DNA of 64,000 nt, from NCBI GenBank assembly GCA_039680605.1, contig JBDKTA010000067.1:1-64000 (forward strand). The letters run 5' to 3'. A program made the translations under genes and the position numbers. This DNA is from Planctomycetaceae bacterium (GTDB lineage Bacteria > Planctomycetota > Phycisphaerae > SM23-33). Of the stretch, positions 1 to 64,000 are shown one piece after another; position 1 is the first letter of the stretch; each line of letters starts with the position of its first letter. The notes under the pieces are model-generated. The model did no database searches. It was given only the letters and a program-made list of their open reading frames with translations, and was not told the DNA's origin.

Positions 1-241
1 GAATGAAGGCCGAGAGATCGCCATCCTCGCGCGGCCAGAGCACCAGGTGCCAGTGATTGGGCATGATGCAGTAGCCGATCGTGCGCATGGTCACGCGCTC
101 ATGCGCGGCCGCCAGCACGTCCAGGAATAACTCGTAGTCGCCCTGGCTATGGAACAGAGTCTGCCGCCCGTTGGAGCGGTTGAGCACGTGATAGACGTAC
201 CCGCCTAAGTTGACGCGAGAACTGCGTGGCATGGCCAACAT
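1..241 (-). CDS. REP-associated tyrosine transposase (RAYT, IS200-like Y1 family), 5' part
   Basis: The minus strand from ATG 241 runs open to the window edge (80 codons), so only the N-terminal half is present. It shows the family opening VYHVLNRSNGR and the HUH metal-binding signature in MPNHWHLVLWPRED. Such enzymes act on single-stranded hairpin DNA (REP elements) with a catalytic tyrosine, which would lie outside the window. A second in-frame ATG at 232 could be the true start. A short palindrome (274-283) sits just upstream, and other palindromes are abundant in the window. Family assignment is firm; whether it is intact or active cannot be judged here. Confidence 0.85.
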   Translation of the reverse strand, partial: MLAMPRSSRVNLGGYVYHVLNRSNGRQTLFHSQGDYELFLDVLAAAHERVTMRTIGYCIMPNHWHLVLWPREDGDLSAFI

Positions 242-273
242 GATACCACCGACGGACCCAAGGTCTAGCAGAA

Positions 274-288
274 CAGGTACCTGACCCC
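274..288. repeat. Short palindrome CAGGTACCTG followed by ACCCC
   Basis: CAGGTACCTG at 274-283 is a perfect 10-base palindrome followed by ACCCC. Read on the minus strand it is GGGGTCAGGTACCTG, located 33 bases upstream of the RAYT start. It resembles in layout (GGGG plus a short palindrome) the hairpins at 1691-1741 and 1842-1884. A link to the transposase is inferred from proximity only. Confidence 0.4.
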
Positions 289-289
289 T

Positions 290-1342
290 TTAGACCCCTC
301 CTTTCTCGATAGCCTGTAGAGCAACACTGTTTAGCCTTGCGGAAGTTCCGCGGCCTGTAACATAATATAGCCTCTCGTCACTAATGCCTGCCGCGTACGC
401 GCCGGGAGAGATGGTGCGCACCATCTTTGCTTTTATTGTTCGTATAGCCATCGGCGCAGCCCTGTCGCCACTCGTGGGCTCCATTGCCACAATCGTACCG
501 TCGTCTGTCACGGCCACTGGAAGGGCCGCAGACTCGATCTCGACGCTTGTCCTCTTTGACACATTGACCAATAAGATTGAATTTCCCCCCTTTGAGCTCA
601 AACGAGCCAAGGCTATCCATTTCCCCAGAGGGCTAATCGCTGGTATTCCTATGACCCCGTCGAATGGACCCAGATCCTTAATCGGATGTCCATGTTTGTT
701 GAAGCACATGATAGGTGCACCACTCCGCCCAACATCAAAAGGATCATAAAGAGAGTTCGGATTGACTGACATTAACACTATGTGTCCCTCCCTGTCTGCA
801 ACGAGCGGAAGTCCGCACGCTTTCCACTTCTCTCGTACCCCACCTCTAGGATCAAGTGTCTCCAGCGATGATACTTTTAACCCGAGTGGCGCTTTGCCGC
901 CACTGGCATAGAAGACTAACATGATCTTGTTCCCAACCCAAATAGCCGAGGTGCTTTCCCCAGCAATTGTTGTGGCTTGCATCTTCCCGATGTTAAGGAC
1001 CAGGAGGCCCTTTTCGGCCTCTTCCATCACGCCAAAATCGCCATCTGGCGAAAGGGCACAATAGATCACACCAGGGAACTTGTTTGATAGGCTCCGCTGC
1101 CTCTGTGATCTTAAGTCCACAATCCTCCAGGTCGTTGAGGGGAATCCAGAGGCCTCGTCGATAGCCGCATACAGAATTGTTGTTCTTGATACCGTGAAAA
1201 AAGGTTGGACAACATAAGCACTTCCTGTTAGCCCTAAGTTAACAAGCTCTGAACCGCTATGATGCTGTTTGTCTCCACAACCAAAAGCCACCGTAGCAAC
1301 TATGGCTAGTGAAGCTCCGATCAACAATGTATTGTCTTTCAT
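290..1342 (-). CDS. Lipoprotein with probable beta-propeller fold, unknown function
   Basis: 350 aa. The N-terminus is a lipoprotein signal peptide ending in a lipobox (VAFGC, Cys22). The rest has regularly spaced blade-like strands (YCALSPDGDFGVME, IPAISPLGKWIALARL, PVAVTDDGTIVAM) as in TolB/WD40-type propellers, so an exported, lipid-anchored binding or scaffold protein is likely. No catalytic motif is seen. GGAG lies 4 bases before the ATG. The base composition is visibly more AT-rich and the codon use more relaxed than in the rest of the window. With transposase remnants on both sides this suggests a horizontally acquired gene. The stop codon of a gene remnant lies 9 bases upstream of the start. 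Confidence 0.65.
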   Translation of the reverse strand: MKDNTLLIGASLAIVATVAFGCGDKQHHSGSELVNLGLTGSAYVVQPFFTVSRTTILYAAIDEASGFPSTTWRIVDLRSQRQRSLSNKFPGVIYCALSPDGDFGVMEEAEKGLLVLNIGKMQATTIAGESTSAIWVGNKIMLVFYASGGKAPLGLKVSSLETLDPRGGVREKWKACGLPLVADREGHIVLMSVNPNSLYDPFDVGRSGAPIMCFNKHGHPIKDLGPFDGVIGIPAISPLGKWIALARLSSKGGNSILLVNVSKRTSVEIESAALPVAVTDDGTIVAMEPTSGDRAAPMAIRTIKAKMVRTISPGAYAAGISDERLYYVTGRGTSARLNSVALQAIEKGGV

Positions 1343-1351
1343 GATCTGCTC

Positions 1352-1492
1352 CTAAGCGATGATGACCCCAGGTTCCTGGACGCGTGGGTTGTACTCCAGT
1401 AATTCATAGGGATCTCGAGAGTACTCGATAAGCGTCCCCCCGCTGAAGGCATCAGTTGTGGCCTCTAGGTAAGTTTGTGACGTAAAGGGGAT
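1352..1492 (-). pseudogene. Short open remnant just upstream of the lipoprotein gene
   Basis: 46 codons stay open on the minus strand between an in-frame stop and TAG at 1352-1354, with no good start codon. The reading ends EYSRDPYELLEYNPRVQEP, which looks like real protein C-terminal sequence rather than noise, but I do not recognise the family. It stops 9 bases before the lipoprotein ATG with the Shine-Dalgarno between them, as in an operon. It may be the tail of a gene truncated by the neighbouring transposase. Confidence 0.25.
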
Positions 1493-1690
1493 TTAATTGG
1501 TGGAGTAATTCGCCTCCTCCCGACTTCGCCAAGGCTACGTCGGGCAGGCCGGACTTAGTCGCCACCTCCGACGTGGTCAGCCGGGAGCGCCCGGCGGACT
1601 GCCTCCCGCGCCACCGTGGCGCGGGCCGCGCAGGGCAGAAGTTCGCCTGACATTCCGTTTTCATCCAGGACCTGATGGTATTTTTCGCGC

Positions 1691-1741
1691 GCGGGAAAGT
1701 GGGGACAGTCACAGGCAGCGTGACAGTCCCCATTTTCCCGC
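1691..1741. repeat. Hairpin repeat, GGGGACAGTCAC / GTGACAGTCCCC type, copy 1
   Basis: Arms 1691-1712 and 1720-1741 pair at 20 of 22 positions around a 7-base loop. The right arm core GTGACAGTCCCCATTTTC is shared with copy 2. It lies inside the transposase remnant without breaking its frame. Confidence 0.8.
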
Positions 1742-1841
1742 TGGTCGGCTGTAATCGGCTGGCGGGATTGCCAGAGCTGCTGCGGCTGGCCCCAGGGACG
1801 CACGGCGCAGTTAAGCCGCTGGCGTGCGTTGCGGCGGGGAT

Positions 1842-1884
1842 GAAAATGGGTACAGTCACACACAACGTGACAGTCCCCATTTTC
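1842..1884. repeat. Hairpin repeat, same family, copy 2
   Basis: Arms 1842-1859 and 1867-1884 pair at 16 of 18 positions around a 7-base loop; right arm GTGACAGTCCCCATTTTC is identical to that in copy 1. Also in frame within the transposase remnant. Confidence 0.8.
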
Positions 1885-2332
1885 AGACCATTGCCCGCTT
1901 CTGCCATGCGCAGCGGCCTCGTAATACGTGTGGATCTTCAGGCATCCGACCCCAGCCTCAGCGGCGCCATTATATCGGGGCAGGCACGGCGGCGACAAGA
2001 GGTGAATTACATTCCATGATTCCAACAACTGCCTGAAGCTCTCGGCGATGAAGGCGCTGCCATTGTCGGACTTGAAGACCAGCGGAGGACCGTAGAGGCG
2101 CAAGAGCTGTTCGACCACGGCTGCGGCTGTGGCTGCATCCGCTGTCACGCATGGCAGGGGCTCCAGGTTCATGCGACAGGCCAGGTCCCGGATGGGCAGG
2201 ATCTGGGCCGAAGGTGCTGCTGACGTTCATTTCCAGGAATGGCTGAGGCGCCCAGCCGCCCGCGACCCAGCTTCAGGGCTGGCAGCCGCCAGTCCTAATG
2301 GTCATTACTGAATGCCACAGCTCCTAGCAAGA

Positions 2333-2389
2333 CTAATTCGTTGCACTTCCGCGAAATCGCTGTGAAAAGTACAACAAAGAGCAAGGAAG
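2333..2389. repeat. 57-bp direct repeat, copy 1
   Basis: Begins CTAATTCGTTGCACTTCC and ends GCAAGGAAG. It matches 2444-2500 at about 53 of 57 positions, 111 bases apart. The unit carries small inverted pieces (TTGCACTTCC and GCAAGGAAG). The stretch 2227-2621 has no convincing gene; it holds this repeat pair and a fragment of the GCCCCGCCGCTAAC repeat at about 2575-2596. Confidence 0.75.
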
Positions 2390-2443
2390 AGCAATTGCGG
2401 TACGGGCTGCACCACTATCGAACGACGCGGGGCTTGCGTGATA

Positions 2444-2500
2444 CTAATTAGTTGCACTTCCCCGAAACCGCTGTGAAAAGTACAACAAAGTGCAAGGAAG
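2444..2500. repeat. 57-bp direct repeat, copy 2
   Basis: Begins CTAATTAGTTGCACTTCC and ends GCAAGGAAG; four substitutions relative to copy 1. Strong conservation of GCTGTGAAAAGTACAACAAAG in both copies suggests a recent duplication or a constrained element such as an insertion-sequence end. Confidence 0.75.
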
Positions 2501-2621
2501 TGGAAGCAGGGGTTAGGTCGGAGGTCGTAGGGCATGGGGGCATCCGCCTTCGCCAAGGCTATGGCGTGACGAGAGCCCCGCCGCTAACAAGACTCGCTTG
2601 CTTTGCGGGCCAATCTGACCG

Positions 2622-4256
2622 ATGCTAAGAGGTATGCATTCAACCCCTGAGCATGGCTCGCGGCCGCTGGCGATGCACTGGCTGATCCTGGCGGCATACC
2701 CGGCGATGTTTCTGTATTCGCGAAACGCCTCGGAGTTTCCTCCGGAGGTCATGATCGTCCCGGTGCTGGTCACGATGCTCTGCGCGATGGAGGTCTGGGG
2801 GGTGCTGTCGCTGCTGCTGCGGAACACGCTCAAGGCCGCACTGATCACGTCGCTGGCGCTGGTGCTGGTGTTCTTCTACGGTCATGCGGTGGCGCTGATC
2901 GGCAATCCGCACTTCTATATCAGCGGCGTGCATATCGGGCACCACAAGATCCTGCTGCCTCTGATGAGCGGGCTGCTGCTCGTCGGGGCCGCGTGGGTCA
3001 TCTTCACCCGACGCAAGCTCTACACGCTGACGAAGGTGCTCAACGTGGCGGCCGGAATCCTGGCGCTGATCGCCACGGCAACGACGGTGGCCGCCAAGGT
3101 CTCCGACGGCAAAGGGATGGTCGTGGCGACGTACCAGGCGCCCGACGCCCCGCCGCAGCCGCCGGTTCGGCCGGCGCCGGATATCTACTACATCATCCTC
3201 GATGGTTACGGCAGGGCCGACACGCTCAGCGACCTCTACGGTTTCGACAACGAACCGTTTCTGGACGCGCTGCGGGCGAAGGGGTTCTACGTGGCCGATC
3301 GCGCGGCGGCGAACTATCCGCAGACCGCGCTGTCGCTGGCGTGTTCGCTGAACATGGAGTACCTCGACCGGCTCTCCGAGACCGTCGGCAAGGAGAAGCG
3401 CGACCACCTGCCGCTGCGGCACGCCATCGCCGACAGCTCGCTGCTGCGGTTTCTCAAGGCTCGCGGATACAAGAGCGTCGCCTACGACAGCGGGGCCGAG
3501 GTCACCCCCCGCCGCGGCATGGACGTGTGGCTTTCGCAGGGTCCGGACCTCGGCGAGTTCGGCCAGGCCCTGCTGGAGACCACGCCCGTGCCGGTCTTCA
3601 TGCGCGACTTCAAACGCTACGACGTCCACCGCCGGACCGTCCTGCACACGCTGGACACCCTGCCGGACCTGGCCGCGACGAACAGCCCCAAGTTCGTGCT
3701 CGCCCACGTGCTGTGCCCCCACCCGCCGTTCGTGTTCGATGAAACCGGCAAAGCCATCACGCCCTCGCGGCCCTTCAGCGCCGACGACGGGTCGGCCTAC
3801 ATGGCCCTGCGCGGCGCCAGCCGCATCGAATATGTCGAGGGATATCGAAAGCAGGTCCGCTTCATCAACGCGAGGATTCTGCCAGCCGTCGATGCACTGA
3901 TCAAGAACAGCCCCACGCCGCCGATCATCATCATCCAGGGCGACCACGGCCCGGGCTCGATGCTCAACTGGGAAAGCCTGGAGGGCAGCAACATCCCCGA
4001 GCGGATGGGCATCCTCAGCGCGTACTATCTTCCCGCCATCGGCCAAACGGCACCGCCGCGGCTGCCCGATGACATCTCGCCGGTCAACACGTTCCGTTGC
4101 GTGCTGCGGCATTATTTCCAGGCCGAGATGGACCCCCTGCCGGACCGCAGCTTCTTTTCCACCGCCGCGCGCCCGTACGACTTCATCGACGTCACCGGCC
4201 GCCTCAAGCGCCCGGCGCCGATCGAATCGGCCCCGCCGGAGCCGGCGACGGAATGA
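2622..4256 (+). CDS. Membrane-anchored sulfatase / alkaline-phosphatase-fold protein
   Basis: 544 aa. About four hydrophobic segments occupy residues 15-175, followed by a proline-rich linker and an alkaline phosphatase superfamily domain. Visible landmarks are the first metal-site segment DIYYIILDGYGR, a nucleophile region NYPQTALSLACSLN with Thr/Ser candidates, HPPFVF, and the late metal motif QGDHGPGS. The layout (N-terminal helices plus an outside domain) resembles lipoteichoic-acid-synthase-like and phosphoglycerol-transferase-like proteins, so transfer or cleavage of phosphate or sulfate groups at the cell surface is likely; the substrate is unknown. An alternative start is ATG 2634, preceded by AAGAGG. 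It stands alone, after a repeat-rich gap. Confidence 0.75.
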   Translation: MLRGMHSTPEHGSRPLAMHWLILAAYPAMFLYSRNASEFPPEVMIVPVLVTMLCAMEVWGVLSLLLRNTLKAALITSLALVLVFFYGHAVALIGNPHFYISGVHIGHHKILLPLMSGLLLVGAAWVIFTRRKLYTLTKVLNVAAGILALIATATTVAAKVSDGKGMVVATYQAPDAPPQPPVRPAPDIYYIILDGYGRADTLSDLYGFDNEPFLDALRAKGFYVADRAAANYPQTALSLACSLNMEYLDRLSETVGKEKRDHLPLRHAIADSSLLRFLKARGYKSVAYDSGAEVTPRRGMDVWLSQGPDLGEFGQALLETTPVPVFMRDFKRYDVHRRTVLHTLDTLPDLAATNSPKFVLAHVLCPHPPFVFDETGKAITPSRPFSADDGSAYMALRGASRIEYVEGYRKQVRFINARILPAVDALIKNSPTPPIIIIQGDHGPGSMLNWESLEGSNIPERMGILSAYYLPAIGQTAPPRLPDDISPVNTFRCVLRHYFQAEMDPLPDRSFFSTAARPYDFIDVTGRLKRPAPIESAPPEPATE

Positions 4257-4341
4257 ACCGCCGGCGATTTTTGGTTCGCGGCAGCGCCGGCGGCGATAGA
4301 ATCTCAAGCAGGCCCGTACTAACCTCTACCTCAAGGGGCAC

Positions 4342-5175
4342 ATGATGGATGACCAGGCCTTGCGCGATCTGCACAACGTAATCGTCTTCGCCATGCTTGA
4401 CGGCGACCTCAACGACAAGGAGTGCGCGTTCATCGAGCGGCTGGCCTCGCGAATGGGCATGGACCAGGCCACCCTGGATGACCTGTGCCGCCAGATCCGC
4501 GACGGGCACAAGTCCATCTCGATGCCCAAGAGCCCTGCCGACGCCGAAAAGGCCGTCCAGATGCTCGCCGAGGCCGCCGCGGTCGATGGAACCATCAGCA
4601 CTCCCGAGCGACGCCTGCTCCAGCGCATTTGCCGCCACGTCGGCCTCGACGAGCAACACGTCGAAATGCTGATCGAGGCGGTCCTGCCAGCCTCGGACGA
4701 AACTCCCTCCGTCGACGCCGACGCCCGCCAGGCGGCCGACGATGAGCGGGACCGCCGGCTCGAAGCCATGTCGCAGGAAGTCTATGAACGGTTCGCATCG
4801 TGGGACGCCCCCGCCCGCGCCGAAAAGCTGCACGCGATGGCCGCACACGGCGCCGCGGCCGTCATCCCCCTGCTGCGAATGCTCGAAAGCTACCGCGCGC
4901 CGGACGGGATGGACGATCCGCAGGAACTCAAGTCGCTGATCACCGAGGAACTGGGCGGTCTGGCCGATGAGCGGGCTATCTACTACCTCGCCCAGCAGAT
5001 CAACATCGGCGACCTGGACGACGAGAGTACCAGCGCCAATCTTCGTGGAACGGCCGCCGCGGCACTGGGCAAGATCGTCGGTCAGCCGATGTCGCCCGAC
5101 GCCGAGGGCATCGCCGCGGCGCGAAAATGGTGGCGCGACGTCGGGCGGCTCAAGCACGACCGCCTGGCGTTCTAA
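4342..5175 (+). CDS. TerB-like (tellurite-resistance TerB superfamily) cytoplasmic protein
   Basis: 277 aa, no signal peptide. Residues 1-115 contain the two-fold TerB-type helical pattern with acidic loops (FAMLDGDLNDKECAFIERL, AAAVDGTISTPERRLLQRI). The C-terminal part is helical and HEAT-like (AVIPLLRMLESYR, GTAAAALGKIVG). AAGGGG precedes ATG 4342 at good distance. TerB-like domains are usually linked to membrane or metal-stress complexes; nothing nearby identifies the partner. The stop overlaps that of the convergent gene 5172-5813 by 4 bases. Confidence 0.65.
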   Translation: MMDDQALRDLHNVIVFAMLDGDLNDKECAFIERLASRMGMDQATLDDLCRQIRDGHKSISMPKSPADAEKAVQMLAEAAAVDGTISTPERRLLQRICRHVGLDEQHVEMLIEAVLPASDETPSVDADARQAADDERDRRLEAMSQEVYERFASWDAPARAEKLHAMAAHGAAAVIPLLRMLESYRAPDGMDDPQELKSLITEELGGLADERAIYYLAQQINIGDLDDESTSANLRGTAAAALGKIVGQPMSPDAEGIAAARKWWRDVGRLKHDRLAF

Positions 5176-5813
5176 GCCTGCGGCGGAGGGGGCGGGGGCA
5201 TCTGATAGGGCGACGTCGGCTCCTGTCGCTTGTACGTGCTCATCCGCACGATAGCGATGATCCCGAAGACCAGAGCGCCCAGCAGCGCCAGGCCCGCCAG
5301 GAGGAGAACTCCGCATGCCGGCCCGACGCTTGACAGAACTTTCTCATCTGGGGCAGTTCCGATCGCCAGGACCGTCTGGCCTTCGTTTTCTTCGGCAGTG
5401 ACCTCCAGCAGGTATTGCCCCGGTTCGCGGATAGAGAACGTGCCCACCGCCATGGCCTTTCGATCAGGCGTGTCTATTTTCTCGCTGCGGCCGCCCATCT
5501 CCTGCAGAACGACTTGGCGACCGGTCTCGCGGTGCCTGATCGAAATGTTCATCTCCATATCAGGCGAAGCGTCGTACGTCTTGCCATCCTTGCGGGCGAA
5601 GTATTCATGCCAGACCACGTAGACGCCAGGCTTCTGAAGGTCCACCACGTGTCGGCCCGGCACAACGTATTCATGAGCAAACATGTCATTGAGAACGCTC
5701 ATGCCGCTATGGAACATGCTCGCCCCGCCCCAGATACCCGCGCCGATCCCGATCACGCCCAGAATGACAGCTATCAGGCAGCCCGTCTTGCCGTTCTTGG
5801 ATTGGTCAGCCAT
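5172..5813 (-). CDS. Membrane protein with two transmembrane segments and an exported beta domain, unknown function
   Basis: 213 aa. A transmembrane segment near residues 11-30 (TGCLIAVILGVIGIGAGIW) is followed by a beta-rich middle with paired strands (GVYVVWHEYF, MEMNISIRHRETGRQVV, GTFSIREPGQYLLEVTAEE). A second membrane segment lies around residues 160-187, then a Pro-rich tail (MPPPPPPQA). The middle resembles immunoglobulin-like carbohydrate- or ligand-binding folds and probably lies outside the membrane. Convergent with and overlapping the TerB-like gene. I do not recognise a named family. Confidence 0.5.
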   Translation of the reverse strand: MADQSKNGKTGCLIAVILGVIGIGAGIWGGASMFHSGMSVLNDMFAHEYVVPGRHVVDLQKPGVYVVWHEYFARKDGKTYDASPDMEMNISIRHRETGRQVVLQEMGGRSEKIDTPDRKAMAVGTFSIREPGQYLLEVTAEENEGQTVLAIGTAPDEKVLSSVGPACGVLLLAGLALLGALVFGIIAIVRMSTYKRQEPTSPYQMPPPPPPQA

Positions 5814-6065
5814 GAGCGATTCCTTTCATGTGATACCGCCAAGTGTACCGCTGCAACGACGAGGATCAAGCGTTCGCCCATTTTTTGCCGGACCGCCACT
5901 GTCGCAAAACGCGGCGCACCCGGCCAGGGCGGCAAGACGATGTAGCGCGATTTCGAGCCAATTTCAGGCTTTTTTCAATCGACGGGCTCTGGCATGAAGA
6001 TTGCAAAGTATCTGCCGACAACATCGCTCCATGGACGGAGCCGGACATATGAAAGGGAACGTCAC

Positions 6066-6248
6066 ATGGAAACCAAGGGAATCAAGCGACTCACCGGGGA
6101 AGAACTGCTGCTCATGCGGGTGCTCGGGATCGGCTCGCCCCAGAGCATCGAGCGGGAACTGCAACAGCGGGCTCTGGCAGGCCCGCCCGCCAGCGCCCCC
6201 AAACGCCGAACCGCACGGCCGCGACTGACCCTGATGGCCGCTGCATAA
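6066..6248 (+). CDS. Small hypothetical protein, 60 aa
   Basis: ATG 6066 is preceded by GAAAGGGAA at usable distance and the frame ends TAA 6246-6248. The product begins METKGIKRLTGEELLLMRVLG, probably amphipathic helix, and ends in a basic Pro/Ala-rich tail. No known family. It is followed directly by a palindrome cluster. The gap 5814-6065 before it shows no gene. Confidence 0.4.
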   Translation: METKGIKRLTGEELLLMRVLGIGSPQSIERELQQRALAGPPASAPKRRTARPRLTLMAAA

Positions 6249-6261
6249 CCAGAAACGGAAG

Positions 6262-6413
6262 CGTCGCGGGCATTGCGCCCGCGCGTGGCGAGGGCACCAC
6301 GCCCTTGCCTTATCGATACTTAGCGACGTATTCCGCGGGCGGGCAGCCCGCACGCGCCAGAGCAACGACATGGCCGAGACGGCCATGCGACTCACGGGCC
6401 AGGCGCCCGTGCT
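6262..6413. repeat. Cluster of GGGCGAGACGCCC-type palindromes
   Basis: At least five short stem-loops follow one another: CGCGGG...CCCGCG near 6265, GAGGGCACCACGCCCTT near 6290, GCGGGCGGGCAGCCCGC near 6335, CATGGCCGAGACGGCCATG at 6369-6387 and CACGGGCCAGGCGCCCGTG near 6393. Stems differ in sequence but keep the palindrome logic. The rest of 6414-6731 shows no gene. Confidence 0.75.
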
Positions 6414-6731
6414 AAGAACAGGAGGCCCGACGGCAAACTCTCTCCGCGACGGCACGAGCCCGGCGGAGGCAACATCCTGATGACAAGCTGAAAAGCCGCC
6501 GTGCCTCGCTGCATGGCCGGCGGCGAAAGAGATCTCTGCCTGAGGGGCAGGGTTCATGACAAGACCCTACAACCGCCGCAATCTGCGGCGCGGAAGATTC
6601 CGCGCGCCGCAATTTGCACCACTTATTTTGGCTCTCCGGAAATGCCACAAGGCGATATTTCCTAAAGCAAATCTTTTATCCGCAATTACTTCAATCACTT
6701 AACACGACCTTCCTCAGGCAACTCCCCCTGC

Positions 6732-6747
6732 TGGCGCGCCTGTTGCA
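6732..6747 (+). promoter_or_regulatory. Sigma-54-type promoter (-24/-12) for the PEP-CTERM genes
   Basis: TGGCGCGCCTGTTGCA matches the sigma-54 consensus TGGCACG-N4-TTGCW, with the invariant GG (6733-6734) and GC (6745-6746) separated by exactly 10 bases. Predicted transcription start about 6757, 50 bases before the first PEP-CTERM start. RpoN control of PEP-CTERM genes through PrsK/PrsR is known in other bacteria. No activator site was identified. Confidence 0.65.
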
Positions 6748-6810
6748 CAAGAGCATGAACCAAGGGCACTGCGCCCAATGAAACATCCAGGAAGAAGCGG
6801 CAGGTGCAAG

Positions 6811-6999
6811 ATGAGAATCAGAATGCTCATCATGATGATCGGCGCGATCTTCTGTTGCGGCACCGCGGCGGCTTGGGCCGCATCGTCGCCAATGCTGGCC
6901 GATGCTCACGCTATTCCAGAACCGGCCACTGCGGCGCTTGTGGCCATGGGCGGGCTGATAGCCATCGCAGGGTTCAGACATCGACATTCGTCCAACTGA
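6811..6999 (+). CDS. Small PEP-CTERM sorting-domain protein, 62 aa
   Basis: The protein is almost only sorting signals: signal peptide MRIRMLIMMIGAIFCCGTAAAWA, a short spacer, then the PEP-CTERM tripartite tail (IPEPAT, hydrophobic helix, basic end FRHRH). PEP-CTERM proteins are exported and processed by an exosortase; none is in the window. GCAGGTG lies before ATG 6811. ATG 6778 is in frame but would place extra charged residues before the signal peptide. It is followed 10 bases later by the larger PEP-CTERM gene and lies 64 bases after the sigma-54-type promoter. Confidence 0.75.
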   Translation: MRIRMLIMMIGAIFCCGTAAAWAASSPMLADAHAIPEPATAALVAMGGLIAIAGFRHRHSSN

Positions 7000-7009
7000 A
7001 AGAGGTTCC

Positions 7010-7801
7010 ATGATGCACTGTTACAGGAAGCTGTCGGGGAGCGTTCTTCTGGTTGCGGCTTTGGCCGTGACATCCGCTCCGGTCGCCGCGGCGACAATAT
7101 CCGACTCCTTTACCGGCACGGCCCCGTCGGCGTATTGGAGCGTGCTGCAGGATGCACCGGCGCAGTTGTGGCTGGAGCAGGACGATCGGATCAACGTACT
7201 TTCGTCGGCGGCGGGCAGTGCATCCAACGACGCCATCTATCTCAGCGACGGCGCATCGGGCTTCCGCCTGCGGACCGACAGCGACTTCGTGATCACGATC
7301 GACTATGACGTAACCACCTTCACCGGCAGCGGGTTGATTGCATTGAATCTCGGCGTGGGCAACGACCTGGACGGCCAGGATTCGGCGGCCATCGGTTTTG
7401 TCTGCTCATCGAACCCGCTGCTGAACCAACTGCTGGTCCCGGCGTATCGGATCAATGACGTCGAGACGAGCGTGCCGATGGTTCCCGTTGCCAGTTCGGG
7501 GACGCTGCTGGTCCAGTACGACTCAGCCGTCGACATCCTGACGCTGGGGCTTGATGACGGCATCTCGTTTCATCGCGTGAAGTTACCCGGCCTCGTGCGC
7601 ACCACCTGGAACGCGACGAGCCTCTGGGTAGCTTTCGGCGCACGCGGCCAGGGCCTGGTGTTCTCCAGCGGCGACGCGACGCTCGACAATCTGACCATCA
7701 ACGGGCACTTCACGGCCGTCCCCGAGCCGGCGACGCTTGCCATGATTCTCGCCGGCGGCGCGCTGGCGATGTTAAGAAGGCGCAGATCACGTCGGAGTTG
7801 A
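7010..7801 (+). CDS. PEP-CTERM sorting-domain protein, 263 aa
   Basis: N-terminal signal peptide (residues 1 to about 28, ending PVAAA), then a Ser/Thr/Asp-rich beta-strand domain (about 30-230) of the concanavalin-like look (FVITIDYDVTTFTGSG, TLLVQYDSAVDILTLGLDDG), and a C-terminal VPEPATLAMILAGGALAML plus RRRR sorting tail. Expected to be secreted and anchored or released by exosortase, perhaps in matrix or exopolysaccharide. AAAGAGG precedes ATG 7010; the next codon is also ATG. Likely co-transcribed with the small PEP-CTERM gene. Confidence 0.85.
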   Translation: MMHCYRKLSGSVLLVAALAVTSAPVAAATISDSFTGTAPSAYWSVLQDAPAQLWLEQDDRINVLSSAAGSASNDAIYLSDGASGFRLRTDSDFVITIDYDVTTFTGSGLIALNLGVGNDLDGQDSAAIGFVCSSNPLLNQLLVPAYRINDVETSVPMVPVASSGTLLVQYDSAVDILTLGLDDGISFHRVKLPGLVRTTWNATSLWVAFGARGQGLVFSSGDATLDNLTINGHFTAVPEPATLAMILAGGALAMLRRRRSRRS

Positions 7802-7827
7802 CGAATGACATTTCACCCGCTTTTTGC

Positions 7828-7855
7828 TTGAAAAATCGTCAAAGCGTGATAATGT
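7828..7855 (+). promoter_or_regulatory. Sigma-70-type promoter for the small RNA candidate
   Basis: TTGAAA (7828-7833), 16-base spacer, TAATGT (7850-7855). It lies in the gap after the PEP-CTERM gene, with no open frame of quality downstream. Confidence 0.55.
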
Positions 7856-7861
7856 AAAGAT

Positions 7862-8093
7862 GCTGAGTGAGGACTGCAGCCGCCTCAACGGTTGCAGAAG
7901 CAAGTGCAGCGCTTTGGGCAGAGGTGCGAGCATTATTTTCGTTCGCGGTGTCGTTTTACACGACGCCCGTGCAGGCGGGTGGAGGCCCTCCTGCACGGGC
8001 GCCCAAAGTGATCGGAGCCGGGCGAATCGCTCTTAGAGGAAGCGGCGCATAGGAGACTTCGGCCGACGATAACACGTCGGCCGCTGTCGTTTT
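7862..8093 (+). ncRNA. Candidate structured small RNA of about 230 nt
   Basis: The 300-base gap between two convergent genes contains a promoter followed by ordered stem-loops: 7874-7897 (9-bp stem with one G.U pair, 6-base loop), a long arm closed by 7911-7919 with 8002-8010 (GCTTTGGGC / GCCCAAAGT), inside it the 12-bp stem 7964-7975 / 7990-8001, and a final 8-bp stem 8060-8067 / 8076-8083 followed by CTGTCGTTTT. This looks like an independent RNA with a terminator. I could not match it to 6S, SRP, RNase P or tmRNA. It could instead be repeat-derived sequence. Confidence 0.45.
8060..8093 (+). terminator. Probable terminator of the small RNA
   Basis: CGGCCGAC / GTCGGCCG stem with 8-base loop and a weak T stretch (GTCGTTTT). 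On the minus strand no T-run follows, so it serves the plus strand. Confidence 0.5.
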
Positions 8094-8107
8094 GAGTCCC
8101 CTCAAAA

Positions 8108-9244
8108 TCACCCCAGGGCGGCGTGGGCTTGTTTGCAGAAGCGGTCGGTCATTCCGGCCAGGTAGTCGCAGACGACTCGCTGGAGGCCTTCTTCCTGGCT
8201 GCGGCGGAGATATCGCGGGCCCATCCGGGCCGGGTCTCGTACGTAGGCGGCGAACAGCTCGCGGAGGATCTTGCCCGATGCCTCGGCGCGGGCGGCGCTT
8301 TCGCCGAAGGTGTAGACGCGATCATATAAGAACCGCTGCATGGCCGCCACTTCGCCGGCCAGGGCCTCGGAGAAGACCACGCACTTGCGACCGCTGCGGC
8401 GGATGTCGTCAGGGCTTTTCGGCTTGATCGTCTCCAGAACCGCCAGCGTGGAGGCGATCACGTCGTCGGCCATCGCCGCCAGCACGCCCTTGCAGGCACG
8501 GATACGCGTGTGGACCATGCCGGCGTCGGGGTCGGCCGCCTGGGCGGCTGACCATGCCCGCCGCCACAACGCCAGGCGGTTGACGTGTTCGAGGCTGATC
8601 AGCCCCGCCGCCAGCGAGTCTTCCAGGTCGGCCGAGGTGTAGGCGATCGCGTCGGCCATGTCGACGAGCTGGCCCTCGAGCGGACCGGCCAGCGTGGGGT
8701 CGAACTCCTCTGCGGAAGGTTTGTCGTAAGCCGTCTCGTGCTTGGCAAGGCATTCGCGAACGGCCTGGGTGAGATTGAGCCCGCGAAACGCCGGGTAAGG
8801 ATGTTCAAGATAGTCAACCACGCGCAGCGACTGGCGGTTGTGTTCGAAGCCGCCGTGGGCGGCCATCAGATCGTTCAGCGCCGCCTCGCCGGCGTGTCCG
8901 AAGGGCGGATGGCCGAGGTCGTGGGCGAGGGCGACGGCTTCGGCGAGGTCCTCGTTGAGCCTCAGGGCCCGCGCGAGGTTGCGGGCGATCTGGGCGACTT
9001 CGAGCGTGTGCGTCATTCGCGTACGGAAGTGGTCGCACTCGTGCGGGACGAAGACCTGCGTCTTGAAGTCCAGCCGCCGGAACGCCGAGCAGTGGATGAT
9101 CCGGTCGCGGTCTCGCTGAAAGCACGTACGGTACGGGTGCTCGCTCTCATCGTACCGCCGCCCGCCGCTGTCGCCTTCGCGCACGGCGCAAGGCGCCAGA
9201 AAGGCGGCCTGGTGCTGCTCGAATATCTCGCGTGGAGTATTCAC
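8108..9244 (-). CDS. dgt: dGTP triphosphohydrolase-like protein (HD superfamily)
   Basis: 378 aa from GTG 9244, chosen because the family N-terminus (NTPREIFEQHQAAFLAPCAV) begins there and upstream sequence is repeat. It hydrolyses dNTPs to nucleosides plus triphosphate. HD-domain metal ligands are visible in RMTHTLEVAQIARN and VALAHDLGHPPFGHAGE, with the dGTPase-specific segment HPYRTCFQRDRDRIIHCSAFRRL before them and the final HD-type Asp in VDMADAIAYTSADLEDS. Length is that of the short bacterial dGTPase-like group. The start has only a weak Shine-Dalgarno. Confidence 0.85.
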   Translation of the reverse strand: MNTPREIFEQHQAAFLAPCAVREGDSGGRRYDESEHPYRTCFQRDRDRIIHCSAFRRLDFKTQVFVPHECDHFRTRMTHTLEVAQIARNLARALRLNEDLAEAVALAHDLGHPPFGHAGEAALNDLMAAHGGFEHNRQSLRVVDYLEHPYPAFRGLNLTQAVRECLAKHETAYDKPSAEEFDPTLAGPLEGQLVDMADAIAYTSADLEDSLAAGLISLEHVNRLALWRRAWSAAQAADPDAGMVHTRIRACKGVLAAMADDVIASTLAVLETIKPKSPDDIRRSGRKCVVFSEALAGEVAAMQRFLYDRVYTFGESAARAEASGKILRELFAAYVRDPARMGPRYLRRSQEEGLQRVVCDYLAGMTDRFCKQAHAALG

Positions 9245-9322
9245 CGCGGATCTCGCAGAGACCGCAGAGGAAGAGGGAAGAGTGGAATGATGGAAGAATG
9301 GAAGGATGATAACAACCGGCGC

Positions 9323-9439
9323 GGGTGGCATGGCAACACGCGTTGTTGTTTCTGGCGGGTCGCCATGAACGCACCTCGCAGCCGTTTCGACTTCATCCGC
9401 AGGTCCATGGCGACGCGTTGCGCGTGTCGCCATGCCACC
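9323..9439. repeat. Long inverted repeat, GGTGGCATGGCGACACGCG family, copy 1
   Basis: GGGTGGCATGGCAACACGCG at the left is mirrored by CGCGTGTCGCCATGCCACC at the right, with inner GGGTCGCCATG also mirrored. Related copies are at 61284-61384 and inside pbpC (58351-58397). It fills most of the gap upstream of dgt, next to a purine-rich GGAAGAATGGAAGGATG stretch. Confidence 0.75.
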
Positions 9440-9470
9440 GGTATCAGTATTCCATTATTCCAGTCTTCCA

Positions 9471-10022
9471 TCATTCCGTTTTGGGTCCCAGCCCCATCTG
9501 TGCGGCCGTTGCGGTAATCTGCTTGTAGATATCTTCCAGCGAGACGGGGATGACTCGCACGTCGCCCAGGACGTCCATGAAATTCGTGTCGCCGCCCCAG
9601 CGCGGAACGATATGCACGTGCAGGTGCCCGGGCAGGCCAGCGCCGGCGGCGCGGCCGATGTTGATCCCGATGTTAAAATTCTGCGAATGCACTGCCCGCT
9701 GCAGCACCTTCTGGAAATCGACGACCATGTGCATCATCTCCAGAAGCGTCGCGTCGTCGAGCGCTTCCATGTCGCCCACGTGCTCGACCGGGGCCACCAT
9801 CGCGTGCCCGCCGGTGTAGGGGTAGCGGTTGAGCACCGTCAGGCAGTGCTGCCCGCGCCATACGACGAGGTTCTCCTGCTGGCGGTCGCCCTGCTCAGCG
9901 GCACGGCACAGAAAGCACCCCCCCCCGCTCTCGCACGAATCCGAGAGCGTCTCGATATACTCCATGCGCCAAGGAGCCCAGATGTTGCGATTCTGTTTTC
10001 CGCCGCTGTCATGTTCACGCAT
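9471..10022 (-). CDS. HIT-family nucleotide hydrolase / Ap4A phosphorylase-like protein
   Basis: 183 aa from ATG 10022. The HIT catalytic signature HLHVHIVPR lies near residue 135. Upstream, NIWAPWRMEYIETL and FLCRAA are characteristic of the bacterial Ap4A-phosphorylase-like HIT group, and Cys residues suggest the zinc site seen in some members. It likely cleaves or phosphorolyses nucleoside polyphosphates in the cytoplasm. Starts farther upstream would read through palindromic repeat and are rejected. Confidence 0.85.
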   Translation of the reverse strand: MREHDSGGKQNRNIWAPWRMEYIETLSDSCESGGGCFLCRAAEQGDRQQENLVVWRGQHCLTVLNRYPYTGGHAMVAPVEHVGDMEALDDATLLEMMHMVVDFQKVLQRAVHSQNFNIGINIGRAAGAGLPGHLHVHIVPRWGGDTNFMDVLGDVRVIPVSLEDIYKQITATAAQMGLGPKTE

Positions 10023-10089
10023 GGCCCAGACTATAGCCCGCCCCACTGTTTGAGGCAACAATAGTGCGGCCATCTTGCCCGTGAGTCGT

Positions 10090-10250
10090 TCGTGTCGCGG
10101 GCGTCTCGCCCGCGCGTGACGAGAGCATCTTGCCCTCGTCTTGTTTCTACGCGGGCGAGACGCCCGCGGCACGCGCGAACTGGATGTCCGCGACACGGCA
10201 AAGCACGGCCGGGACGACCGCGGAACTCACGGGCGGGACGCCCGTGCTAC
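10090..10250. repeat. Cluster of GGGCGAGACGCCC-type palindromes
   Basis: Successive units include GCGGGCGTCTCGCCCGC (about 10097-10113), GAGAGCATCTTGCCCTC, GCGGGCGAGACGCCCGC (10151-10167) and CACGGGCGGGACGCCCGTG (10229-10247). The last unit supplies the final codons and stop of the methyltransferase gene 10227-10913. Confidence 0.8.
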
Positions 10251-10913
10251 TCGCATCGCGAAGGTCGTGACGTACCCGTAGTCATGCCCGAGGCGGCGGA
10301 TGTCGGTGAAGCCGGCCTGGGCGAACAGATCGGGCAGGACGCCGCTGAGGTTCTCTTCGATCTCGCGCTGGCAGAGAATCCGCTCGCCGCCGTGGCCGAA
10401 GAGCTTGCCGATGAGCGTTGTCGGGCGGTCCATGTCGGCGACCACCACCAGGCCGCCCGGGGCCACTACGCGGCGAAGCTCGGCCATCGCCGCCCGCTTG
10501 AGTTCCATGTCAAGATGATGAAGCAGCAGCGAACTGGCGGCCTTGGTGAAGACGCCGTCGGCGTAAGGCAGCTTCTCGGCCAGGCCGATATCGAACCGGA
10601 CGGGGCGCCCACCGATCTTCCTACGGGCTCGCGCGACCATCTGCGGCGAGGCGTCGATCCCGATGCACAGCCCTCCGGCCGCGGAGTCAAGGCGGCGGGC
10701 GATCTCGTACGACAAGTTGCCCGTCGCACAGCCCAGGTCCAGCACCACGTCCCCCGGGGCCAGGTCCAGGGCGCGGGCGGTGCGGCGGTTCACGCGGCGT
10801 TCCATCCCAAACACCATCAGCGGCACCAGCAGATCGTAGAGCAGTCCGGGGAAGTTGAGCGTGCGCCCGCGCGTGGGCGGCGCCGAGGGCGGATCGTTCA
10901 CCGGGGCGATCAT
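10227..10913 (-). CDS. Class I SAM-dependent methyltransferase (UbiE-like)
   Basis: 228 aa. SAM motif I VLDLGCATGNLS near residue 57, the acidic loop GIDASPQMVARARRK, and motif IV/post-I LRRVVAPGGLVVVADMDRP place it with small-molecule or quinone/lipid methyltransferases. Its ATG overlaps the stop of the ABC ATPase by 4 bases, so it is the last gene of the operon 10227-13724. The last residues (VARASRP) and stop are encoded by a palindromic repeat, so the original C-terminus has been replaced. Substrate unknown; a lipid or prenylated product would fit the operon. Confidence 0.75.
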   Translation of the reverse strand: MIAPVNDPPSAPPTRGRTLNFPGLLYDLLVPLMVFGMERRVNRRTARALDLAPGDVVLDLGCATGNLSYEIARRLDSAAGGLCIGIDASPQMVARARRKIGGRPVRFDIGLAEKLPYADGVFTKAASSLLLHHLDMELKRAAMAELRRVVAPGGLVVVADMDRPTTLIGKLFGHGGERILCQREIEENLSGVLPDLFAQAGFTDIRRLGHDYGYVTTFAMRVARASRP

Positions 10914-11596
10914 GGCGTCACCTCAGGGCTGATAATCTTCCCGTCGCGCATCTGCACGCGGATGGTCATCCGTCCGGCCACGGCGGCGTCGTGCGTGGCC
11001 ACGACGATCGTGGTCTTCTCCCGGGCGTTGAGATTCACCACCAGGTCCATCAGCTCGCGGGCGTGGTCGCTGTCGAGGCAGCTTGTCGGCTCATCCATGA
11101 AGACGATCCGCGGGCGGTGCGCCAGCGCCCGCAGCACGGCCAGGCGCTGCTGCTGACCACCCGAGAGTTGGTCAGGCAGCGCGCGGGCCTTTTCCGCCAG
11201 TCCGGCCAGATCAAGCAAACCCGCCACCCTTCGACGGCGGTCCTCGCGCGCGGCGCCGGAAAGCACCAGGGCCAATTCGATATTCTCCCACGCCGTCAGC
11301 GCCGGCAGGAGGTTCATGAACTGAAAAACGAACCCGACGCTCGTGCGGCGAAGGCGCGCCATGGCGTCGGGGGACATGCCCCGCGTGTCGCGGCCGTCGA
11401 TCAGCACGCTGCCGCCGGTGGGCGCGTCCAACCCCGCGCAGATGTTCAGCAACGTGCTCTTGCCGCTTCCGGAGGCGCCGGTGACGGCCAGCATCTCGGC
11501 CGGTTCGACGGACAGATCGATCCCCCTCAGGGCCGGGCATCGGGCCGGTCCACTGCCGAAGACGCGAGAAACGTTTTTGAGTTCCAGAATGCTCAC
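10910..11596 (-). CDS. ABC transporter ATP-binding protein (LolD/MacB type)
   Basis: 228 aa from GTG 11596, which overlaps the permease stop by 4 bases (GTGA). Walker A GASGSGKST, Q-loop FQFMNLLPALTAWENI, signature LSGGQQQRLAVLRAL, Walker B IVFMDEPTSCLD and H-loop VATHDA are all intact. The LLPALTAWENIELAL segment is typical of the lipoprotein-release/MacB group that pairs with FtsX-like permeases such as the gene before it. It powers export or extraction of a hydrophobic compound at the inner membrane. Confidence 0.9.
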   Translation of the reverse strand: MSILELKNVSRVFGSGPARCPALRGIDLSVEPAEMLAVTGASGSGKSTLLNICAGLDAPTGGSVLIDGRDTRGMSPDAMARLRRTSVGFVFQFMNLLPALTAWENIELALVLSGAAREDRRRRVAGLLDLAGLAEKARALPDQLSGGQQQRLAVLRALAHRPRIVFMDEPTSCLDSDHARELMDLVVNLNAREKTTIVVATHDAAVAGRMTIRVQMRDGKIISPEVTP

Positions 11597-12744
11597 AGCA
11601 TTCGCAGCCCCTGCATAATGGTAGAGCGTCCCGCCCGCCGCGCGGGCGCTAAGGCCGCCAGAAACCCACACGCGCACGCCACGGCCATCGGCGCGATCAC
11701 GCCGCCGCCGGTCAGTCGCGGGTATACCACTGCCGAGATGAGAAAGTGCGGGTTACCGCTCGTCCAGGGCGACAGGTCCAGCCCCCAGCGGGCCCAGAGC
11801 AGCGTGGCGGCAATGCCGACGGCGGCGCCGATGACCGCCGCGACGGCGGCCATCAGCATCGTCTCGCCCAACACGATGGCCATGACGCCCCGGCTGGTCA
11901 GGCCCATCGCCCGCAGGATGCTCAGTTCGCGACGCCGCTGGCTGACGCCCTGGAAGACGTTGTTGGAAATGCCAAACGCCAGGATCAGCAGCGCCAAGCC
12001 CAGCACAACATTCATCGAAAACCGGTTGAGCGAGATCAGGCCGGCCAGCTCGGGCAGATCGTTCTGCCACTGCGAGGCCGCCACCGCCAGTTCGCCCGCC
12101 CTCGCCGCAGCCGCCGGCGCGGCGTACGGATCGGCCAGGAAGACGTGTACCGATTGCTGCGCTGGGGCGACGTCGTCCATACCCGCCAGCACGAGTTGCG
12201 CATCCAGATGGGGCAGGCGAGTTCGGAACACGCCGCAGACCGTGAAGGTCCTGCCGACACCGCCGCTCACAGTGGCCTCAAGGCGATCGCCCACAGCCGC
12301 CCCGAGACGGTCAGCCAGATCGCTGCCGACAAGGATCGACCCGCCGCCGCGGGGGAATCCGCCGCCAATGATCTTGGCTGCGACGATGCTCCAGTTCCGC
12401 TCGGCCGGTACTACCCCCACGAGCGTCACGGCGGCCCCGGAGCGTCCGTGCGAAAGCATCGCCGCCTGCGTTCGTCGCGGCAGCGCTTCGCAGACGCCCG
12501 GCCAGCGGCGCACTTCGGAGGCCACCGCCTCGTCAGCGGCGCGGCGGGCAGTTCCGGTCAGCGTCACATGCCCTCCGGCGGCGGCTACGGAGTTTCGGAT
12601 CATCGCATCGCCGACGCCCTCCATGACCGCATCGAGGGCAATCAGGCAGGCCACCGCCATGGCCGTGGCGGCCATCATGATCACCCCTCGCCGCGCCCGG
12701 CGCAGGAGCATCTTGAGAACCAGGACCGGCCAGAACGCCGTCAT
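11593..12744 (-). CDS. ABC transporter permease, FtsX/MacB-like
   Basis: 383 aa from ATG 12744, overlapping the upstream stop by 4 bases (ATGA). N-terminal membrane helix (VIMMAATAMAVACLIALDAV), then an extracytoplasmic MacB_PCD-like domain to about residue 245. Three C-terminal helices follow: VVLGLALLILAFGISNNVFQ, the MAIVLGETMLMAAVAAVIG region, and the last GVIAPMAVACACGFLAALAP. The coupling motif RRRELSILRAMGLT is the FtsX-family hallmark. Partner of the adjacent ATPase. Confidence 0.85.
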   Translation of the reverse strand: MTAFWPVLVLKMLLRRARRGVIMMAATAMAVACLIALDAVMEGVGDAMIRNSVAAAGGHVTLTGTARRAADEAVASEVRRWPGVCEALPRRTQAAMLSHGRSGAAVTLVGVVPAERNWSIVAAKIIGGGFPRGGGSILVGSDLADRLGAAVGDRLEATVSGGVGRTFTVCGVFRTRLPHLDAQLVLAGMDDVAPAQQSVHVFLADPYAAPAAAARAGELAVAASQWQNDLPELAGLISLNRFSMNVVLGLALLILAFGISNNVFQGVSQRRRELSILRAMGLTSRGVMAIVLGETMLMAAVAAVIGAAVGIAATLLWARWGLDLSPWTSGNPHFLISAVVYPRLTGGGVIAPMAVACACGFLAALAPARRAGRSTIMQGLRML

Positions 12745-13724
12745 GCGACGTTCTCCGCCGCCGGCGCGCCGCCGGGCGGCACGCGCAGCAACCGATAGAT
12801 CGTTGCGACGAGCGCCTCGCGCTGAGGCGGCGCCAGCGCCAGCCCCAACTGCGCCAGCGCCTCGAACGACGACGCGAAATAATCCTCGGCGATCTGCCGC
12901 GCCCGGCGCGTCACGGCAGGCAATTGTTCCCACGCCGTCCAGAGTTCGCGCGGCAGGTTACCCAAGCGCATGCGCGCGTCGCGCCCGCCCTCGGCCATCA
13001 GCGACACGAGCAGATTGTGCCGCCCCGCGGCCGCATCGGCGGGCAGGTCGACGATGTCGTCGAGGCACTGGCAGCCCATGCCGAAATCGTGTACGGCCCG
13101 CCCGGCCGCCCGGGCCCGCCGCTCGTCGGGGGGCTCAAGACGGCACGGCAAGGCCAGCGGCGACATGAACAGCAGTCCGGTCTTGCGATGGTGTACCTCG
13201 TCCAGCAGGCGGCGGCTGGGCAGTATCTCAACGGGTCGCGTTTCCTCTTCGCACTCCTGTGCGGCGCTGGGGGCCAAGGCCTCCAGCGACAGCCGCCCGG
13301 CCGCCTCGAGGACGCCATCGTCGCGGTACTGGCGGTCGATGTACTCCCACAGGATGCGGTCGGCCAGCAGGATCGTCAGCACCGACCGCATGCGCTGCCC
13401 GCGCCCGGCCAGGCGGAAGGGAAAGATCTCCTTGTACTCATCGTCGAGCAGATTGTCGCAGGCGGTCACCCACGCCCGCATGCACTGGTTGACCATCGCA
13501 TACAGCGGTAGAAAGCGGCTGCGGCCTACCAGGCTCGCGGTGACCACCAGAAAGAGCGTGCTGAAGACATTCCTTTCCAAGGCGAAGAGCGTTCCGCCGG
13601 GACGATCCACGGCACACTGCTGGGGGGCGATCGTCGTCGCGAGGCGGTAGAACTCTTCGAGCGTCTCCTGCTGCAGCGATAGAGCCTGGCAAAACACCTC
13701 AAGCGAACTCAGCACGGAAAGCAT
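12741..13724 (-). CDS. Isoprenoid synthase / polyprenyl synthetase-like protein
   Basis: 327 aa, all-helical. Two metal-binding motifs of class I trans-prenyl synthases are recognisable: CDNLLDDE at residues 89-96 (a variant of DDLLDD) and QCLDDIVD at 219-226. KTGLLFMSPLALP near 181 corresponds to the conserved KT motif between them. The first motif lacks its second Asp, so activity or substrate may differ from chain-elongating synthases; a squalene/phytoene- or terpene-like role is possible. It heads the operon with ABC permease, ATPase and methyltransferase, each overlapping by 4 bases, suggesting a prenyl-derived product that is modified and exported. Divergent from the signalling operon at 13852. 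Confidence 0.65.
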   Translation of the reverse strand: MLSVLSSLEVFCQALSLQQETLEEFYRLATTIAPQQCAVDRPGGTLFALERNVFSTLFLVVTASLVGRSRFLPLYAMVNQCMRAWVTACDNLLDDEYKEIFPFRLAGRGQRMRSVLTILLADRILWEYIDRQYRDDGVLEAAGRLSLEALAPSAAQECEEETRPVEILPSRRLLDEVHHRKTGLLFMSPLALPCRLEPPDERRARAAGRAVHDFGMGCQCLDDIVDLPADAAAGRHNLLVSLMAEGGRDARMRLGNLPRELWTAWEQLPAVTRRARQIAEDYFASSFEALAQLGLALAPPQREALVATIYRLLRVPPGGAPAAENVA

Positions 13725-13786
13725 ATCGTCTCCTCTGGAAGCTTCCCATCATAGACAGCTGTGGTCCACATTGCAAAGCCCAGCCG

Positions 13787-13815
13787 TTGACGAATCGCGC
13801 ATCTGGGGGTAAGAT
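13787..13815 (+). promoter_or_regulatory. Sigma-70-type promoter of the signalling operon
   Basis: TTGACG (13787-13792), 17-base spacer, TAAGAT (13810-13815). Predicted start of transcription about 13822, consistent with translation from ATG 13852 behind GGAGG rather than from GTG 13825. Confidence 0.6.
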
Positions 13816-13851
13816 AGCTCCATCGTGTCAGGCGGAGGCACCGGCACATTC

Positions 13852-14451
13852 ATGAATGGCGAGACACAACATCCACCGGCCGGGCGGGTGGTTCTTCTGA
13901 CGCGCGACCGCGCACTGGTCGCCCGAGAGCCTTCCACCGCGGCGACGGTCTGCACCCCCACCGCCTATGAAGCGGCTGCCGAACTGCTTGCCGGCGGCGT
14001 TGCGGTGCTGGTGATCGACCTGCGCGCGTTCTCGGGGGCGCACCTTCGCCTGCTCGAGATCGCCCGTGAAAGCGGGGCGGTTCTAATCGCCACCGGCACG
14101 CCGCGGCTGCCCGTTGTCGCCCAGGCCCTTACCGCAACGCCCCTGACGCAGCGCGGCGATGTGCCTGCGGCCATCGAACGGGCGCTGGCCTCTCGCGGCG
14201 GCGCAACGCCGGCACCCCTGGGAGCCCCTTCGCCCATCGAAGTCGCCCTGGCCGGACCTGAAGGCAAGATGATCGACCTCTCTGCCGCGGCATGGGACAC
14301 CCCGCCCCCAATCGAGATCGCGACGCCCGCGCCGGCCCGGCCGGCCCAACCGCCGCAGGGCCTCTACCAGAGCGACCGTTTGCCCCAGACCCGGAACGCC
14401 CCGCTACTGAGCCAGGCCGAACTCTCTGCCCTGCTGGAGGGACCGCAGTGA
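13852..14451 (+). CDS. Receiver-like signalling protein with FliM-like C-terminal peptide
   Basis: 199 aa. Residues 10-105 look like a CheY-like fold (GRVVLLTRDRALVA, VAVLVIDLRAFSGAHLRLL, GAVLIATGTP), with Asp in VIDLR at the phospho-acceptor strand but without the usual acidic pair near the N-terminus. A Pro/Ala-rich linker follows. The C-terminus, LLSQAELSALLEGPQ, strongly resembles the CheY-binding peptide at the start of FliM (LSQAEIDALL). The next gene, a GGDEF protein with its own receiver-like domain, starts in a 4-base overlap. GTG 13825 is an alternative start. Function is inferred; no flagellar gene is in the window. Confidence 0.5.
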   Translation: MNGETQHPPAGRVVLLTRDRALVAREPSTAATVCTPTAYEAAAELLAGGVAVLVIDLRAFSGAHLRLLEIARESGAVLIATGTPRLPVVAQALTATPLTQRGDVPAAIERALASRGGATPAPLGAPSPIEVALAGPEGKMIDLSAAAWDTPPPIEIATPAPARPAQPPQGLYQSDRLPQTRNAPLLSQAELSALLEGPQ

Positions 14452-15647
14452 GAGCGGAGGCGTCCATCTTGCTCCTGGCTGACGAGTCGGCCGCAGGTTA
14501 CCTGACGCCGCGCCTGGCGCCGTCAAGCGCGGTCTGCTACGGCGACCCTTACGAGATGCTCGCGGCGCTGCGCATCGAGCCCTGGGCGACGGTGGTGCTG
14601 ACGGCTCCGCGCCCGGAGTTTCCCGGACTCTGCCGCGCCGTGCGGCGACTGGCCGCCCACGCGCGCCTTTACGTGCTGTGCCCCCCCGCCGCCGAGACCA
14701 ACGTCCGCCGCCTCTGCCCCGGGGCCGTCGACGACTACTTCATCTGGCCGCCGACGCGAAGCGACCTGGCCCGCCTGGCTGCTCCGCAGGAACGGGCGCC
14801 CGCAACCGGCGGCAACGGACATGCCCTGACGGCACAGGAATCTGCAACCCTGCTCGCCGCCACCGCGGCGCCGGGCGAGATCGAGACCGCCGCGGCCACG
14901 CTCGTCGCCCAGCGTCTGGGCGTGGCAGGCCAGTGGTCTGACAGCGACGGCGCCGCCGACGGGGCGGTCTTGCTGACGGGCTGGTCGGGGCGCGGTCAGC
15001 GGGTGTTCCGCTCCGCAACGCCCGTGCCCGCATCGAGCGGGGCGTTTCTCCAAGCCCTTCAGGCGATGGTGGCGCCGCTGACGAAGATGGCGGCCCGCAC
15101 CGAGGCCCTGGCACAACTTGCCATGACGGACCACCTGACTGGGGCATACAACCGCCGCTATTTCTACCAGGTGACCGATCAGGTCCTCGCCCGCGCCGCC
15201 CGCCAGAACCTGCGGGCCAGCCTGCTGCTGTTCGACATCGACGACTTCAAGCGATACAACGATACCTACGGACACGCCGTCGGCGACCATATCCTCCAGC
15301 AGGTCGCGGCGCTGATGAAGACGATCACTCGCGGACATGATATCGTCGCCCGCATCGGCGGCGACGAGTTCGCCATCCTGTTCTGCGACGAGGAACAACC
15401 GCGCGAGAGCACCAGCCACCCGCCCGAGAGCGCCTACGTGCTGGCCGACCGATTCCGCCGCGCCGTCGAGAGCCACGCCTTCCCCGACCTGGGCCCGCAT
15501 GCCAAAGGCACGCTGACCATCAGCGGCGGTCTGGCCGCCTTCCCCGCCGGCGGCGCCACCTGCCGAGAACTGCTCGCCACCGCCGACGCCGCCCTGCGCC
15601 AAGGCAAGTCCGCCGGCAAGAACATCATCCGCCTCATCGGACAGTAG
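14448..15647 (+). CDS. Diguanylate cyclase (GGDEF) with N-terminal receiver-like domain
   Basis: 399 aa from GTG 14448, overlapping the previous stop by 4 bases. Residues 1-105 form a receiver-like domain lacking clear phosphorylation residues. A middle segment (about 125-215) may be a degenerate GAF. The GGDEF domain starts at MTDHLTGAYNRRYF, has LLFDIDDFKRYNDTYGH and the active site RIGGDEFAILF. Five residues before GGDEF, RGHD fits the RxxD inhibitory I-site. It should make cyclic di-GMP with product inhibition. Paired with the receiver-like protein 13852-14451, which probably regulates it. Confidence 0.88.
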   Translation: MRAEASILLLADESAAGYLTPRLAPSSAVCYGDPYEMLAALRIEPWATVVLTAPRPEFPGLCRAVRRLAAHARLYVLCPPAAETNVRRLCPGAVDDYFIWPPTRSDLARLAAPQERAPATGGNGHALTAQESATLLAATAAPGEIETAAATLVAQRLGVAGQWSDSDGAADGAVLLTGWSGRGQRVFRSATPVPASSGAFLQALQAMVAPLTKMAARTEALAQLAMTDHLTGAYNRRYFYQVTDQVLARAARQNLRASLLLFDIDDFKRYNDTYGHAVGDHILQQVAALMKTITRGHDIVARIGGDEFAILFCDEEQPRESTSHPPESAYVLADRFRRAVESHAFPDLGPHAKGTLTISGGLAAFPAGGATCRELLATADAALRQGKSAGKNIIRLIGQ

Positions 15648-15648
15648 C

Positions 15649-15725
15649 ACGGGCATCCTGCCCGTGAGCAGCATGGGCGTCTTGCCCATGCTCCCCGTCT
15701 TTTGAGCACGGGCGAACGCCCGTGT
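15649..15725. repeat. Palindromic repeats between convergent genes
   Basis: Three units in a row: GCACGGGCATCCTGCCCGTG (15649-15668), GCATGGGCGTCTTGCCCATGC (about 15671-15691) and GCACGGGCGAACGCCCGTG (15706-15724). They fill the space between the GGDEF stop and the activase stop and could also act as a bidirectional terminator. Confidence 0.8.
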
Positions 15726-15731
15726 CACGAA

Positions 15732-16721
15732 TCACATTTCGGACGTCGGTCCAACCAGACGAACGCCCTGCTCGCGCAGCGTGTGGATCCAACCCGCGAC
15801 CGTCTCATCCGTCGGCGCCTGCGGCGGCGAGTCCGGGTGCCATGGCGGCCGTTTCTCAGCCGCCATGTCGGCAAAGGCGTGATCGAGCCCCAATCGCGCC
15901 AGCTTGCTGGTGCCCAGGCGGTGGTAGGGAATAACCTCGGCGCCCAGCAGATTGGGCATGGCGGCTGCGAGCTGCGCCACGGCCGAAAAGTGCTCGGGGC
16001 GGTCGTTGAGCCCCGGGACGATCGGAAGGCGCAGGAGTATCTTCGCGCCGGTTTCGTACAGGGCACGAAGATTCGCCAGGATCAACCCGTTGCCCATGCC
16101 GGTGAACTGCTCATGGCGGGCGGAATCGGTCTCCTTCACATCGTACAGCCACAAGTCCACCAGTCCCTGCACGCGGGCGAAATGCTCCCACCGCACCTGT
16201 CCGCACGTCTCGACGGTCGTGTGCAGGCCGGCGGCCTTGGCGGCAGACAGCAGCGCCGCGGCGAAGTCGACCTGCAGCAGCGGCTCGCCGCCGGAGAGCG
16301 TAATGCCGCCGCCTGAGGTTTCATAGAACGGGCGATCGCGCAGGACTTCGTCGAGCACCTCGGCGACGGTGGCGTCGTGGCCGATCAGTTCTAGCGCGCC
16401 GGCGTAGCACTCTTCGGTGCAGGACCCGCACGCGCGGCAGAGCTTGCGGTCGAGGGCGTGCGTGTCGCCATGCCTCCCGTGGGCGTTTTGCTTGCAGACG
16501 CGGAAACAATATCCGCAGCCGATGCACTTGGACGGATCGAACGACAGCACCGGCTGGAGCTCGATGCCCTCGGGATTGTGGCACCACACGCACCGCAGCG
16601 GGCAACCCTTGAAGAATACGGTGGTGCGAATCCCCGGGCCGTCATGGATGCTGAACCGCTGGACCTGGAAGATGCGGCCGGCGATTTCGGATTGCGGATT
16701 TCGGATTGCGGATTCCATCAT
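15732..16721 (-). CDS. Glycyl-radical enzyme activating enzyme (pyruvate formate-lyase activase family)
   Basis: 329 aa radical SAM protein. The cluster motif is CPLRCVWC near residue 40, preceded by FSIHDGPGIRT typical of this family. Two ferredoxin-like Cys sets (CIGCGYCFRVC, CRACGSCTEEC) mark the long form with extra FeS clusters, and SGGGITLSGGEPLLQ is present. It would install the glycyl radical on a partner enzyme, not found in this window. The first 13 residues (MMESAIRNPQSEI) are encoded by a short tandem repeat (GGATTGCGGATTTC), so the natural start appears replaced. Confidence 0.88.
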   Translation of the reverse strand: MMESAIRNPQSEIAGRIFQVQRFSIHDGPGIRTTVFFKGCPLRCVWCHNPEGIELQPVLSFDPSKCIGCGYCFRVCKQNAHGRHGDTHALDRKLCRACGSCTEECYAGALELIGHDATVAEVLDEVLRDRPFYETSGGGITLSGGEPLLQVDFAAALLSAAKAAGLHTTVETCGQVRWEHFARVQGLVDLWLYDVKETDSARHEQFTGMGNGLILANLRALYETGAKILLRLPIVPGLNDRPEHFSAVAQLAAAMPNLLGAEVIPYHRLGTSKLARLGLDHAFADMAAEKRPPWHPDSPPQAPTDETVAGWIHTLREQGVRLVGPTSEM

Positions 16722-16737
16722 TCATCCTGGGTGCCAT

Positions 16738-16799
16738 GTTAGCGGTCGAGCTTGCTCGACGCTTTCGCGAAAACGCGCGGGGCAAGCCCCGCCGCTAAC
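16738..16799. repeat. TTAGCGG...CCGCTAA inverted repeat (family C), copy 1
   Basis: Starts GTTAGCGGTCGAGCTTGC and ends GGGGCAAGCCCCGCCGCTAAC; the ends pair. Further copies lie at 30542-30632 and 35953-36020, and a fragment near 2575-2596. Confidence 0.8.
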
Positions 16800-16811
16800 T
16801 TTGGCGATTCG

Positions 16812-17783
16812 CTACTTCTCCATCTCCAACTCATACTTAAACCCGCCGGCGCGGTTCAGGAGCGGTTCGAGCACCGAGGCGAAATGCTGCGCCCGGCGCG
16901 CGGAAGCCTCAGGCGTATAGGCCGAGGGATTCCAGCAGTAATCGGCAAGGCTGGCCCAGACCGCTCCGGCCGGCGCGGGCACAGTGCCCTCGACGCATAT
17001 TGCATCGGGGGTGCCTTCGGCCGGCTTGTGCAGTCGGGCTGCGTCGAAAACCGTCCTCTTTTCGCCATCGACCGTCACGTCGGCGGTCGTTGCCGAAAGA
17101 TCCTTCACCACCAGCTCAGGCTTGGGGCTGTTCCTTGCCGCCGGGGCCTGAGGCGACGGAGCGATCGGGCTCAGTCGAAGAAGCGGCAGGACTTGCACAG
17201 CGCCTTTGGGCTTTGACGCCGGATCGACCACGCGCGTGGCGATCGCCGGCCAATCGGCGATCGTTGCCCCGGGGGCGGCGAGGCCTTCCTCGCCGCGACT
17301 GATGAGCTGCACCAGCGTACACAGGCCGTAATACAGCCCCAGCGGCGTCTGGGCCTGCAGCGTGATCGTCGTCTTGTCCTCCTTCGACGCCAGGGCCAGA
17401 ACGTATCCCTGATCGAGTTGCTCTTTCGTGAGTGAGGCCTTGGGGGCCGCTGCCGCGACCGCCTTGGCGAAGGCGGGCGCGTCGAGCCTGGTGATTGTCA
17501 GCATCGCCCCGGCAGGATCGGCCGCACGGGTGAGCTTCGATTCAACTTTGGACAGGCCTTTGGCCAGCAGATCGAGCCCCGCCGCCAAGGCCGGTTCCTC
17601 GGGTTTGACGCCGACCAGGGTGAGGGAGATTCCTTCGTCGGCCGGGCCTAACGTAATGTCTTCCTTGCCGCCGGCGACCACTTGCGGGGCCGGAAGCACC
17701 AGGGCGACGGCAGTAGGCGGGTCTTGTGCCACGGCGATGGCCGCCGAAGCAGCCATCGCGGCGGCTATCAACACGATTCGCAT
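16812..17783 (-). CDS. Secreted GH84-like protein lacking the catalytic barrel
   Basis: 323 aa from ATG 17783 with signal peptide MRIVLIAAAMAASAAIAVAQ. Residues 25-175 resemble the N-terminal GH20b-like domain of beta-N-acetylglucosaminidases (GLYYGLCTLVQLI, ATIADWPAIATRVV). Full-length GH84/GH20 enzymes then have a TIM barrel of about 300 residues. Here a Pro/Ala linker follows at once, and then a short C-terminal helical piece (ASLADYCWNPSAY) like that found after the barrel. No catalytic Asp pair is present. It is probably a non-catalytic derivative, perhaps carbohydrate-binding. Located 22 bases downstream of the HAD gene's repeat-derived end, same strand. Confidence 0.6.
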   Translation of the reverse strand: MRIVLIAAAMAASAAIAVAQDPPTAVALVLPAPQVVAGGKEDITLGPADEGISLTLVGVKPEEPALAAGLDLLAKGLSKVESKLTRAADPAGAMLTITRLDAPAFAKAVAAAAPKASLTKEQLDQGYVLALASKEDKTTITLQAQTPLGLYYGLCTLVQLISRGEEGLAAPGATIADWPAIATRVVDPASKPKGAVQVLPLLRLSPIAPSPQAPAARNSPKPELVVKDLSATTADVTVDGEKRTVFDAARLHKPAEGTPDAICVEGTVPAPAGAVWASLADYCWNPSAYTPEASARRAQHFASVLEPLLNRAGGFKYELEMEK

Positions 17784-17805
17784 ATCTGCCTCCGTTGAAG
17801 CATTT

Positions 17806-18519
17806 TCAATCCTGCGAGGGCAAGATGCCCTCGCCACGCGCGGGCGAGACGCCCGCGACACGTTCGATGAGCCTCTTGATGATCTCCGGCGTCAGCTCGC
17901 GCAGCGAATCGACGACCAAGCCGGCGCCGCGGGCCAGTTCCTCGCGCGGCGCGGTGCCGGTGATGGCAATGGCGGCCATGCCCGCCCTCCGGGCGGCCTC
18001 GATTCCGGCCGGGGCGTCCTCGACCACCGCACAGCGGCACGGCGGCAAGGCGAGTTTATCTGCGGCCTTGAGGAAGACCTCCGGGTCCGGCTTGCCGTGC
18101 GTGATGTCCTCGCGCGTGACGGTGACGTTGATGTGGCGGCTTCCGGGGAGGTTCTCTCGCACCACCTGGACGTTTCCCGGCGGCCCGGACGAACCGATGG
18201 CCATGACGAACCCCGCCGCGTGCAAGGCCTCGATCAGCTCGTGCGCGCCATCCATTTCAGGGAACTTTTCCGCCAGAATCTGCCGGTAAAGATGCTCCTT
18301 CTCGTGATCCCACTGGGTGACTTGCTCGGCGCTGGTGACGACGGAACCCCACAGGCGATGGATGATGTCGCGGCTGGTGCGGCCGAACGTGGCGGCGAAC
18401 TGCGGCTCGGTCATGTCCTGCCCGTGCCGGCGGGCCATCTGCCGCCAGGACTCGAAATGCGCCTGGTAGCTGTCGACGAGCACGCCGTCCATGTCGAAAA
18501 TCACCGCGTAGTCGCTCAT
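17806..18519 (-). CDS. HAD-superfamily phosphatase, beta-phosphoglucomutase-like
   Basis: 237 aa from ATG 18519. Motif I FDMDGVLVDS (nucleophile Asp9, acid/base Asp11), motif II IGSSGPPG, motif III Lys in HGKPDPEVF, motif IV VVEDAPAGIEAA are intact, and the cap sequence places it in the beta-PGM/phosphatase subfamily. It acts on small phosphorylated sugars or similar metabolites; the substrate is not evident. The last 17 or so residues come from a palindromic repeat and probably form a disordered tail. Confidence 0.85.
   Translation of the reverse strand: MSDYAVIFDMDGVLVDSYQAHFESWRQMARRHGQDMTEPQFAATFGRTSRDIIHRLWGSVVTSAEQVTQWDHEKEHLYRQILAEKFPEMDGAHELIEALHAAGFVMAIGSSGPPGNVQVVRENLPGSRHINVTVTREDITHGKPDPEVFLKAADKLALPPCRCAVVEDAPAGIEAARRAGMAAIAITGTAPREELARGAGLVVDSLRELTPEIIKRLIERVAGVSPARGEGILPSQD
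17812..17864. repeat. Palindromic repeats at the end of the HAD gene
   Basis: GCGAGGGCAAGATGCCCTCGC (17815-17835) and GCGGGCGAGACGCCCGC (17839-17855). Read on the minus strand they encode the last residues (VAGVSPARGEGILPSQD) and lead to the stop of the HAD phosphatase. Confidence 0.8.
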
Positions 18520-18787
18520 GATCGCTCCGGTTGGGACCCGCACCATAGCCGCCCGCCGACAGGATTTCAATGAAGACCTTCGGCCGCGACTTGCCCCACT
18601 CAAGGTGAGAATTCTTCGCCAGTCGGCAATCCGGCTGGCCGGGGCGGCCGAGCGATGCCGATATTGAATCATGAACCTCTCTGGGGTACCCTATGGGGTA
18701 GCCGAATGTATCCTATGATGGAGTGAGGCCCGATGGATGCGGGTCGCGGGAAGGAATCGACGGATTTTTGACTTAAGGAGATGTCGC

Positions 18788-19114
18788 GTGAACATCATCG
18801 TCAACGCCAGGCACATGGACGCCACCGACCCGATCAAGGATTATGTCCAGGCCAAAGTGGCCAAGCTGGAACGTCTGTACGACAACATGCAGTCCATCGA
18901 GGTGATTCTGGACATCGAGGCCGAGCAGCCCAAGGTCGAGATCATCGCCACCGCCCGCCGCAAGAATACCTTTGTGGCGACGCATCGCGGGGAAGACATG
19001 TACGCCTGCGTGGATCAGTGTCTGGACAAGGTTTCGCAGCAGGTCCGCCGTCATAAAGACCGTGTCCGCGACCGCCAGGGACCTTCTCACGAACAGAGCC
19101 TGGCCCAGGAATAA
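18788..19114 (+). CDS. hpf: Ribosome hibernation-promoting factor (HPF/RaiA, short form)
   Basis: 108 aa from GTG 18788 with an excellent Shine-Dalgarno (AAGGAG). It carries the S30AE fold: MNIIVNARHMDATDPIKDYVQAKVAKLERL, then KVEIIATARRKNTFVATHRGEDMYACVDQCLDKVSQQVRRHKDR. It lacks the C-terminal dimerisation domain of long HPF, so it is the short type that stabilises inactive ribosomes with a separate factor. It is followed by ptsN, ptsH and ptsI, an arrangement like the rpoN-hpf-ptsN neighbourhood of Proteobacteria but without rpoN here. Confidence 0.92.
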   Translation: MNIIVNARHMDATDPIKDYVQAKVAKLERLYDNMQSIEVILDIEAEQPKVEIIATARRKNTFVATHRGEDMYACVDQCLDKVSQQVRRHKDRVRDRQGPSHEQSLAQE

Positions 19115-19264
19115 GTTCCCGGCGATTGCGGATCTGGGATTGATCCACGAAAATCGCATTTCTGCTACTGGAACGTGGCACGGCGTTCGTGTAGATTAGA
19201 GTCGCTTTTTGAACATTACCGCCCGCCCCGGCGAGCGGTGCAGCGACTTTCGCAGGAGCATGGA

Positions 19265-19732
19265 ATGAGACTGTCCGACATCATGGTCACCGATGCTATT
19301 GTTCCCGATCTTGCAGCTAAGACCCGTGACGAGGCTATCGCAGAGTTGGTGACCGCTCTGGCCGCCGCGGGGGCTGTCAGCAAAAAGGCCGCACCCGATA
19401 TCACCCGCCTGGTGCTGGCCCGCGAGGCCCAGGCCACCACGGGAATCGGCAAGGGAGTCGCCTTGCCGCACGCCAAGCTGCCGGGAATCAAGAAGCCCCT
19501 GGCCACGATCGGCTGTTCGCATGAAGGCATCGAGTTCAACGCCCTGGACTCCAAGCCCGTTTACTCCGTCATCCTGCTGCTGTCGAGCCCCGACAACCCC
19601 GACGAGCACCTTCAGGCCATGGAGACCATCTTCCGCCACGTCCAGCGCGATATTTTCCGAAAATTCCTGCGTCAGAGCGAGACGCGCCAGGCCGTGATCG
19701 ACCTGCTGACCGAGGCCGACGAACTGAGTTAG
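19265..19732 (+). CDS. ptsN: PTS EIIA component, nitrogen/fructose type
   Basis: 155 aa from ATG 19265 behind AGGAG. EIIA type-2 fold with the phosphorylated His in GVALPHAKLPG (His69) and downstream IEFNALDSKPVYSVILLLSSPDNPDEHLQ. In the nitrogen PTS this protein receives phosphate from HPr and regulates targets rather than transporting sugar. No EIIB or EIIC lies near, which supports a regulatory role. Part of hpf-ptsN-ptsH-ptsI. Confidence 0.9.
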   Translation: MRLSDIMVTDAIVPDLAAKTRDEAIAELVTALAAAGAVSKKAAPDITRLVLAREAQATTGIGKGVALPHAKLPGIKKPLATIGCSHEGIEFNALDSKPVYSVILLLSSPDNPDEHLQAMETIFRHVQRDIFRKFLRQSETRQAVIDLLTEADELS

Positions 19733-19744
19733 GCGGACGGGCAT

Positions 19745-20035
19745 TTGGACACCGTGGAACGAGAAGTCGAAATCGTTAATAAGTACGGCCTGCATGCCCG
19801 ACCGGCGATGCAACTGGTCGAGCTGGCGAACCGTTTCGCCAGCAAGATCGAAGTATCCAATGGATCCCTGAGCGTCGACGCCAAGAGCATCATGTCCGTG
19901 ATGCGCCTGGCGGCCGTCAAGGGAACGCTGCTGAAAATCACCGCCGACGGCGACGATGCGCCCGATGCCGTCGAGGTGCTGTCGGACCTGGTGTCCAAGG
20001 GCTTCGGTGAGATGGAAGAGGAGCCGGCCAAGTAG
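19745..20035 (+). CDS. ptsH: HPr phosphocarrier protein
   Basis: 96 aa if TTG 19745 is used; GTG 19754 (93 aa) would match the usual family N-terminus better (EREVEIVNKYGLHARPA). The active-site His lies in GLHARPA and a regulatory-type Ser in DAKSIMSVMRLAA, the site phosphorylated by HPr kinase where that enzyme exists. It accepts phosphate from enzyme I (next gene) and passes it to EIIA (previous gene). Twelve bases after ptsN. Confidence 0.9.
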   Translation: MDTVEREVEIVNKYGLHARPAMQLVELANRFASKIEVSNGSLSVDAKSIMSVMRLAAVKGTLLKITADGDDAPDAVEVLSDLVSKGFGEMEEEPAK

Positions 20036-20086
20036 CCCCGTGCCGATCGCCTGCTCTTGCGTCGCTGAGCCTGTTTGAACTGGTAG

Positions 20087-21829
20087 ATGAAGACAAAAAA
20101 AGGCATTGGAGTTTCGCCCGGCGTGGCCATCGCCCCGGCGGTGGTGGTCGACACCGAGGAGTTCGATGTTCCGGAACGTCATGTTTCGGAGGATCTGACG
20201 CAGGCTGAGCTCGTCCGCCTGCGGCGGGCCTGTGACGTCTCACGCAAAGAAATCCGCACCCTTCAGGAACAGACCGCCAAACAGATCGGCAAGGAAACCG
20301 CCAGCATCTTCGACTTCCACCTGGGCCTGCTCAACGATAAGGTCCTGCAGAAGAAGTTCTCCGACGCCATCAGCATCAGCCGCGTGACGGCCGAATATGC
20401 CGTCGCCACCGTTCTGCGAGCGTACGCCAAAGACTTCCTGGCGATGCCCGAGTACCTCGCCGACCGCGTCAAGGACATCTACGACATCGAGAAACGCCTG
20501 CTGCGAAACCTCATTGGGCAGCGACGCCAGTCCCTGACGCAGCTCAAGAAAGACCGCAACGTCCTGGCCCACGATCTGACCCCCTCCCAGACCGCCTGCA
20601 TGGACCGCGACCACGTGCAGGGGCTGGCCATCGACGCCGGCGGGGCCACCAGCCACACCGCCATCGTCGCCAAGGCGCTGGGGATACCGGCCGTGGTGGG
20701 GCTCAACGACGTCACCGCGGCCGTCAGCACCGGCGACACCGTGATCATCGACGGCACGCGCGGCATGGTGATCATCAACCCCGACGAAGCCACCATCGAG
20801 AGCTACCGCATCTACGCCCAGCAGCAGGTGCAGTTCATCCACAGCCTCGACGCCCTGCGCGACCTGCCGGCCATCACGCGCGACGGGCACGAAGTCACGC
20901 TGCTGGGCAATATCGAGTTTCCCGGCGAAGTGGCCGCCGTGCTCGAAAAAGGCGGACAGGGCATCGGCCTCTACCGAACCGAGTTTCTGTACCTGGGCAC
21001 CGATAAGGAACCTACCGAGGCCGACCACTTCCACGCCTACCGCGAGGTGCTGACGCTGTGCGAGGGTCGCCCGGTGACCATCCGCACGGTGGACCTCGGG
21101 GCCGACAAGTACACCCAGCAGCGTGCCCGCGCCCCGGAACGCAACCCCTTCCTGGGCTGCCGCAGCATCCGCTACTGCCTGCAGAACCTGCCGATGTTCA
21201 AGACGCAGTTGCGTGCGATTTTGCGTGCCAGCATCGGCAGCCGCGTCTCGATGCTCTTTCCGCTGATCACCAACCTGCTGGAGCTGCGCCAGGCCAAGAC
21301 CATCGTCCGCGACGTGATGGAAGACCTCGAAGAGGAAGGCATCGAGTACCGCTCCGACATCTCCATCGGCATGATGGTCGAGACGCCCTCGGCGGCGCTG
21401 ATGTGCGATTCGTTCGCAAAAGAAGTCGACTTCTTCTCCCTGGGAACCAACGATCTGGTACAATACACCCTGGCAGTGGACCGCGGCAACGAGCGCGTGG
21501 CCTCGCTGTTCAGCGTCGCGCACCCGGCGGTGCTGCGGCTGATCAAGCAGGTCATCCGCGCCGGGCAGCGGCACGGGATCCCCGTGAGCCTCTGCGGCGA
21601 GATGGCCGGCGATCCCCAGTATACGCTGCTGCTGCTGGGACTGGGGCTGAGGTGCTTTTCCTCCAGCCCGCCGGCGATCCCGGAAGTGAAAAAAATTATC
21701 CGCTCGGTGACCCTGGAACAGGCCGCCGAGGTGGCCCGGCGAGTCATGAGCTTCGACTCCGACAAGGAAATCATTAATTACCTGCGAGTCGAAACCCGCC
21801 GCGTCCTACCGGAAATGTATTCGGACTGA
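20087..21829 (+). CDS. ptsI: Phosphoenolpyruvate-protein phosphotransferase (PTS enzyme I)
   Basis: 580 aa, full length for enzyme I. HPr-binding helical domain, then the phospho-His in GGATSHTAIVAKALGIPAV (His190), and the PEP-binding barrel with GIGLYRTEFLYL, NPFLGCRSIRYCL, SLGTNDLVQYTLAVDR and catalytic Cys503 in VSLCGEMAGDP. It starts the phosphorelay PEP to EI to HPr to EIIA encoded by this cluster. There is no N-terminal GAF domain, so it is the ordinary EI type rather than PtsP. Confidence 0.95.
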   Translation: MKTKKGIGVSPGVAIAPAVVVDTEEFDVPERHVSEDLTQAELVRLRRACDVSRKEIRTLQEQTAKQIGKETASIFDFHLGLLNDKVLQKKFSDAISISRVTAEYAVATVLRAYAKDFLAMPEYLADRVKDIYDIEKRLLRNLIGQRRQSLTQLKKDRNVLAHDLTPSQTACMDRDHVQGLAIDAGGATSHTAIVAKALGIPAVVGLNDVTAAVSTGDTVIIDGTRGMVIINPDEATIESYRIYAQQQVQFIHSLDALRDLPAITRDGHEVTLLGNIEFPGEVAAVLEKGGQGIGLYRTEFLYLGTDKEPTEADHFHAYREVLTLCEGRPVTIRTVDLGADKYTQQRARAPERNPFLGCRSIRYCLQNLPMFKTQLRAILRASIGSRVSMLFPLITNLLELRQAKTIVRDVMEDLEEEGIEYRSDISIGMMVETPSAALMCDSFAKEVDFFSLGTNDLVQYTLAVDRGNERVASLFSVAHPAVLRLIKQVIRAGQRHGIPVSLCGEMAGDPQYTLLLLGLGLRCFSSSPPAIPEVKKIIRSVTLEQAAEVARRVMSFDSDKEIINYLRVETRRVLPEMYSD

Positions 21830-21833
21830 ACTA

Positions 21834-21939
21834 TGGAGTGCGGCGGCCTCAGCCGCCGCTTTGGATGTTTTTCGATAGGCAAAAGCCCCTCCGCCGCCGA
21901 ACAACATCCAAAGCGGCAGCTTTAGGCTGCCGCACTCCA
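21834..21939. repeat. 106-bp MITE-like inverted repeat
   Basis: Left arm from 21834 (TGGAGTGCGGCGGCCT...GCTTTGGATGTT) and right arm ending 21939 (AACATCCAAAGCGGC...GCCGCACTCCA) pair over about 36 bases with few mismatches, around a central AAAAGCC-containing loop. It starts 4 bases after ptsI and may also end its transcription. Confidence 0.8.
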
Positions 21940-22037
21940 AAAGAAACATAGCGGCGGCAGCGCCGCCGAACAATATTGACCGCGTTGCGGCGCCTGAAAA
22001 CCCGCCGCGGGAAGCGAAACGGAAAGGTAATATTTCG

Positions 22038-22958
22038 TTGGCGTATCGATGGGCCATTCGGTTGGCCATTGAGGGCGATCTCCGCTTCATCTCGCATCAC
22101 GACTGCATGCGTGCCGTCGAGCGGGTCGCCGCAAGGGCGCAACTGCCTGTTCGCAGTACACAAGGGTTTAACCCAAGGCCGATTTTTTCTCTGGCCCTGC
22201 CCCGCCCGGTGGCTGTCGCTACGCGCGCGGACCTGCTGGTGCTGACGCTGGACGAACCGGTCGAGCCGGATGACCTCACCGCCCGCCTCAACGCCGCCGC
22301 CCCGCTGGGCATGCACTTCGATCAGCCCCGCCCCCTGCAAGGCAAAGCCTGCCCCCAACCCCAGCGCATTGACTATGAACTGGATTTGCGCGAGCGTAGC
22401 ATGGGCGTCCCGCCCATGCATGAAAAACAAATCCAAGAGCATGGGCGAGACGCCCATGCCACCCCAGACCACGGGCAAGATGCCCGTGGAACGCACGGGC
22501 GAGACGCCCGTGCTACGGCTGACGCCCAGGCGCGCCTCGCGGCTGTGTCGGCTAGAATTGCCGAGCTTCGCTCCGCCCATGCCTGGACCGTGCTGCGGAA
22601 AACTTCCGTCAAGCACGGCCGCGGATGGCGCGAAACCCCTATTGATTTGAAACCACTTGTCGGCCGGTTGGAACTGGTTGACGCAACCTTATTGATGACG
22701 CTGCAGCCGGCTGGGGCCTTGTGGCCGCGACCCGGCGAGGTGCTGGAACTGCTGGGATTGGACGGTCGAGTCGACCTGGCCAACCTGGTGCGAACGGACG
22801 TGGAGTTCATGTTCGACCGTGTCGCGGACGTCTCGTCCGCGCATAGCGAGGGCGTCTCGCCCTCGACGGACGAACAAGACGCGGACGAGACGCCTGCGAC
22901 ACGTTCGGAGCCCGGCAATGGAGCGTCGCGCGGCGACGAAGATCGCCGCAGAGAGTAA
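22038..22958 (+). CDS. TIGR03936 / DUF2344 family protein with palindromic coding inserts
   Basis: 306 aa from TTG 22038, with GGAAAGG 12 bases upstream. The family opening is clear (YRWAIRLAIEGDLRFISHHDCMRAVERVAARAQLPVRSTQGFNPRPIFSLALP). Members occur next to RNase E/G or fused to radical SAM proteins and are thought to act in RNA modification or ribosome-linked processes. Residues of about 120-160 come from four successive palindromes (HGRDAHAT-like peptides) and residues of about 261-290 from three more, all in frame. The body between them (AHAWTVLRKTSVKHGRGWRETPIDLKPLV) is conserved family sequence. RNase E/G follows after 10 bases. Confidence 0.8.
   Translation: MAYRWAIRLAIEGDLRFISHHDCMRAVERVAARAQLPVRSTQGFNPRPIFSLALPRPVAVATRADLLVLTLDEPVEPDDLTARLNAAAPLGMHFDQPRPLQGKACPQPQRIDYELDLRERSMGVPPMHEKQIQEHGRDAHATPDHGQDARGTHGRDARATADAQARLAAVSARIAELRSAHAWTVLRKTSVKHGRGWRETPIDLKPLVGRLELVDATLLMTLQPAGALWPRPGEVLELLGLDGRVDLANLVRTDVEFMFDRVADVSSAHSEGVSPSTDEQDADETPATRSEPGNGASRGDEDRRRE
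22397..22517. repeat. Four palindromes inside the TIGR03936 gene
   Basis: Units: GCATGGGCGTCCCGCCCATGC (22399-22419), GCATGGGCGAGACGCCCATGC (22439-22459), CACGGGCAAGATGCCCGTG (22470-22488) and CACGGGCGAGACGCCCGTG (22494-22512). The host frame stays open across all of them. Confidence 0.85.
22817..22908. repeat. Three palindromes in the 3' part of the TIGR03936 gene
   Basis: GCGGACGTCTCGTCCGC, CGAGGGCGTCTCGCCCTCG and GCGGACGAGACGCCTGC follow each other, flanked by GTGTCGCGG and CTGCGACAC. The gene stays open and ends 50 bases later. Confidence 0.8.
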
Positions 22959-22968
22959 TGGAGAACGT

Positions 22969-25215
22969 ATGTCGAAGCAGATGTTGATCAACACCGTCGA
23001 AGGCCAGGAATGCCGCATCGCCATTGTCAGCGATGGGCGACTGGAGGAACTTTACGTCGAGCGGGCCTCAAACGTCTCGCACGTGGGCAATGTGTACAAG
23101 GGGCGCGTGATGAACGTCGAGCCGTCGATCCAGGCGGCGTTCGTCGATTTCGGACTGGCCAAGAACGGATTCCTGCACATCTCGGACCTGCACCCGCAGT
23201 ATTTCCCCGAAGGGCAGTCGGCCGACACCGAGGCCGTCGGGCGCAAGCGGGCCCACCGCCACCGCCCGCCGATCCAGGAATGCCTGCGCCGCGGGCAGGA
23301 AGTGGTCGTGCAACTCACCAAGGAAGGCATCGGCACCAAGGGCCCGACGCTGACGACGTACCTGTCGATCCCCGGGCGGCTGCTGGTGATGATGCCCGGA
23401 ATGAGCCGCATGGGCGTCTCGCGCAAGATCGAAGACGAGGAGATGCGCGCCAAGGCCCGCGCCGCCCTGGCCGACCTGGAAATGCCCGAGGACATCGGCA
23501 TCATCGTCCGCACGGCAGGCATCGACCAGCCCAAGAAAGAACTCAAGCGCGACCTGGCGTTCCTGACGCGCCTGTGGAAGGCCATCGAAAAGCGTATCGC
23601 CACGGACAAGGCGCCCTGCTCGCTGTACGAGGAGTCGGACCTGGTCTCGCGGACGCTGCGAGACATCTACAATATCGACATCGACCGCATCATCTGCGAC
23701 AGCGAGACCGTCGCCGCCCAGGTCAAGACGTTCCTGGACATGGTCATGCCTCGCACCAAGCACGTCATCGAGGTCTACCGCGGCAGCGGCGGGCTCTTTC
23801 ATGACACCGGCCTGGACGACGAGATCGAAAAGATCCACGCCCGCCGCGTCGAGATGGCCATCGGCGGATCGCTCGTGATAGACCAGGCCGAGGCGCTGGT
23901 GGCTATCGACGTCAACTCCGGACGGTTCCGCAAGACCTCCGACCCCGAGTCGACGGCGTTCAAGATCAACATCGAGGCCGCCGCCGAAGCCGCCCGCCAG
24001 ATCCGCCTGCGGGACCTCGGCGGCGTGATCGTGATCGACTTCATCGACATGCGGGCCGAGAAGAACAAGCGCGCCGTCGAGAAGGTCCTCAAGGACGGGC
24101 TCAAGACCGACCGCGCCAAGAGCAAAATCCTGCGCATCAGCGCCTTCGGGATCGTCGAGATGACCCGCCAGCGCGTCCGGCACTCGCTGACGCACAATAT
24201 CTATCGAACCTGCCCGCTCTGCAATGGCGACGGGCTTATCAAGAGCAACGAATCGCTGGCCCTGGAGGTGCTGCGACACCTCCAGCGTGCCTGCGCCAAC
24301 TCCGAAGTCTTCCAACTCACCGTCGCCGTCTCGCCGTCAGTCGCCGAGCACCTCGCCAACGCCTGCCGGCGCCAGCTCTATGCCCTCGAGACCCGCTTCG
24401 ACAAGAAGATTACCATTGTGGCCAAGCCCGACATGGCCGGAAGCCAGGTCGCCATCACCGCCGCCAACGGACGCGGCAGCGAGGTCGCCTGGGATATCCG
24501 CCCCAGCGGCGGATGGAAGACCCTCCATACCGAAGCCCTGGCCGGAGCGGCCGCCGCCGGTGAACTCGAACCTTACGAGGAAGAACCCGAGGAAGAAGAA
24601 ACGACGCCGGCAATGGAAATCTCCAGCGTCGAAGAGATCGGTCCCGGCGCCAGTGAGTTTCCGGAAGAACCCGCGCCGCCCGAGCCCGCAGAAGGCGAGC
24701 CCGCCGCCCAGCCCGCAGCCGCCAAGAAGTCCCGCCGCGGCCGACGTGGCCGGCGACACAAGGGCCCCCGCGCGGACCAGGCACAGGCGCCCGAACAGAC
24801 GAAAGAGCAAGCTCCCGCCGAGCCCCCCGCCGCTGCTGAGGAACACGTCCCCGTCGCGGCAGAAACCGAGCAGACGCCGGATGGCGCCGCTACCGCGACG
24901 CACAAGAAGTCCCGCCATCGCCGACGACGTCGCTCAAAGAGCGCCCCTGCGGCAGGGGTCCCCGAAGCCCCGGACAGCGCCGCCCCGGAACAATCCGCCG
25001 CCACCGCGAAAGCGGAAAAGCCCCCCGCGCGCGAAGAAGCGCCCGAGGACCCCAAGCAGCAGGAATACAACGCCAAGCTGGCCGCCGCACTGCTCGCCGA
25101 GCGGAAACCACTCTCGCAGGAAGACCAGGACGCCAAAGCCCGCTTCAGTCCGGCCGAGCTGCTCGCCGGCGAGCACCACAAAGGCCAGACTCCCAAAGCA
25201 GACACAGAAGATTGA
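22969..25215 (+). CDS. Ribonuclease E/G with long disordered C-terminal tail
   Basis: 748 aa from ATG 22969 behind GGAGA. Catalytic half: S1 domain at the N-terminus (GNVYKGRVMNVEPSIQAAFVDFG), metal-binding Asp314 in AIDVNSGRF and Asp357 in VIVIDFIDM (spacing 43, as D303/D346 in E. coli RNase E), and the zinc-link CPLC at 415-418. From about residue 525 the protein is low-complexity, with acidic Glu/Pro blocks alternating with basic clusters (RRGRRGRRHKGP, RHRRRRRSK). This resembles the RNA-binding, degradosome-scaffold half of RNase E. It is an endonuclease for mRNA turnover and rRNA/tRNA maturation. Likely cotranscribed with TIGR03936. Confidence 0.93.
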   Translation: MSKQMLINTVEGQECRIAIVSDGRLEELYVERASNVSHVGNVYKGRVMNVEPSIQAAFVDFGLAKNGFLHISDLHPQYFPEGQSADTEAVGRKRAHRHRPPIQECLRRGQEVVVQLTKEGIGTKGPTLTTYLSIPGRLLVMMPGMSRMGVSRKIEDEEMRAKARAALADLEMPEDIGIIVRTAGIDQPKKELKRDLAFLTRLWKAIEKRIATDKAPCSLYEESDLVSRTLRDIYNIDIDRIICDSETVAAQVKTFLDMVMPRTKHVIEVYRGSGGLFHDTGLDDEIEKIHARRVEMAIGGSLVIDQAEALVAIDVNSGRFRKTSDPESTAFKINIEAAAEAARQIRLRDLGGVIVIDFIDMRAEKNKRAVEKVLKDGLKTDRAKSKILRISAFGIVEMTRQRVRHSLTHNIYRTCPLCNGDGLIKSNESLALEVLRHLQRACANSEVFQLTVAVSPSVAEHLANACRRQLYALETRFDKKITIVAKPDMAGSQVAITAANGRGSEVAWDIRPSGGWKTLHTEALAGAAAAGELEPYEEEPEEEETTPAMEISSVEEIGPGASEFPEEPAPPEPAEGEPAAQPAAAKKSRRGRRGRRHKGPRADQAQAPEQTKEQAPAEPPAAAEEHVPVAAETEQTPDGAATATHKKSRHRRRRRSKSAPAAGVPEAPDSAAPEQSAATAKAEKPPAREEAPEDPKQQEYNAKLAAALLAERKPLSQEDQDAKARFSPAELLAGEHHKGQTPKADTED

Positions 25216-25356
25216 CGATCCGTCACGCCCAGCGCGCGCCTAGGTGCCGTGGCGCGCAGGGCCCAAGGCCCGGAGAGCCACGATCTCCGATCTACCCGCG
25301 CGTGGCTGTCGGGCCCAAGCCCTCCCGCCACCGCACCCAATAAAAGGATGAGAACC

Positions 25357-27045
25357 ATGCCAAGATGCATTCTGTTGCTCGCCGCGTTATTCACTCTGTC
25401 GTCCGCCATGACGGCTGTGCAGGCCCAACACGGGCCAACCGCAGACCAGCTTGAGGCCCGCTGCGCCGAGGGTAGCTTCGGTGGGGCCAAGACTGAAACG
25501 CTCCCCGCCAAGTGGGAGTTCAGCTCCGACGGCGGCAAGACGTTCGGCCCCATGCCCGCCGCGTTCGGCGTCAATCCCAAACAAATCCTGACAGCCCGCG
25601 CGACGTTCCCCGTCAATGACCCTGCTGCCGTCGCCGCGCTGTGGGTGATCTTCGACGAACCCAAAGGCGGAAAGACCCCGGGCGCCTTCGCCACTTGCGG
25701 TCACGAAAACGTCGGCGACGGCGAATGCGGCGCCAGCCCGCTCTGGACGCACGTGGTCGTCACGCTCAACGGCAAGACCCCGCAAGGGCCGCTGCCTGGC
25801 ATGATGTACCACGCCCTGCCGGTGCAGACGACCGGCCTGCTGACCAAGGGCGACAACACGCTGACCATCAGCGGGCCGCTGTCGGCTTTGGGCGGGATCA
25901 CGCAGGTCGCACTCAAGCCGCTGCAGCTCATCGCCGCAGTGCCGGGCAAGGCCGTCATTCGCAGCGGGCCGATCCTCGGCCACTTCGGCGACGACTTCTT
26001 CAGCGTCACCTGCCGCACCGGCCTGCCCGCCGCCGTCACTGTCACGGCCACCCCTGTCGAGCCGGCCGGGGCGGCATCCAGCGCGACTTCGCCGGTGGAT
26101 TTGTACCACCGCCTGAAGGTGACCCTGCCCAAGGGCACGCGCAAGTTCACGTACACCGTCATCAGCAAGCTTGGCGACATGATCGACAGCAAGGGTCCCT
26201 TCACGGTCTCGCTGCCGGCGTCCGACGCCAAGACGCTGCGCGTGGTGACGTACGGCAATTCGCGCGGAAACTACTACTCCTGGACGAAGGCCTCGCTGTA
26301 CGCCGACGGCATGCTCAAGTGCAAACCCGACATCTTCGTACATCTCGGCCAAGTGATGGAGTTCGCCTCGTGGGACTTCCAGTGGGACGTGTTCTACCTG
26401 GACAAGTTCGCGCAGCTCATGGCGACGGTGCCGACATACCTGGCCCCCGATGGCGGCGACCACACCGGCCTGACGCTCAAGCTGTTCTCGACGCCGGCGG
26501 CCGACGAGCAGAATCTCACCTGGACGCAGGCGTTTGGCCCGGTGCGGCTGATCGGCATCGACGGGATCTGGGACTGGTCCGCCGCCTCGGCCAACGCCAA
26601 ATGGCTCGAGCGCGTACTGAAGGATTCGCGGGAGAAATACATCCTGGCGTTCAACCACTTTCCGGGCTACTCGACCGGCCAGCAGAGCCGCCCGCGCGGC
26701 GGGTCGATGTGGACGCCGCTGCAGCAGTGCCGCGACACCATCTGCCCGCTGCTGGGCAAGTACAAGGCCGCTGCGATCGTCTCGGCGTTCGACTACCACT
26801 ATGAGCGCGTCGAGCCGACGCCGGACAAGGGCGTTACCAGCATCATCGCCGGCGCCGGCGGGGCAAAGACATACCGCCAGAGCAACCGCGCCTCCGCCAA
26901 CAACCCCTTCGCCAAGACCAGCGTCTTTCGCGAGCACACGCCCTCGTTCGTCTGCTTCGAAATCAGCGACAAAGAGTGCGTGATGAAAGCCTACAACCTG
27001 GCCGGCAAGGTCATTGACGAGAAAACGTTCGCCCCGCGGCAATAG
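25357..27045 (+). CDS. Secreted metallophosphoesterase-like protein with degenerate active site
   Basis: 562 aa, signal peptide MPRCILLLAALFTLSSAMTAVQA; AAGGA lies 8 bases before ATG 25357 (ATG 25348 is an alternative). Residues 25-300 are beta-rich. The C-terminal 250 follow the purple-acid-phosphatase path, but ligand positions differ: PDIFVHLGQVMEF where GD is expected, PDGGDHTG instead of GNHE, FNHFPGYS for HHxP, and AFDYHYER instead of GHxHxYER. Fold assignment is reasonable; catalysis is doubtful. Standing alone, no partner suggested. Confidence 0.65.
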   Translation: MPRCILLLAALFTLSSAMTAVQAQHGPTADQLEARCAEGSFGGAKTETLPAKWEFSSDGGKTFGPMPAAFGVNPKQILTARATFPVNDPAAVAALWVIFDEPKGGKTPGAFATCGHENVGDGECGASPLWTHVVVTLNGKTPQGPLPGMMYHALPVQTTGLLTKGDNTLTISGPLSALGGITQVALKPLQLIAAVPGKAVIRSGPILGHFGDDFFSVTCRTGLPAAVTVTATPVEPAGAASSATSPVDLYHRLKVTLPKGTRKFTYTVISKLGDMIDSKGPFTVSLPASDAKTLRVVTYGNSRGNYYSWTKASLYADGMLKCKPDIFVHLGQVMEFASWDFQWDVFYLDKFAQLMATVPTYLAPDGGDHTGLTLKLFSTPAADEQNLTWTQAFGPVRLIGIDGIWDWSAASANAKWLERVLKDSREKYILAFNHFPGYSTGQQSRPRGGSMWTPLQQCRDTICPLLGKYKAAAIVSAFDYHYERVEPTPDKGVTSIIAGAGGAKTYRQSNRASANNPFAKTSVFREHTPSFVCFEISDKECVMKAYNLAGKVIDEKTFAPRQ

Positions 27046-27167
27046 GTGCTTGACGTGAGCGATAGCCAGTCCGAGCAATCCGCAATGGGTCGCGGGCGAA
27101 GCAGCGCGCTGCAATCTCCGCTGTGAACTGTCCGAGCTAGAATGATTTGATACAGGAGGGAAGACCC

Positions 27168-28175
27168 ATGAGTACCATAGAGACAGCTACCGAACAGGCC
27201 CTGGAGCAGGGTTTGATGATTACGCGAACGTACAACGCTCCGGCCGGGCTGGTGTTCGACGCCTGGACGCAGCCGCAGCGCGCGATGCGATGGTGGGGGC
27301 CTCGCGGATTCACCACGCCCATCTGCCAGATCGACCTGCGCCCCGGCGGGCGTTATCTCAACTGCATGCTCTCGCCGGAAGGCGTGGAGTATTGGTCGCA
27401 AGGCGCGTTTGAAGAGATCGTCCCCAACGAGCGGCTCGTCTACACTGACAGCTTCGCCGACGAAGAAGGCAACGCCGTTTCGCCTGAGGCTTACGACATG
27501 CCCGGCTGGCCTGAACAGACTCGTGTGGCGGTCACGTTTGCCCAGCAAGGCAATACGACCACACTGACGTTGCGGCACGGTCCAATCGAACCTGGACCGC
27601 TGCGCGACATGTGCCTGAAGGGCTGGAACGAGTCCCTGGACAAGCTCGGCGAATACCTGGCCGAGGCGCAGGGGGACACGTCCGGTCAAGGGGCTGCCTC
27701 CGCCGCCGTCAGCAACGCGGGCGTCAAGGCTGTTCCCGAGGGGCATCATACTGTGACGGCGTATCTGGCTGTTCGCGACGGCGTGCGCGCCCTGGAGTTC
27801 TACAAAGTCGCCTTTGGGGCGACGGAAATCTATCGCTTGATGATGCCCGACGGACGGCTGGGGCACGCGGAGATTTGCATCGGCGACTCGGTGATCATGC
27901 TCAGCGACGAGTTCCCCGAGTACGGCGGCAAATCGCCTCAGACATTGGGCGGTTCGCCGGTGAGCTTGCACCTTTACGTCGAGGACGTCGACGCGTTGTT
28001 CAGCCAAGCGCTAGCTGCCGGCGCCAAGGAACACAAGGCGGTCATGGACCAGTTCTATGGTGACCGCAGCGGCCAGTTGGAAGATCCCTTCGGACATCTG
28101 TGGTGGATTGCCACCCACAAAGAAGACGTGGGCCCGGAGGAGTTGGAGCGTCGCGTCAAGGCGATGTCCGCATAG
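27168..28175 (+). CDS. Fusion of AHSA1 (SRPBCC) and VOC (glyoxalase-like, PhnB-type) domains
   Basis: 335 aa from ATG 27168 with AGGAGG 7 bases upstream. Residues 15-170 are an AHSA1/SRPBCC domain (YNAPAGLVFDAWTQPQRAMRWWGPRGF, DLRPGGRY, LTLRHGPI...GWNESLDKLGEYL). Residues 190-330 are a VOC domain of the PhnB type (VTAYLAVRDGVRALEFYKVAFGATEIYRL, VEDVDALFSQALAAGAK, DPFGHLWWIATHKEDV). Such domains occur separately as stress or sigma-ECF associated proteins; the fusion suggests a single small-molecule-binding product. Function unknown. Confidence 0.85.
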   Translation: MSTIETATEQALEQGLMITRTYNAPAGLVFDAWTQPQRAMRWWGPRGFTTPICQIDLRPGGRYLNCMLSPEGVEYWSQGAFEEIVPNERLVYTDSFADEEGNAVSPEAYDMPGWPEQTRVAVTFAQQGNTTTLTLRHGPIEPGPLRDMCLKGWNESLDKLGEYLAEAQGDTSGQGAASAAVSNAGVKAVPEGHHTVTAYLAVRDGVRALEFYKVAFGATEIYRLMMPDGRLGHAEICIGDSVIMLSDEFPEYGGKSPQTLGGSPVSLHLYVEDVDALFSQALAAGAKEHKAVMDQFYGDRSGQLEDPFGHLWWIATHKEDVGPEELERRVKAMSA

Positions 28176-28182
28176 GCAGCCG

Positions 28183-29085
28183 CTAATGAGCCGGCTGCTC
28201 AGACGGCGGAGGCTCCAATTTCACGGCGTGCTTCCTCGGGACAATGCCACGCCCGGCTTGGCGGGCGTAGATATGGGTCACTTGCGCGCCAAAATAGAAG
28301 ATCATCATCGTGTAGTAGATCCACAGCAGCATAATCGCCAGCGATCCGGCGGCGCCATAGGCGGTTGTGGTCGAGGCGCGGCTGAGATACATCGCGATGC
28401 CGAAGTTACCCACCAGGATTAACACGCCGGTGATAAAAGCCCCCAGCGACGCGTCGCGCCAGGTCACCCTCGCATCGGGAAGCACCTTGAATGTCAGCGC
28501 TACCAGCAGCGTCAGCAGCGCCAACTGCACCGCGTAGCCCGCGACCTTCCAGAGAACCGCCGCCACCGGCGACGTCGAAGCCGGCAGCAGCGACCGCAGC
28601 GCCTGGAGCAACGATGTTGACGCCATCGAAGCCACCACCAGCCCCCCCAGGACCAGGATCATCAGGAAGCTTGCCAAACGCTGGAGGATGAAGCTCAGCA
28701 GCGCCTTGCGCGGCTTGGCCTGAACCTCCCAGATCACATCCATTGCCTCCTGCATGACGCGAAAGACGGCACTGGCGCCGACCAGCAGCAGCGCCGCGCC
28801 CAAGGCCACCGCTAACGGACCGCTGCTATCCTGCTGGGAGTTCTGCAGAACGTCCTGGACAAGCTTTGCCGCCTCGGGACCGATGTGCCGGCCCATCTGG
28901 CTGGTCAGTTCGCCCCGTGCCGCCGCCGGACCGAAGAAGATGGCGGCGGCGGCAACGGCCGCCACCAGCAGCGGCGCCAGCGAGAGCATGGCGTAGAAAG
29001 CGGTAGCGGCCGCCAGACGCGGCGCCGAAACGCTGATGAACCCGCTGACGCTTTCCTTAATGAGCGGCCAGATTTTCACTCGCAT
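28183..29085 (-). CDS. YihY/BrkB-family inner membrane protein
   Basis: 300 aa from ATG 29085. Six or so transmembrane helices, with family landmarks: AATAFYAMLSLAPLLVAAVA near the N-terminus, VMQEAMDVIWEVQAKPR, and LPDARVTWRDASLGAFITGVLI, GAAGSLAIMLLWIYYTMMIFYFGAQVTHIYA near the C-terminus. Once annotated as RNase BN, the family is now regarded as a membrane transporter or permease-like group of unknown substrate. Convergent with the AHSA1-VOC gene and divergent from parA. Confidence 0.9.
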   Translation of the reverse strand: MRVKIWPLIKESVSGFISVSAPRLAAATAFYAMLSLAPLLVAAVAAAAIFFGPAAARGELTSQMGRHIGPEAAKLVQDVLQNSQQDSSGPLAVALGAALLLVGASAVFRVMQEAMDVIWEVQAKPRKALLSFILQRLASFLMILVLGGLVVASMASTSLLQALRSLLPASTSPVAAVLWKVAGYAVQLALLTLLVALTFKVLPDARVTWRDASLGAFITGVLILVGNFGIAMYLSRASTTTAYGAAGSLAIMLLWIYYTMMIFYFGAQVTHIYARQAGRGIVPRKHAVKLEPPPSEQPAH

Positions 29086-29246
29086 GGGAGGTCCTCGCGG
29101 CCCGGCACTGGAATTGTAGAGCCCCGGCGCCGGCGGTTTAACGCTGCTGCGCGCCGCCGGGGAGAGAATACAGCCGCCCCGTCGCCGCGGCAAGCCTCTC
29201 GCCCTGCGGGCCCGGCGCCGGCATCCTGTTTTCGCACATGCGTCTA

Positions 29247-29274
29247 TTGTCTGAGACGGCAGCGGCTCTATAAT
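29247..29274 (+). promoter_or_regulatory. Promoter of parA giving a leaderless transcript
   Basis: TTGTCT (29247-29252), 16-base spacer, perfect TATAAT (29269-29274). The expected transcription start, 6-8 bases later, coincides with GTG 29282, the natural ParA start. Confidence 0.65.
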
Positions 29275-29281
29275 GCATCGC

Positions 29282-30151
29282 GTGAAAGTTATCGCCATGA
29301 TCAACCAGAAGGGCGGCGTGGGAAAGACCACCTCCGTAGTCAATCTCGGAGCTGCCTTGGCCACCGCGGCACGCGACGTCCTGCTGATCGACATGGACCC
29401 CCAGTCCCACATGACCCTGCACCTGTCCTCCGAACCGCCGGAAGGGTCTTCTGTCTATGACCTGCTGACGCAGCAGGCCTCAATCGACGCCGTAACCGTC
29501 AAGGCCGCCGATCATCTCTGGATGGCCCCGGCCGTCATCGATCTGGCCGCGGCTGAAATGGAACTGACCGGAGTTCCGGGGCGCGAGCAGATTCTGCGAA
29601 AGGCGCTGGCGGCCGCGGACGAGCGGCGGTGGGACTTCGTGCTGATCGACTGCCCGCCGAGCCTGGGGCTGCTGACGCTCAACGCCCTGGCGGCGGCCGA
29701 CGAGGTCATCATCCCGCTGCAGCCTCACTTTCTGGCTTTGCAGGGGCTGGGCAAGCTGCTCGAGACCATTTCGCTGGTCCAGCACCGGATCAACCCCAGG
29801 TTGCGCGTCGGCGGCGTCATCCTCTGCATGTACGAGCACAACACGCGGCTGGCCGGCGAGGTCGTGGCCGACCTCGAGGCGTTCTTCGCAGCCGCCAAGG
29901 GCACCAACAGCCCCTGGTCGCGCGCCCGCATCTTCAAGAGCATCATCCGCCGCAATATCAAGCTGGCCGAAAGCCCCTCCTTCGGCCAGACGATCTTCCA
30001 GTACGAGCCCGCCTCGCACGGGGCGGCCGACTACGCCTCCCTGGCCTGCGAGTTCATCGAGTGGGACAAGCTCCGCCGCCAGGAAGATGATGCCCCGCCC
30101 CCCGACGCCACCGCCGCGGCGCCGGCAAACGTGGCCGCCGATTTGACATGA
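29282..30151 (+). CDS. ParA/MinD-family ATPase
   Basis: 289 aa from GTG 29282, giving VKVIAMINQKGGVGKTT, the standard ParA opening. ATG 29273 overlaps the -10 box and is unlikely. Deviant Walker A KGGVGKTT, Walker A' LIDMDPQSHMT and Walker B FVLIDCPPSLGLLTLNAL are intact. The tail is Pro/Ala-rich. No ParB gene or parS-like repeat is adjacent; the next gene (4-base overlap) encodes a VanZ-like membrane protein. It may position a cellular structure rather than segregate the chromosome. Confidence 0.9.
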   Translation: MKVIAMINQKGGVGKTTSVVNLGAALATAARDVLLIDMDPQSHMTLHLSSEPPEGSSVYDLLTQQASIDAVTVKAADHLWMAPAVIDLAAAEMELTGVPGREQILRKALAAADERRWDFVLIDCPPSLGLLTLNALAAADEVIIPLQPHFLALQGLGKLLETISLVQHRINPRLRVGGVILCMYEHNTRLAGEVVADLEAFFAAAKGTNSPWSRARIFKSIIRRNIKLAESPSFGQTIFQYEPASHGAADYASLACEFIEWDKLRRQEDDAPPPDATAAAPANVAADLT

Positions 30152-30546
30152 CGCGCCGCCTCTGGCAAAAACTCCTGTTGGTCTTCTGCGCCGGTGGATG
30201 GGCCGCTGCGTTCATCGTCACACACCTGCCTGCCCAGGACATTCCAAGTCTGCAGGCCGGCGACAAGGTGCTGCATGTTACCGGGTACTTCCTTATCGCC
30301 TGCGCCTTTGGAGCGGTTCTCATCGCCCACGGCGTGCGCCCCCTGCGGCGAGCGATCATCATGATCGTCACCATGGGTGCATACGGCATTTTTGACGAAC
30401 TGACGCAGCCTCTGTTTGGCCGTAGCGCCGACAGTATCGACTGGTTCGCCGACATGGGCGGGACGATCCTGGCGGTACTGGTGCTGCAGACGGTCACGAT
30501 GTTCTTCAGAAAGAAAATCTCGCAACCGTCCCGGATTATTTGTTAG
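30148..30546 (+). CDS. VanZ-like membrane protein
   Basis: 132 aa, start overlapping the parA stop by 4 bases (ATGA). About four transmembrane segments with the VanZ-family pattern: DKVLHVTGYFLIACAFGAV, then AYGIFDELTQPLFGRSADSIDWFADMGGTILAVL. The acidic FDELxQ...DxxDxxAD motif is typical of the family. Function is unknown outside of teicoplanin resistance. Co-expressed with ParA. Confidence 0.88.
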   Translation: MTRRLWQKLLLVFCAGGWAAAFIVTHLPAQDIPSLQAGDKVLHVTGYFLIACAFGAVLIAHGVRPLRRAIIMIVTMGAYGIFDELTQPLFGRSADSIDWFADMGGTILAVLVLQTVTMFFRKKISQPSRIIC

Positions 30547-30632
30547 CGGTCAAGCCCGCCACGGCGGATCTTCGACTTGCCCGATGCGGTTGTTTCCCCG
30601 ACCGTACGCGCGGGGCAAGCCCCGCCGCTAAC
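30542..30632. repeat. TTAGCGG...CCGCTAAC inverted repeat (family C), copy 2
   Basis: GTTAGCGGTCAAGCCCGCC at the left, GGGGCAAGCCCCGCCGCTAAC at the right. It fills the gap between the convergent VanZ and trpE genes together with ATTCCAGTATTCCAATATTCC at 30643-30663. Confidence 0.8.
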
Positions 30633-30676
30633 AAAACCCATCATTCCAGTATTCCAATATTCCATTCCTTCCCGTG

Positions 30677-32182
30677 CTATTCCCCGAACCCCGCCTCGGC
30701 GATCTCGATGGCGCGCAACAGGGCTTTAGCCTTGTTGATCGTCTCCTGGTACTCGGTTTCGGGCACCGAGTCAGCGACGATTCCGCCGCCGGCCTGCAGG
30801 TAGACCTTGCCGTTGCACGCCACCATCGTGCGCAGGGCAATGCAGGTATCCATGTTGCCGCTGAAGTCGACATAGCCGACGGCCCCGGCGTACGGTCCGC
30901 GTCGCGTGGGCTCGAACTCGTCGATGATCTCCATCGCGCGGATCTTGGGCGCGCCCGAAACGGTGCCAACCGGCAGGGCCGCCCGCAGGGCGTCGAAGGC
31001 GGTCTTGCCCGGCGCGAGGCGGCCTTTCACGTCCGAGACGATGTGCATGACGTGGCTGTAGCGCTCGACGGACATCAGGTCGGCCAGCTCAATGCTGTTG
31101 GGCACGGCAACCCGGCCGACGTCGTTGCGGGCCAGGTCCACCAGCATGATGTGTTCGGCGCGTTCCTTGGGGTCGGCCAGCAGTTCGGCCTCGAGGGCCT
31201 TGTCTTCCTCTTCGGTGGACCCGCGCGGGCGCGTTCCGGCCAGCGGACGATTGGTCACCACGCCGTCCTCGACGCGGCAGAGAATCTCCGGGCTGCTGCC
31301 GACCAGCGTCAACTCGGGCATCTTCAGCAGGAACATGAACGGCGAGGGGTTCACCACGCGCAGGGCCCGGTAGATGCTGAACGGGTCAGCCGAGGTCTCG
31401 ACGGTCAACCGCTGCGAGGGCACGACCTGGAAGATGTCGCCGGCGCGGATGTACTCCTTGCACGCGTTGACAACGCCCATGTACTCGCTCTTGGTGATGT
31501 TGCTCTTGAAAGGCTTCTGGGGCAGTCCTTCGAGCGAGAACTCCCCCACCGGCTGAGCCGGGCCCTCGCAGAGGCGCACGATCGTGCGCTCGATGGACTC
31601 GATCGCCAGGCTGTACGCTTCGCCGGGGTCGTCTTTGACGTAGGCGTTGGCGACGACCTTGATGGTCTTCGACACGTGGTCGAAAATCACCATCGTGCGG
31701 TACAGCCCGAACGCCAGGTCCGGCAGGTTGCGATCATCAGCGGGACCTTCACCGAGGTCTTCGTAATATCGCACCATGTCGTACCCGGCATAGCCGACAA
31801 CGCCGCCGCTGAACCGCGGCAGGCCCGCCAGGTGTACCGGCTGGTACGGCTGGAGCATTCTCGCCAGTTCGGCCAGCGGGTCGTCGCTGTCGATTTCTTC
31901 GTTGCCGTCGTCACTGCAGATGCGCACGCTGCGGCGGTGGGCAGTGAACGTCGCCTCGGGGTCGGCGGCCACAAACGAATACCGCGCCACGCGCTCGCCG
32001 CCGACGACGCTCTCGAGCAGGAAGGCGTGCCCCGCCGGGGCGAACCCGCTCGGGCAGGCCAAACGGTGATAGGCCATCACCGGCGTCAGGGCATCGGCCA
32101 GGAGTTGGCGGTAGACGGGGATCGTGTTGCCCTTGTCACAGAGGATGCGGAACTGTTCGAAATTGGGATAATAGTGCTTCAT
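30677..32182 (-). CDS. trpE: Anthranilate synthase component I
   Basis: 501 aa from ATG 32182 behind GAAGG; longer readings run into palindromic repeat. Feedback-site motif [16 protein letters not shown] near the N-terminus; chorismate-binding domain with [68 protein letters not shown] and [20 protein letters not shown]. It makes anthranilate from chorismate with a TrpG subunit, not encoded nearby. The tryptophan-sensing residues suggest feedback inhibition. No leader peptide was seen. Confidence 0.95.
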
Positions 32183-32194
32183 CGCTGCACCTTC

Positions 32195-32318
32195 TTCGTG
32201 GCATGGGCGTCTCGCCCATGCGTGGCATGGCCGTCTCGGCCATGCATCTTCGCTGATCCGCCAAGAGCAGGGGCGAGACGCCCATGCCACTCACGGGCGG
32301 GACGCCCGTGCTACGGCT
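32195..32318. repeat. Cluster of GGGCGAGACGCCC-type palindromes between ROK and trpE genes
   Basis: GCATGGGCGTCTCGCCCATGC, GCATGGCCGTCTCGGCCATGC, GGGGCGAGACGCCC and CACGGGCGGGACGCCCGTG occur in succession. No gene in this stretch. Confidence 0.85.
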
Positions 32319-33295
32319 CATGCCCCCGCACGGTTTCCCAGCGTCTGCCACGCCAGCCCGGCCGCACCGATCGCCCCGGCGTCGTTGCCGAGCGTCGCGA
32401 CGGTAAGCCGGGTCTTCACCTCGGTAATGGGCCAGTGGAACTTGTGCATGTAGGCCTCGACCGGCGCGCGGAAATCTTCGCCGGCCTTGGCCAAACCGCC
32501 CGAAAGCACGATCTCGCCGGGATCGAAGATGCGGCACAGGCTCACGCACGCCAGGCCCAGATAGTACGCCCCGCGGTCCCAGACCTCCGCCGCCACGGCG
32601 TCGCCGGCCAGCAACGCCTCGTGAACGTCCTTCGAATCCAGAGCGCCATTGGCGTCGAGGGTTTTCTTCATCGAGCTCTGGCGCCCGCCGCGGATCAGCT
32701 CGGCGGCATAGCGTGCGATGGCGGCCGCCGCACTGTATCGCTCCAGACAACCGTATTGTCCACAACCGCACTTTTCGCCGCCGGGCTGCACGATCATGTG
32801 CCCCAGTTCGGCGCCCATCTCGTGGCTGCCGTGGAGCACCTTGCCGTCGATGATGACCCCGCCTCCGACGCCGGTGCCCAGCGTCAGCAGCACCATGTCG
32901 CCGCTGCCGCGTCCGGCGCCGCAGATATATTCGCCGTAGCCGGCGGCGTTGGCGTCGTTTTCCAGGATTGCCGGCAGGCCCGTGGCGTCGGCGACCATGT
33001 CGCGAAGCGGCACGTTCTCCATGCCTGCCACGTTGGGCGTGGCGATGACGATGCCTTCGGAAATCTTCAGCGGTCCGGGCGAGCCGATGCCCACACCGAC
33101 CACCTCGGCGCTGGTGAGGCCCTGCGCGTCCATGAGCTGACGCACGCCCTCGACGATGCGTCCGGCCACGGCCTCGCCGCCACCGGTGGGCGGAGTGGGA
33201 AGCTGCATGACTTTGCCCGCGGTCATGGCGCTATCGAGCAGGATGAACTTGATGAACGTTCCGCCCAGATCGACGCCGACGCAATAGGTGCTCAT
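32318..33295 (-). CDS. ROK-family sugar kinase (glucokinase-like)
   Basis: 325 aa from ATG 33295. ATP-phosphate motif GVDLGGTFIKF, sugar-binding region LENDANAAGYGEY with catalytic Asp, GTGVGGGVIIDGKVLHG, GAELGHM, and the ROK zinc site CGCGQYGCLERY. Probably glucokinase or a related hexose kinase; specificity cannot be read from motifs alone. A discoidin-domain lipoprotein gene ends 20 bases upstream on the same strand. Confidence 0.9.
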   Translation of the reverse strand: MSTYCVGVDLGGTFIKFILLDSAMTAGKVMQLPTPPTGGGEAVAGRIVEGVRQLMDAQGLTSAEVVGVGIGSPGPLKISEGIVIATPNVAGMENVPLRDMVADATGLPAILENDANAAGYGEYICGAGRGSGDMVLLTLGTGVGGGVIIDGKVLHGSHEMGAELGHMIVQPGGEKCGCGQYGCLERYSAAAAIARYAAELIRGGRQSSMKKTLDANGALDSKDVHEALLAGDAVAAEVWDRGAYYLGLACVSLCRIFDPGEIVLSGGLAKAGEDFRAPVEAYMHKFHWPITEVKTRLTVATLGNDAGAIGAAGLAWQTLGNRAGA

Positions 33296-33315
33296 GTTCG
33301 TTGGGGTGTCCTGGA

Positions 33316-33807
33316 TCATTGAAGATCGATCTCACTGATGGACCAGGCAGCGTTGCCCGGGATGACGGCCTTGATCTGCACGTACCGTGCCAGCACCGGG
33401 GTGATCATGGACACGATGGTGGTCTTTCGATTGCCCGGGCCCATCATGCGTTGGGTGTAGGTCTTGCCGTCGATGCTGGTCGCGACGGACAGGCGGCGGC
33501 AATAGCCCATTTCGTCGCCGTGTTCAAGGATGACCGTATTGAACATGCAGGTCTTGCCCAAGTCCAGCACGATCATGCTGTTGGCGTACAAAGCGCTCGA
33601 GACGGCTGCGGTGCCTCCGTTGCCGTCGATGGCGGCGGCGATGTCGCCCATGTCGCCCTTGATGGTCCAGGTGTTTCTGGGGCTGATGCGTGCGGCCGGA
33701 AATTTCGCCACCGCTTCGGTTTCGGGTTCACTGTCGCACCCGGCAACCCACAGCGCCGCGGCGCTCAGCCATGCAGTCAGCAGCAGTCTCAATGTCGGTG
33801 AATACAT
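33316..33807 (-). CDS. Lipoprotein with discoidin (F5/8 type C) domain
   Basis: 163 aa. ATG 33807 gives signal peptide MYSPTLRLLLTAWLSAAALWVAG with lipobox VAGC. The rest matches the jelly-roll discoidin pattern: NTWTIKGDMGDIAAAIDGNGGTAA, NSMIVLDLGKTCMFNTVILEHGD, RRLSVATSIDGKTY, ARYVQIKAV, WSISEIDLQ. Such domains bind carbohydrates at the surface. ATG 33834 is in frame but less suited. Upstream of the ROK kinase on the same strand. Confidence 0.8.
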   Translation of the reverse strand: MYSPTLRLLLTAWLSAAALWVAGCDSEPETEAVAKFPAARISPRNTWTIKGDMGDIAAAIDGNGGTAAVSSALYANSMIVLDLGKTCMFNTVILEHGDEMGYCRRLSVATSIDGKTYTQRMMGPGNRKTTIVSMITPVLARYVQIKAVIPGNAAWSISEIDLQ

Positions 33808-33827
33808 GGCCGCTATTATACGCGGCC

Positions 33828-33884
33828 GTGGCACAGGCTTTCCAGCCTGTGACTGCAGTGACCCAGCCTCAATGGCTGTGCCAC
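33828..33884. repeat. GTGGCACAGGC...GCTGTGCCAC inverted repeat
   Basis: GTGGCACAGGCTTTCCAGCC and GCCTCAATGGCTGTGCCAC pair in nested fashion; a separate palindrome family from the GGGCGAGACGCCC one, single copy in the window. Confidence 0.75.
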
Positions 33885-33978
33885 GAATATGTTCAATTCG
33901 CGCGAACCTGGGGCACCTGCCGAGCGACTTACTGGTGCAGGAGGATGACTATACTTCCGCCTGAGGGAAGTGACACAG

Positions 33979-34242
33979 ATGGCACGAAACATCGCGCGAA
34001 AATCCAAACGCACGGGCAAGTTGACGCAGCATCCCAACATCCCGGCCAAGCCGCTTGAAGAGCCCCAACCCAGCGTCGATCCCAGCGACGCCGGACCCAA
34101 AAAGGTCTTCGTGACGTGCTTCTATTGCGGCTACACGCCGAGCACGGTGCCCTCGGGCGGACGATGCCCCAAGTGCGGCAGTTCAAGCTGGGAACGCTAC
34201 GCCCTATCCAAGCGGCTGCTTCCGGAAGACTTGGCAGTCTAG
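33979..34242 (+). CDS. Small zinc-ribbon protein
   Basis: 87 aa from ATG 33979 with GAGGGA 10 bases upstream (GTG 33970 possible). The N-terminus is basic (MARNIARKSKRTGK), then a zinc ribbon TCFYCGYTPSTVPSGGRCPKCGSSSWERY with two CxxC knuckles. A nucleic-acid or protein-binding role is likely; no specific family recognised. Confidence 0.65.
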   Translation: MARNIARKSKRTGKLTQHPNIPAKPLEEPQPSVDPSDAGPKKVFVTCFYCGYTPSTVPSGGRCPKCGSSSWERYALSKRLLPEDLAV

Positions 34243-34337
34243 CACTCTTCTTACTGGCGGCAGCGGATTAAGCCGCAGGTGAACTTTGAGCGGCAGCCTA
34301 TTTTCATCACCCGCCGGCGCGGGTACCATGGCCGCCT

Positions 34338-34715
34338 ATGTCTGGATGGACGTACAATCAGAAGCTGATCGTCATCCTTGTAGTGTGGTTCGGGTTTAAC
34401 CTGATCTCCGCCATCCGCGTGCTGACGCAGTTCCGCCGCGCAGGCCGATCTCGCGCCGCGGCCGTCTGGTTCGTCGTCACGCTGCTCTTCTCGGCGATCC
34501 CGTTTCTAGCCTTGGGCGTATATTACCGCGTGCGGTGGATCATCAAAGGCGACGAGGAAGAGGAAGAAGACCCGGACCACACCCCCGCCGCCTCGGGACC
34601 GCCCCGCTGCCCCCACTGCCAGGCGGTCCTCGCTCCCGACGACACCCAACCCCCGGGCAGACCCAGAACCTGCAGCCGCTGCGGCATGGCGCTGCGCGAG
34701 GACAATGTGGCATGA
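34338..34715 (+). CDS. Small membrane protein with C-terminal zinc ribbon
   Basis: 125 aa. Two transmembrane helices (residues 9-29 and about 43-63) are followed by an acidic stretch GDEEEEEDPD and a zinc-ribbon-like end with CPHC and CSRC knuckles. Its stop overlaps the cinA start by 4 bases, so the two are co-translated. Function unknown. Confidence 0.6.
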   Translation: MSGWTYNQKLIVILVVWFGFNLISAIRVLTQFRRAGRSRAAAVWFVVTLLFSAIPFLALGVYYRVRWIIKGDEEEEEDPDHTPAASGPPRCPHCQAVLAPDDTQPPGRPRTCSRCGMALREDNVA

Positions 34716-35941
34716 AGGCCGTCATTATCTCCGTCGGCGACGAACTCATTTCCGGCAAAACCGTCGACACCAATAGCGCCTATCTCGCCGATCAACTCAC
34801 CCGCTGCGGCATTGCCACCATCGCCCACTGGACCGTCGGCGACTGCCAGAGCATCATCGCCAAGACGATTGCCGACGCGGCCGCCGTCGCCGAGATCGTG
34901 CTCGTCAGCGGCGGACTGGGCCCGACATCCGACGACGTCACCCGCCAGGCCCTGGCTGATGTCCTGGGCGCCGGTCTCCAGATCGACCCGCCCTCGCTGG
35001 AGGTTATCGAGGCGTTCTTTCGCTCGCGTGGGCTGACGATGGCCGCGACCAACCGCATGCAGGCGATGGTGCCCGTCGGCGCGCAGGCGCTGCCCAATTC
35101 GGCGGGCACGGCCCCGAGCATCGCCGCGGCGGTCGGCCAGGCGATGGTCTACGTCACGCCAGGCGTGCCGCACGAGATGAAGCGCATGTTCGAGCAGCAG
35201 ATCGCCCCGCGCCTGCCCAGGTCCGGCGCGATCGTTCAGAAGGTGCTGCACACGTTCGGCCTGGGCGAATCGGCCGTCGGAGAAATGCTCGGCGAACTGA
35301 TGACCCGCGACGGTCCGGTGCTGGTGGGCACGACCGTGGCCGCGGGGCTGGTTTCGATCCGCATCACCGCCAGCGCGCCCGACGCCGAAGAAGGCGCCGC
35401 GTGTGTCGAAGGGCTCTGTGTAAAGATCCGCCGGCGGCTGGGAGAGATTGTCTTCGCCGAAGACGAAGACAGCATGGCCGCCCTGATCGGCCAACTGCTC
35501 AAGAAAGCCGGCAAGACTCTCGCCACGGCAGAAAGCTGCACCGGCGGAATGATCGGCCAGATGATCACAGCAGTGCCTGGATCGAGCAGCTACTACCTCG
35601 GCGGAATGATCACCTACAGCAACGCCCTGAAGGTCTCGCTGCTGGGCGTCAGCGAGGAACTGCTCAAGTCCCACGGGGCCGTCAGCGAGCCCGTCGCCCG
35701 AGCAATGGCCGAAGGCTGCCGCGCCCGCACGGGCGCCGACTACGCGCTGTCCGTAACCGGCATCGCCGGCCCTGATGGCGGAACGGCAGAGAAACCCGTG
35801 GGCCTGGTGCACATCGCCATGGCTCATGCCGGTGGCACCGAACACATGCGATACGCCTTCCCAAGTTCACGCGAGATCGTCCGCCTGCGCGCGTCGCTTT
35901 CGGCGATGAATATGCTCAGGCTGCATCTTGAAAGGAAATGA
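34712..35941 (+). CDS. cinA: CinA family protein (MoCF-like plus nicotinamide-nucleotide amidase domain)
   Basis: 409 aa from ATG 34712. N-terminal MoCF/COG1058 domain (AVIISVGDELISGKTVDTNSAYLA, VSGGLGPTSDDVTRQALA, VYVTPGVPHEMKRM). C-terminal PncC domain with catalytic Ser in TAESCTGGMIGQMIT and GIAGPDGGTAEKPVGLV. It deamidates NMN and hydrolyses ADP-ribose-type compounds in pyridine nucleotide recycling. Full length for the family. Confidence 0.95.
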   Translation: MKAVIISVGDELISGKTVDTNSAYLADQLTRCGIATIAHWTVGDCQSIIAKTIADAAAVAEIVLVSGGLGPTSDDVTRQALADVLGAGLQIDPPSLEVIEAFFRSRGLTMAATNRMQAMVPVGAQALPNSAGTAPSIAAAVGQAMVYVTPGVPHEMKRMFEQQIAPRLPRSGAIVQKVLHTFGLGESAVGEMLGELMTRDGPVLVGTTVAAGLVSIRITASAPDAEEGAACVEGLCVKIRRRLGEIVFAEDEDSMAALIGQLLKKAGKTLATAESCTGGMIGQMITAVPGSSSYYLGGMITYSNALKVSLLGVSEELLKSHGAVSEPVARAMAEGCRARTGADYALSVTGIAGPDGGTAEKPVGLVHIAMAHAGGTEHMRYAFPSSREIVRLRASLSAMNMLRLHLERK

Positions 35942-35952
35942 CTGGGTCTTCG

Positions 35953-36020
35953 GTTAGCGGCGAGGCTTGCCCCGGGAGCCTGGTTGCACGCGGACGCGCG
36001 GAGCAAGCTCCGCCGCTAAC
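35953..36020. repeat. TTAGCGG...CCGCTAAC inverted repeat (family C), copy 3
   Basis: GTTAGCGGCGAGGCTTGCCC at the left, GCAAGCTCCGCCGCTAAC at the right, between the convergent cinA and mreB genes. Confidence 0.8.
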
Positions 36021-36084
36021 TGGTCTGATGGTGATTTGATTCTCCCCCCCGGTTCCTAGTTCCCTGCTCCCGGGTCCCTCTACC

Positions 36085-37137
36085 CTAGAACTCGTCCTCG
36101 TCGGACTCCATCGTCTCTTTCCAGAGCTCGAGGTTTTCGAGGTAGACGGCCGTACCGCGGGCGACGCACGTCAGCGGGTCGTCGGCGCGGATCACGCTCA
36201 GGCCGGTGGCGTTGGCCAGGACCGTGTCACAGCCTCGAAGCAGCGAACCGCCGCCGGCGAGGGTGATGCCGTTGTCGACGAGGTCCGCGGCCAGTTCCGG
36301 CTCGGCTTTTTCCAGCGTGCGGGTCACGCAGTCGATGATGGCGCCGACGGGTTCCTTCAGGGCCTCGCGAACTTCTTCGGAGGAGATGACGGCCTTGCGG
36401 GGCAGGCCCGAGATCATATCGCGGCCGCGGACTTCCATGGTGAGCTCCTGCTCCATGGGCGCGGCCGAGCCGATCTGGAACTTGACCTTCTCGGCGGTCT
36501 GTTCGCCGATCATCAGGTTGTAGGTGCGTTTCATGTGGGCGGCGATGGCTTCGTCCATATCGTCGCCGGCGACGCGGATCGACTCGCAGACGGAAATATC
36601 CGCCAGGGACATGATGGCCACTTCGGTCGTGCCGCCGCCGACGTCGACGATCATCGAGGCGGTGGCCTCGGTGATGGGCAGGCCGGCGCCGATACCGCAG
36701 GCCATCGGCTCTTCGACGAGGTACACCTTGCGGGCCCCAGCGCGTTCTGCCGAGTTAAGTACGGCGCGTTTCTCGACGGCGGTGATGCCCGAGGGCACGG
36801 CGATGACAACGCGGGGCTTGACCAGCGAGTGGCGCTTGTGGACCTTGCGGATGAAGTACCCCAGCATGGCCTCGGTGATATCGAAGTCGGCGATCACGCC
36901 GTCCTTCATCGGACGGATGGCGCTGATCGAGCCGGGGGTCTTGCCCAGCATTTCCTTGGCCACCAGGCCCACGGCGTTGCCGCCCTGGAGGACGCGGTTG
37001 GTGCCGCGCTTGACGGCGACCACGGAGGGCTCGTTGAGGACAATGCCCTGCCCGCGCACGCAGACGAGGGTATTGCAGGTACCCAAGTCGATGCCCATGT
37101 CCATCGAGAACAGGCCAAGTAGTGAGTCGAATATCAT
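36085..37137 (-). CDS. mreB: Rod-shape-determining actin homologue MreB
   Basis: 350 aa, full length. Actin-fold phosphate loops MGIDLGTCNTLV and IVDVGGGTTEVAIMSL, adenosine motif GITLAGGGSLLRG, plus MreB-specific RPMKDGVIADFDITEAMLGYF and PSGITAVEKRAVLNSAERAGARKVYLVEEPMACGIG. It polymerises under the membrane and directs wall synthesis. The acidic C-terminus (ESDEDEF) is unusual. It lies at the end of a minus-strand operon behind a small membrane protein and an MreC-like coiled-coil protein. Confidence 0.96.
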   Translation of the reverse strand: MIFDSLLGLFSMDMGIDLGTCNTLVCVRGQGIVLNEPSVVAVKRGTNRVLQGGNAVGLVAKEMLGKTPGSISAIRPMKDGVIADFDITEAMLGYFIRKVHKRHSLVKPRVVIAVPSGITAVEKRAVLNSAERAGARKVYLVEEPMACGIGAGLPITEATASMIVDVGGGTTEVAIMSLADISVCESIRVAGDDMDEAIAAHMKRTYNLMIGEQTAEKVKFQIGSAAPMEQELTMEVRGRDMISGLPRKAVISSEEVREALKEPVGAIIDCVTRTLEKAEPELAADLVDNGITLAGGGSLLRGCDTVLANATGLSVIRADDPLTCVARGTAVYLENLELWKETMESDEDEF

Positions 37138-37183
37138 CGAGTTATGCCGTTCCGCACAGCCGGTGCGTCAACAGGGCGTCGAA

Positions 37184-37378
37184 TCACACCCGGGCGCCGG
37201 GGGGCGTCCTGAAGATGTCCCAGAAGTTCATTGCGTATCCGTCAGGCGACATCAGGTTGTACATCACCAGGCCCACCGTCACAGCCAGCGTGACCGCCGC
37301 CAGGATGATCAGGAACGTGTAGATGTCCGACTGCGGCTTGACGGTTACAACCGGTTGGGAAGATCGTCCTTCAGTCAT
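37184..37378 (-). CDS. Small single-pass membrane protein, 64 aa
   Basis: One hydrophobic helix (YTFLIILAAVTLAVTVGLVMYNLM) between a basic N-terminus and a short aromatic tail (MNFWDIFRTPPGA). It lies between the MreC-like gene (10 bases) and mreB (46 bases), so it likely belongs to the elongation machinery. No named family. Confidence 0.65.
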   Translation of the reverse strand: MTEGRSSQPVVTVKPQSDIYTFLIILAAVTLAVTVGLVMYNLMSPDGYAMNFWDIFRTPPGARV

Positions 37379-37388
37379 GGCAGCACCC

Positions 37389-38291
37389 TTACTGCTTCCG
37401 CAGCAGGTTAGTGGTCACTTTGTCACCCTGCTTGACGCCGGTGCGCTGCTCGAAGAGGGTGCCGGCCGACTGGTCAACGCCGACCTCCTGCACGCGCAGG
37501 TAGCCGACAAACTCCGAGCCGCGGAACACGATGAGCTTCATGCCCGGTCGCATGCCCTTGGCCGAACCGAGATTGATGCCCGCCAGGTCGCCGCGCACGG
37601 TGGTGACGGTTCCGTCAATCTGCGGGGCCACGTCCGGAAGGTTCGGCTCGGCGCGGGCGCCTTCGCCGCCGCCGGCAGCCCCTACGCCAATGACGGGCAG
37701 GGCGCCGCCAACCGGTCCGCCGGAGGCGATCTGCGTCTCGAGGTTCTTGATGCGTTCATTGAGCTCGGCGATCTGTTCGCGAAGGGTCGCGGAGACCTTT
37801 CCAGCCAGTTCAAGCTGCGCCTGATATTCCTTAGTCTGTTCTTCCAGGCGTCGCGACTTGGTTTCCAGCAGGCCCTTTTCCTTTTCGACGGTGTTGAGCT
37901 GGTCCTGCAGGAGCGTGCGCTGCTTTGACTCGAGGGCGAGGTTGCCCTGGAGATCGGCCAGAACCGCCATCTGCTTCTTGCGTTCATTGCCTTCGTCGGC
38001 AAGCTTGCCCTGAAGGTCCGTCAATTCGTCGCGCAGGCGGGTCTTGTCGGCGGCGCTGGTGGCGATGAGATTCTGCAACTCTCTCGAGAGGCGATCGTTC
38101 TCCTTGTTGCTGCCTTCGGCTACAAGGGCGGCGTGCTGCGCCTGCATCGTCATCACCTTGATCCGCTTCTCGAGCTCCGTGGCCTGGTTCTTCCAGTTGA
38201 TCGGAACCGTAGCCTGCCGGATGAAAACCGGTGCGGACAGGAGTATCAGCAGGACCAGGACGACCACACTGATCTTGGTTAGAATGCTCAA
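37389..38291 (-). CDS. MreC-like coiled-coil membrane protein
   Basis: 300 aa. N-terminal membrane helix (ISVVVLVLLILLSAPVFI), a coiled coil from about residue 38 to 185 with heptads (ATELEKRIKVM...LREQIAELNERIKNLETQI), a Gly/Ala linker, and a small beta domain at 225-300 (DGTVTTVRGDLAGINLGSAKGMRPGMKLIVFRG, VGYLRVQEVG). This is the domain order of MreC, and it precedes mreB, but sequence motifs of MreC proper are not evident. Proposed role: link MreB to the wall-synthesis complex (inference). Confidence 0.55.
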   Translation of the reverse strand: MSILTKISVVVLVLLILLSAPVFIRQATVPINWKNQATELEKRIKVMTMQAQHAALVAEGSNKENDRLSRELQNLIATSAADKTRLRDELTDLQGKLADEGNERKKQMAVLADLQGNLALESKQRTLLQDQLNTVEKEKGLLETKSRRLEEQTKEYQAQLELAGKVSATLREQIAELNERIKNLETQIASGGPVGGALPVIGVGAAGGGEGARAEPNLPDVAPQIDGTVTTVRGDLAGINLGSAKGMRPGMKLIVFRGSEFVGYLRVQEVGVDQSAGTLFEQRTGVKQGDKVTTNLLRKQ

Positions 38292-38390
38292 GTCACATCT
38301 CCTTCAAATATATCTCGAAGTTACCGGGCGCGCCGGGAAGGTCCCGGTCGCCTCATTGTTCACCGGCGGGGCAACGTCCGCCCGGCTTTG

Positions 38391-38418
38391 ATTCTAGACT
38401 ACGCCCACGGCCGGTCAA
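38391..38418 (-). promoter_or_regulatory. Promoter of the mreB operon
   Basis: On the minus strand TTGACC (38418-38413), 16-base spacer, TAGAAT (38396-38391). Predicted leader about 93 nt with GC-rich inverted pieces before ATG 38291. Confidence 0.55.
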
Positions 38419-38488
38419 GCGCTTTTATCGGCTGGGGCGGCTTTCTTTCGACAGAGCATTTCCCCCCGCGCCGCGCGGCGCGGCCTCG

Positions 38489-39595
38489 CTACCACCACAT
38501 CCATGCCGCCGGCGCGGGGCGCACGCGCATCGTCTGCCCCTCGCCCAGCAGCCGCCGCACGCTCATGGCCGCCACTACCTGCAGCGGTCCGCGCGGGCTG
38601 TGCATCAGCGGATACAATTCATCCACTGCCGCGTCCTTGCCCATATATCCCAGCGAGGCGGCCGCTATCTCGCAAAGCACATCCGACACTTCTTCTGTAA
38701 TTTTATAATCGTCCTTCGTCTCACGCCGCAGGACGGCCGCCGGATCCTTCACGCACTTCATGCACAAATCATATCCGGCCTGCTCGAAGTATCCCTGGCG
38801 TCCCAGCGCGCCCGCGGCGGCCGCACGCACCAGCACGGGCTGGTCGCTGCAGAGCAGCGACTCGAGGGTTTCCTTGAACAGGTGCGCGGGCTTGACGCGT
38901 CCCATCGCGTGGACGGCAAGAACCTGGAGAACCTCCGTGGGGGTCTTGGAGTAGGTTTCGAGATACCGCAGCGAGGCGCGGTCGCCCAGCAGCGACAGCG
39001 ACTCGACTATCTGGATCTGCACCATGCGGTCCTGCTCGTCGCGCTGCTGCATCTTCAGGTGGCGCACGGCCGATTCATGGTCGATGCGTCCCATGATGAT
39101 CGCGGCGCTGCCTCGCACTTCGCTTTCCTTGTCGCGCAGCAGCAGGGCCAGGTCCTGCACGCGCGAGGAGTCGCCCAGGCGATACAGCGCGTAGATCACC
39201 GCGCAGTACGTCCGCCGGTCGCTCTCCCAGAAGTTACTCTCCTTGGACTTGGCCATTGCCTGAAGAACGCTCTTGGCGGGGGCATACTGCACCTCGCCGA
39301 TGGCCATCGCCGCGGCGCTGCGAACGCCCGGGCTGGCGTCGGTGAGGGCATTGAGGAAAATCGGACCGGCCGCCTGCCCCTGGGTGTGCGCCAGGGCCTC
39401 CAGGGCCATCCATCGCGTGCGGGCATTGCTGTCCTGCGCGCAGCGTCGAAGAACGGCGTCGGCCTCGGTCCAGGCCTTCTCGGGGTTCATCCGCATTCGC
39501 AGGGATTGCGAGCACCCGCCGACGATGGGCAAAAACATCATCGCCAGGGGGATCACCGAAAATGTCTGGAGCCGGCAAAACCTTTCCATGGTCAT
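38489..39595 (-). CDS. Lipoprotein with HEAT repeats
   Basis: 368 aa, signal peptide with lipobox (MFLPIVGGC). At least six HEAT-like helical pairs follow (ARTRWMALEALAHTQG, PGVRSAAAMAIGEVQ, SEVRGSAAIIMGRI, EVLQVLAVHAMGRV, VLVRAAAAGALGRQG, LQVVAAMSVRRLLG). A protein-binding scaffold at the membrane, partner unknown. Its ATG overlaps the lnt stop by 4 bases, so the two are co-translated. Confidence 0.75.
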   Translation of the reverse strand: MTMERFCRLQTFSVIPLAMMFLPIVGGCSQSLRMRMNPEKAWTEADAVLRRCAQDSNARTRWMALEALAHTQGQAAGPIFLNALTDASPGVRSAAAMAIGEVQYAPAKSVLQAMAKSKESNFWESDRRTYCAVIYALYRLGDSSRVQDLALLLRDKESEVRGSAAIIMGRIDHESAVRHLKMQQRDEQDRMVQIQIVESLSLLGDRASLRYLETYSKTPTEVLQVLAVHAMGRVKPAHLFKETLESLLCSDQPVLVRAAAAGALGRQGYFEQAGYDLCMKCVKDPAAVLRRETKDDYKITEEVSDVLCEIAAASLGYMGKDAAVDELYPLMHSPRGPLQVVAAMSVRRLLGEGQTMRVRPAPAAWMWW

Positions 39596-41652
39596 CCCGA
39601 TATCTCCTCAGAGCGCCGCAACCGCTTCCATGCCAGCCAAACCACCAGAGCCGCCCCCGTCAGGCAAGTCGCCCAGGCGAAAACATCGCCGAAACGACTG
39701 TACACGCTCACGCGATTGTCTACAAGAATTTCCCCCCCACGCTGCGCGACTTTTTCGCCTGCATTGCCCGGGCCGAACACCATCGTCCCACAGACCATCG
39801 TCTTCCTGCCGTCCGCGGACACCTCCCCCAACAGCCGCCCGTTGGAATCGATGGCGGCGCTGATGCCCGTATTGACCGCCCGCACCACCGGAACGCGGTT
39901 TTCCACCGCACGGAAGAAATAGTGCGCCAGGTGCTGGGCCTGCTCGGTGCTGGCATGCATCCCAATCGTGCGCGAAAGTTCGTCGCCCGCGGCCGGCGGC
40001 TCGGCCGGCTCCGAAACCCGCGCCGTCAGCGACTGCCCCTGGCGGGAAACCACCGTGGCCAATGCCACGTACTTCTGCCCGCGATGGACCTGCAGCAGCG
40101 TCCCGATCTTGACGTCCTCTGTGCCTTCGAGAACCGCCGTCACCAGCGCCCCCTGCGCCTCAGTGATGTGTCCACTGAGCCGGCCGGAGAACCGCTGGTA
40201 AACGAACCAGCCGTCGTTGGAGAGATTGGCCATTACCAGATTGGGAATCTTGCGCCCCTGCGGCATGACCATCTTGCGGCACACGTCGGGGATCGTCCCC
40301 TCGAAGCAGATCGGACTGACGATGTTCCACCTCTTGTCCCCCCGTTGCAGGGTGAAGACTCGCAGCGTCTGGCCGGGGTCGATTTGCGACATCGAACCGG
40401 GTACGAACGCCTTCAACTGGCGGTGCAGCCACGGCCACGAATCGGCGAAGGGAACCGCCTCGCCGAAAGGCACGAGGTGCATTTTTTCGTACTGCTGGCT
40501 GGGCAGCGGGGAGCGATCGAACCATAAGGCGCTGTTATGCACGAGCGGCGCCTCGCCGGCGTCGGCGGGGTTTTCGAACACCGTTGTGCCGCCGGCCAGG
40601 ATGGGACAGCCCAGGCGGGCGGAGGCTTCAGCGATGGCGCGGCCGTCGCGCCCGAGGCGATCGATCTCCGCGGCAAAGAACGCCGCCCGCTCGGGGCGGT
40701 TCAGGGAAGTCCACTCCGCCTGGCGATGCCGCGCCAGGTCGAGATAGCCGTCGTTCAATCCCATCGGCAACATCGTCTCGGGCCAGATCACCAGGTCGCA
40801 CCGGGCCGACTCGAGTTCCCGCGAACGATTAAGGTGCTGCTCGAAGATGCGATCGGCGCCGGGGCCTCGCATTTCCAGGGCGATCGGGACAGCCTCCTGG
40901 ACCACCCCGACGACAGGCCCGGCGGAGGTGGTCGCCTGGTTCAGCCGCCACGTTCCGTACCCCAGCAGCAGCGCCAGGGCCGCCAATGAGACGACCGCTC
41001 CTGTGAGGATCGAACGGCGGACGGCGCCCCCGCCGGCGTCCTTTCGCACAAACAGCGGCGAGTTGAGCAGATCCAGCAACGCCCCGTTCACCATGGCCAC
41101 GAAGAACGTCAGCCCGTACTGGCCGGTGATGTCGGCAATCTGGATAAGCCTGACCTGGCGGTACTGCGTCTGGCCCATCAGGAACCAGGGAAACTCGATC
41201 ACGTTGGCCCGCACATATTCCAGGGCCGTCCACACCACCGGAAGAACAATCCACATGGCCAATCCGCGCCGCATCGCCGCCCGCAGCAGCAGCGCCGCGG
41301 CCAGCCAGTACAGCGACAGATACGCCGTGCCGGCCAGGTAGCCCTCCAGCGTGATCCACGAAATCCAGTGCATGTTGACCAGCCAGAACAGCAGGCCCGC
41401 CAGCGTCGCACAGAGCAATTGCCATCGCCCCATCCGCCCCGGAACGATCGCCATCAACCACGGGACCATGGCCACATATGCGACGTACCAGGCGTCCAGC
41501 GGCGGCTGCGACAACACCATTAGCGCCGGGGTGAGAAATGCCAGCGCCGCGATGCTCAGGCGCCGCCGCAGTCTCAAACGCGGCTGGAAAATCTCCGGCG
41601 GCGCAGCGATGGCGCTGCCCGCCGCTTTGGTCCTGTTTCGATGAAGCACCAT
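39592..41652 (-). CDS. lnt: Apolipoprotein N-acyltransferase with an extra insert
   Basis: 686 aa from ATG 41652. Eight or so transmembrane helices at residues 33-235, then the nitrilase domain with catalytic Glu292 (IWPETMLP), Lys390 (YEKMHLVPFGE) and Cys449 (CFEGTIPDV). It transfers the third acyl chain to lipoproteins on the periplasmic side. Bacterial Lnt is usually about 510 residues; the surplus is an N-terminal basic stretch plus about 88 residues inserted between NLSNDGWF (476-483) and AQHLAHYFFRAVENRVPVVRAVNTG (from 572). The many lipoproteins in the window are its expected substrates. Shares a 4-base overlap with the HEAT lipoprotein. Confidence 0.9.
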   Translation of the reverse strand: MVLHRNRTKAAGSAIAAPPEIFQPRLRLRRRLSIAALAFLTPALMVLSQPPLDAWYVAYVAMVPWLMAIVPGRMGRWQLLCATLAGLLFWLVNMHWISWITLEGYLAGTAYLSLYWLAAALLLRAAMRRGLAMWIVLPVVWTALEYVRANVIEFPWFLMGQTQYRQVRLIQIADITGQYGLTFFVAMVNGALLDLLNSPLFVRKDAGGGAVRRSILTGAVVSLAALALLLGYGTWRLNQATTSAGPVVGVVQEAVPIALEMRGPGADRIFEQHLNRSRELESARCDLVIWPETMLPMGLNDGYLDLARHRQAEWTSLNRPERAAFFAAEIDRLGRDGRAIAEASARLGCPILAGGTTVFENPADAGEAPLVHNSALWFDRSPLPSQQYEKMHLVPFGEAVPFADSWPWLHRQLKAFVPGSMSQIDPGQTLRVFTLQRGDKRWNIVSPICFEGTIPDVCRKMVMPQGRKIPNLVMANLSNDGWFVYQRFSGRLSGHITEAQGALVTAVLEGTEDVKIGTLLQVHRGQKYVALATVVSRQGQSLTARVSEPAEPPAAGDELSRTIGMHASTEQAQHLAHYFFRAVENRVPVVRAVNTGISAAIDSNGRLLGEVSADGRKTMVCGTMVFGPGNAGEKVAQRGGEILVDNRVSVYSRFGDVFAWATCLTGAALVVWLAWKRLRRSEEISG

Positions 41653-41740
41653 CAGTCTGTGAATGTCCTGTGACGTATCATTATTACGCAGCGGTTCCGG
41701 CACGGCCCGCCCTTTACATCGGAACCTCTCGCCGAGTACC

Positions 41741-42586
41741 ATGAGCCCGATGATTGACGCTGACGTACATCCCCTCAAACCGCGCCCGCTGCTGCGGTCG
41801 TCGCTGGTGCTGCTGGCGGTGCTGGCGGCGGTGGTCGCCGCGGCGTGGGCCGTCGTCGCCGTTCGCGCCGGCGCCACGCGCCGCGGAATAGAAATCGTAC
41901 GACGCCTGCAGGAGCAAGGACTACCTCAATTGCTCGGCTCGCAGCCGCAGGTGCGGGCTTACCGGGTCACCGAGCCCCAGTCCGCTCGCGGATGGCGGCT
42001 CATTCGAGTCGAACCGGCCCCAAAGGGGTATGCCGGACTGGCCGCCGAAAAGCTGCAGGACGGCAAGCGGGCCTATCAGGCTGAAGAACGTTGGCGGGCT
42101 ACCGACAACCTCAGCCGCGTCGAGTACGAAGCGACCGACGACATGGCGACTCGTCGCGGCGTCTCCATCCTCCTGACCGCCCAAAGCGTCACGAACCGGA
42201 CAGTGACGGTGATCATGGCCCAGGGCAGCGAAGGCATTTCCGGCAAGGGCCCGGCCCCGGACAACTATGTGCCCGAGGGCATGCTGCCGCTGGCGATTCG
42301 CCTGGCCGCCGAGGGGGGCGAGCCCGCCAACATCACGATGATCCTCAACAACGAAGCGCTTCGCCCCACGGCCAGGGGCGTCTACGAACCCAACTTCACC
42401 CCCGCCCAGATCCGTCCTCGCTCTGGGGGGCAGGTGGAGATCAAGATCGCCGGCAGCACTCAGACCTACACGCTTAACGACAGCGGGCAGATCATCCACA
42501 TCCGTCATGATAGCGGCTTGGAGTATTCCGCCGTGCCCGTCGAGGAACTGCGCAAGAACTTCGACATTTCACAGTTCCTGAGGTGA
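41741..42586 (+). CDS. Single-pass membrane protein with exported domain, unknown function
   Basis: 281 aa from ATG 41741. One membrane helix (LLRSSLVLLAVLAAVVAAAWAVVAVRA) near residues 17-43, then an exported region with alternating strands (VRAYRVTEPQSARGWRLIRVE, NLSRVEYEATDDMATRRGVSILLTAQSVTNRTVTVIM). No recognised domain. Divergent from lnt, convergent with the PEGA lipoprotein. Confidence 0.55.
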   Translation: MSPMIDADVHPLKPRPLLRSSLVLLAVLAAVVAAAWAVVAVRAGATRRGIEIVRRLQEQGLPQLLGSQPQVRAYRVTEPQSARGWRLIRVEPAPKGYAGLAAEKLQDGKRAYQAEERWRATDNLSRVEYEATDDMATRRGVSILLTAQSVTNRTVTVIMAQGSEGISGKGPAPDNYVPEGMLPLAIRLAAEGGEPANITMILNNEALRPTARGVYEPNFTPAQIRPRSGGQVEIKIAGSTQTYTLNDSGQIIHIRHDSGLEYSAVPVEELRKNFDISQFLR

Positions 42587-42612
42587 GTCGCGTTCGGCCC
42601 GGATTCTGCGAT

Positions 42613-43017
42613 TCAATGCTTTTCGGGTTCCAGCACGCGTTTTTCCATGATGACGGCCCGCTGGATGAGTTCTTCGTCGCTGGGGCTTTCGGCCTTGACG
42701 AGGATCTGGTGAAAGTACCGGAAGTCATGATACGTCCATGGCGCCAGTTCGCTCATCAGGTCGATGGGCGGAACTTCATACCAAGGCATGTTGATCTGGG
42801 CGTGCGTGCGGACCGTCTTGTAGTCCTTGAGCTTATAGAGAATCTCGTAATCGCCATACCACGTGAACGGGATGGTCACCGGCGTGCGGCCGACTTCTTT
42901 TTCGGAGACAATCACGATCGCCCCCGGCGGGTCGGAGGTGAAGGTGATCTGCCGTTCGACGCATCCGGCAGTCAAGGCCGCCGCGACGATCATCAGTACC
43001 ATCGTGTGTCTGAGCAT
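42613..43017 (-). CDS. PEGA-domain lipoprotein
   Basis: 134 aa from ATG 43017, signal peptide with lipobox (LTAGC). The PEGA pattern is clear: ITFTSDPPGAIVIVSEKEVGRTPVTIPFTWYGDYEILYKLKDYKTV. PEGA domains are small beta-sandwich surface modules. The C-terminal 50 residues are helical. Convergent with the gene at 41741. Confidence 0.8.
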   Translation of the reverse strand: MLRHTMVLMIVAAALTAGCVERQITFTSDPPGAIVIVSEKEVGRTPVTIPFTWYGDYEILYKLKDYKTVRTHAQINMPWYEVPPIDLMSELAPWTYHDFRYFHQILVKAESPSDEELIQRAVIMEKRVLEPEKH

Positions 43018-43100
43018 GGTCGTCATTGTCGCCGACCGCCCCCCGCCAGACAAGCGCAATCGTGCCCGGCGGCCGGACCGGGCGGGACAACGGCCACCCG

Positions 43101-43129
43101 TTGCTTACGGACGGGGCAGGCATTACAGT
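43101..43129 (+). promoter_or_regulatory. Promoter of the GH28-like gene
   Basis: TTGCTT (43101-43106), 17-base spacer, TACAGT (43124-43129); start codon 14 bases after the -10 box. Confidence 0.45.
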
Positions 43130-43143
43130 GAGGCATAATTAAG

Positions 43144-44637
43144 ATGAAAACAGTAATAGCGTATAGTGCGCCTGAAGGGGCGAAGGTGGTCGACGACTGC
43201 GGACCGGTGAAGCGGAATATTCACAGGATTTCCGGCGCCGCCGTCGATCTCTCTGACGATTATTCCGTGTCCGTCAACGGCAGGGAATTGCCCGTCTATC
43301 GCTGTTTTACCCACGGGTACGCCAACGAAGAGTACTTCTCCCATATCCCCTCCTTCGGCGGGCCGTATTCGTTTGCCTACTTTGACTTCGAAGGCACGGC
43401 TCGCGTCACTGTGACATCGCACAAGCGGCCGCTGGATAATCTCAAGATACAGCCGCTTTCGAAGAATCTCGCGGCCGACATCGACGGGCAGTCCGTGAGC
43501 TTTGAGCTGACCGCCCCGCCGATCCACATCTCGATCGAGCCGGACGGGCGCAGCGGTCCGCTGCTGCTGTTTGCCAACCCGCTTGAAGAATCGCCGCCCG
43601 CCCCCCAGACGCCGGGGGTGAGATATTTCGGCCCGGGTGTGCATGAGGCGGGGATCATCGAGTTGTCGGATAACCAGACGCTCTACATCGCCGGAGGGGC
43701 GGTGGTCAAGGGGGGCATCGAGGCTCGCGGCACGAATATCCGCATCATGGGCAGAGGGATACTGGACGGCTTCGACAGGCCCCGCGACTACCACGGCTCT
43801 GAGAACGGTTTTGTGAGGCTGGAGGACTGCGATAACGTCCTGATAGAAGGCATCATACTCAAGGACGGTTGGGCCTGGAATCTGAACCTGTGCGGGTGCG
43901 ACAATGTGAGGATCAGAAACCTGAAGATCGTGGCCGCGCGGTGCGAGAACGACGACGGCATCGACATCTGCAATTGCAGGGGCGTGAGGATCGAGGACTG
44001 TTTCATTCGCACCGAAGACGATTGCATCGCGCCGAAAGGTTTCGGATATCGCGGCAGCCAGGAAGTGTCGGATATCGAGGTTGTGCGATGCGTGCTCTGG
44101 TCTGACAAGGCGCACATCTGGCGCATCGGGTGCGAGTGCCGCGCCGCGGTCATGCGCGATATGCGTTTCCGGGACATTGACGTCGTCCACTACAGCAACA
44201 ACTGGTGGATCGACGGCGGAATCCCCGAGCGGATCGAGCCCAAGCCGGTGTGGGATGAGATCCCCGAGTACATGCTCGACCTTCCGACGTGCATCTCCAT
44301 TCAGCCCGGCGAAGACATGCTGATGGAGAACCTCCGCTTCGAAGACATCCGGATCAACCACGAGGGGCAGAAGTGGTTCATGGAGATATTCCCAAAACCG
44401 ACGCTATGGTCTCAGCGGCGCTGCGGCGGAATGCTGCGAGGCTGCGTCTTCAAAGACGTCCGGATAGATGGCGAGCACTCGCGCGCTGAGGCAGGGATAC
44501 GAATCTGCGGCCTGGACGAGTCGCACGATGTGCGTGACGTCGTCTTCGACAACGTAACGCGCGACGGCCGGCGCTTGTCTGAAGAGTCGCCGGGTTTGCA
44601 GATGAGAGGCCACATCAGCAACATCACGTTTGTGTAG
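43144..44637 (+). CDS. GH28-like polygalacturonase-fold protein
   Basis: 497 aa, no signal peptide, so probably cytoplasmic. N-terminal 150 residues form a beta domain; then a right-handed beta-helix with regular coils (VLIEGIILKDGWAWNLNLCGCDNVRIRNLKIVA). The GH28 catalytic-type motifs NDDGIDICNC and RTEDDCIAPKG are present, but the usual G-H-G and R-I-K motifs are not clear. Acts on pectin-like or other uronic or rhamnosyl oligosaccharides, inferred from fold. Its base composition is slightly lower in GC than its neighbours. Confidence 0.75.
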   Translation: MKTVIAYSAPEGAKVVDDCGPVKRNIHRISGAAVDLSDDYSVSVNGRELPVYRCFTHGYANEEYFSHIPSFGGPYSFAYFDFEGTARVTVTSHKRPLDNLKIQPLSKNLAADIDGQSVSFELTAPPIHISIEPDGRSGPLLLFANPLEESPPAPQTPGVRYFGPGVHEAGIIELSDNQTLYIAGGAVVKGGIEARGTNIRIMGRGILDGFDRPRDYHGSENGFVRLEDCDNVLIEGIILKDGWAWNLNLCGCDNVRIRNLKIVAARCENDDGIDICNCRGVRIEDCFIRTEDDCIAPKGFGYRGSQEVSDIEVVRCVLWSDKAHIWRIGCECRAAVMRDMRFRDIDVVHYSNNWWIDGGIPERIEPKPVWDEIPEYMLDLPTCISIQPGEDMLMENLRFEDIRINHEGQKWFMEIFPKPTLWSQRRCGGMLRGCVFKDVRIDGEHSRAEAGIRICGLDESHDVRDVVFDNVTRDGRRLSEESPGLQMRGHISNITFV

Positions 44638-44706
44638 CCGCGTCAACGCCCGTTGGCATGGCCAAGACTCTGGCTTTTTGCAGCGTCACAGCGCCTAATA
44701 CGGTTC

Positions 44707-45585
44707 ATGAAAACACGCATCCTTTTGGGCGCGGTTCTGATCGCGATCTTATGCGGCCTGTTCTACCTCGACTGGGCCCATCAACGGTACGTCACCACCT
44801 CCACCGAGCCTACGCGCCTGGACAAGATCCCGCAGGGCGCTGTGATGGCGGCCGTGCTCGTGCTCGTGATATTGCTGGGGCTTCGGGAAATGCGGGGGCT
44901 TTCAGCCGCGGTCGGCATTCGAACGCTGCGAAGCTCGGCGCTGGTTTCGACACTGGCGCTGGCGCTGCTGCCGCTGGCGATGAAGGAAGGCACGCTCTCA
45001 AGCACGCTGCGGGTCGAGAACCTGGTCCTGGGCGTGGCGCTGGGGTTGGTGTTTTTCGAGCAGATGATCTTTCGCGGCGTCGACGACGCCCTGCGCAGCG
45101 TGGCGGCGACGGTCCTGGCGATCCTGTATCTTGGCGTCGGGACGGCGATGATGCTGATGATCCGCCTGGATCACGGCCTCATGGCGTTTCTGCTGTTCCT
45201 GGCGGCGGTCAAGTGTACCGACATCGGGGCGTACTTCGCCGGCACGGCGGCCGGGCGGCACAAGATGGCGCCGCGGATATCTCCGGGCAAGAGCTGGGAA
45301 GGTTTGGCGGGCGGTCTGGCGGCGGCGGCGGGCGTGAGCATGCTGCTGGCGCACGTGCTGGCGATGCCCCTGACATTGCCCCAGGCGGCGGTCTTCGGCG
45401 TCATCGTGGGCCTGGCCGGACAGTTCGCCGACTTGTGCGAAAGCGCCCTCAAGCGAGCGGCGGGCGTGAAAGATTCCGGACACGTCCTGCCGCAGTTCGG
45501 AGGCGTATTAGATATGCTCGACTCACTGCTGCTGTCGGCGCCGGCGGCCTGGCTGGTGCTGCACCTGATGACCGCCCCAAAGTGA
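44707..45585 (+). CDS. cdsA: Phosphatidate cytidylyltransferase
   Basis: 292 aa from ATG 44707, multi-pass membrane protein. CTP-binding segment VKCTDIGAYFAGTAAGRHKMAPRISPGKSWEG and the C-terminal signature SALKRAAGVKDSGHVLPQFGGVLDMLDS. Relative to the usual K-R...KD...P-H-G-G-x-x-D-R-x-D, the His is Phe and the Arg is Met. It makes CDP-diacylglycerol for phospholipids. polA follows after 4 bases. Confidence 0.9.
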   Translation: MKTRILLGAVLIAILCGLFYLDWAHQRYVTTSTEPTRLDKIPQGAVMAAVLVLVILLGLREMRGLSAAVGIRTLRSSALVSTLALALLPLAMKEGTLSSTLRVENLVLGVALGLVFFEQMIFRGVDDALRSVAATVLAILYLGVGTAMMLMIRLDHGLMAFLLFLAAVKCTDIGAYFAGTAAGRHKMAPRISPGKSWEGLAGGLAAAAGVSMLLAHVLAMPLTLPQAAVFGVIVGLAGQFADLCESALKRAAGVKDSGHVLPQFGGVLDMLDSLLLSAPAAWLVLHLMTAPK

Positions 45586-45589
45586 ACGC

Positions 45590-48307
45590 ATGACCGACAC
45601 CCTGTACATCATCGACGGACATTCGCAAATCTACCGCGCGTACTATGCCCCCGGACCGACGCTCACCAGCCCCACCGGCGAGCCCACCGGCGCAGTGCAT
45701 GTCTTCTGCCAGATGCTCTTCAAGATCATTGCCGACCGCAAGCCAACGTACCTGGCGATGGCGGTCGACGGCCCGGCGGAGAGACTCCTGCGACGCGGGG
45801 TGTACGCTGACTACAAGATCACCCGCAAGCCCGCGCCAGAGGATTTCCGCCCCCAGGCCCAGCGCATCATCGAAATCGTCAGGGCCATGGGCATTCCCGT
45901 TCTGGAGGCGGTCGGACACGAGGCCGACGACATCATGGCCACCGCCGCGACCCGCTACGCCGGCGACGATCTGCAGGTGGTCCTGGTCAGCCGCGATAAA
46001 GACCTCGACCAGCTTGTCGGCCCCAACGTCATCCTCTACGAGCCGATGAAGGGCGAGACGCTCGACGCGCCGGCGATCCTGGCGACCAAAGGGTACCCGC
46101 CCGACAAGGCCGTCGAGGTCCAGGCCCTGGCCGGCGACGTCTCGGACAACATCCCCGGAGTCCCTGGCATCGGCCTCAAAACCGCCGCCAAGCTCATCGC
46201 CCAGTACGGCAGCGCCGACGAGGTGCTCAACCACGCCGACGAGCAGACGCCCGCCCTGCGACAGCGCCTGATCGACGGGCGGGCGGCGGTGGCCTTGTCG
46301 CGACAGCTCGTCGAACTGCACCGCAACGTGCCGCTTGATCTGGACCTGGCCAAGATGAAGTTCACCGGCATCGATGCGGCGGTGCGGCCGATCTTTCTGG
46401 AACTGGGTCTCAATCGCCTGATCGACCGCCTTAACGAGTTCAAGGTCGAAGGCCCCCAGCGCCTCGACGTGCAGGAGGTGGCCGCGCGGCACGACCAGAC
46501 CACGGCCGCCAACTTCACGTACGAGTGCATCGACACGCCCGAGAAGCTGTCGGCACTGGCGGCGGAGCTTGCGGCGGTGTCGCGCCTGGCGGTGGACACC
46601 GAGACCACGGGCCTGGTCCCGACCCGAAGCGACCTGGTGGGCATCTCGCTGGCGTGGAAGAGCGGCCACGGCGTTTACCTGCCGATCAAGGGCCCCTTGG
46701 GCGGACGCACGCTGGAGATTGATGCCGTGCGGGCGGCCATAGGGCCGGTGCTGGGAGACGCGAAGGTCGACAAGGTCGGGCAGAACATCAAGTTCGACAT
46801 GCTCGTGCTGGACCGTTACGGGTTCCAGATCGCCGGCAGGATCTTCGACACGATGGTGGCCGCCTGGGTGCTCAACCCGACTGCCGACACGTTCAAGCTC
46901 GACGCCCTGGCGGCCGAGATGCTCAACCATCGCTGCATCCCGATCGAAGAAGTGATCGGGCGCGGGCGCCTGCAGACCACGATGGACGCCATGCCCATCG
47001 ACATGGTGACGATCTACGCCGCCGAGGACGCCGACGTGACGCTGCGGCTGGCAGACGTGCTGGCCGAGCGCCTGAAGAAGTCCGGCATGGAGGAGTTGTT
47101 TTACGACATCGAGATGCCGCTGCTTCCGGTGCTGTTCGAGATGGAACGCACGGGCATCCGCGTCGAGCCGGGCGTCCTCAAGCAGATGGAGATGCGCCTG
47201 TCGAAGGAAGCCGACGCCCTCCGCGAGCAGATCATCGCCAAAGCGGGAATACCGTTCAACCCCGACTCGCCCAAGCAACTGGCCGACGTGCTCTTCGATC
47301 GCCTGAAAATGCCCATCCTCCGAAAGGTCAAGACCGGCCCCAGCACCGACTCGGCCGTGCTGGAGGAGTTGGCCGTGCTCCACGAAGTGCCCGCCCTGAT
47401 CCTCGAATACCGCCGCCTGACCAAGCTGCTCTCGACGTACCTGACGGCGCTGGCCGAGTGCATCCACCCCGCCAGCGGGCGCGTGCATACGAGCTTCAGC
47501 CAGACCGGCACGGTCACGGGGCGACTCTCCAGCCGCGACCCGAACCTGCAGAACATTCCCATCCGCAGCGAACAGGGCCGGCAGATCCGCGGGGCGTTCA
47601 TGGCCGACGAGGGCAACGTGCTGCTTTCGGCAGACTATTCGCAGGTCGAGCTGCGAGTGCTGGCGCATCTGTGCGAAGACCCGACGATGATCGCCGCGTT
47701 CAATGCCGGGGCCGACATCCACACGATCGTGGCCGCCGAGGTCTTCGCCGTGCCGCTCGAGCAGGTCACGCCCCAGCAGCGCTCGCGTGCCAAGACGGTC
47801 AACTTCGGCATCATCTACGGGCAGACCGCTTTTGGCCTGGCGGTGACGCTGCGCATCCCGCGCGACGAGGCGGGCGACTTCATCAAACGCTACCGCAGCC
47901 GCTTCCCGCGCATCGACCAGTTCCTCGCCGCCTGCGTGCAGGCCGCCAAGGACAACGGATACGTCGAGACGATCTTCGGCCGCCGAAGGGCAATCCTGGA
48001 TATCGATTCCCGCAACCCGCAGCGCCGCGCGCTGGCTGAACGCCTGGCGATCAACTCGGTGGTCCAAGGCTCGGCGGCGGACTTGATCAAGCGGGCGATG
48101 GTGAACATCCACGCCCGCATCCGCAACGAGAACCGCCCCAGCAAGATGCTGCTGCAGATCCACGACGAACTGCTGTTCGAGATGCCCGCCGAGGCGGTGG
48201 AATCGGAAAAGCTGATGATCGTGCGCGAGATGGAAGGCGCCGTCGCGCTGCGCGTCCCGGTTCGAGTGGACGTCGGCGTCGGTCGCAACTGGATGGAGGC
48301 GAAGTGA
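45590..48307 (+). CDS. polA: DNA polymerase I
   Basis: 905 aa. 5' nuclease domain (IIDGHSQIYRAYYA, GHEADDIMATAA, SRDKDLDQLV, GIGLKTAAKLIAQYG); proofreading exonuclease with all three motifs (AVDTETTGL, GQNIKFDMLVL, YAAEDADV), so 3'-5' activity is likely retained; polymerase motifs A (SADYSQVELRVLAHL), B (RAKTVNFGIIYGQTAFGLA) and C (QIHDELLFE). Gap filling and repair. Probably co-transcribed with cdsA. Confidence 0.97.
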   Translation: MTDTLYIIDGHSQIYRAYYAPGPTLTSPTGEPTGAVHVFCQMLFKIIADRKPTYLAMAVDGPAERLLRRGVYADYKITRKPAPEDFRPQAQRIIEIVRAMGIPVLEAVGHEADDIMATAATRYAGDDLQVVLVSRDKDLDQLVGPNVILYEPMKGETLDAPAILATKGYPPDKAVEVQALAGDVSDNIPGVPGIGLKTAAKLIAQYGSADEVLNHADEQTPALRQRLIDGRAAVALSRQLVELHRNVPLDLDLAKMKFTGIDAAVRPIFLELGLNRLIDRLNEFKVEGPQRLDVQEVAARHDQTTAANFTYECIDTPEKLSALAAELAAVSRLAVDTETTGLVPTRSDLVGISLAWKSGHGVYLPIKGPLGGRTLEIDAVRAAIGPVLGDAKVDKVGQNIKFDMLVLDRYGFQIAGRIFDTMVAAWVLNPTADTFKLDALAAEMLNHRCIPIEEVIGRGRLQTTMDAMPIDMVTIYAAEDADVTLRLADVLAERLKKSGMEELFYDIEMPLLPVLFEMERTGIRVEPGVLKQMEMRLSKEADALREQIIAKAGIPFNPDSPKQLADVLFDRLKMPILRKVKTGPSTDSAVLEELAVLHEVPALILEYRRLTKLLSTYLTALAECIHPASGRVHTSFSQTGTVTGRLSSRDPNLQNIPIRSEQGRQIRGAFMADEGNVLLSADYSQVELRVLAHLCEDPTMIAAFNAGADIHTIVAAEVFAVPLEQVTPQQRSRAKTVNFGIIYGQTAFGLAVTLRIPRDEAGDFIKRYRSRFPRIDQFLAACVQAAKDNGYVETIFGRRRAILDIDSRNPQRRALAERLAINSVVQGSAADLIKRAMVNIHARIRNENRPSKMLLQIHDELLFEMPAEAVESEKLMIVREMEGAVALRVPVRVDVGVGRNWMEAK

Positions 48308-48374
48308 CAACGCAGTTGCTATCTGAAAACGCCTTGTCACTGCCTTCTATAGTGGCAATAATGAAGGTGGAGAA

Positions 48375-48596
48375 ATGATGATGGCAAAGCATTATACAGT
48401 CAGTGACGGAAAGCTGGTACTGGATCTGGAAGAAGCGTCCGAAGGCGGTTACATCGTCACGTCCCCTATGGACGCGGAGCTTATTACCGAGGCGGAGACG
48501 GTCGCTGAAGCCTTTGTCAACGCGCGTGACGCCATCAAAGCTTTGAACAAGTCGCGGGCGAAGCTTCTCAAGCAAGTGGAATTAGCTGCCAAATAG
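48375..48596 (+). CDS. hicB: HicB-like antitoxin
   Basis: 73 aa. Short HicB-type fold (YTVSDGKLVLDLEEASEGGYIVTSPMDAELITEAETVAEAFVNARDAIKAL). The gene precedes hicA by 12 bases, so the order is antitoxin-toxin, reverse of the E. coli locus. ATG 48375, 48378 and 48381 are in frame; GGTGGAGAA precedes. It lacks a DNA-binding C-terminal domain. Confidence 0.75.
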   Translation: MMMAKHYTVSDGKLVLDLEEASEGGYIVTSPMDAELITEAETVAEAFVNARDAIKALNKSRAKLLKQVELAAK

Positions 48597-48608
48597 GGCT
48601 GGCAACCC

Positions 48609-48803
48609 ATGAAGCGACGCCAACTCGAAAAGCATCTCCGCGATCATGGATGCGTCCTGCATCATCATGGCGGAAATCATGACATCTGGATCAATCTGAA
48701 ATCACTCTCTCGCTCGCCGGTTCCTCGCCATCCCACGCTCAAGAAAGGAACCGCTAAAGGAATCTGCCGCATGCTCGGCGTGCCGGTTCCTGCAGGTTGC
48801 TAA
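48609..48803 (+). CDS. hicA: HicA-like mRNA interferase toxin
   Basis: 64 aa with the HicA dsRBD-like fold: KRRQLEKHLRDHGCVLHHHGGNHDIWIN, catalytic His in GGNHDIW, then PVPRHPTLKKGTAKGICRMLGV. HicA cleaves mRNA unless bound by HicB. Intact length for the family. Convergent with the topoisomerase gene, 6 bases between stops. Confidence 0.85.
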   Translation: MKRRQLEKHLRDHGCVLHHHGGNHDIWINLKSLSRSPVPRHPTLKKGTAKGICRMLGVPVPAGC

Positions 48804-48809
48804 TGCGAC

Positions 48810-49916
48810 TTACGGAAGGAATTTGTCGATTTCCTTGAGCTTCTTTGGCAAGTACGTCTTGGCGACAAACTCCAGACCGTGTTTTGCCAACGCCTGCTGC
48901 TCGACGCGGACTCCCATTTTCAGCATGTGTTCCATCGCCCGCTGCCAGGGCTTGTGGTGGACGATGAACGGGTCGTTCTTCATCGCGTCTTTGGCACGCT
49001 TGATGTCGACGTCCTTGAGCGGATGGGTGGGCAGCTTGTACTCGGTGATGTCATCTGGGGTGACGCCCAGGAAGCGGGCCTGGGGCACGCAGAAAAACTC
49101 GTTGAGGTGCGCGGCGTTGCCCGAGCCGACTTTCAACGTGCGGTAGATGTTGAAGTATCCGTACGGGTCGCCGTCGGTGAATACGTAGACGGGAATCTTC
49201 TTGGTGTCAGCCAGCAGGCGGATGAACCGCCGGCACGCGCGGCTGGGCACGCCGCCCATGGACACCAGGATGCAGTGGTGCTTGTCGTAGAAGTCCTCCT
49301 CGACCAGGCGCTCGAACATGCCCTTGGTCTCGACGGCCAGGATGAACGCTGCCGCGGTCTTGAACTTCAGCTCCTCCACCACCGTCGGCACGGAGTAGGC
49401 GCCGCTGCCGAACTGCGTGCAGTCGATCTCGATGAGTTTCTTGGTGCGCCGGTCGCGGTCGATCACCACCAGCTCGCCGGCCACCTCGCCGCCGTGCTCG
49501 TCGGCGCGAAAGTGGAGTTGCTCACGATTGGTCGCGAGCATGGCTTCGACGTCGTCCATGACGGTGTCGGATTCTTCCTGTGCGGCGAAGGCGGCCTCGC
49601 CCCAGTTGTACGCCTGGTAGTACGCCTCTCGCTTGGTCGAGTGGCGCTGGGTCTGGATGAGGTCCTTGCTCATCGAGAGCATCTTGAGGGTCTGGGCGAA
49701 GGTGCGGACGGTGTTGACCGTCAGCGTACGGACCTTGTTGTGCCCCTTGAGTTTGAAGAAGCCCGTGCGCGGCTGATAGCTCACGTTGGACAGCGTGCGG
49801 ATGGGCAGCTTCATCTGGGGCTTCTGGCGGTTCTGGATGCGTTGATAGACGTTGCGCGCCTCGCCCTCGATCTTCGCGGCGACAGCTTCACCACTCAGCG
49901 CTTTGGATGACATCAC
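48810..49916 (-). CDS. DNA topoisomerase VI subunit A (Spo11/Top6A family)
   Basis: 368 aa. Winged-helix domain with the catalytic Tyr in STKREAYYQAYNW (Tyr99 or Tyr100), then the Toprim domain with Glu in ILAVETKGMFERL and the DGDPYGYFNIYRTLKVGS acidic motif, and VSMGGVPSRACRRFIRLL between. This is the DNA-cleaving subunit of type IIB topoisomerase, common in archaea and patchy in bacteria; it needs an ATPase B subunit, which is not in the window. It follows an ATP-cone gene and nrdR on the same strand. Confidence 0.9.
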   Translation of the reverse strand: MMSSKALSGEAVAAKIEGEARNVYQRIQNRQKPQMKLPIRTLSNVSYQPRTGFFKLKGHNKVRTLTVNTVRTFAQTLKMLSMSKDLIQTQRHSTKREAYYQAYNWGEAAFAAQEESDTVMDDVEAMLATNREQLHFRADEHGGEVAGELVVIDRDRRTKKLIEIDCTQFGSGAYSVPTVVEELKFKTAAAFILAVETKGMFERLVEEDFYDKHHCILVSMGGVPSRACRRFIRLLADTKKIPVYVFTDGDPYGYFNIYRTLKVGSGNAAHLNEFFCVPQARFLGVTPDDITEYKLPTHPLKDVDIKRAKDAMKNDPFIVHHKPWQRAMEHMLKMGVRVEQQALAKHGLEFVAKTYLPKKLKEIDKFLP

Positions 49917-49930
49917 GAACCTCCAAAAGA

Positions 49931-50008
49931 AGTAATCGGTAACCAGTAATCGGTAATCAGTGCGTGCGGGCGGGTTCCCGATTACTGATTACGGGTTACC
50001 GATTACTG
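49931..50008. repeat. AGTAATCGGTAAC inverted repeat
   Basis: AGTAATCGGTAACCAGTAAT at the left and ATTACGGGTTACCGATTACT at the right form a long imperfect hairpin, with the internal TAATCGGTAATCAG also repeated. It encodes the last codons (VTTVIGNP) and stop of the ATP-cone gene. Confidence 0.8.
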
Positions 50009-50543
50009 TTGTTACGGGCACCGCGTCGGCCAGCCCCATGGCCACAACGCGCCGGTTGAGCAGTTCCACGAGTTTGCCGCGGGTGATGCGGCTGATATTG
50101 CTGCGGCGCAGTTCCGTTTCGACTTCGCCGGCGATGATCCGTCCGGTAGCGGGCATGAGGTGCCAGCTCTTGGCCGCCAGTTCGGCGACCCAGGCCTTGT
50201 CCCAATAGGTCACGCGGTCGTCGCCGTGGCAGATGCAGGCTCCCCTCCGCCACAGGCCTCGTTTGGAGCTGTGCGTCCCCAACGTGCGGGACGCCCCTCC
50301 CAGGCCCACCTTGCGCAGCACCTTGACGGCCATCTCCAGGATCGAGCCGCTGGAGACCATCGGCAGCGGCCCGTGCATGAGGAACATCTCGATAGCCGCC
50401 GAGAGGTGCAGTGCGTCGAAGTATTCCCCCGGCGTGCCTTGCATGGCGCGCCACAAGGCGGCGGCCAGTTTGTGAACGTCAAACAGCTCGACGGTTCCAT
50501 CCCGCTTGAGCACTCGAATCGTCCTTGATTCTTTCTCTTTCAC
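49989..50543 (-). CDS. ATP-cone domain protein
   Basis: 184 aa from GTG 50543 with GAAGGAG 5 bases before it. Residues 1-60 form an ATP-cone (IRVLKRDGTVELFDVHKLAAALWRAM). Residues 110-180 resemble the second half of an ATP-cone or a related helical module (WVAELAAKSWHLMPATGRIIAGEVETELRRSNISRITRGKLVELLNRRVVAMGL). No ribonucleotide reductase domain is attached. It may be a nucleotide-sensing regulator, working with NrdR (43 bases upstream) or with the topoisomerase downstream (inference). The C-terminus is repeat-derived. Confidence 0.65.
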   Translation of the reverse strand: MKEKESRTIRVLKRDGTVELFDVHKLAAALWRAMQGTPGEYFDALHLSAAIEMFLMHGPLPMVSSGSILEMAVKVLRKVGLGGASRTLGTHSSKRGLWRRGACICHGDDRVTYWDKAWVAELAAKSWHLMPATGRIIAGEVETELRRSNISRITRGKLVELLNRRVVAMGLADAVPVTTVIGNP

Positions 50544-50586
50544 GGCTGCTCCTTCTCCGCGGCGGATCTTACCGCCCGCGGCGCCG

Positions 50587-51090
50587 TCACGCCCCGTCGT
50601 CGCCGAACAATTCCTTTTGCTCGGGCCCCACGACGGGGGCATCCTTGACCTCGGTCGCCTCTTCGATCAGTTCGCCCACGTCGACGAAGTTTCGGTAAAC
50701 GCTGGCGAACCTCATGTAGGCGACCTTATCGATGTTGCGCAGACAGTCGCTGACCAGGTCGCCGATGACCCGCGAGGGCACTTCCTTCTCGAATCGCCGA
50801 TACAGGTGATCCTCGACGGTCTCGAGCATCGAACGGATCTGCTCGCTGGTGATCTGCCGCTTGTAACAGGCGCGTTCAAGACCGTCGATGACCTTCTGGC
50901 GATCGTACGGCACGCGCGACCCATCCTTTTTGATCACCGTCAGCTTGATGCCTTCTTCAGGCTTCTCGTACGTGGTGAATCGGCGCTCGCAGACGAGGCA
51001 CTCCCGCCGCCTGCGAATGGCGCGCCCGCCTTCGCTGCTGCGAGAGTCAACTACTTTGTCATTATTTTTGCCACAAAATGGGCACTGCAT
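50587..51090 (-). CDS. nrdR: Transcriptional repressor NrdR
   Basis: 167 aa. N-terminal zinc ribbon CPFCGKNNDKVVDSR and CLVCERRFTTYE, then an ATP-cone (IKKDGSRVPYDRQKVIDGLERACYKRQIT...VAYMRFASVYRNF). It represses ribonucleotide reductase genes according to dATP/ATP. First gene of a minus-strand run with the ATP-cone protein and topoisomerase A subunit; its own promoter carries two NrdR boxes. Confidence 0.96.
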   Translation of the reverse strand: MQCPFCGKNNDKVVDSRSSEGGRAIRRRRECLVCERRFTTYEKPEEGIKLTVIKKDGSRVPYDRQKVIDGLERACYKRQITSEQIRSMLETVEDHLYRRFEKEVPSRVIGDLVSDCLRNIDKVAYMRFASVYRNFVDVGELIEEATEVKDAPVVGPEQKELFGDDGA

Positions 51091-51118
51091 CGCAGGAGCC
51101 CTCGGTAGTGCGCCGCTT

Positions 51119-51128
51119 CTATATATAG
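51119..51128. promoter_or_regulatory. NrdR box, proximal
   Basis: CTATATATAG fits the NrdR-box core CwATATaTwG exactly. It lies at about +4 to +13 of the predicted nrdR transcript. Confidence 0.65.
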
Positions 51129-51138
51129 GATAATCCTA

Positions 51139-51167
51139 AGTATAACCGCCAATATCTTGGGCGTCAA
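51139..51167 (-). promoter_or_regulatory. Promoter of nrdR
   Basis: On the minus strand TTGACG (51167-51162), 17-base spacer, TATACT (51144-51139). Nearly consensus; overlapped and flanked by the two NrdR boxes, so repression by occlusion is expected. Confidence 0.7.
51150..51159. promoter_or_regulatory. NrdR box, distal
   Basis: CAATATCTTG matches the core at 9 of 10 positions. Centre-to-centre distance to the proximal box is 31 bases, the three-turn spacing typical of NrdR box pairs. It lies between -35 and -10. Confidence 0.65.
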
Positions 51168-51201
51168 CGTGGATATCGGTCTTTCTTTACTTCTCCGGAG
51201 G

Positions 51202-51349
51202 AAAGTCGCGGCGGAGGCACCAAGTATTCATCAAAGACAGTTTCATCAGCTTTGATGAATACTTGCGCCTCAGGGCCGTACTGGCACCAAATGAAAAAGT
51301 AATTCAGACAGCGAATTACTTTTTCATTTAGTGCCTCCGCCGCGACTTT
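51202..51349. repeat. Nested three-arm palindrome between nrdR and the macroglobulin gene
   Basis: Outer arms 51202-51220 and 51331-51349 pair perfectly over 19 bases (AAAGTCGCGGCGGAGGCAC). Inside are two further perfect hairpins: 51222-51236 with 51250-51264 (15 bp, AT-rich) and 51289-51304 with 51314-51329 (16 bp). Together they can form a three-way-junction cruciform. Each inner hairpin is bordered by GGCACC / GCGCC or GTGCC, allowing an alternative fold as two long separate hairpins. No gene lies in 51091-51468 apart from the promoters. Confidence 0.9.
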
Positions 51350-51370
51350 TCCCCTTTCGGCGGCAGATGG

Positions 51371-51379
51371 TGGTATAAT
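51371..51379 (+). promoter_or_regulatory. Extended -10 promoter of the macroglobulin operon
   Basis: TGGTATAAT (extended TGn plus consensus TATAAT at 51374-51379). No good -35 at 17 bases, as usual for extended -10 promoters. Confidence 0.55.
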
Positions 51380-51468
51380 GCCCGCCGCCGTTGGGGCACA
51401 GACAGGTCAGGACAGTCGCGATGGATTGTGACGATGTCCGCGATGTCCGCAGGGATGGAGTGACAGCC

Positions 51469-54400
51469 ATGACATGGGCCAGGTCGAGATTCTGGGTGGT
51501 AGCGGGTATCTTTCTGGTTATCAACTTGGCCGCCCTGGCGTGGATCCACCACGCCGCCAGCCGCGCCAAGGGCTCCTTGCGCATTCTGAGAGTCACGCCA
51601 CTGACGCAGCTCGATGCGGCCGACCGCCTGGCCATCGTCTTCGACGAGCCGGTCGTCAAGTCCGCCGCCCTGACGGCGCCGCTGGAGGCCTCGCCGTTCG
51701 AGATTCAACCGCCCATTGACGGACGCTGGCAGTGGGCCTCGTTCGACCGGCTGGAGTTTTTTCCCAACCAGCGAATCCCCGCCGGAAGGCGGTTCAAGCT
51801 GGTCCCCTCGCCGATGGCTGAGCGGGTGCTGGGCGGGCGCCTCAGCGGCGTCAGCACGTTCGACCTGACCTCCGGCGCCTTGGCGGTGATCAATTGCGAG
51901 GTGCTGCGCGCCGATCGCGAGGCGGTTGATATCGAGATCGAGTTCAATCAGAAAGTCGATCCCCGCCACCTGGTCGACCGCCTGACCCTCCGCGACCCAC
52001 ACGGAACCGTCCTTAAACCCCAGTGCCTCGTCCAGGAGCCCGCACTGAAGCTCCCCCTGCGAGTTCAGCGGCCGCAAGAGGGCTGGTTGACCGTGCAGAT
52101 CGACGCGGGTCTGACCGGCGCTGGAGCGCAGGTCGCCATGGATGCGCCGTTCTCCACATCCGTCAAGGCCGCATGGCAGTTCGTCCTCCAGAGCGCCTCG
52201 GCCGGCAGGCCGGCGCTGGAGAAGGATATCGACATCACGCTCAAGTTCTCGCAAACGCTGGATAAGACCCAGCCCCTGCCCTCACTTAACGTGATACCGG
52301 AGGTGAAGGACTTGCGGGTGAGCTGGCACTCGACCGGTTACGACTCCACCATCAATGCCCTCTGCCTCAGCGCCGCGTTCCTGCCGGGGACCAAGTACCG
52401 CATCGACGTGCCGGCGGGCCTGCGAAGCACCGGGGCAGCCGTTGCCGCAAAGCAGACGGTCTACGTCGAGGTGCCGCACCGCTCGCCCTCGCTGAACATG
52501 CCCAATACCCGCGGCGTGCTCTCGCCGCAGGGCAACATGCTGCTGGAACTCGAGACCGTCAACGTACCGGCGGTCAAGATCAAGACCGCGCGCGTACACA
52601 ACAACAACCTCGTGCCGCACCTGGTGTCGTATTACCGGCAGTGGTCGCGCCCGCAAGTGGAGAAGACCGTGCCGCTCGACACGCCGGCCGACCAGCCCAC
52701 CACGGTGGGGCTTGACCTGGCGTCGCTGACGGGTCGCACGCCGGGGATCTATACGGTGGAGGTTCACCGCGTCGACTCGCGGTGGGACTACGAGCGCGGC
52801 GTCATCGCCGTCACCGACCTGGGCATCACCGCTAAACAGGTGGCGCAGGGATACGTCGTCTGGGTCACGTCGCTGCGCACGGGGCAACCCGTCGCCGACG
52901 CGAAGGTGACCGCCGTCTCGCGCACCAACCAGGTTCTCGGCGCCGGCGCCACCAGCGCCGAAGGGCTGACCACGATCAACATGGTGCATAACGGTCCGGA
53001 CGGACCGGCGTTTGTCATCACGGCCGAACTGGGCGAGGATATGGGATACCTCCAGCCGCAGGACCGCCCCTGGGTCGTCGAGGGCGTCGACCAGACCGGC
53101 AGGCCCGCCCCGCAGGGTTATGACGTGATGCTCTACGCCGAACGCGGCGTATACCGCCCCGGCGAGACCATCCACCTGACGGGAATTATCCGCGACCTGC
53201 AGGGCCAGACGCCCCCGCCGTTTCCGCTGAGCCTCAAAGTCATCCGCCCCGACGGACATCGCGCGACCGAAATCTCGCTGCGATTCGACGCCAACTCTCA
53301 AGGCGTCTTCCACGCCGACTACACCCCGCCGGCCGACGGGCAGACAGGGCCTTACACCTGCAACGTCACCCTTCCGGGCGCCGACACCGTGCTCGGCAGC
53401 GCCGCACCGTTTGTCGAATCGTTCGTGCCCGTGCGCATGGAAGTCAAAGCCAAGGCCGATCGCGACGTCTATCACGGCGACCAGCCCATACAGATCAGCG
53501 CCTCGGCACGATACCTTTTCGGTCAGGCGGCCGCCGACCTGCCGGTAAAGGCCCTGGGCAAGCTGACCCTGGGACGGTTCACCTCCAAGCGACACCCGCG
53601 ATACGTTTTCGGCGACGCCAAGGCCAGCCGCAGCGTCGATCTCGAGGAGGTCTCGCAGGCGCTGGACGCCAACGGCCAGGCTGCCCTGACGCTGCACTGT
53701 GCCGCCGGCGAGGCAGCGCCCAGGCCCAAGGGCTGGTGGAAAGGCTCCGCCAGCGTCACCGTGACCGAGCCGGGCGGCCGCTCCGTCTCGACGAATGTGC
53801 CCCTCGTGCAGGACACCGCCGGGCGCTACGTCGGGCTCGAGCCGCCGGCGAGCAACATGGTGCGTTCCGATTCGACAGTATCGCTGGAGTGGGTCCAGCT
53901 TAACGGCGACGACACGCCGGCGGCCGCCGGCGACTTGACGTACACCCTCTCGCGCATCGAGTACGACTGGACCGTCGAAGCCGTCGGCCGCACGCGAGCA
54001 TGGAAGACGGTCGAGCGTCTGATCGAAGCCAAGCAAGGCCGCCTCACCGCCGGTCAGCCGCACGGGCAACTGACGCTGGCGTTTCCTCAGGCGGGCCACT
54101 ACCGCCTCAGCGTCGTCGACGCTACATCGGGCAGCGAGACGGTGCTCTATCTCTACGCCGCCTGGGCCCACGAGGATACGGGCGGTTTCACGGTCAACCG
54201 CCCCGGCATGCTCGAAGTGGTGCTCGACAAGGCGAAGTACGTGCCTGGAAGCACCGCGCAGGTGCTGGTGCGCAGCCCATTCCCCGGCACGATGCTGCTG
54301 ACGGTCGAGGCCCAGAACGTGCTGGAGCACCGCGTCGTGCAGCTTAAGGGAAAGTCAGTCCAGATCGATCTGCCCATCGCGGCAGACCTGCGGGGCGGTG

Positions 54401-56886
54401 CATTCATCGCCGCCACGGTGGTGCGCGCGGTCGACCCCGAAAGCGACAAATGGCTCCCCATGCGCGCCATGGGGATGGCGCGGCTGGAGCTGGATCACTC
54501 GCCGCGGAAGATGCCCCTGACCATCGCGGCGCCGCTGTCGGCCCTGCCCGGAGCCAAGGTTCGCGTCACGGTCACGGCGCCCCCGTCTACGGACGCGTCG
54601 CGCCCGGCGATGGTTCACCTCTGGGCGGTGGATGAGGGCATCCTGCTGACCTCGGCGTTCGTTACGCCCGATCCGATGGAGCGATTCTTCGTCCACTGCA
54701 AGCTGGACGTCATCAGCTCGGACATCTTCGCCGACCTTCTGCCCGACCACGCGCGGCCCAAGACCATGGCCCGCATCGGCGCCGACGCCTCTGAGCGCCA
54801 CCGCCGCCGCACCGAGGCCGTACCCGTCCGGGTCCGCAAATCCGCCGTCGTGTGGCGACAAGCCGTGCCCGCCGGACCCGACGGCGTCGTGACCGCCGAT
54901 CTGGACCTGCCCGACCTGTCCACGGAGATGCGCCTGATGGCCGTCGCCGTCGACGGCGATCTCTACGGAACAGCCCAAACGCCCCTGAAAGTCACTTCGC
55001 CTCTGATGGTCGAAACAAGCTGGCCGCGATTCGTCTCCCCCGGCGACACCTTCTCCGTTCCGGTCAAGGTCTTCAACACCACAGACGGCGCCCTCAACGT
55101 GCAGGCGGCCGTCGAGATATCCGGACCCGTCACGCTCACCGGCGCCACCGCTGCCCCTGCTGCAGCGGGCGCCCCGCGAAAGTGGGCGATCGGCCAACTG
55201 GCACTGCCGCCCCGATCGGCAAAGACAATCTGGCTCGAGGGCGTCGCTGCTCAGGCCGGTCAGGTCACCGCCCGAGCGATGGTGCAGGCCGAGTCGGGCC
55301 TGGCCGCCCACGACGAGGTGCTTTTCACCTGCCGCCCGCCGGCCACGCTTGAGACCGTCACGCGATTGACCGCCGTCCAGGCGGGCAAGCCCCAGCGCGT
55401 CGCCATCGACAACTCGGCAATGCTGCCGGGCACGGCCCGGACGGTCGTCAGTCTCAGCGGCCGCAGCAGCGTGCAGTTGCGCCAGGCTGTGGACGAGCTG
55501 ATCGATTATCCGTACGGCTGCGTCGAGCAGACGACCAGCCGCCTCTACGCGATGCTGTATGCCCCGGCGCTACTGGCCGGCGACGACTCGCGGGCGGTCA
55601 ATGCGCGGGCGATGATCGACTCGGGCGTGGCGAGGCTCTGGTCGATGCAGACGCGCGACGGCGGCCTGGCGTACTGGCCCGGCGGCGGGGACTCGAGCCC
55701 GTGGGGCACGGCATACGCGGCGGCGTTTCTCGCGCGGGCGCGGCAGGCGGGCGTCGCCATCGACAAGCGATTCTCCGACGAACTGGTGCGATACCTGCAG
55801 ACGCGCCTGCGCCGGGCGTACACCGAGGACGTCTCGGCCAACGACCAGGCGCTGTTCTGCTACGTGCTGGCGGCGTTTGCCTCGCCCGACCTGAGCTCGA
55901 TGAACCGCCTCCAGGAGCGACTGGACTTGCTCGACCTCGGCGGCCGCGCCGATCTCGCGGCGGCATGGCTGGCCGTGGGGCGAAAGGATCGCGCCCGCGC
56001 CGCCCTCCCGGACGAGACGATCACGCAGACGATCACCGCGACCACCGGCGGGCGCATTACGTCGCAGACGTCGGCCCAGGCCAACCTGCTGGGCGTGATG
56101 CTGGATCTCGACGCCGCCCACCCCTGGGCCCCGCTGCTGGCCGACCGCCTCAGCAAGGCTCGCACGCAAGGCTGCTGGAGCTCAACCGTCGAGAACGCCG
56201 CCTGCGTGGCGGCACTGGCACGATACCAGGCCACCGTCACGGACGAGACCGCTTTCTCCGGCACCGCAGAGTGGACCGGAGGCAAGACCGCCTTCGCCCA
56301 CTCCCACACGACGTCGGCCGACGTCGGCGCCGCCGAGACGATCCAACTGACCAGTACCGGCAGCGGCACCATCTTCGTGACCATGACGACGCAGGGTCTT
56401 GCCAAGAAGCCGCCCGCTCCCTACGACCGCCAGCTTGAGGTGCGCCGCACGTGGGCCGACAGCAAGGGCAAGGCGATCGACCCGGCCAAGGTTCGCGTGG
56501 GCGATACTGTGCGGGTCAGCGTCACCTGCCGCACGCTCGGCGATGCCGACTTTTCGTTGGAAAACGTGGCCGTCGTCGATGCCCTTCCCGGCGGCTTCGA
56601 GGTCGAGAATCCTGTGCTGAAGACTTCGGCCGCGGCGGTACAGGAGGGCGACATCGCCCCGCCGGCCCGGGCCGAATCGCCTACCCCGCCGGCAGACCAC
56701 GTCGAGTTCCGCGACGACCGCGTGTTGATCTTCACCGGCGTGGCCGGCAAGCCCCGCACTTTCTCCTACACCCTGCGGGCGATCACGGCCGGCACGTTCA
56801 CCCTGCCGCCGGTGCAGGCCTCGTGCATGTACGACGGCGGCTGCGCCAGCCTTCACGGCGGAGGCGCGGTGGAGATCGCCAAATGA
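51469..56886 (+). CDS. Bacterial alpha-2-macroglobulin with thioester motif
   Basis: 1805 aa from ATG 51469 with GGAG 9 bases before (earlier in-frame starts exist at 51421 and 51460). N-terminal hydrophobic signal/anchor (FWVVAGIFLVINLAALAWI), then successive MG beta domains (for example LYAERGVYRPGETIHLTGIIRD), a bait-like region, and the thioester sequence YGCVEQTTS with Cys1351, inside a helical TED domain. The C-terminus is the receptor-binding-like domain. Such proteins trap proteases in the periplasm and are coupled with PBP1C for envelope repair and defence; pbpC follows in a 4-base overlap here. Confidence 0.93.
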   Translation: MTWARSRFWVVAGIFLVINLAALAWIHHAASRAKGSLRILRVTPLTQLDAADRLAIVFDEPVVKSAALTAPLEASPFEIQPPIDGRWQWASFDRLEFFPNQRIPAGRRFKLVPSPMAERVLGGRLSGVSTFDLTSGALAVINCEVLRADREAVDIEIEFNQKVDPRHLVDRLTLRDPHGTVLKPQCLVQEPALKLPLRVQRPQEGWLTVQIDAGLTGAGAQVAMDAPFSTSVKAAWQFVLQSASAGRPALEKDIDITLKFSQTLDKTQPLPSLNVIPEVKDLRVSWHSTGYDSTINALCLSAAFLPGTKYRIDVPAGLRSTGAAVAAKQTVYVEVPHRSPSLNMPNTRGVLSPQGNMLLELETVNVPAVKIKTARVHNNNLVPHLVSYYRQWSRPQVEKTVPLDTPADQPTTVGLDLASLTGRTPGIYTVEVHRVDSRWDYERGVIAVTDLGITAKQVAQGYVVWVTSLRTGQPVADAKVTAVSRTNQVLGAGATSAEGLTTINMVHNGPDGPAFVITAELGEDMGYLQPQDRPWVVEGVDQTGRPAPQGYDVMLYAERGVYRPGETIHLTGIIRDLQGQTPPPFPLSLKVIRPDGHRATEISLRFDANSQGVFHADYTPPADGQTGPYTCNVTLPGADTVLGSAAPFVESFVPVRMEVKAKADRDVYHGDQPIQISASARYLFGQAAADLPVKALGKLTLGRFTSKRHPRYVFGDAKASRSVDLEEVSQALDANGQAALTLHCAAGEAAPRPKGWWKGSASVTVTEPGGRSVSTNVPLVQDTAGRYVGLEPPASNMVRSDSTVSLEWVQLNGDDTPAAAGDLTYTLSRIEYDWTVEAVGRTRAWKTVERLIEAKQGRLTAGQPHGQLTLAFPQAGHYRLSVVDATSGSETVLYLYAAWAHEDTGGFTVNRPGMLEVVLDKAKYVPGSTAQVLVRSPFPGTMLLTVEAQNVLEHRVVQLKGKSVQIDLPIAADLRGGAFIAATVVRAVDPESDKWLPMRAMGMARLELDHSPRKMPLTIAAPLSALPGAKVRVTVTAPPSTDASRPAMVHLWAVDEGILLTSAFVTPDPMERFFVHCKLDVISSDIFADLLPDHARPKTMARIGADASERHRRRTEAVPVRVRKSAVVWRQAVPAGPDGVVTADLDLPDLSTEMRLMAVAVDGDLYGTAQTPLKVTSPLMVETSWPRFVSPGDTFSVPVKVFNTTDGALNVQAAVEISGPVTLTGATAAPAAAGAPRKWAIGQLALPPRSAKTIWLEGVAAQAGQVTARAMVQAESGLAAHDEVLFTCRPPATLETVTRLTAVQAGKPQRVAIDNSAMLPGTARTVVSLSGRSSVQLRQAVDELIDYPYGCVEQTTSRLYAMLYAPALLAGDDSRAVNARAMIDSGVARLWSMQTRDGGLAYWPGGGDSSPWGTAYAAAFLARARQAGVAIDKRFSDELVRYLQTRLRRAYTEDVSANDQALFCYVLAAFASPDLSSMNRLQERLDLLDLGGRADLAAAWLAVGRKDRARAALPDETITQTITATTGGRITSQTSAQANLLGVMLDLDAAHPWAPLLADRLSKARTQGCWSSTVENAACVAALARYQATVTDETAFSGTAEWTGGKTAFAHSHTTSADVGAAETIQLTSTGSGTIFVTMTTQGLAKKPPAPYDRQLEVRRTWADSKGKAIDPAKVRVGDTVRVSVTCRTLGDADFSLENVAVVDALPGGFEVENPVLKTSAAAVQEGDIAPPARAESPTPPADHVEFRDDRVLIFTGVAGKPRTFSYTLRAITAGTFTLPPVQASCMYDGGCASLHGGGAVEIAK

Positions 56887-59060
56887 CGCTTCGGGGCATC
56901 CGTCGCTGGTTGAGGCGGGTTCTGGTCGCGACGACCGCCGCGGCGGCGGTCTCCCTCGCGGTGCTGGCGGTGCTCTGGCATGCGTATCCGTTCCCGATGG
57001 AGCGCCTCGATGCTCTGCCGGCCAGCCCCGTCGTCACCGACCGCGGGGGCACATGCCTGCTGCAACTGACAGCCGCCGACGAGCAGTGGCGATTCCCCGT
57101 GCCGCTGGAACGCGTGTCGCCGTGGCTGCTCAAGGCCACCATCGCGGCCGAGGACAAGCGGTTCTACGAGCACCCTGGCGTGGACTCTGCGGCGGCGGCT
57201 CGGGCCTTGCTGCAGAACCTCAGCGCCGGCCGCACCGTTTCCGGGGCCAGCACGCTGACGATGCAGATCTGCCGCATGATGGACGCCCGCCCGCGGACAC
57301 TCTGGTCCAAGAGCGTCGAGGCGTTCCGCGCGGTGCAGTTGGAGTCGCGCCTGTCGAAGGCCGACGTGCTCTGCGCGTATCTCAACCGCGCGCCGTACGG
57401 GCGAAACTTCTGCGGCGTCGAGGCCGCCTCTCAGGCGTACTTCGGTTGCAGCGCCTCGCAGCTCAGCCTGGCCCAGTCGGCGCTGCTGGCAGGGCTGCCG
57501 CAGTCGCCGGCGCGGTTCCGCCCCGACCGCCGCCCCGCCGCGGCGATGGCGCGGCGTCAGTACGTGCTGGATCGCATGCTGGCGCTGGGCTACATCACGC
57601 CCGGAGAGTATCGCTGCGCCGCCGACGAACCGCTGGCGATTCGCTCGAGCGAACCGGACAGGTCGGCTTTGCATGCGGCACAGTTGGCGCTGTCGCAGCG
57701 GCCCGGCGGCGGTCGCACAACCATCGACCTGGCCCTGCAGCAGGAAGTCGTCCGCCTCGTGCGGGCCCACGTGCCTTCGCTGCCGCCGCAGTCGGACGTT
57801 TCGGTGGTGGTGATCGATCTGGCCGGGGGCGAGATCCGTTGCCTGGTCGGTTCGGCGGACCCAGACGATCCCAACGGCGGCCAGGTCTGCGGGGCCACCG
57901 CCTGGCGCAGCCCCGGGTCGGCGCTCAAGCCCTTCGTCTATGCGGCGGCGTTCGAGGCCGCCCGCGCCGACGCCAATACCCTCGTCTACGACGTGCCCAT
58001 CGAGCGCAGCGGCTGGGCGCCGCATAATTTCGACGGCACGTTTCGCGGCCCGGTCACCGTCGCCGCGGCCCTGCGCGACTCGCTCAACGTTCCGGCGATA
58101 CTCGTCGCCGAGCAGATGGGGATGGAGCGATGCGCGGGATTGATGACCGCGGCGGGCGTTGCGTTCCGCGACCGCCCCGCGCAAAACCTCGGCCTGGCGA
58201 TGGTCGTCGGCGGGGCCGAGGTGCGGCTGCTGGATCTGACAAACGCCTACGCCACGATCGGGCGAGGCGGCGTATATCGACCGGCGGTGCTGTTTGCGGA
58301 TTCAGGGGTCGGGGAGCATGGGCGAGACGCCCATGCCACAAAACCGGCCGGTGGCATGGCGACACCGGTTGTATCGGGGTCGCCATGGGCATGCCACAAG
58401 ACCGGGGAGCATGGGCGAGACGCCCATGCCACACAGACAGAGCATGGGCGAGACGCCCATGCCACACAAACGCGGGCCATGGATGCAAACGTCTGCGCGG
58501 CGCTGGACGCCATTCTCTCCACGCGCAACCGCTGCCCGGCTGGCATGGAAGACCGCCTCGGCGACGCGATTCCCTGGTTCATGTGGAAGACCGGTACCAG
58601 CAGCGGCCGGCGGGATGCCTGGGCGCTGGGGCACAACGGACGCTTCGCCGTCGGCGTCTGGGTCGGGCGATTCAGCGGCGGCGGCAGCGGCGGGTTCGTC
58701 GGGGCCCTGGCGGCCGAGGCGCTGCTGGCAACCATCTTCGACAGTCCGCTGGTGCGAAGCACCCGCCCCACCGCCGCGGCGCGGCCCTGGGTGGTCATGC
58801 ATCCGCTGGACAGGCCTGCCGAGGCGGCCGCTCCCGTACACATCGTCTATCCCGCCCAGGGGGCCACGTTCGTGACCATCGCCGGCCAAGCGGTCATCAA
58901 CGCGCGGGTCAACCAGGACCGAGAGCTTCACTGGTTCCTCGACTCGCACCTGCTGCCCCAGCGCCAGGCCCCGCGACTGACCTTGCCCGCCGGGCGGTAC
59001 GAGTTGCGATGCGTCACCGCCGAGGGGCAGGCCTCCGCCGTCACCTTTCACGTGCAATGA
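56883..59060 (+). CDS. pbpC: Penicillin-binding protein 1C with palindromic coding insert
   Basis: 725 aa, ATG overlapping the previous stop by 4 bases. N-terminal membrane helix; GT51 glycosyltransferase (TIAAEDKRFYEHPGVD, SGASTLTMQICRMM); transpeptidase motifs SxxK in SPGSALKPF, SxN in RDSLNVPA, KTG in WKTGTSSGRRDAW; C-terminal BiPBP-type beta domain. Between SxN and KTG about 50 residues, encoded by 58316-58465, come from palindromic repeats (three HGRDAHAT peptides and a GGMATPVVSGSPWACH piece). The flanking YRPAVLFADS and ANVCAALDAILS are conserved, so the insert probably forms a surface loop. Confidence 0.93.
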   Translation: MTLRGIRRWLRRVLVATTAAAAVSLAVLAVLWHAYPFPMERLDALPASPVVTDRGGTCLLQLTAADEQWRFPVPLERVSPWLLKATIAAEDKRFYEHPGVDSAAAARALLQNLSAGRTVSGASTLTMQICRMMDARPRTLWSKSVEAFRAVQLESRLSKADVLCAYLNRAPYGRNFCGVEAASQAYFGCSASQLSLAQSALLAGLPQSPARFRPDRRPAAAMARRQYVLDRMLALGYITPGEYRCAADEPLAIRSSEPDRSALHAAQLALSQRPGGGRTTIDLALQQEVVRLVRAHVPSLPPQSDVSVVVIDLAGGEIRCLVGSADPDDPNGGQVCGATAWRSPGSALKPFVYAAAFEAARADANTLVYDVPIERSGWAPHNFDGTFRGPVTVAAALRDSLNVPAILVAEQMGMERCAGLMTAAGVAFRDRPAQNLGLAMVVGGAEVRLLDLTNAYATIGRGGVYRPAVLFADSGVGEHGRDAHATKPAGGMATPVVSGSPWACHKTGEHGRDAHATQTEHGRDAHATQTRAMDANVCAALDAILSTRNRCPAGMEDRLGDAIPWFMWKTGTSSGRRDAWALGHNGRFAVGVWVGRFSGGGSGGFVGALAAEALLATIFDSPLVRSTRPTAAARPWVVMHPLDRPAEAAAPVHIVYPAQGATFVTIAGQAVINARVNQDRELHWFLDSHLLPQRQAPRLTLPAGRYELRCVTAEGQASAVTFHVQ
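58316..58465. repeat. Palindromic repeat array inside pbpC
   Basis: GCATGGGCGAGACGCCCATG at 58316, 58409 and 58442 (each followed by CCAC) plus one GGTGGCATGGCGACAC-type inverted repeat at 58351-58397. All three GCATGGG units are identical over 24 bases. The reading frame of pbpC stays open. Confidence 0.9.
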
Positions 59061-59086
59061 ATAACCCTGCACGGTATTGTTTGCCC

Positions 59087-59812
59087 ATGGACATTCTTCC
59101 GGCAATTGACCTGCGCGGCGGCAAGGTGGTGCGCCTGGCCATGGGCGACTATGACCGCCAGACCGTCTACAGCGACGACCCGGCGGCCGTGGCGAGAGAG
59201 TTCGCCGCCGCCGGGGCCAAGTGGATCCACATCGTCGACCTCGACGCCGCCCGCAGCGGCGAATTGACCAACCTGCCCGCGCTGGCGGCGATCCGCGCCG
59301 CCGTGCCGCTGCATCTGGAAGTCGGCGGCGGCGCCCGCAACGACGCGGCCGTCGCCCGCCTGATCGACTGCGGGGCCGACCGCGTGGTCATCGGCTCGGC
59401 GGCGCTGAAAGACTGGGCGTGGTTCGAGCGCCTGGTGCAGCGCGACCAGATGAGCGGGCGCTTGGCCCTGGGCCTGGACGCCCGGGAGGGCAAGCTGGCC
59501 GTTGCGGGCTGGCGGGAGCAGTCGCAGGTCGCGGCCGTGGACCTGGCGGCGCGGGTGAAGGGTTGGCCGCTGGGGGCGATCATCTATACGGACATCGCCC
59601 GCGATGGGATGTTGTCGGGGCCGAATTTTGACGCCACGGCCGAACTAATCGCCTCTACCGACGTATCGGTAATAGCGTCCGGCGGGGTCAGCAATCTCCA
59701 GGACATTCTCCAGTGCCAGGCCATCGGCTGCAGCGGCGCTATTGTCGGCAAGGCGTACTACACTGGGGCGGTGGACTTGGCCGAGGCCTGCCGCCGCATC
59801 GGTGAGCCCTGA
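59087..59812 (+). CDS. hisA: Phosphoribosylformimino-5-aminoimidazole carboxamide ribotide isomerase
   Basis: 241 aa from ATG 59087. (beta/alpha)8 barrel with catalytic Asp in PAIDLRGGKVVRL and the second Asp in YTDIARDGML; phosphate sites EVGGGARN, VIGSAA, IASGGVS and GAIVGKAYY. Histidine biosynthesis, fourth step. An in-frame ATG at 59057 overlaps the pbpC stop, but 59087 fits the family better. No other his gene is in the window. Confidence 0.95.
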   Translation: MDILPAIDLRGGKVVRLAMGDYDRQTVYSDDPAAVAREFAAAGAKWIHIVDLDAARSGELTNLPALAAIRAAVPLHLEVGGGARNDAAVARLIDCGADRVVIGSAALKDWAWFERLVQRDQMSGRLALGLDAREGKLAVAGWREQSQVAAVDLAARVKGWPLGAIIYTDIARDGMLSGPNFDATAELIASTDVSVIASGGVSNLQDILQCQAIGCSGAIVGKAYYTGAVDLAEACRRIGEP

Positions 59813-59816
59813 AAAA

Positions 59817-59846
59817 ATTTCCCGGAAAAGGCTTTGCTTTTTTCCG
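59817..59846 (+). terminator. Possible terminator after hisA
   Basis: CGGAAAAG and CTTTTTTCCG form a weak AT-rich hairpin 15 bases after the stop, ending in T-rich sequence. Low GC of the stem makes this uncertain. Confidence 0.35.
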
Positions 59847-59964
59847 CCGGTCGCTATCATAGCGCCGACAGAGGGGTGAAGAGGTTCTTAGAAGGCCTGG
59901 CGGTTTCCCGAACTTTTGTGCCAGGTGCCTATCACACACAGTGGATATTTGGAGTTTCCGAATA

Positions 59965-61134
<1,170 letters not shown>

Positions 61135-61164
61135 CGCCTGACATCCGAAATGGTCACCCCCCCA

Positions 61165-61195
61165 CGCCCAGGGATTCCAATCCCTGGGCGTTTCT
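61165..61195 (+). terminator. Intrinsic terminator of rho
   Basis: Perfect 10-bp stem CGCCCAGGGA / TCCCTGGGCG with a 6-base loop, followed by TTTCT. Placed 30 bases after the rho stop. Confidence 0.85.
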
Positions 61196-61283
61196 ACTTG
61201 GTCCAGGGATTAAATCAGCCGCTGAGGTCGCTGAGGTCGCAGAGGGAAGAGGCTGCTCTGAAAATAACCGCGGAATCAGAGAT

Positions 61284-61384
61284 GGGTGGCATGGCGACAC
61301 ACGTTCCTGTTTCTCGTGGGTCGCCATGATTCAGCGCACACACCCATGGCGACCCGCTGAACAACGCGTGTCGCCATGCCACCC
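61284..61384. repeat. Long inverted repeat, GGTGGCATGGCGACAC family, copy 2
   Basis: GGGTGGCATGGCGACACACG at the left is mirrored by CGCGTGTCGCCATGCCACCC at the right; inner GGGTCGCCATG / CCATGGCGACCC also pair. Preceded by CGCAGAGGGAAGAG as near copy 1. It separates rho from the convergent cyclase-like gene. Confidence 0.8.
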
Positions 61385-61422
61385 TGCCGCAATCCGAGAT
61401 CCGAAATCCGCGTTGGTTGCGC

Positions 61423-64000
61423 CTACTTGTTCGCCTTGGGCGCCGGAGGCGCCACATAGCCTTTGGGGCGGGCGAAGACCGGCAGGTATCGATAGTACAC
61501 TTCCAGCGTCAGCGTGCCCAGCACGGTGGTGTACACGCGCCCGCCCAGGCGGCTGTGCTTGTCCTTGGGGTCCCAACTGCCCTTGAGGTCGCCTTCCTTG
61601 TTCTGCAGCGACAGCAGGCGCGACTGCATCTTCTGGTTCCAGGAGGCCCACGAGTCGTTCTGCAACTGGGCCAGGCACAGGGCGGTATAGTACCACGTGT
61701 AGAAGTCGTCGCGGCCGAGCAGGTCGTTTCGTCCCTTGCCCGGTTCGAAATGCAGCAGATACTCTCCCAGTTCCTTCTGCTGGGCGTCGGAGAGTTTCTG
61801 GCCCAGGAGCATGCGGCAGAATGCCGCCTCGGCCGACATCGCCGGCTGGGGGATCCGGTCGGTATATCCCGACAGCGCCCGCTGGGGGGTTCGGCTGGCG
61901 ACGCTGTCGAGCCATCGCAGGGCGCCCCACATCGTCGCGTCGGGCACCTTCACGTCGAGATGCTTGATGCTGTACAGCGACATGACCTGCCAACCGAAGA
62001 TGCTCGTGTCACCGTCGTCGCCGGGATGATACCGCCACCCGCCCGTTCGCGGGTTCTGCGCGGCGATGGTGAACCGCACCGCCTTGAGCGCCGACTGGCG
62101 GTAACTGTCCTCGTTGGTCATGACGGCGGCCTCGACCATCGCCAGCGTCGCCATGCCGTGGTCGTACATGTCGCCTTCGCCCCGCATGCCGCCGTCGGGT
62201 TTCTGCTGGGCAGCCAGGTACGCCAGCGCCTTGCGAACGGTCTCCTGGTACGGGCCCGCCTTGGCTGGCGTGGCGTCGGTAGCCAGAAAGCACAGCGTCG
62301 CCAGGCCCGTCAGGGCCATGTCATGGTCGCTGGGCTTGTTCTGTCCGGGCTTGGGGCCGCCGGTGAAGTACGTCCAGCGCCCGTCGGGTTCCTGGCAGCG
62401 GGCCAGGAAGTTCAGCGCGTTGGCGACGGCTTCCTCGGTCGTGGCCGACCCGCCCATGATCTCGACATTCTTCTTGCGGATAGGCTCCTGGCGATGGGCC
62501 AGCGCCTGCGGCTGCGGAAGAGCCTCGGGGGCGGGCTTGAACTCGGGCACCGTCACATTGGTATTGACCGCCAGGGCGCCGCCGGCGACTTCCCCCGCCG
62601 CCGACCGCCCGGCACTGCCGACCGCCTGGGCGATCGAACCGGCCTCGCCAACGTTCGACGCCACCGCGGCGCCGCTGACATCCTGAACGGTCTGCCCGCT
62701 GCCGGCAGGTCCGCCATTGGTGGCGACCGGTCCGGCCAGGGCGCCCGGACGGGCGATGCCGGGCATGGGTCTGCCCTCGGCGCCGGTCACGCCTCCGGCG
62801 GGGCCTTTGATCGTCGAGACTACCGGCGCCCCGCCGGCGGGGGCGGCGCTGCTACCGACGCCCACGGTTTCGCCGACGCTCTGTTCGAGCGCCGCGCGGC
62901 CGCCTGTATCCGTGGCCACGAGGGTGGAGCCTGCCTGGGCCGTCCCGACCTGTGCGGCTGGGGCGCCGCCGGCAACGGCGCCGGTGGGCAGAGTGCTCTG
63001 GGGTCCGCCGGTCTGCTGGCGGGCCGCGACGCTGCCCGTTCCGGCCTGTCCCGGCGTGGCGACGGTCGCCTCGCTGGTGCGGACCGGTCCCTGCCCGCCG
63101 ATGGTGCCGGGCGTTCCGACGTTGGTCGGAGCGTCGCGAACCACCGGGCCGACAAAGGTCCCCGCCTGCACGTCGCGACCGAGGTCTTGCCCGACGCGCC
63201 CGCCGCCGCTGTCTTCGATAACGGCCGTCGACGAACCGCCGACGCCTCTGGCGGGCACGCCCAACGCGCCGGTGCCGACTTCGCCGGGACCTTTGGCGGT
63301 TCCGGCCGAGCCTGCGGTAGCCAACTGCTGATTACTGATCTTTTCGCCGGCGCCTTGTCCGGCAGAGGGCCTGGCCTCGGGGTCGCCCTTGACGCGTTGA
63401 CCGCCGGCCAGAGTGCTGGGCAGGCCCGGCTGCATCTGCGGCGTTCCCGGCAGACCGGTGACGCGCGTTGCGAGGCTCTGCTCGGCGCTGGAGGCCTCCC
63501 CCGCGCGGCTGGCGCCGGACTGTGCCGCGGCCATCGATGACCCACCCGCCTGGGCGGGAACCTCCGAGACCTCGACCGTGCGAGCGGGCGAGGCCTTGGC
63601 CGACGCTTCGCCGGCGAGCTTGGCGTTGGGGGCGGCCTGGCTGACGCCGGTGGCCTTGACCTGGTTCTCCGTCGCGGCGACGCGTTGGGCTTCTAGCTGC
63701 CCGGCCTTGGCGTCGACCTGTTTATTGACCGGTTCGGCGGTTGGCTTGACGGCGCTTTCTGCGGCGGTGGGTTTGGCCTGCCACTGCTGGGCGTCGGGGG
63801 AAATCTGTTTGAGCTCGGCCTTGGCGGCCTGGACCTTTCGCTCGGCCATTTCGAGCTGGGCCTTGGCTTCGGGCGTCTGGGCCATCTGGGCCTTGGGGTT
63901 CTGATCGGTCTGCTGCTTGTTTTCCTGCTGTTTGAACTGCTGCTGCTGGTTCTGCTTGGCCAGTTGGGGCGTCTGGACGTCGGGCTTGACCTGGGTCTTG
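61423..64000 (-). CDS. Large low-complexity protein with C-terminal squalene-cyclase/prenyltransferase-like toroid, 5' end outside window
   Basis: Open from the window edge to the stop at 61423; at least 858 codons. The N-terminal part present is Gln/Lys-rich (QQQQFKQQENKQQ), then about 400 residues rich in Gly, Ala, Val, Thr and Pro with few aromatics, probably disordered. From about 350 residues before the end it becomes an alpha/alpha-toroid of the SQHop-cyclase/prenyltransferase repeat class (ANALNFLARCQEPDGRW, YLAAQQKPDGGMRGE, FTIAAQNPRTGGWRYHPGDDGDTSIFGWQVMSLYS). The cyclase DxDD motif is not seen, so a binding or scaffold role is more likely than catalysis. A final basic tail follows. 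Confidence 0.65.
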   Translation of the reverse strand, partial: KTQVKPDVQTPQLAKQNQQQQFKQQENKQQTDQNPKAQMAQTPEAKAQLEMAERKVQAAKAELKQISPDAQQWQAKPTAAESAVKPTAEPVNKQVDAKAGQLEAQRVAATENQVKATGVSQAAPNAKLAGEASAKASPARTVEVSEVPAQAGGSSMAAAQSGASRAGEASSAEQSLATRVTGLPGTPQMQPGLPSTLAGGQRVKGDPEARPSAGQGAGEKISNQQLATAGSAGTAKGPGEVGTGALGVPARGVGGSSTAVIEDSGGGRVGQDLGRDVQAGTFVGPVVRDAPTNVGTPGTIGGQGPVRTSEATVATPGQAGTGSVAARQQTGGPQSTLPTGAVAGGAPAAQVGTAQAGSTLVATDTGGRAALEQSVGETVGVGSSAAPAGGAPVVSTIKGPAGGVTGAEGRPMPGIARPGALAGPVATNGGPAGSGQTVQDVSGAAVASNVGEAGSIAQAVGSAGRSAAGEVAGGALAVNTNVTVPEFKPAPEALPQPQALAHRQEPIRKKNVEIMGGSATTEEAVANALNFLARCQEPDGRWTYFTGGPKPGQNKPSDHDMALTGLATLCFLATDATPAKAGPYQETVRKALAYLAAQQKPDGGMRGEGDMYDHGMATLAMVEAAVMTNEDSYRQSALKAVRFTIAAQNPRTGGWRYHPGDDGDTSIFGWQVMSLYSIKHLDVKVPDATMWGALRWLDSVASRTPQRALSGYTDRIPQPAMSAEAAFCRMLLGQKLSDAQQKELGEYLLHFEPGKGRNDLLGRDDFYTWYYTALCLAQLQNDSWASWNQKMQSRLLSLQNKEGDLKGSWDPKDKHSRLGGRVYTTVLGTLTLEVYYRYLPVFARPKGYVAPPAPKANK

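Follow-up and report, generated by a model that had tools for sequence, protein, structure and literature searches.

The window analyzed here, a 64,000-nucleotide stretch of planctomycete DNA, contains a pbpC gene in which a small cluster of palindromic repeats is carried in frame between two motifs of the transpeptidase domain. The relevant features are the following.

56883..59060, plus strand: pbpC, encoding penicillin-binding protein 1C (725 aa) and carrying the repeat cluster (translation, NCBIfam, Pfam)
57918..57929, plus strand: SxxK motif S346-A-L-K349 of the PbpC transpeptidase (translation; S346 and K349 invariant in the alignment)
58080..58088, plus strand: SxN motif S400-L-N402 (translation, alignment)
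about 58305..58466: in-frame insert, PbpC residues ~475-528 (MAFFT alignment; split tblastn matches)
58316..58339, minus strand: REP copy 1, with its GTGG tag at the 58339 end, read as HGRDAHA in pbpC
58350..58397: degenerate inverted REP pair, GTGGCATGGCGACACC ... GGCATGCCAC, folding as one hairpin (z -4.4)
58409..58432, minus strand: REP copy 2
58442..58465, minus strand: REP copy 3, one 33-nt tandem period away from copy 2
58587..58595, plus strand: KTG motif K569-G571 (translation, alignment)

The pbpC product passed the PBP_1c NCBIfam cut-off (550 bits vs 494) and contained the Pfam domains Transgly, Transpeptidase, and BiPBP_C. An earlier sequence-only reading had described three identical 24-nt units and a fourth element within an open frame with intact transpeptidase motifs, and our results agreed on each of these points. 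The three copies are exact GCATGGGCGAGACGCCCATGCCAC (24 nt each), the fourth element proved to be an imperfect, degenerate inverted pair (reading GTGGCATGGCGACACCGG...GGGGTCGCCATGGGCATGCCAC at about 58350-58397), the 725-aa frame contains SxxK, SxN, and KTG, and the key residues of all three motifs were invariant in an alignment with six orthologues. The clean gap that the same reading expected in related proteins was present, at ~50 aa, in 9 of 10 orthologues (MAFFT alignment). Similarly, tblastn of PbpC against relatives returned split matches (1-474 and 527-725, with the break at 474 and 527-530), and just 1-4 residues separated the two halves in the relatives. Intact motifs and the clean gap together uphold the view that a mobile palindrome has entered, in frame, a gene whose enzyme looks functional.

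The tenth orthologue, from a Phycisphaerae bin (L089), has an unrelated insert of ~80 aa at the same PbpC position (L089:4312-4590), which suggests that the insertion site is simply tolerant. We considered this insert as another REP family and rejected that option because its hairpin-like piece is single copy in L089's own genome. In the PBP1a chain 3udf, the equivalent stretch (end of the second matched segment to KTG) is ~100 residues long, indicating that the fold varies in length in the insert region. No secondary structure was predicted for the insert in an AlphaFold model whose confidence (mean pLDDT 53.8; 21-24 in the insert) is too poor for placing it.

The minus-strand sequence of the unit, GTGGCATGGGCGTCTCGCCCATGC, combines a GTGG tag with a hairpin (9-bp stem, 3-nt loop; folding z of -5.9). 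Ten matches with <=3 mismatches were detected in the window, vs 0 in 100 shuffles; those outside pbpC are listed below.

15668..15691, plus strand: single REP with 3 mismatches
22396..22516: REP cluster of the same family, with units at 22396 (plus), 22439 (minus), and 22493 (minus)
32198..32290: REP cluster of the same family, with units at 32198 (plus), 32222 (plus), and 32267 (minus)

The 5.2-Mb source genome held 335 copies at <=3 mismatches (171 and 164 by strand), and the reversed pattern, used as a control, had 0 matches in that genome. The REP was present in 26 of the 60 genomes searched (source genome included), often with GTAG instead of GTGG in the relatives. Elsewhere in the window, divergent REP-like hairpins (GTGTCGCGGGCGTCTCGCCCGCGC and similar) occur at 10092-10250 and 17814-17861, and these possibly represent a second REP subfamily.

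The repeat in pbpC is a member of the GTAG/GTRG REP superfamily, as indicated by a GTRG tetranucleotide adjoining a short palindrome, many dispersed and mainly intergenic copies, and a transposase (RAYT) gene with flanking REPs (C4:18784-20419). The insert is thus a small group of REP elements with GTRG tags, and the repeat family is not an unknown one, since its minus strand reads GTGG plus hairpin. The sequence-only reading took the identical copies as a sign of recent spread; copies 2 and 3 form a 33-nt tandem, so part of the identity comes from local duplication and not from three separate arrivals.

According to Di Nocera et al. 2013 (PMC3733652), the GTAG REP superfamily is known from Planctomycetes, a GTGG tag occurs in Opitutus terrae (GTAG-20), and intragenic GTAG REPs exist, more than half as dimers or groups. 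The pbpC REP resembles the members described there in its GTRG tag, short perfect stem, high copy number, mostly intergenic location, tandem or inverted groups, and occasional in-frame intragenic copies, but differs in having a family consensus of its own, here in a planctomycete. Given this 2013 account, the pbpC case alone is a further example of a known phenomenon. A Stenotrophomonas maltophilia REP is built in the same way (8-bp stem, 3-nt loop; PMC2817692, PMC6006769, PMC8266576).

To evaluate the relation of the repeats to coding DNA, we considered the unit, its arrays, and its positions. The unit contains a stop codon in none of its six frames and the tandem arrays have a 33-nt period, so that insertions of suitable length leave the host frame open. 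Array spacing modulo 3 was rejected as a sign of selection: intergenic arrays show the 33-nt period just as often (26 of 41 spacings where no flank is coding), which makes it a feature of the arrays themselves. Only 14 of 94 REP clusters were located inside a gene, vs 82% coding DNA, in 954 kb of sequence that comprised selected stretches surrounding exact REP copies and some additional ones; coding regions there were predicted with a codon model trained on the same 954 kb. The frame distribution of intragenic copies, put forward as a check by the sequence-only reading, was obtained for these 954 kb and showed that three of six frames are used. The 36 intragenic units were read as HGRDAHA (19), MGETPMP (13), or GMGVSPM (4), and the three Trp/Cys-rich frames were unused (p about 0.001, for 14 sites and a post hoc choice of three frames). 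Forward frames 1 and 2, avoided elsewhere, do occur in the left REP array of etfB, so the Trp/Cys-rich frames are not absolutely forbidden.

Genes with intragenic REPs encode a sulfatase, glycosidases, a KsgA-type methylase, a protein kinase, and a permease. In the protein kinase, in-frame REPs are found in the activation segment (DFGLAKLVSS...RHVMGTPRY; L115:12166-12289). The KsgA-type rRNA adenine dimethylase contains four in-frame REPs (L112:8043-8153), which occupy two reading frames with compensating spacings of 29 and 34 nt. The sequence-only reading had offered either a frame-aware insertion mechanism or strong selection afterwards. The former is not needed because the unit is stop-free in six frames, the period is shared with intergenic arrays, and genes are depleted of REPs; frame-blind insertion followed by selection is enough to explain the intragenic copies.

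We identified 15 Y1_Tnp matches in the source genome, and within the stretches examined only one (C4:19310-19936) has REPs close by, on both sides and in inverted orientation. It is located inside an etfB gene.

L111:4786-6420 (= G000:C4:18784-20419): EtfB frame of 545 aa with a complete REP-flanked RAYT and no stop

The order along the 545-aa frame is ETF profile 2-88, REPs, RAYT, REPs, and ETF profile 87-180; unlike the stand-alone gene that is usual, though not strictly defining, for this type of transposase, the RAYT lacks its own stop and the frame runs on into etfB. The RAYT scored 35.5 bits against Y1_Tnp PF01797 (cut-off 23) and 75.8 bits against NCBIfam REP_Tyr_transpos, where the cut-off is 80 and nested relatives scored 65.0-84.8. 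Its HUH and catalytic tyrosine residues (H122, H124, Y182) were invariant in 21 aligned rows. A second, uninterrupted etfB is present at G000:C50:116313-116825 (REPs nearby at C50:117090 and 117121), so the interrupted copy may be in decay.

REPs were detected in 10 of 10 genomes with a close RAYT vs 16 of 50 without one (p = 7e-5). The base after the terminal C of exact REP copies was T in 82%, and the next position was C in 87%; characterized TnpAREP enzymes cut at C|T next to the REP (PMC8266576). These results suggest that the RAYT in etfB is likely the enzyme that moves these REPs. One of several REP-bearing relatives in which no close RAYT was detected, G035, has 122 copies, and its transposase may have been lost or left unassembled. 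The window also begins with a partial Y1 transposase gene (2-199; L044) that is cut by the contig start and closely resembles the copies on C3, C5, and C25.

The etfB case is not an isolated one. When 120 genomes were searched for the RAYT, each of the 13 closest relatives (E < 1e-60) shared its frame with host domains. The hosts of these 13 and of the next-closest matches were as follows.

ValRS: L184, L186, L188, L190-L194 (Pfam); L187 (its sequence)
DinG-type helicase: L189, L195, L196
DUF1156 protein: L185, L198, L202, L207
Eco57I-type enzyme: L199-L201
LeuRS: L217, L219, L222
IleRS: L220, L223
Glycine dehydrogenase (gcvP): L218
SNF2/PLD helicase: L221

DNA methylases are among the host proteins in relatives, and the named assembly Phycisphaerales bacterium UBA2266 carries a RAYT in ValRS. 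Stand-alone RAYTs are often found among the more distant relatives (L205, L206, L208-L214). The wider phylum, with a match in 59 of 294 genomes, also has many that stand alone; nesting is thus frequent but not universal. ValRS is an essential enzyme. Four genomes (G030, G015, G006, G038) gave one Val_tRNA-synt_C match each, in the RAYT-carrying frame. With completeness of 90-96%, a second valS could be missed, but this would need four misses. Nested RAYTs had dN of 0.26-0.48 with dS high or saturated, which, along with the invariant HUH and tyrosine residues, makes both RAYT and host parts look constrained. Judging from these sequences, the RAYT-carrying host proteins are probably made and active. 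We infer that they do not undergo protein splicing; Pfam scans of the nested RAYT proteins contained no HINT domain.

With regard to the valS insertions, eight relatives share one site, after YYLRYPL and before VATTRPET. The same site is empty in the source genome's valS, valS matches run through it without a break in most of the 60 genomes searched, and G006 carries its RAYT elsewhere in valS. Identities of the RAYTs and of the host ValRS (the latter computed on 150 residues) had a Spearman correlation of -0.007 over 28 pairs; for example, G030 and G022, of one genus, are 91% identical in ValRS and 62% in their RAYTs. RAYTs from valS, dinG, and etfB were intermixed in a tree in which several forks are weakly supported. 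The dinG insertions also share a site, and in LeuRS and IleRS, RAYTs of other clades are located just before the matching Thr-rich editing-domain motif. A single ancient valS insertion inherited vertically is not supported given the uncorrelated identities, though the shared position then needs another explanation; our reading is that RAYTs arrived or were replaced repeatedly at structurally tolerant loops. Two further valS genes (G040:C4:797551-797648 and G049:C2:552182-552276) have ~31 extra residues at the RAYT position.

Taken as a mechanism, REPs would be spread by the REP-associated tyrosine (Y1/HUH) transposase, RAYT, acting on a single-stranded hairpin whose GTGG/GTAG foot and C|T step at the 3' base would form a RAYT-type cut site. 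The stop-free unit and 33-nt repeat would allow an insertion of suitable length to keep the host frame open, and selection would purge nearly all insertions except those in tolerant loops and mild-peptide frames. A REP-RAYT-REP element open from end to end could then be inherited inside EtfB, ValRS, LeuRS, IleRS, or DinG-type helicases, with the RAYT probably forming an extra domain within the host polypeptide. We hold with good confidence that the pbpC cluster was spread by a RAYT, that its frame was kept by the stop-free unit plus selection, and that whole REP-RAYT-REP elements nest in the same way. We are evenly divided on a broader proposal: that these RAYTs may constitute a class of mobile element living as an in-frame domain of essential enzymes (a catalytically intact-looking HUH domain within the sole ValRS), intein-like without splicing, sheltered, and re-inserted or replaced at one tolerant loop. 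Shelter would arise because frameshift or careless deletion of a RAYT in the sole ValRS would kill the host.

Guided insertion, in which RAYTs would home to conserved essential-gene sequences in the manner of inteins and the target site would keep the frame, would explain why eight relatives carry a RAYT at one valS position with RAYTs not tracking the host (rho about 0). It would also be in line with the shared dinG site, the empty valS site of the source genome, and the uninterrupted valS of most of the 60 genomes. We nonetheless regard it as rather unlikely, since the distantly related RAYTs at an apparently matching place in LeuRS and IleRS suit structural tolerance better than a single DNA target, REP clusters are scattered over many unrelated genes and lie mostly in intergenic DNA, and another insert occupies the same PbpC loop in L089. 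It is improbable that pbpC is a pseudogene or dispensable gene in which the insert reflects decay. PbpC was found in just 6 of the 60 genomes searched (source included), and it is non-essential in bacteria generally, but a 725-aa stop-free frame with good coding statistics on both flanks, intact motifs, ~50% identity to orthologues, and an insert length that is a multiple of three all argue against decay.

Recruitment of the translated repeats for a host function (as a linker, a regulatory loop, or an mRNA element) could account for the use of three of six frames in genes and for peptides that are alike across proteins. However, the hosts are unrelated, the unit number is variable, the orthologue gap is clean, and the frame bias is accounted for by avoidance of Trp/Cys-rich frames, so we give recruitment very little weight. 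Even less credible is that the nested RAYTs are assembly or gene-calling artefacts. Most of the genomes are draft metagenome bins, and an earlier survey (PMC6006769) excluded over-long TnpA proteins, treating them as fusions or faulty annotation. Against this, the frames were read straight from DNA, host domains flank the RAYT in the same frame, the pattern recurs across many genera, the dinG case of G080 occurs in a single-contig 7.2-Mb genome, and a valS case occurs in the named assembly UBA2266.

Spread of REPs and whole REP-RAYT-REP elements by RAYT, with selection keeping the frame, can be compared with several known systems. Rickettsia palindromic elements (RPEs) are likewise palindromic mobile repeats translated within host proteins; their sequences are probably different. 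We know of no transposase nested with RPEs. The likeness to RPEs that the sequence-only reading had drawn is apt, as the 2013 REP survey places RPE-4 and RPE-6 with CGTC-tagged REPs (PMC3733652). REPtrons share with the etfB element a Y1/HUH transposase with inverted flanking REPs, and in-frame REP insertions inside tnpAREP are known (subclass 2.4) (PMC2817692, PMC6006769, PMC8266576). The etfB element differs in that the whole REP-RAYT-REP is in frame within a host protein gene. Like inteins, nested RAYTs are in-frame mobile coding elements of conserved enzymes that recur at the same sites and do not track the host, and such in-frame recurrence at conserved sites of essential enzymes was found here. 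They differ from inteins in their REP flanks, in an HUH transposase instead of a homing endonuclease, and in having no HINT domain in Pfam scans, so the likeness is one of lifestyle only. The available text of PMC3733652 reports no transposases nested in host enzymes. Searches of open-access literature turned up no description of RAYTs embedded in host enzymes.

Y1 transposases of surprising length were left out of a 2018 survey (PMC6006769), which regarded them as fusions or misannotations; earlier surveys would have lost RAYT-host proteins in this way. Our results show that no frame-aware machine is required for a palindrome to become part of coding DNA: a unit open in six frames plus selection is enough. 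They lead to the prediction of large tRNA synthetases that have a DNA-cutting domain built in. For the long maintenance of REP/RAYT systems in bacteria, our findings suggest one persistence strategy, in which the transposase is welded into essential proteins.
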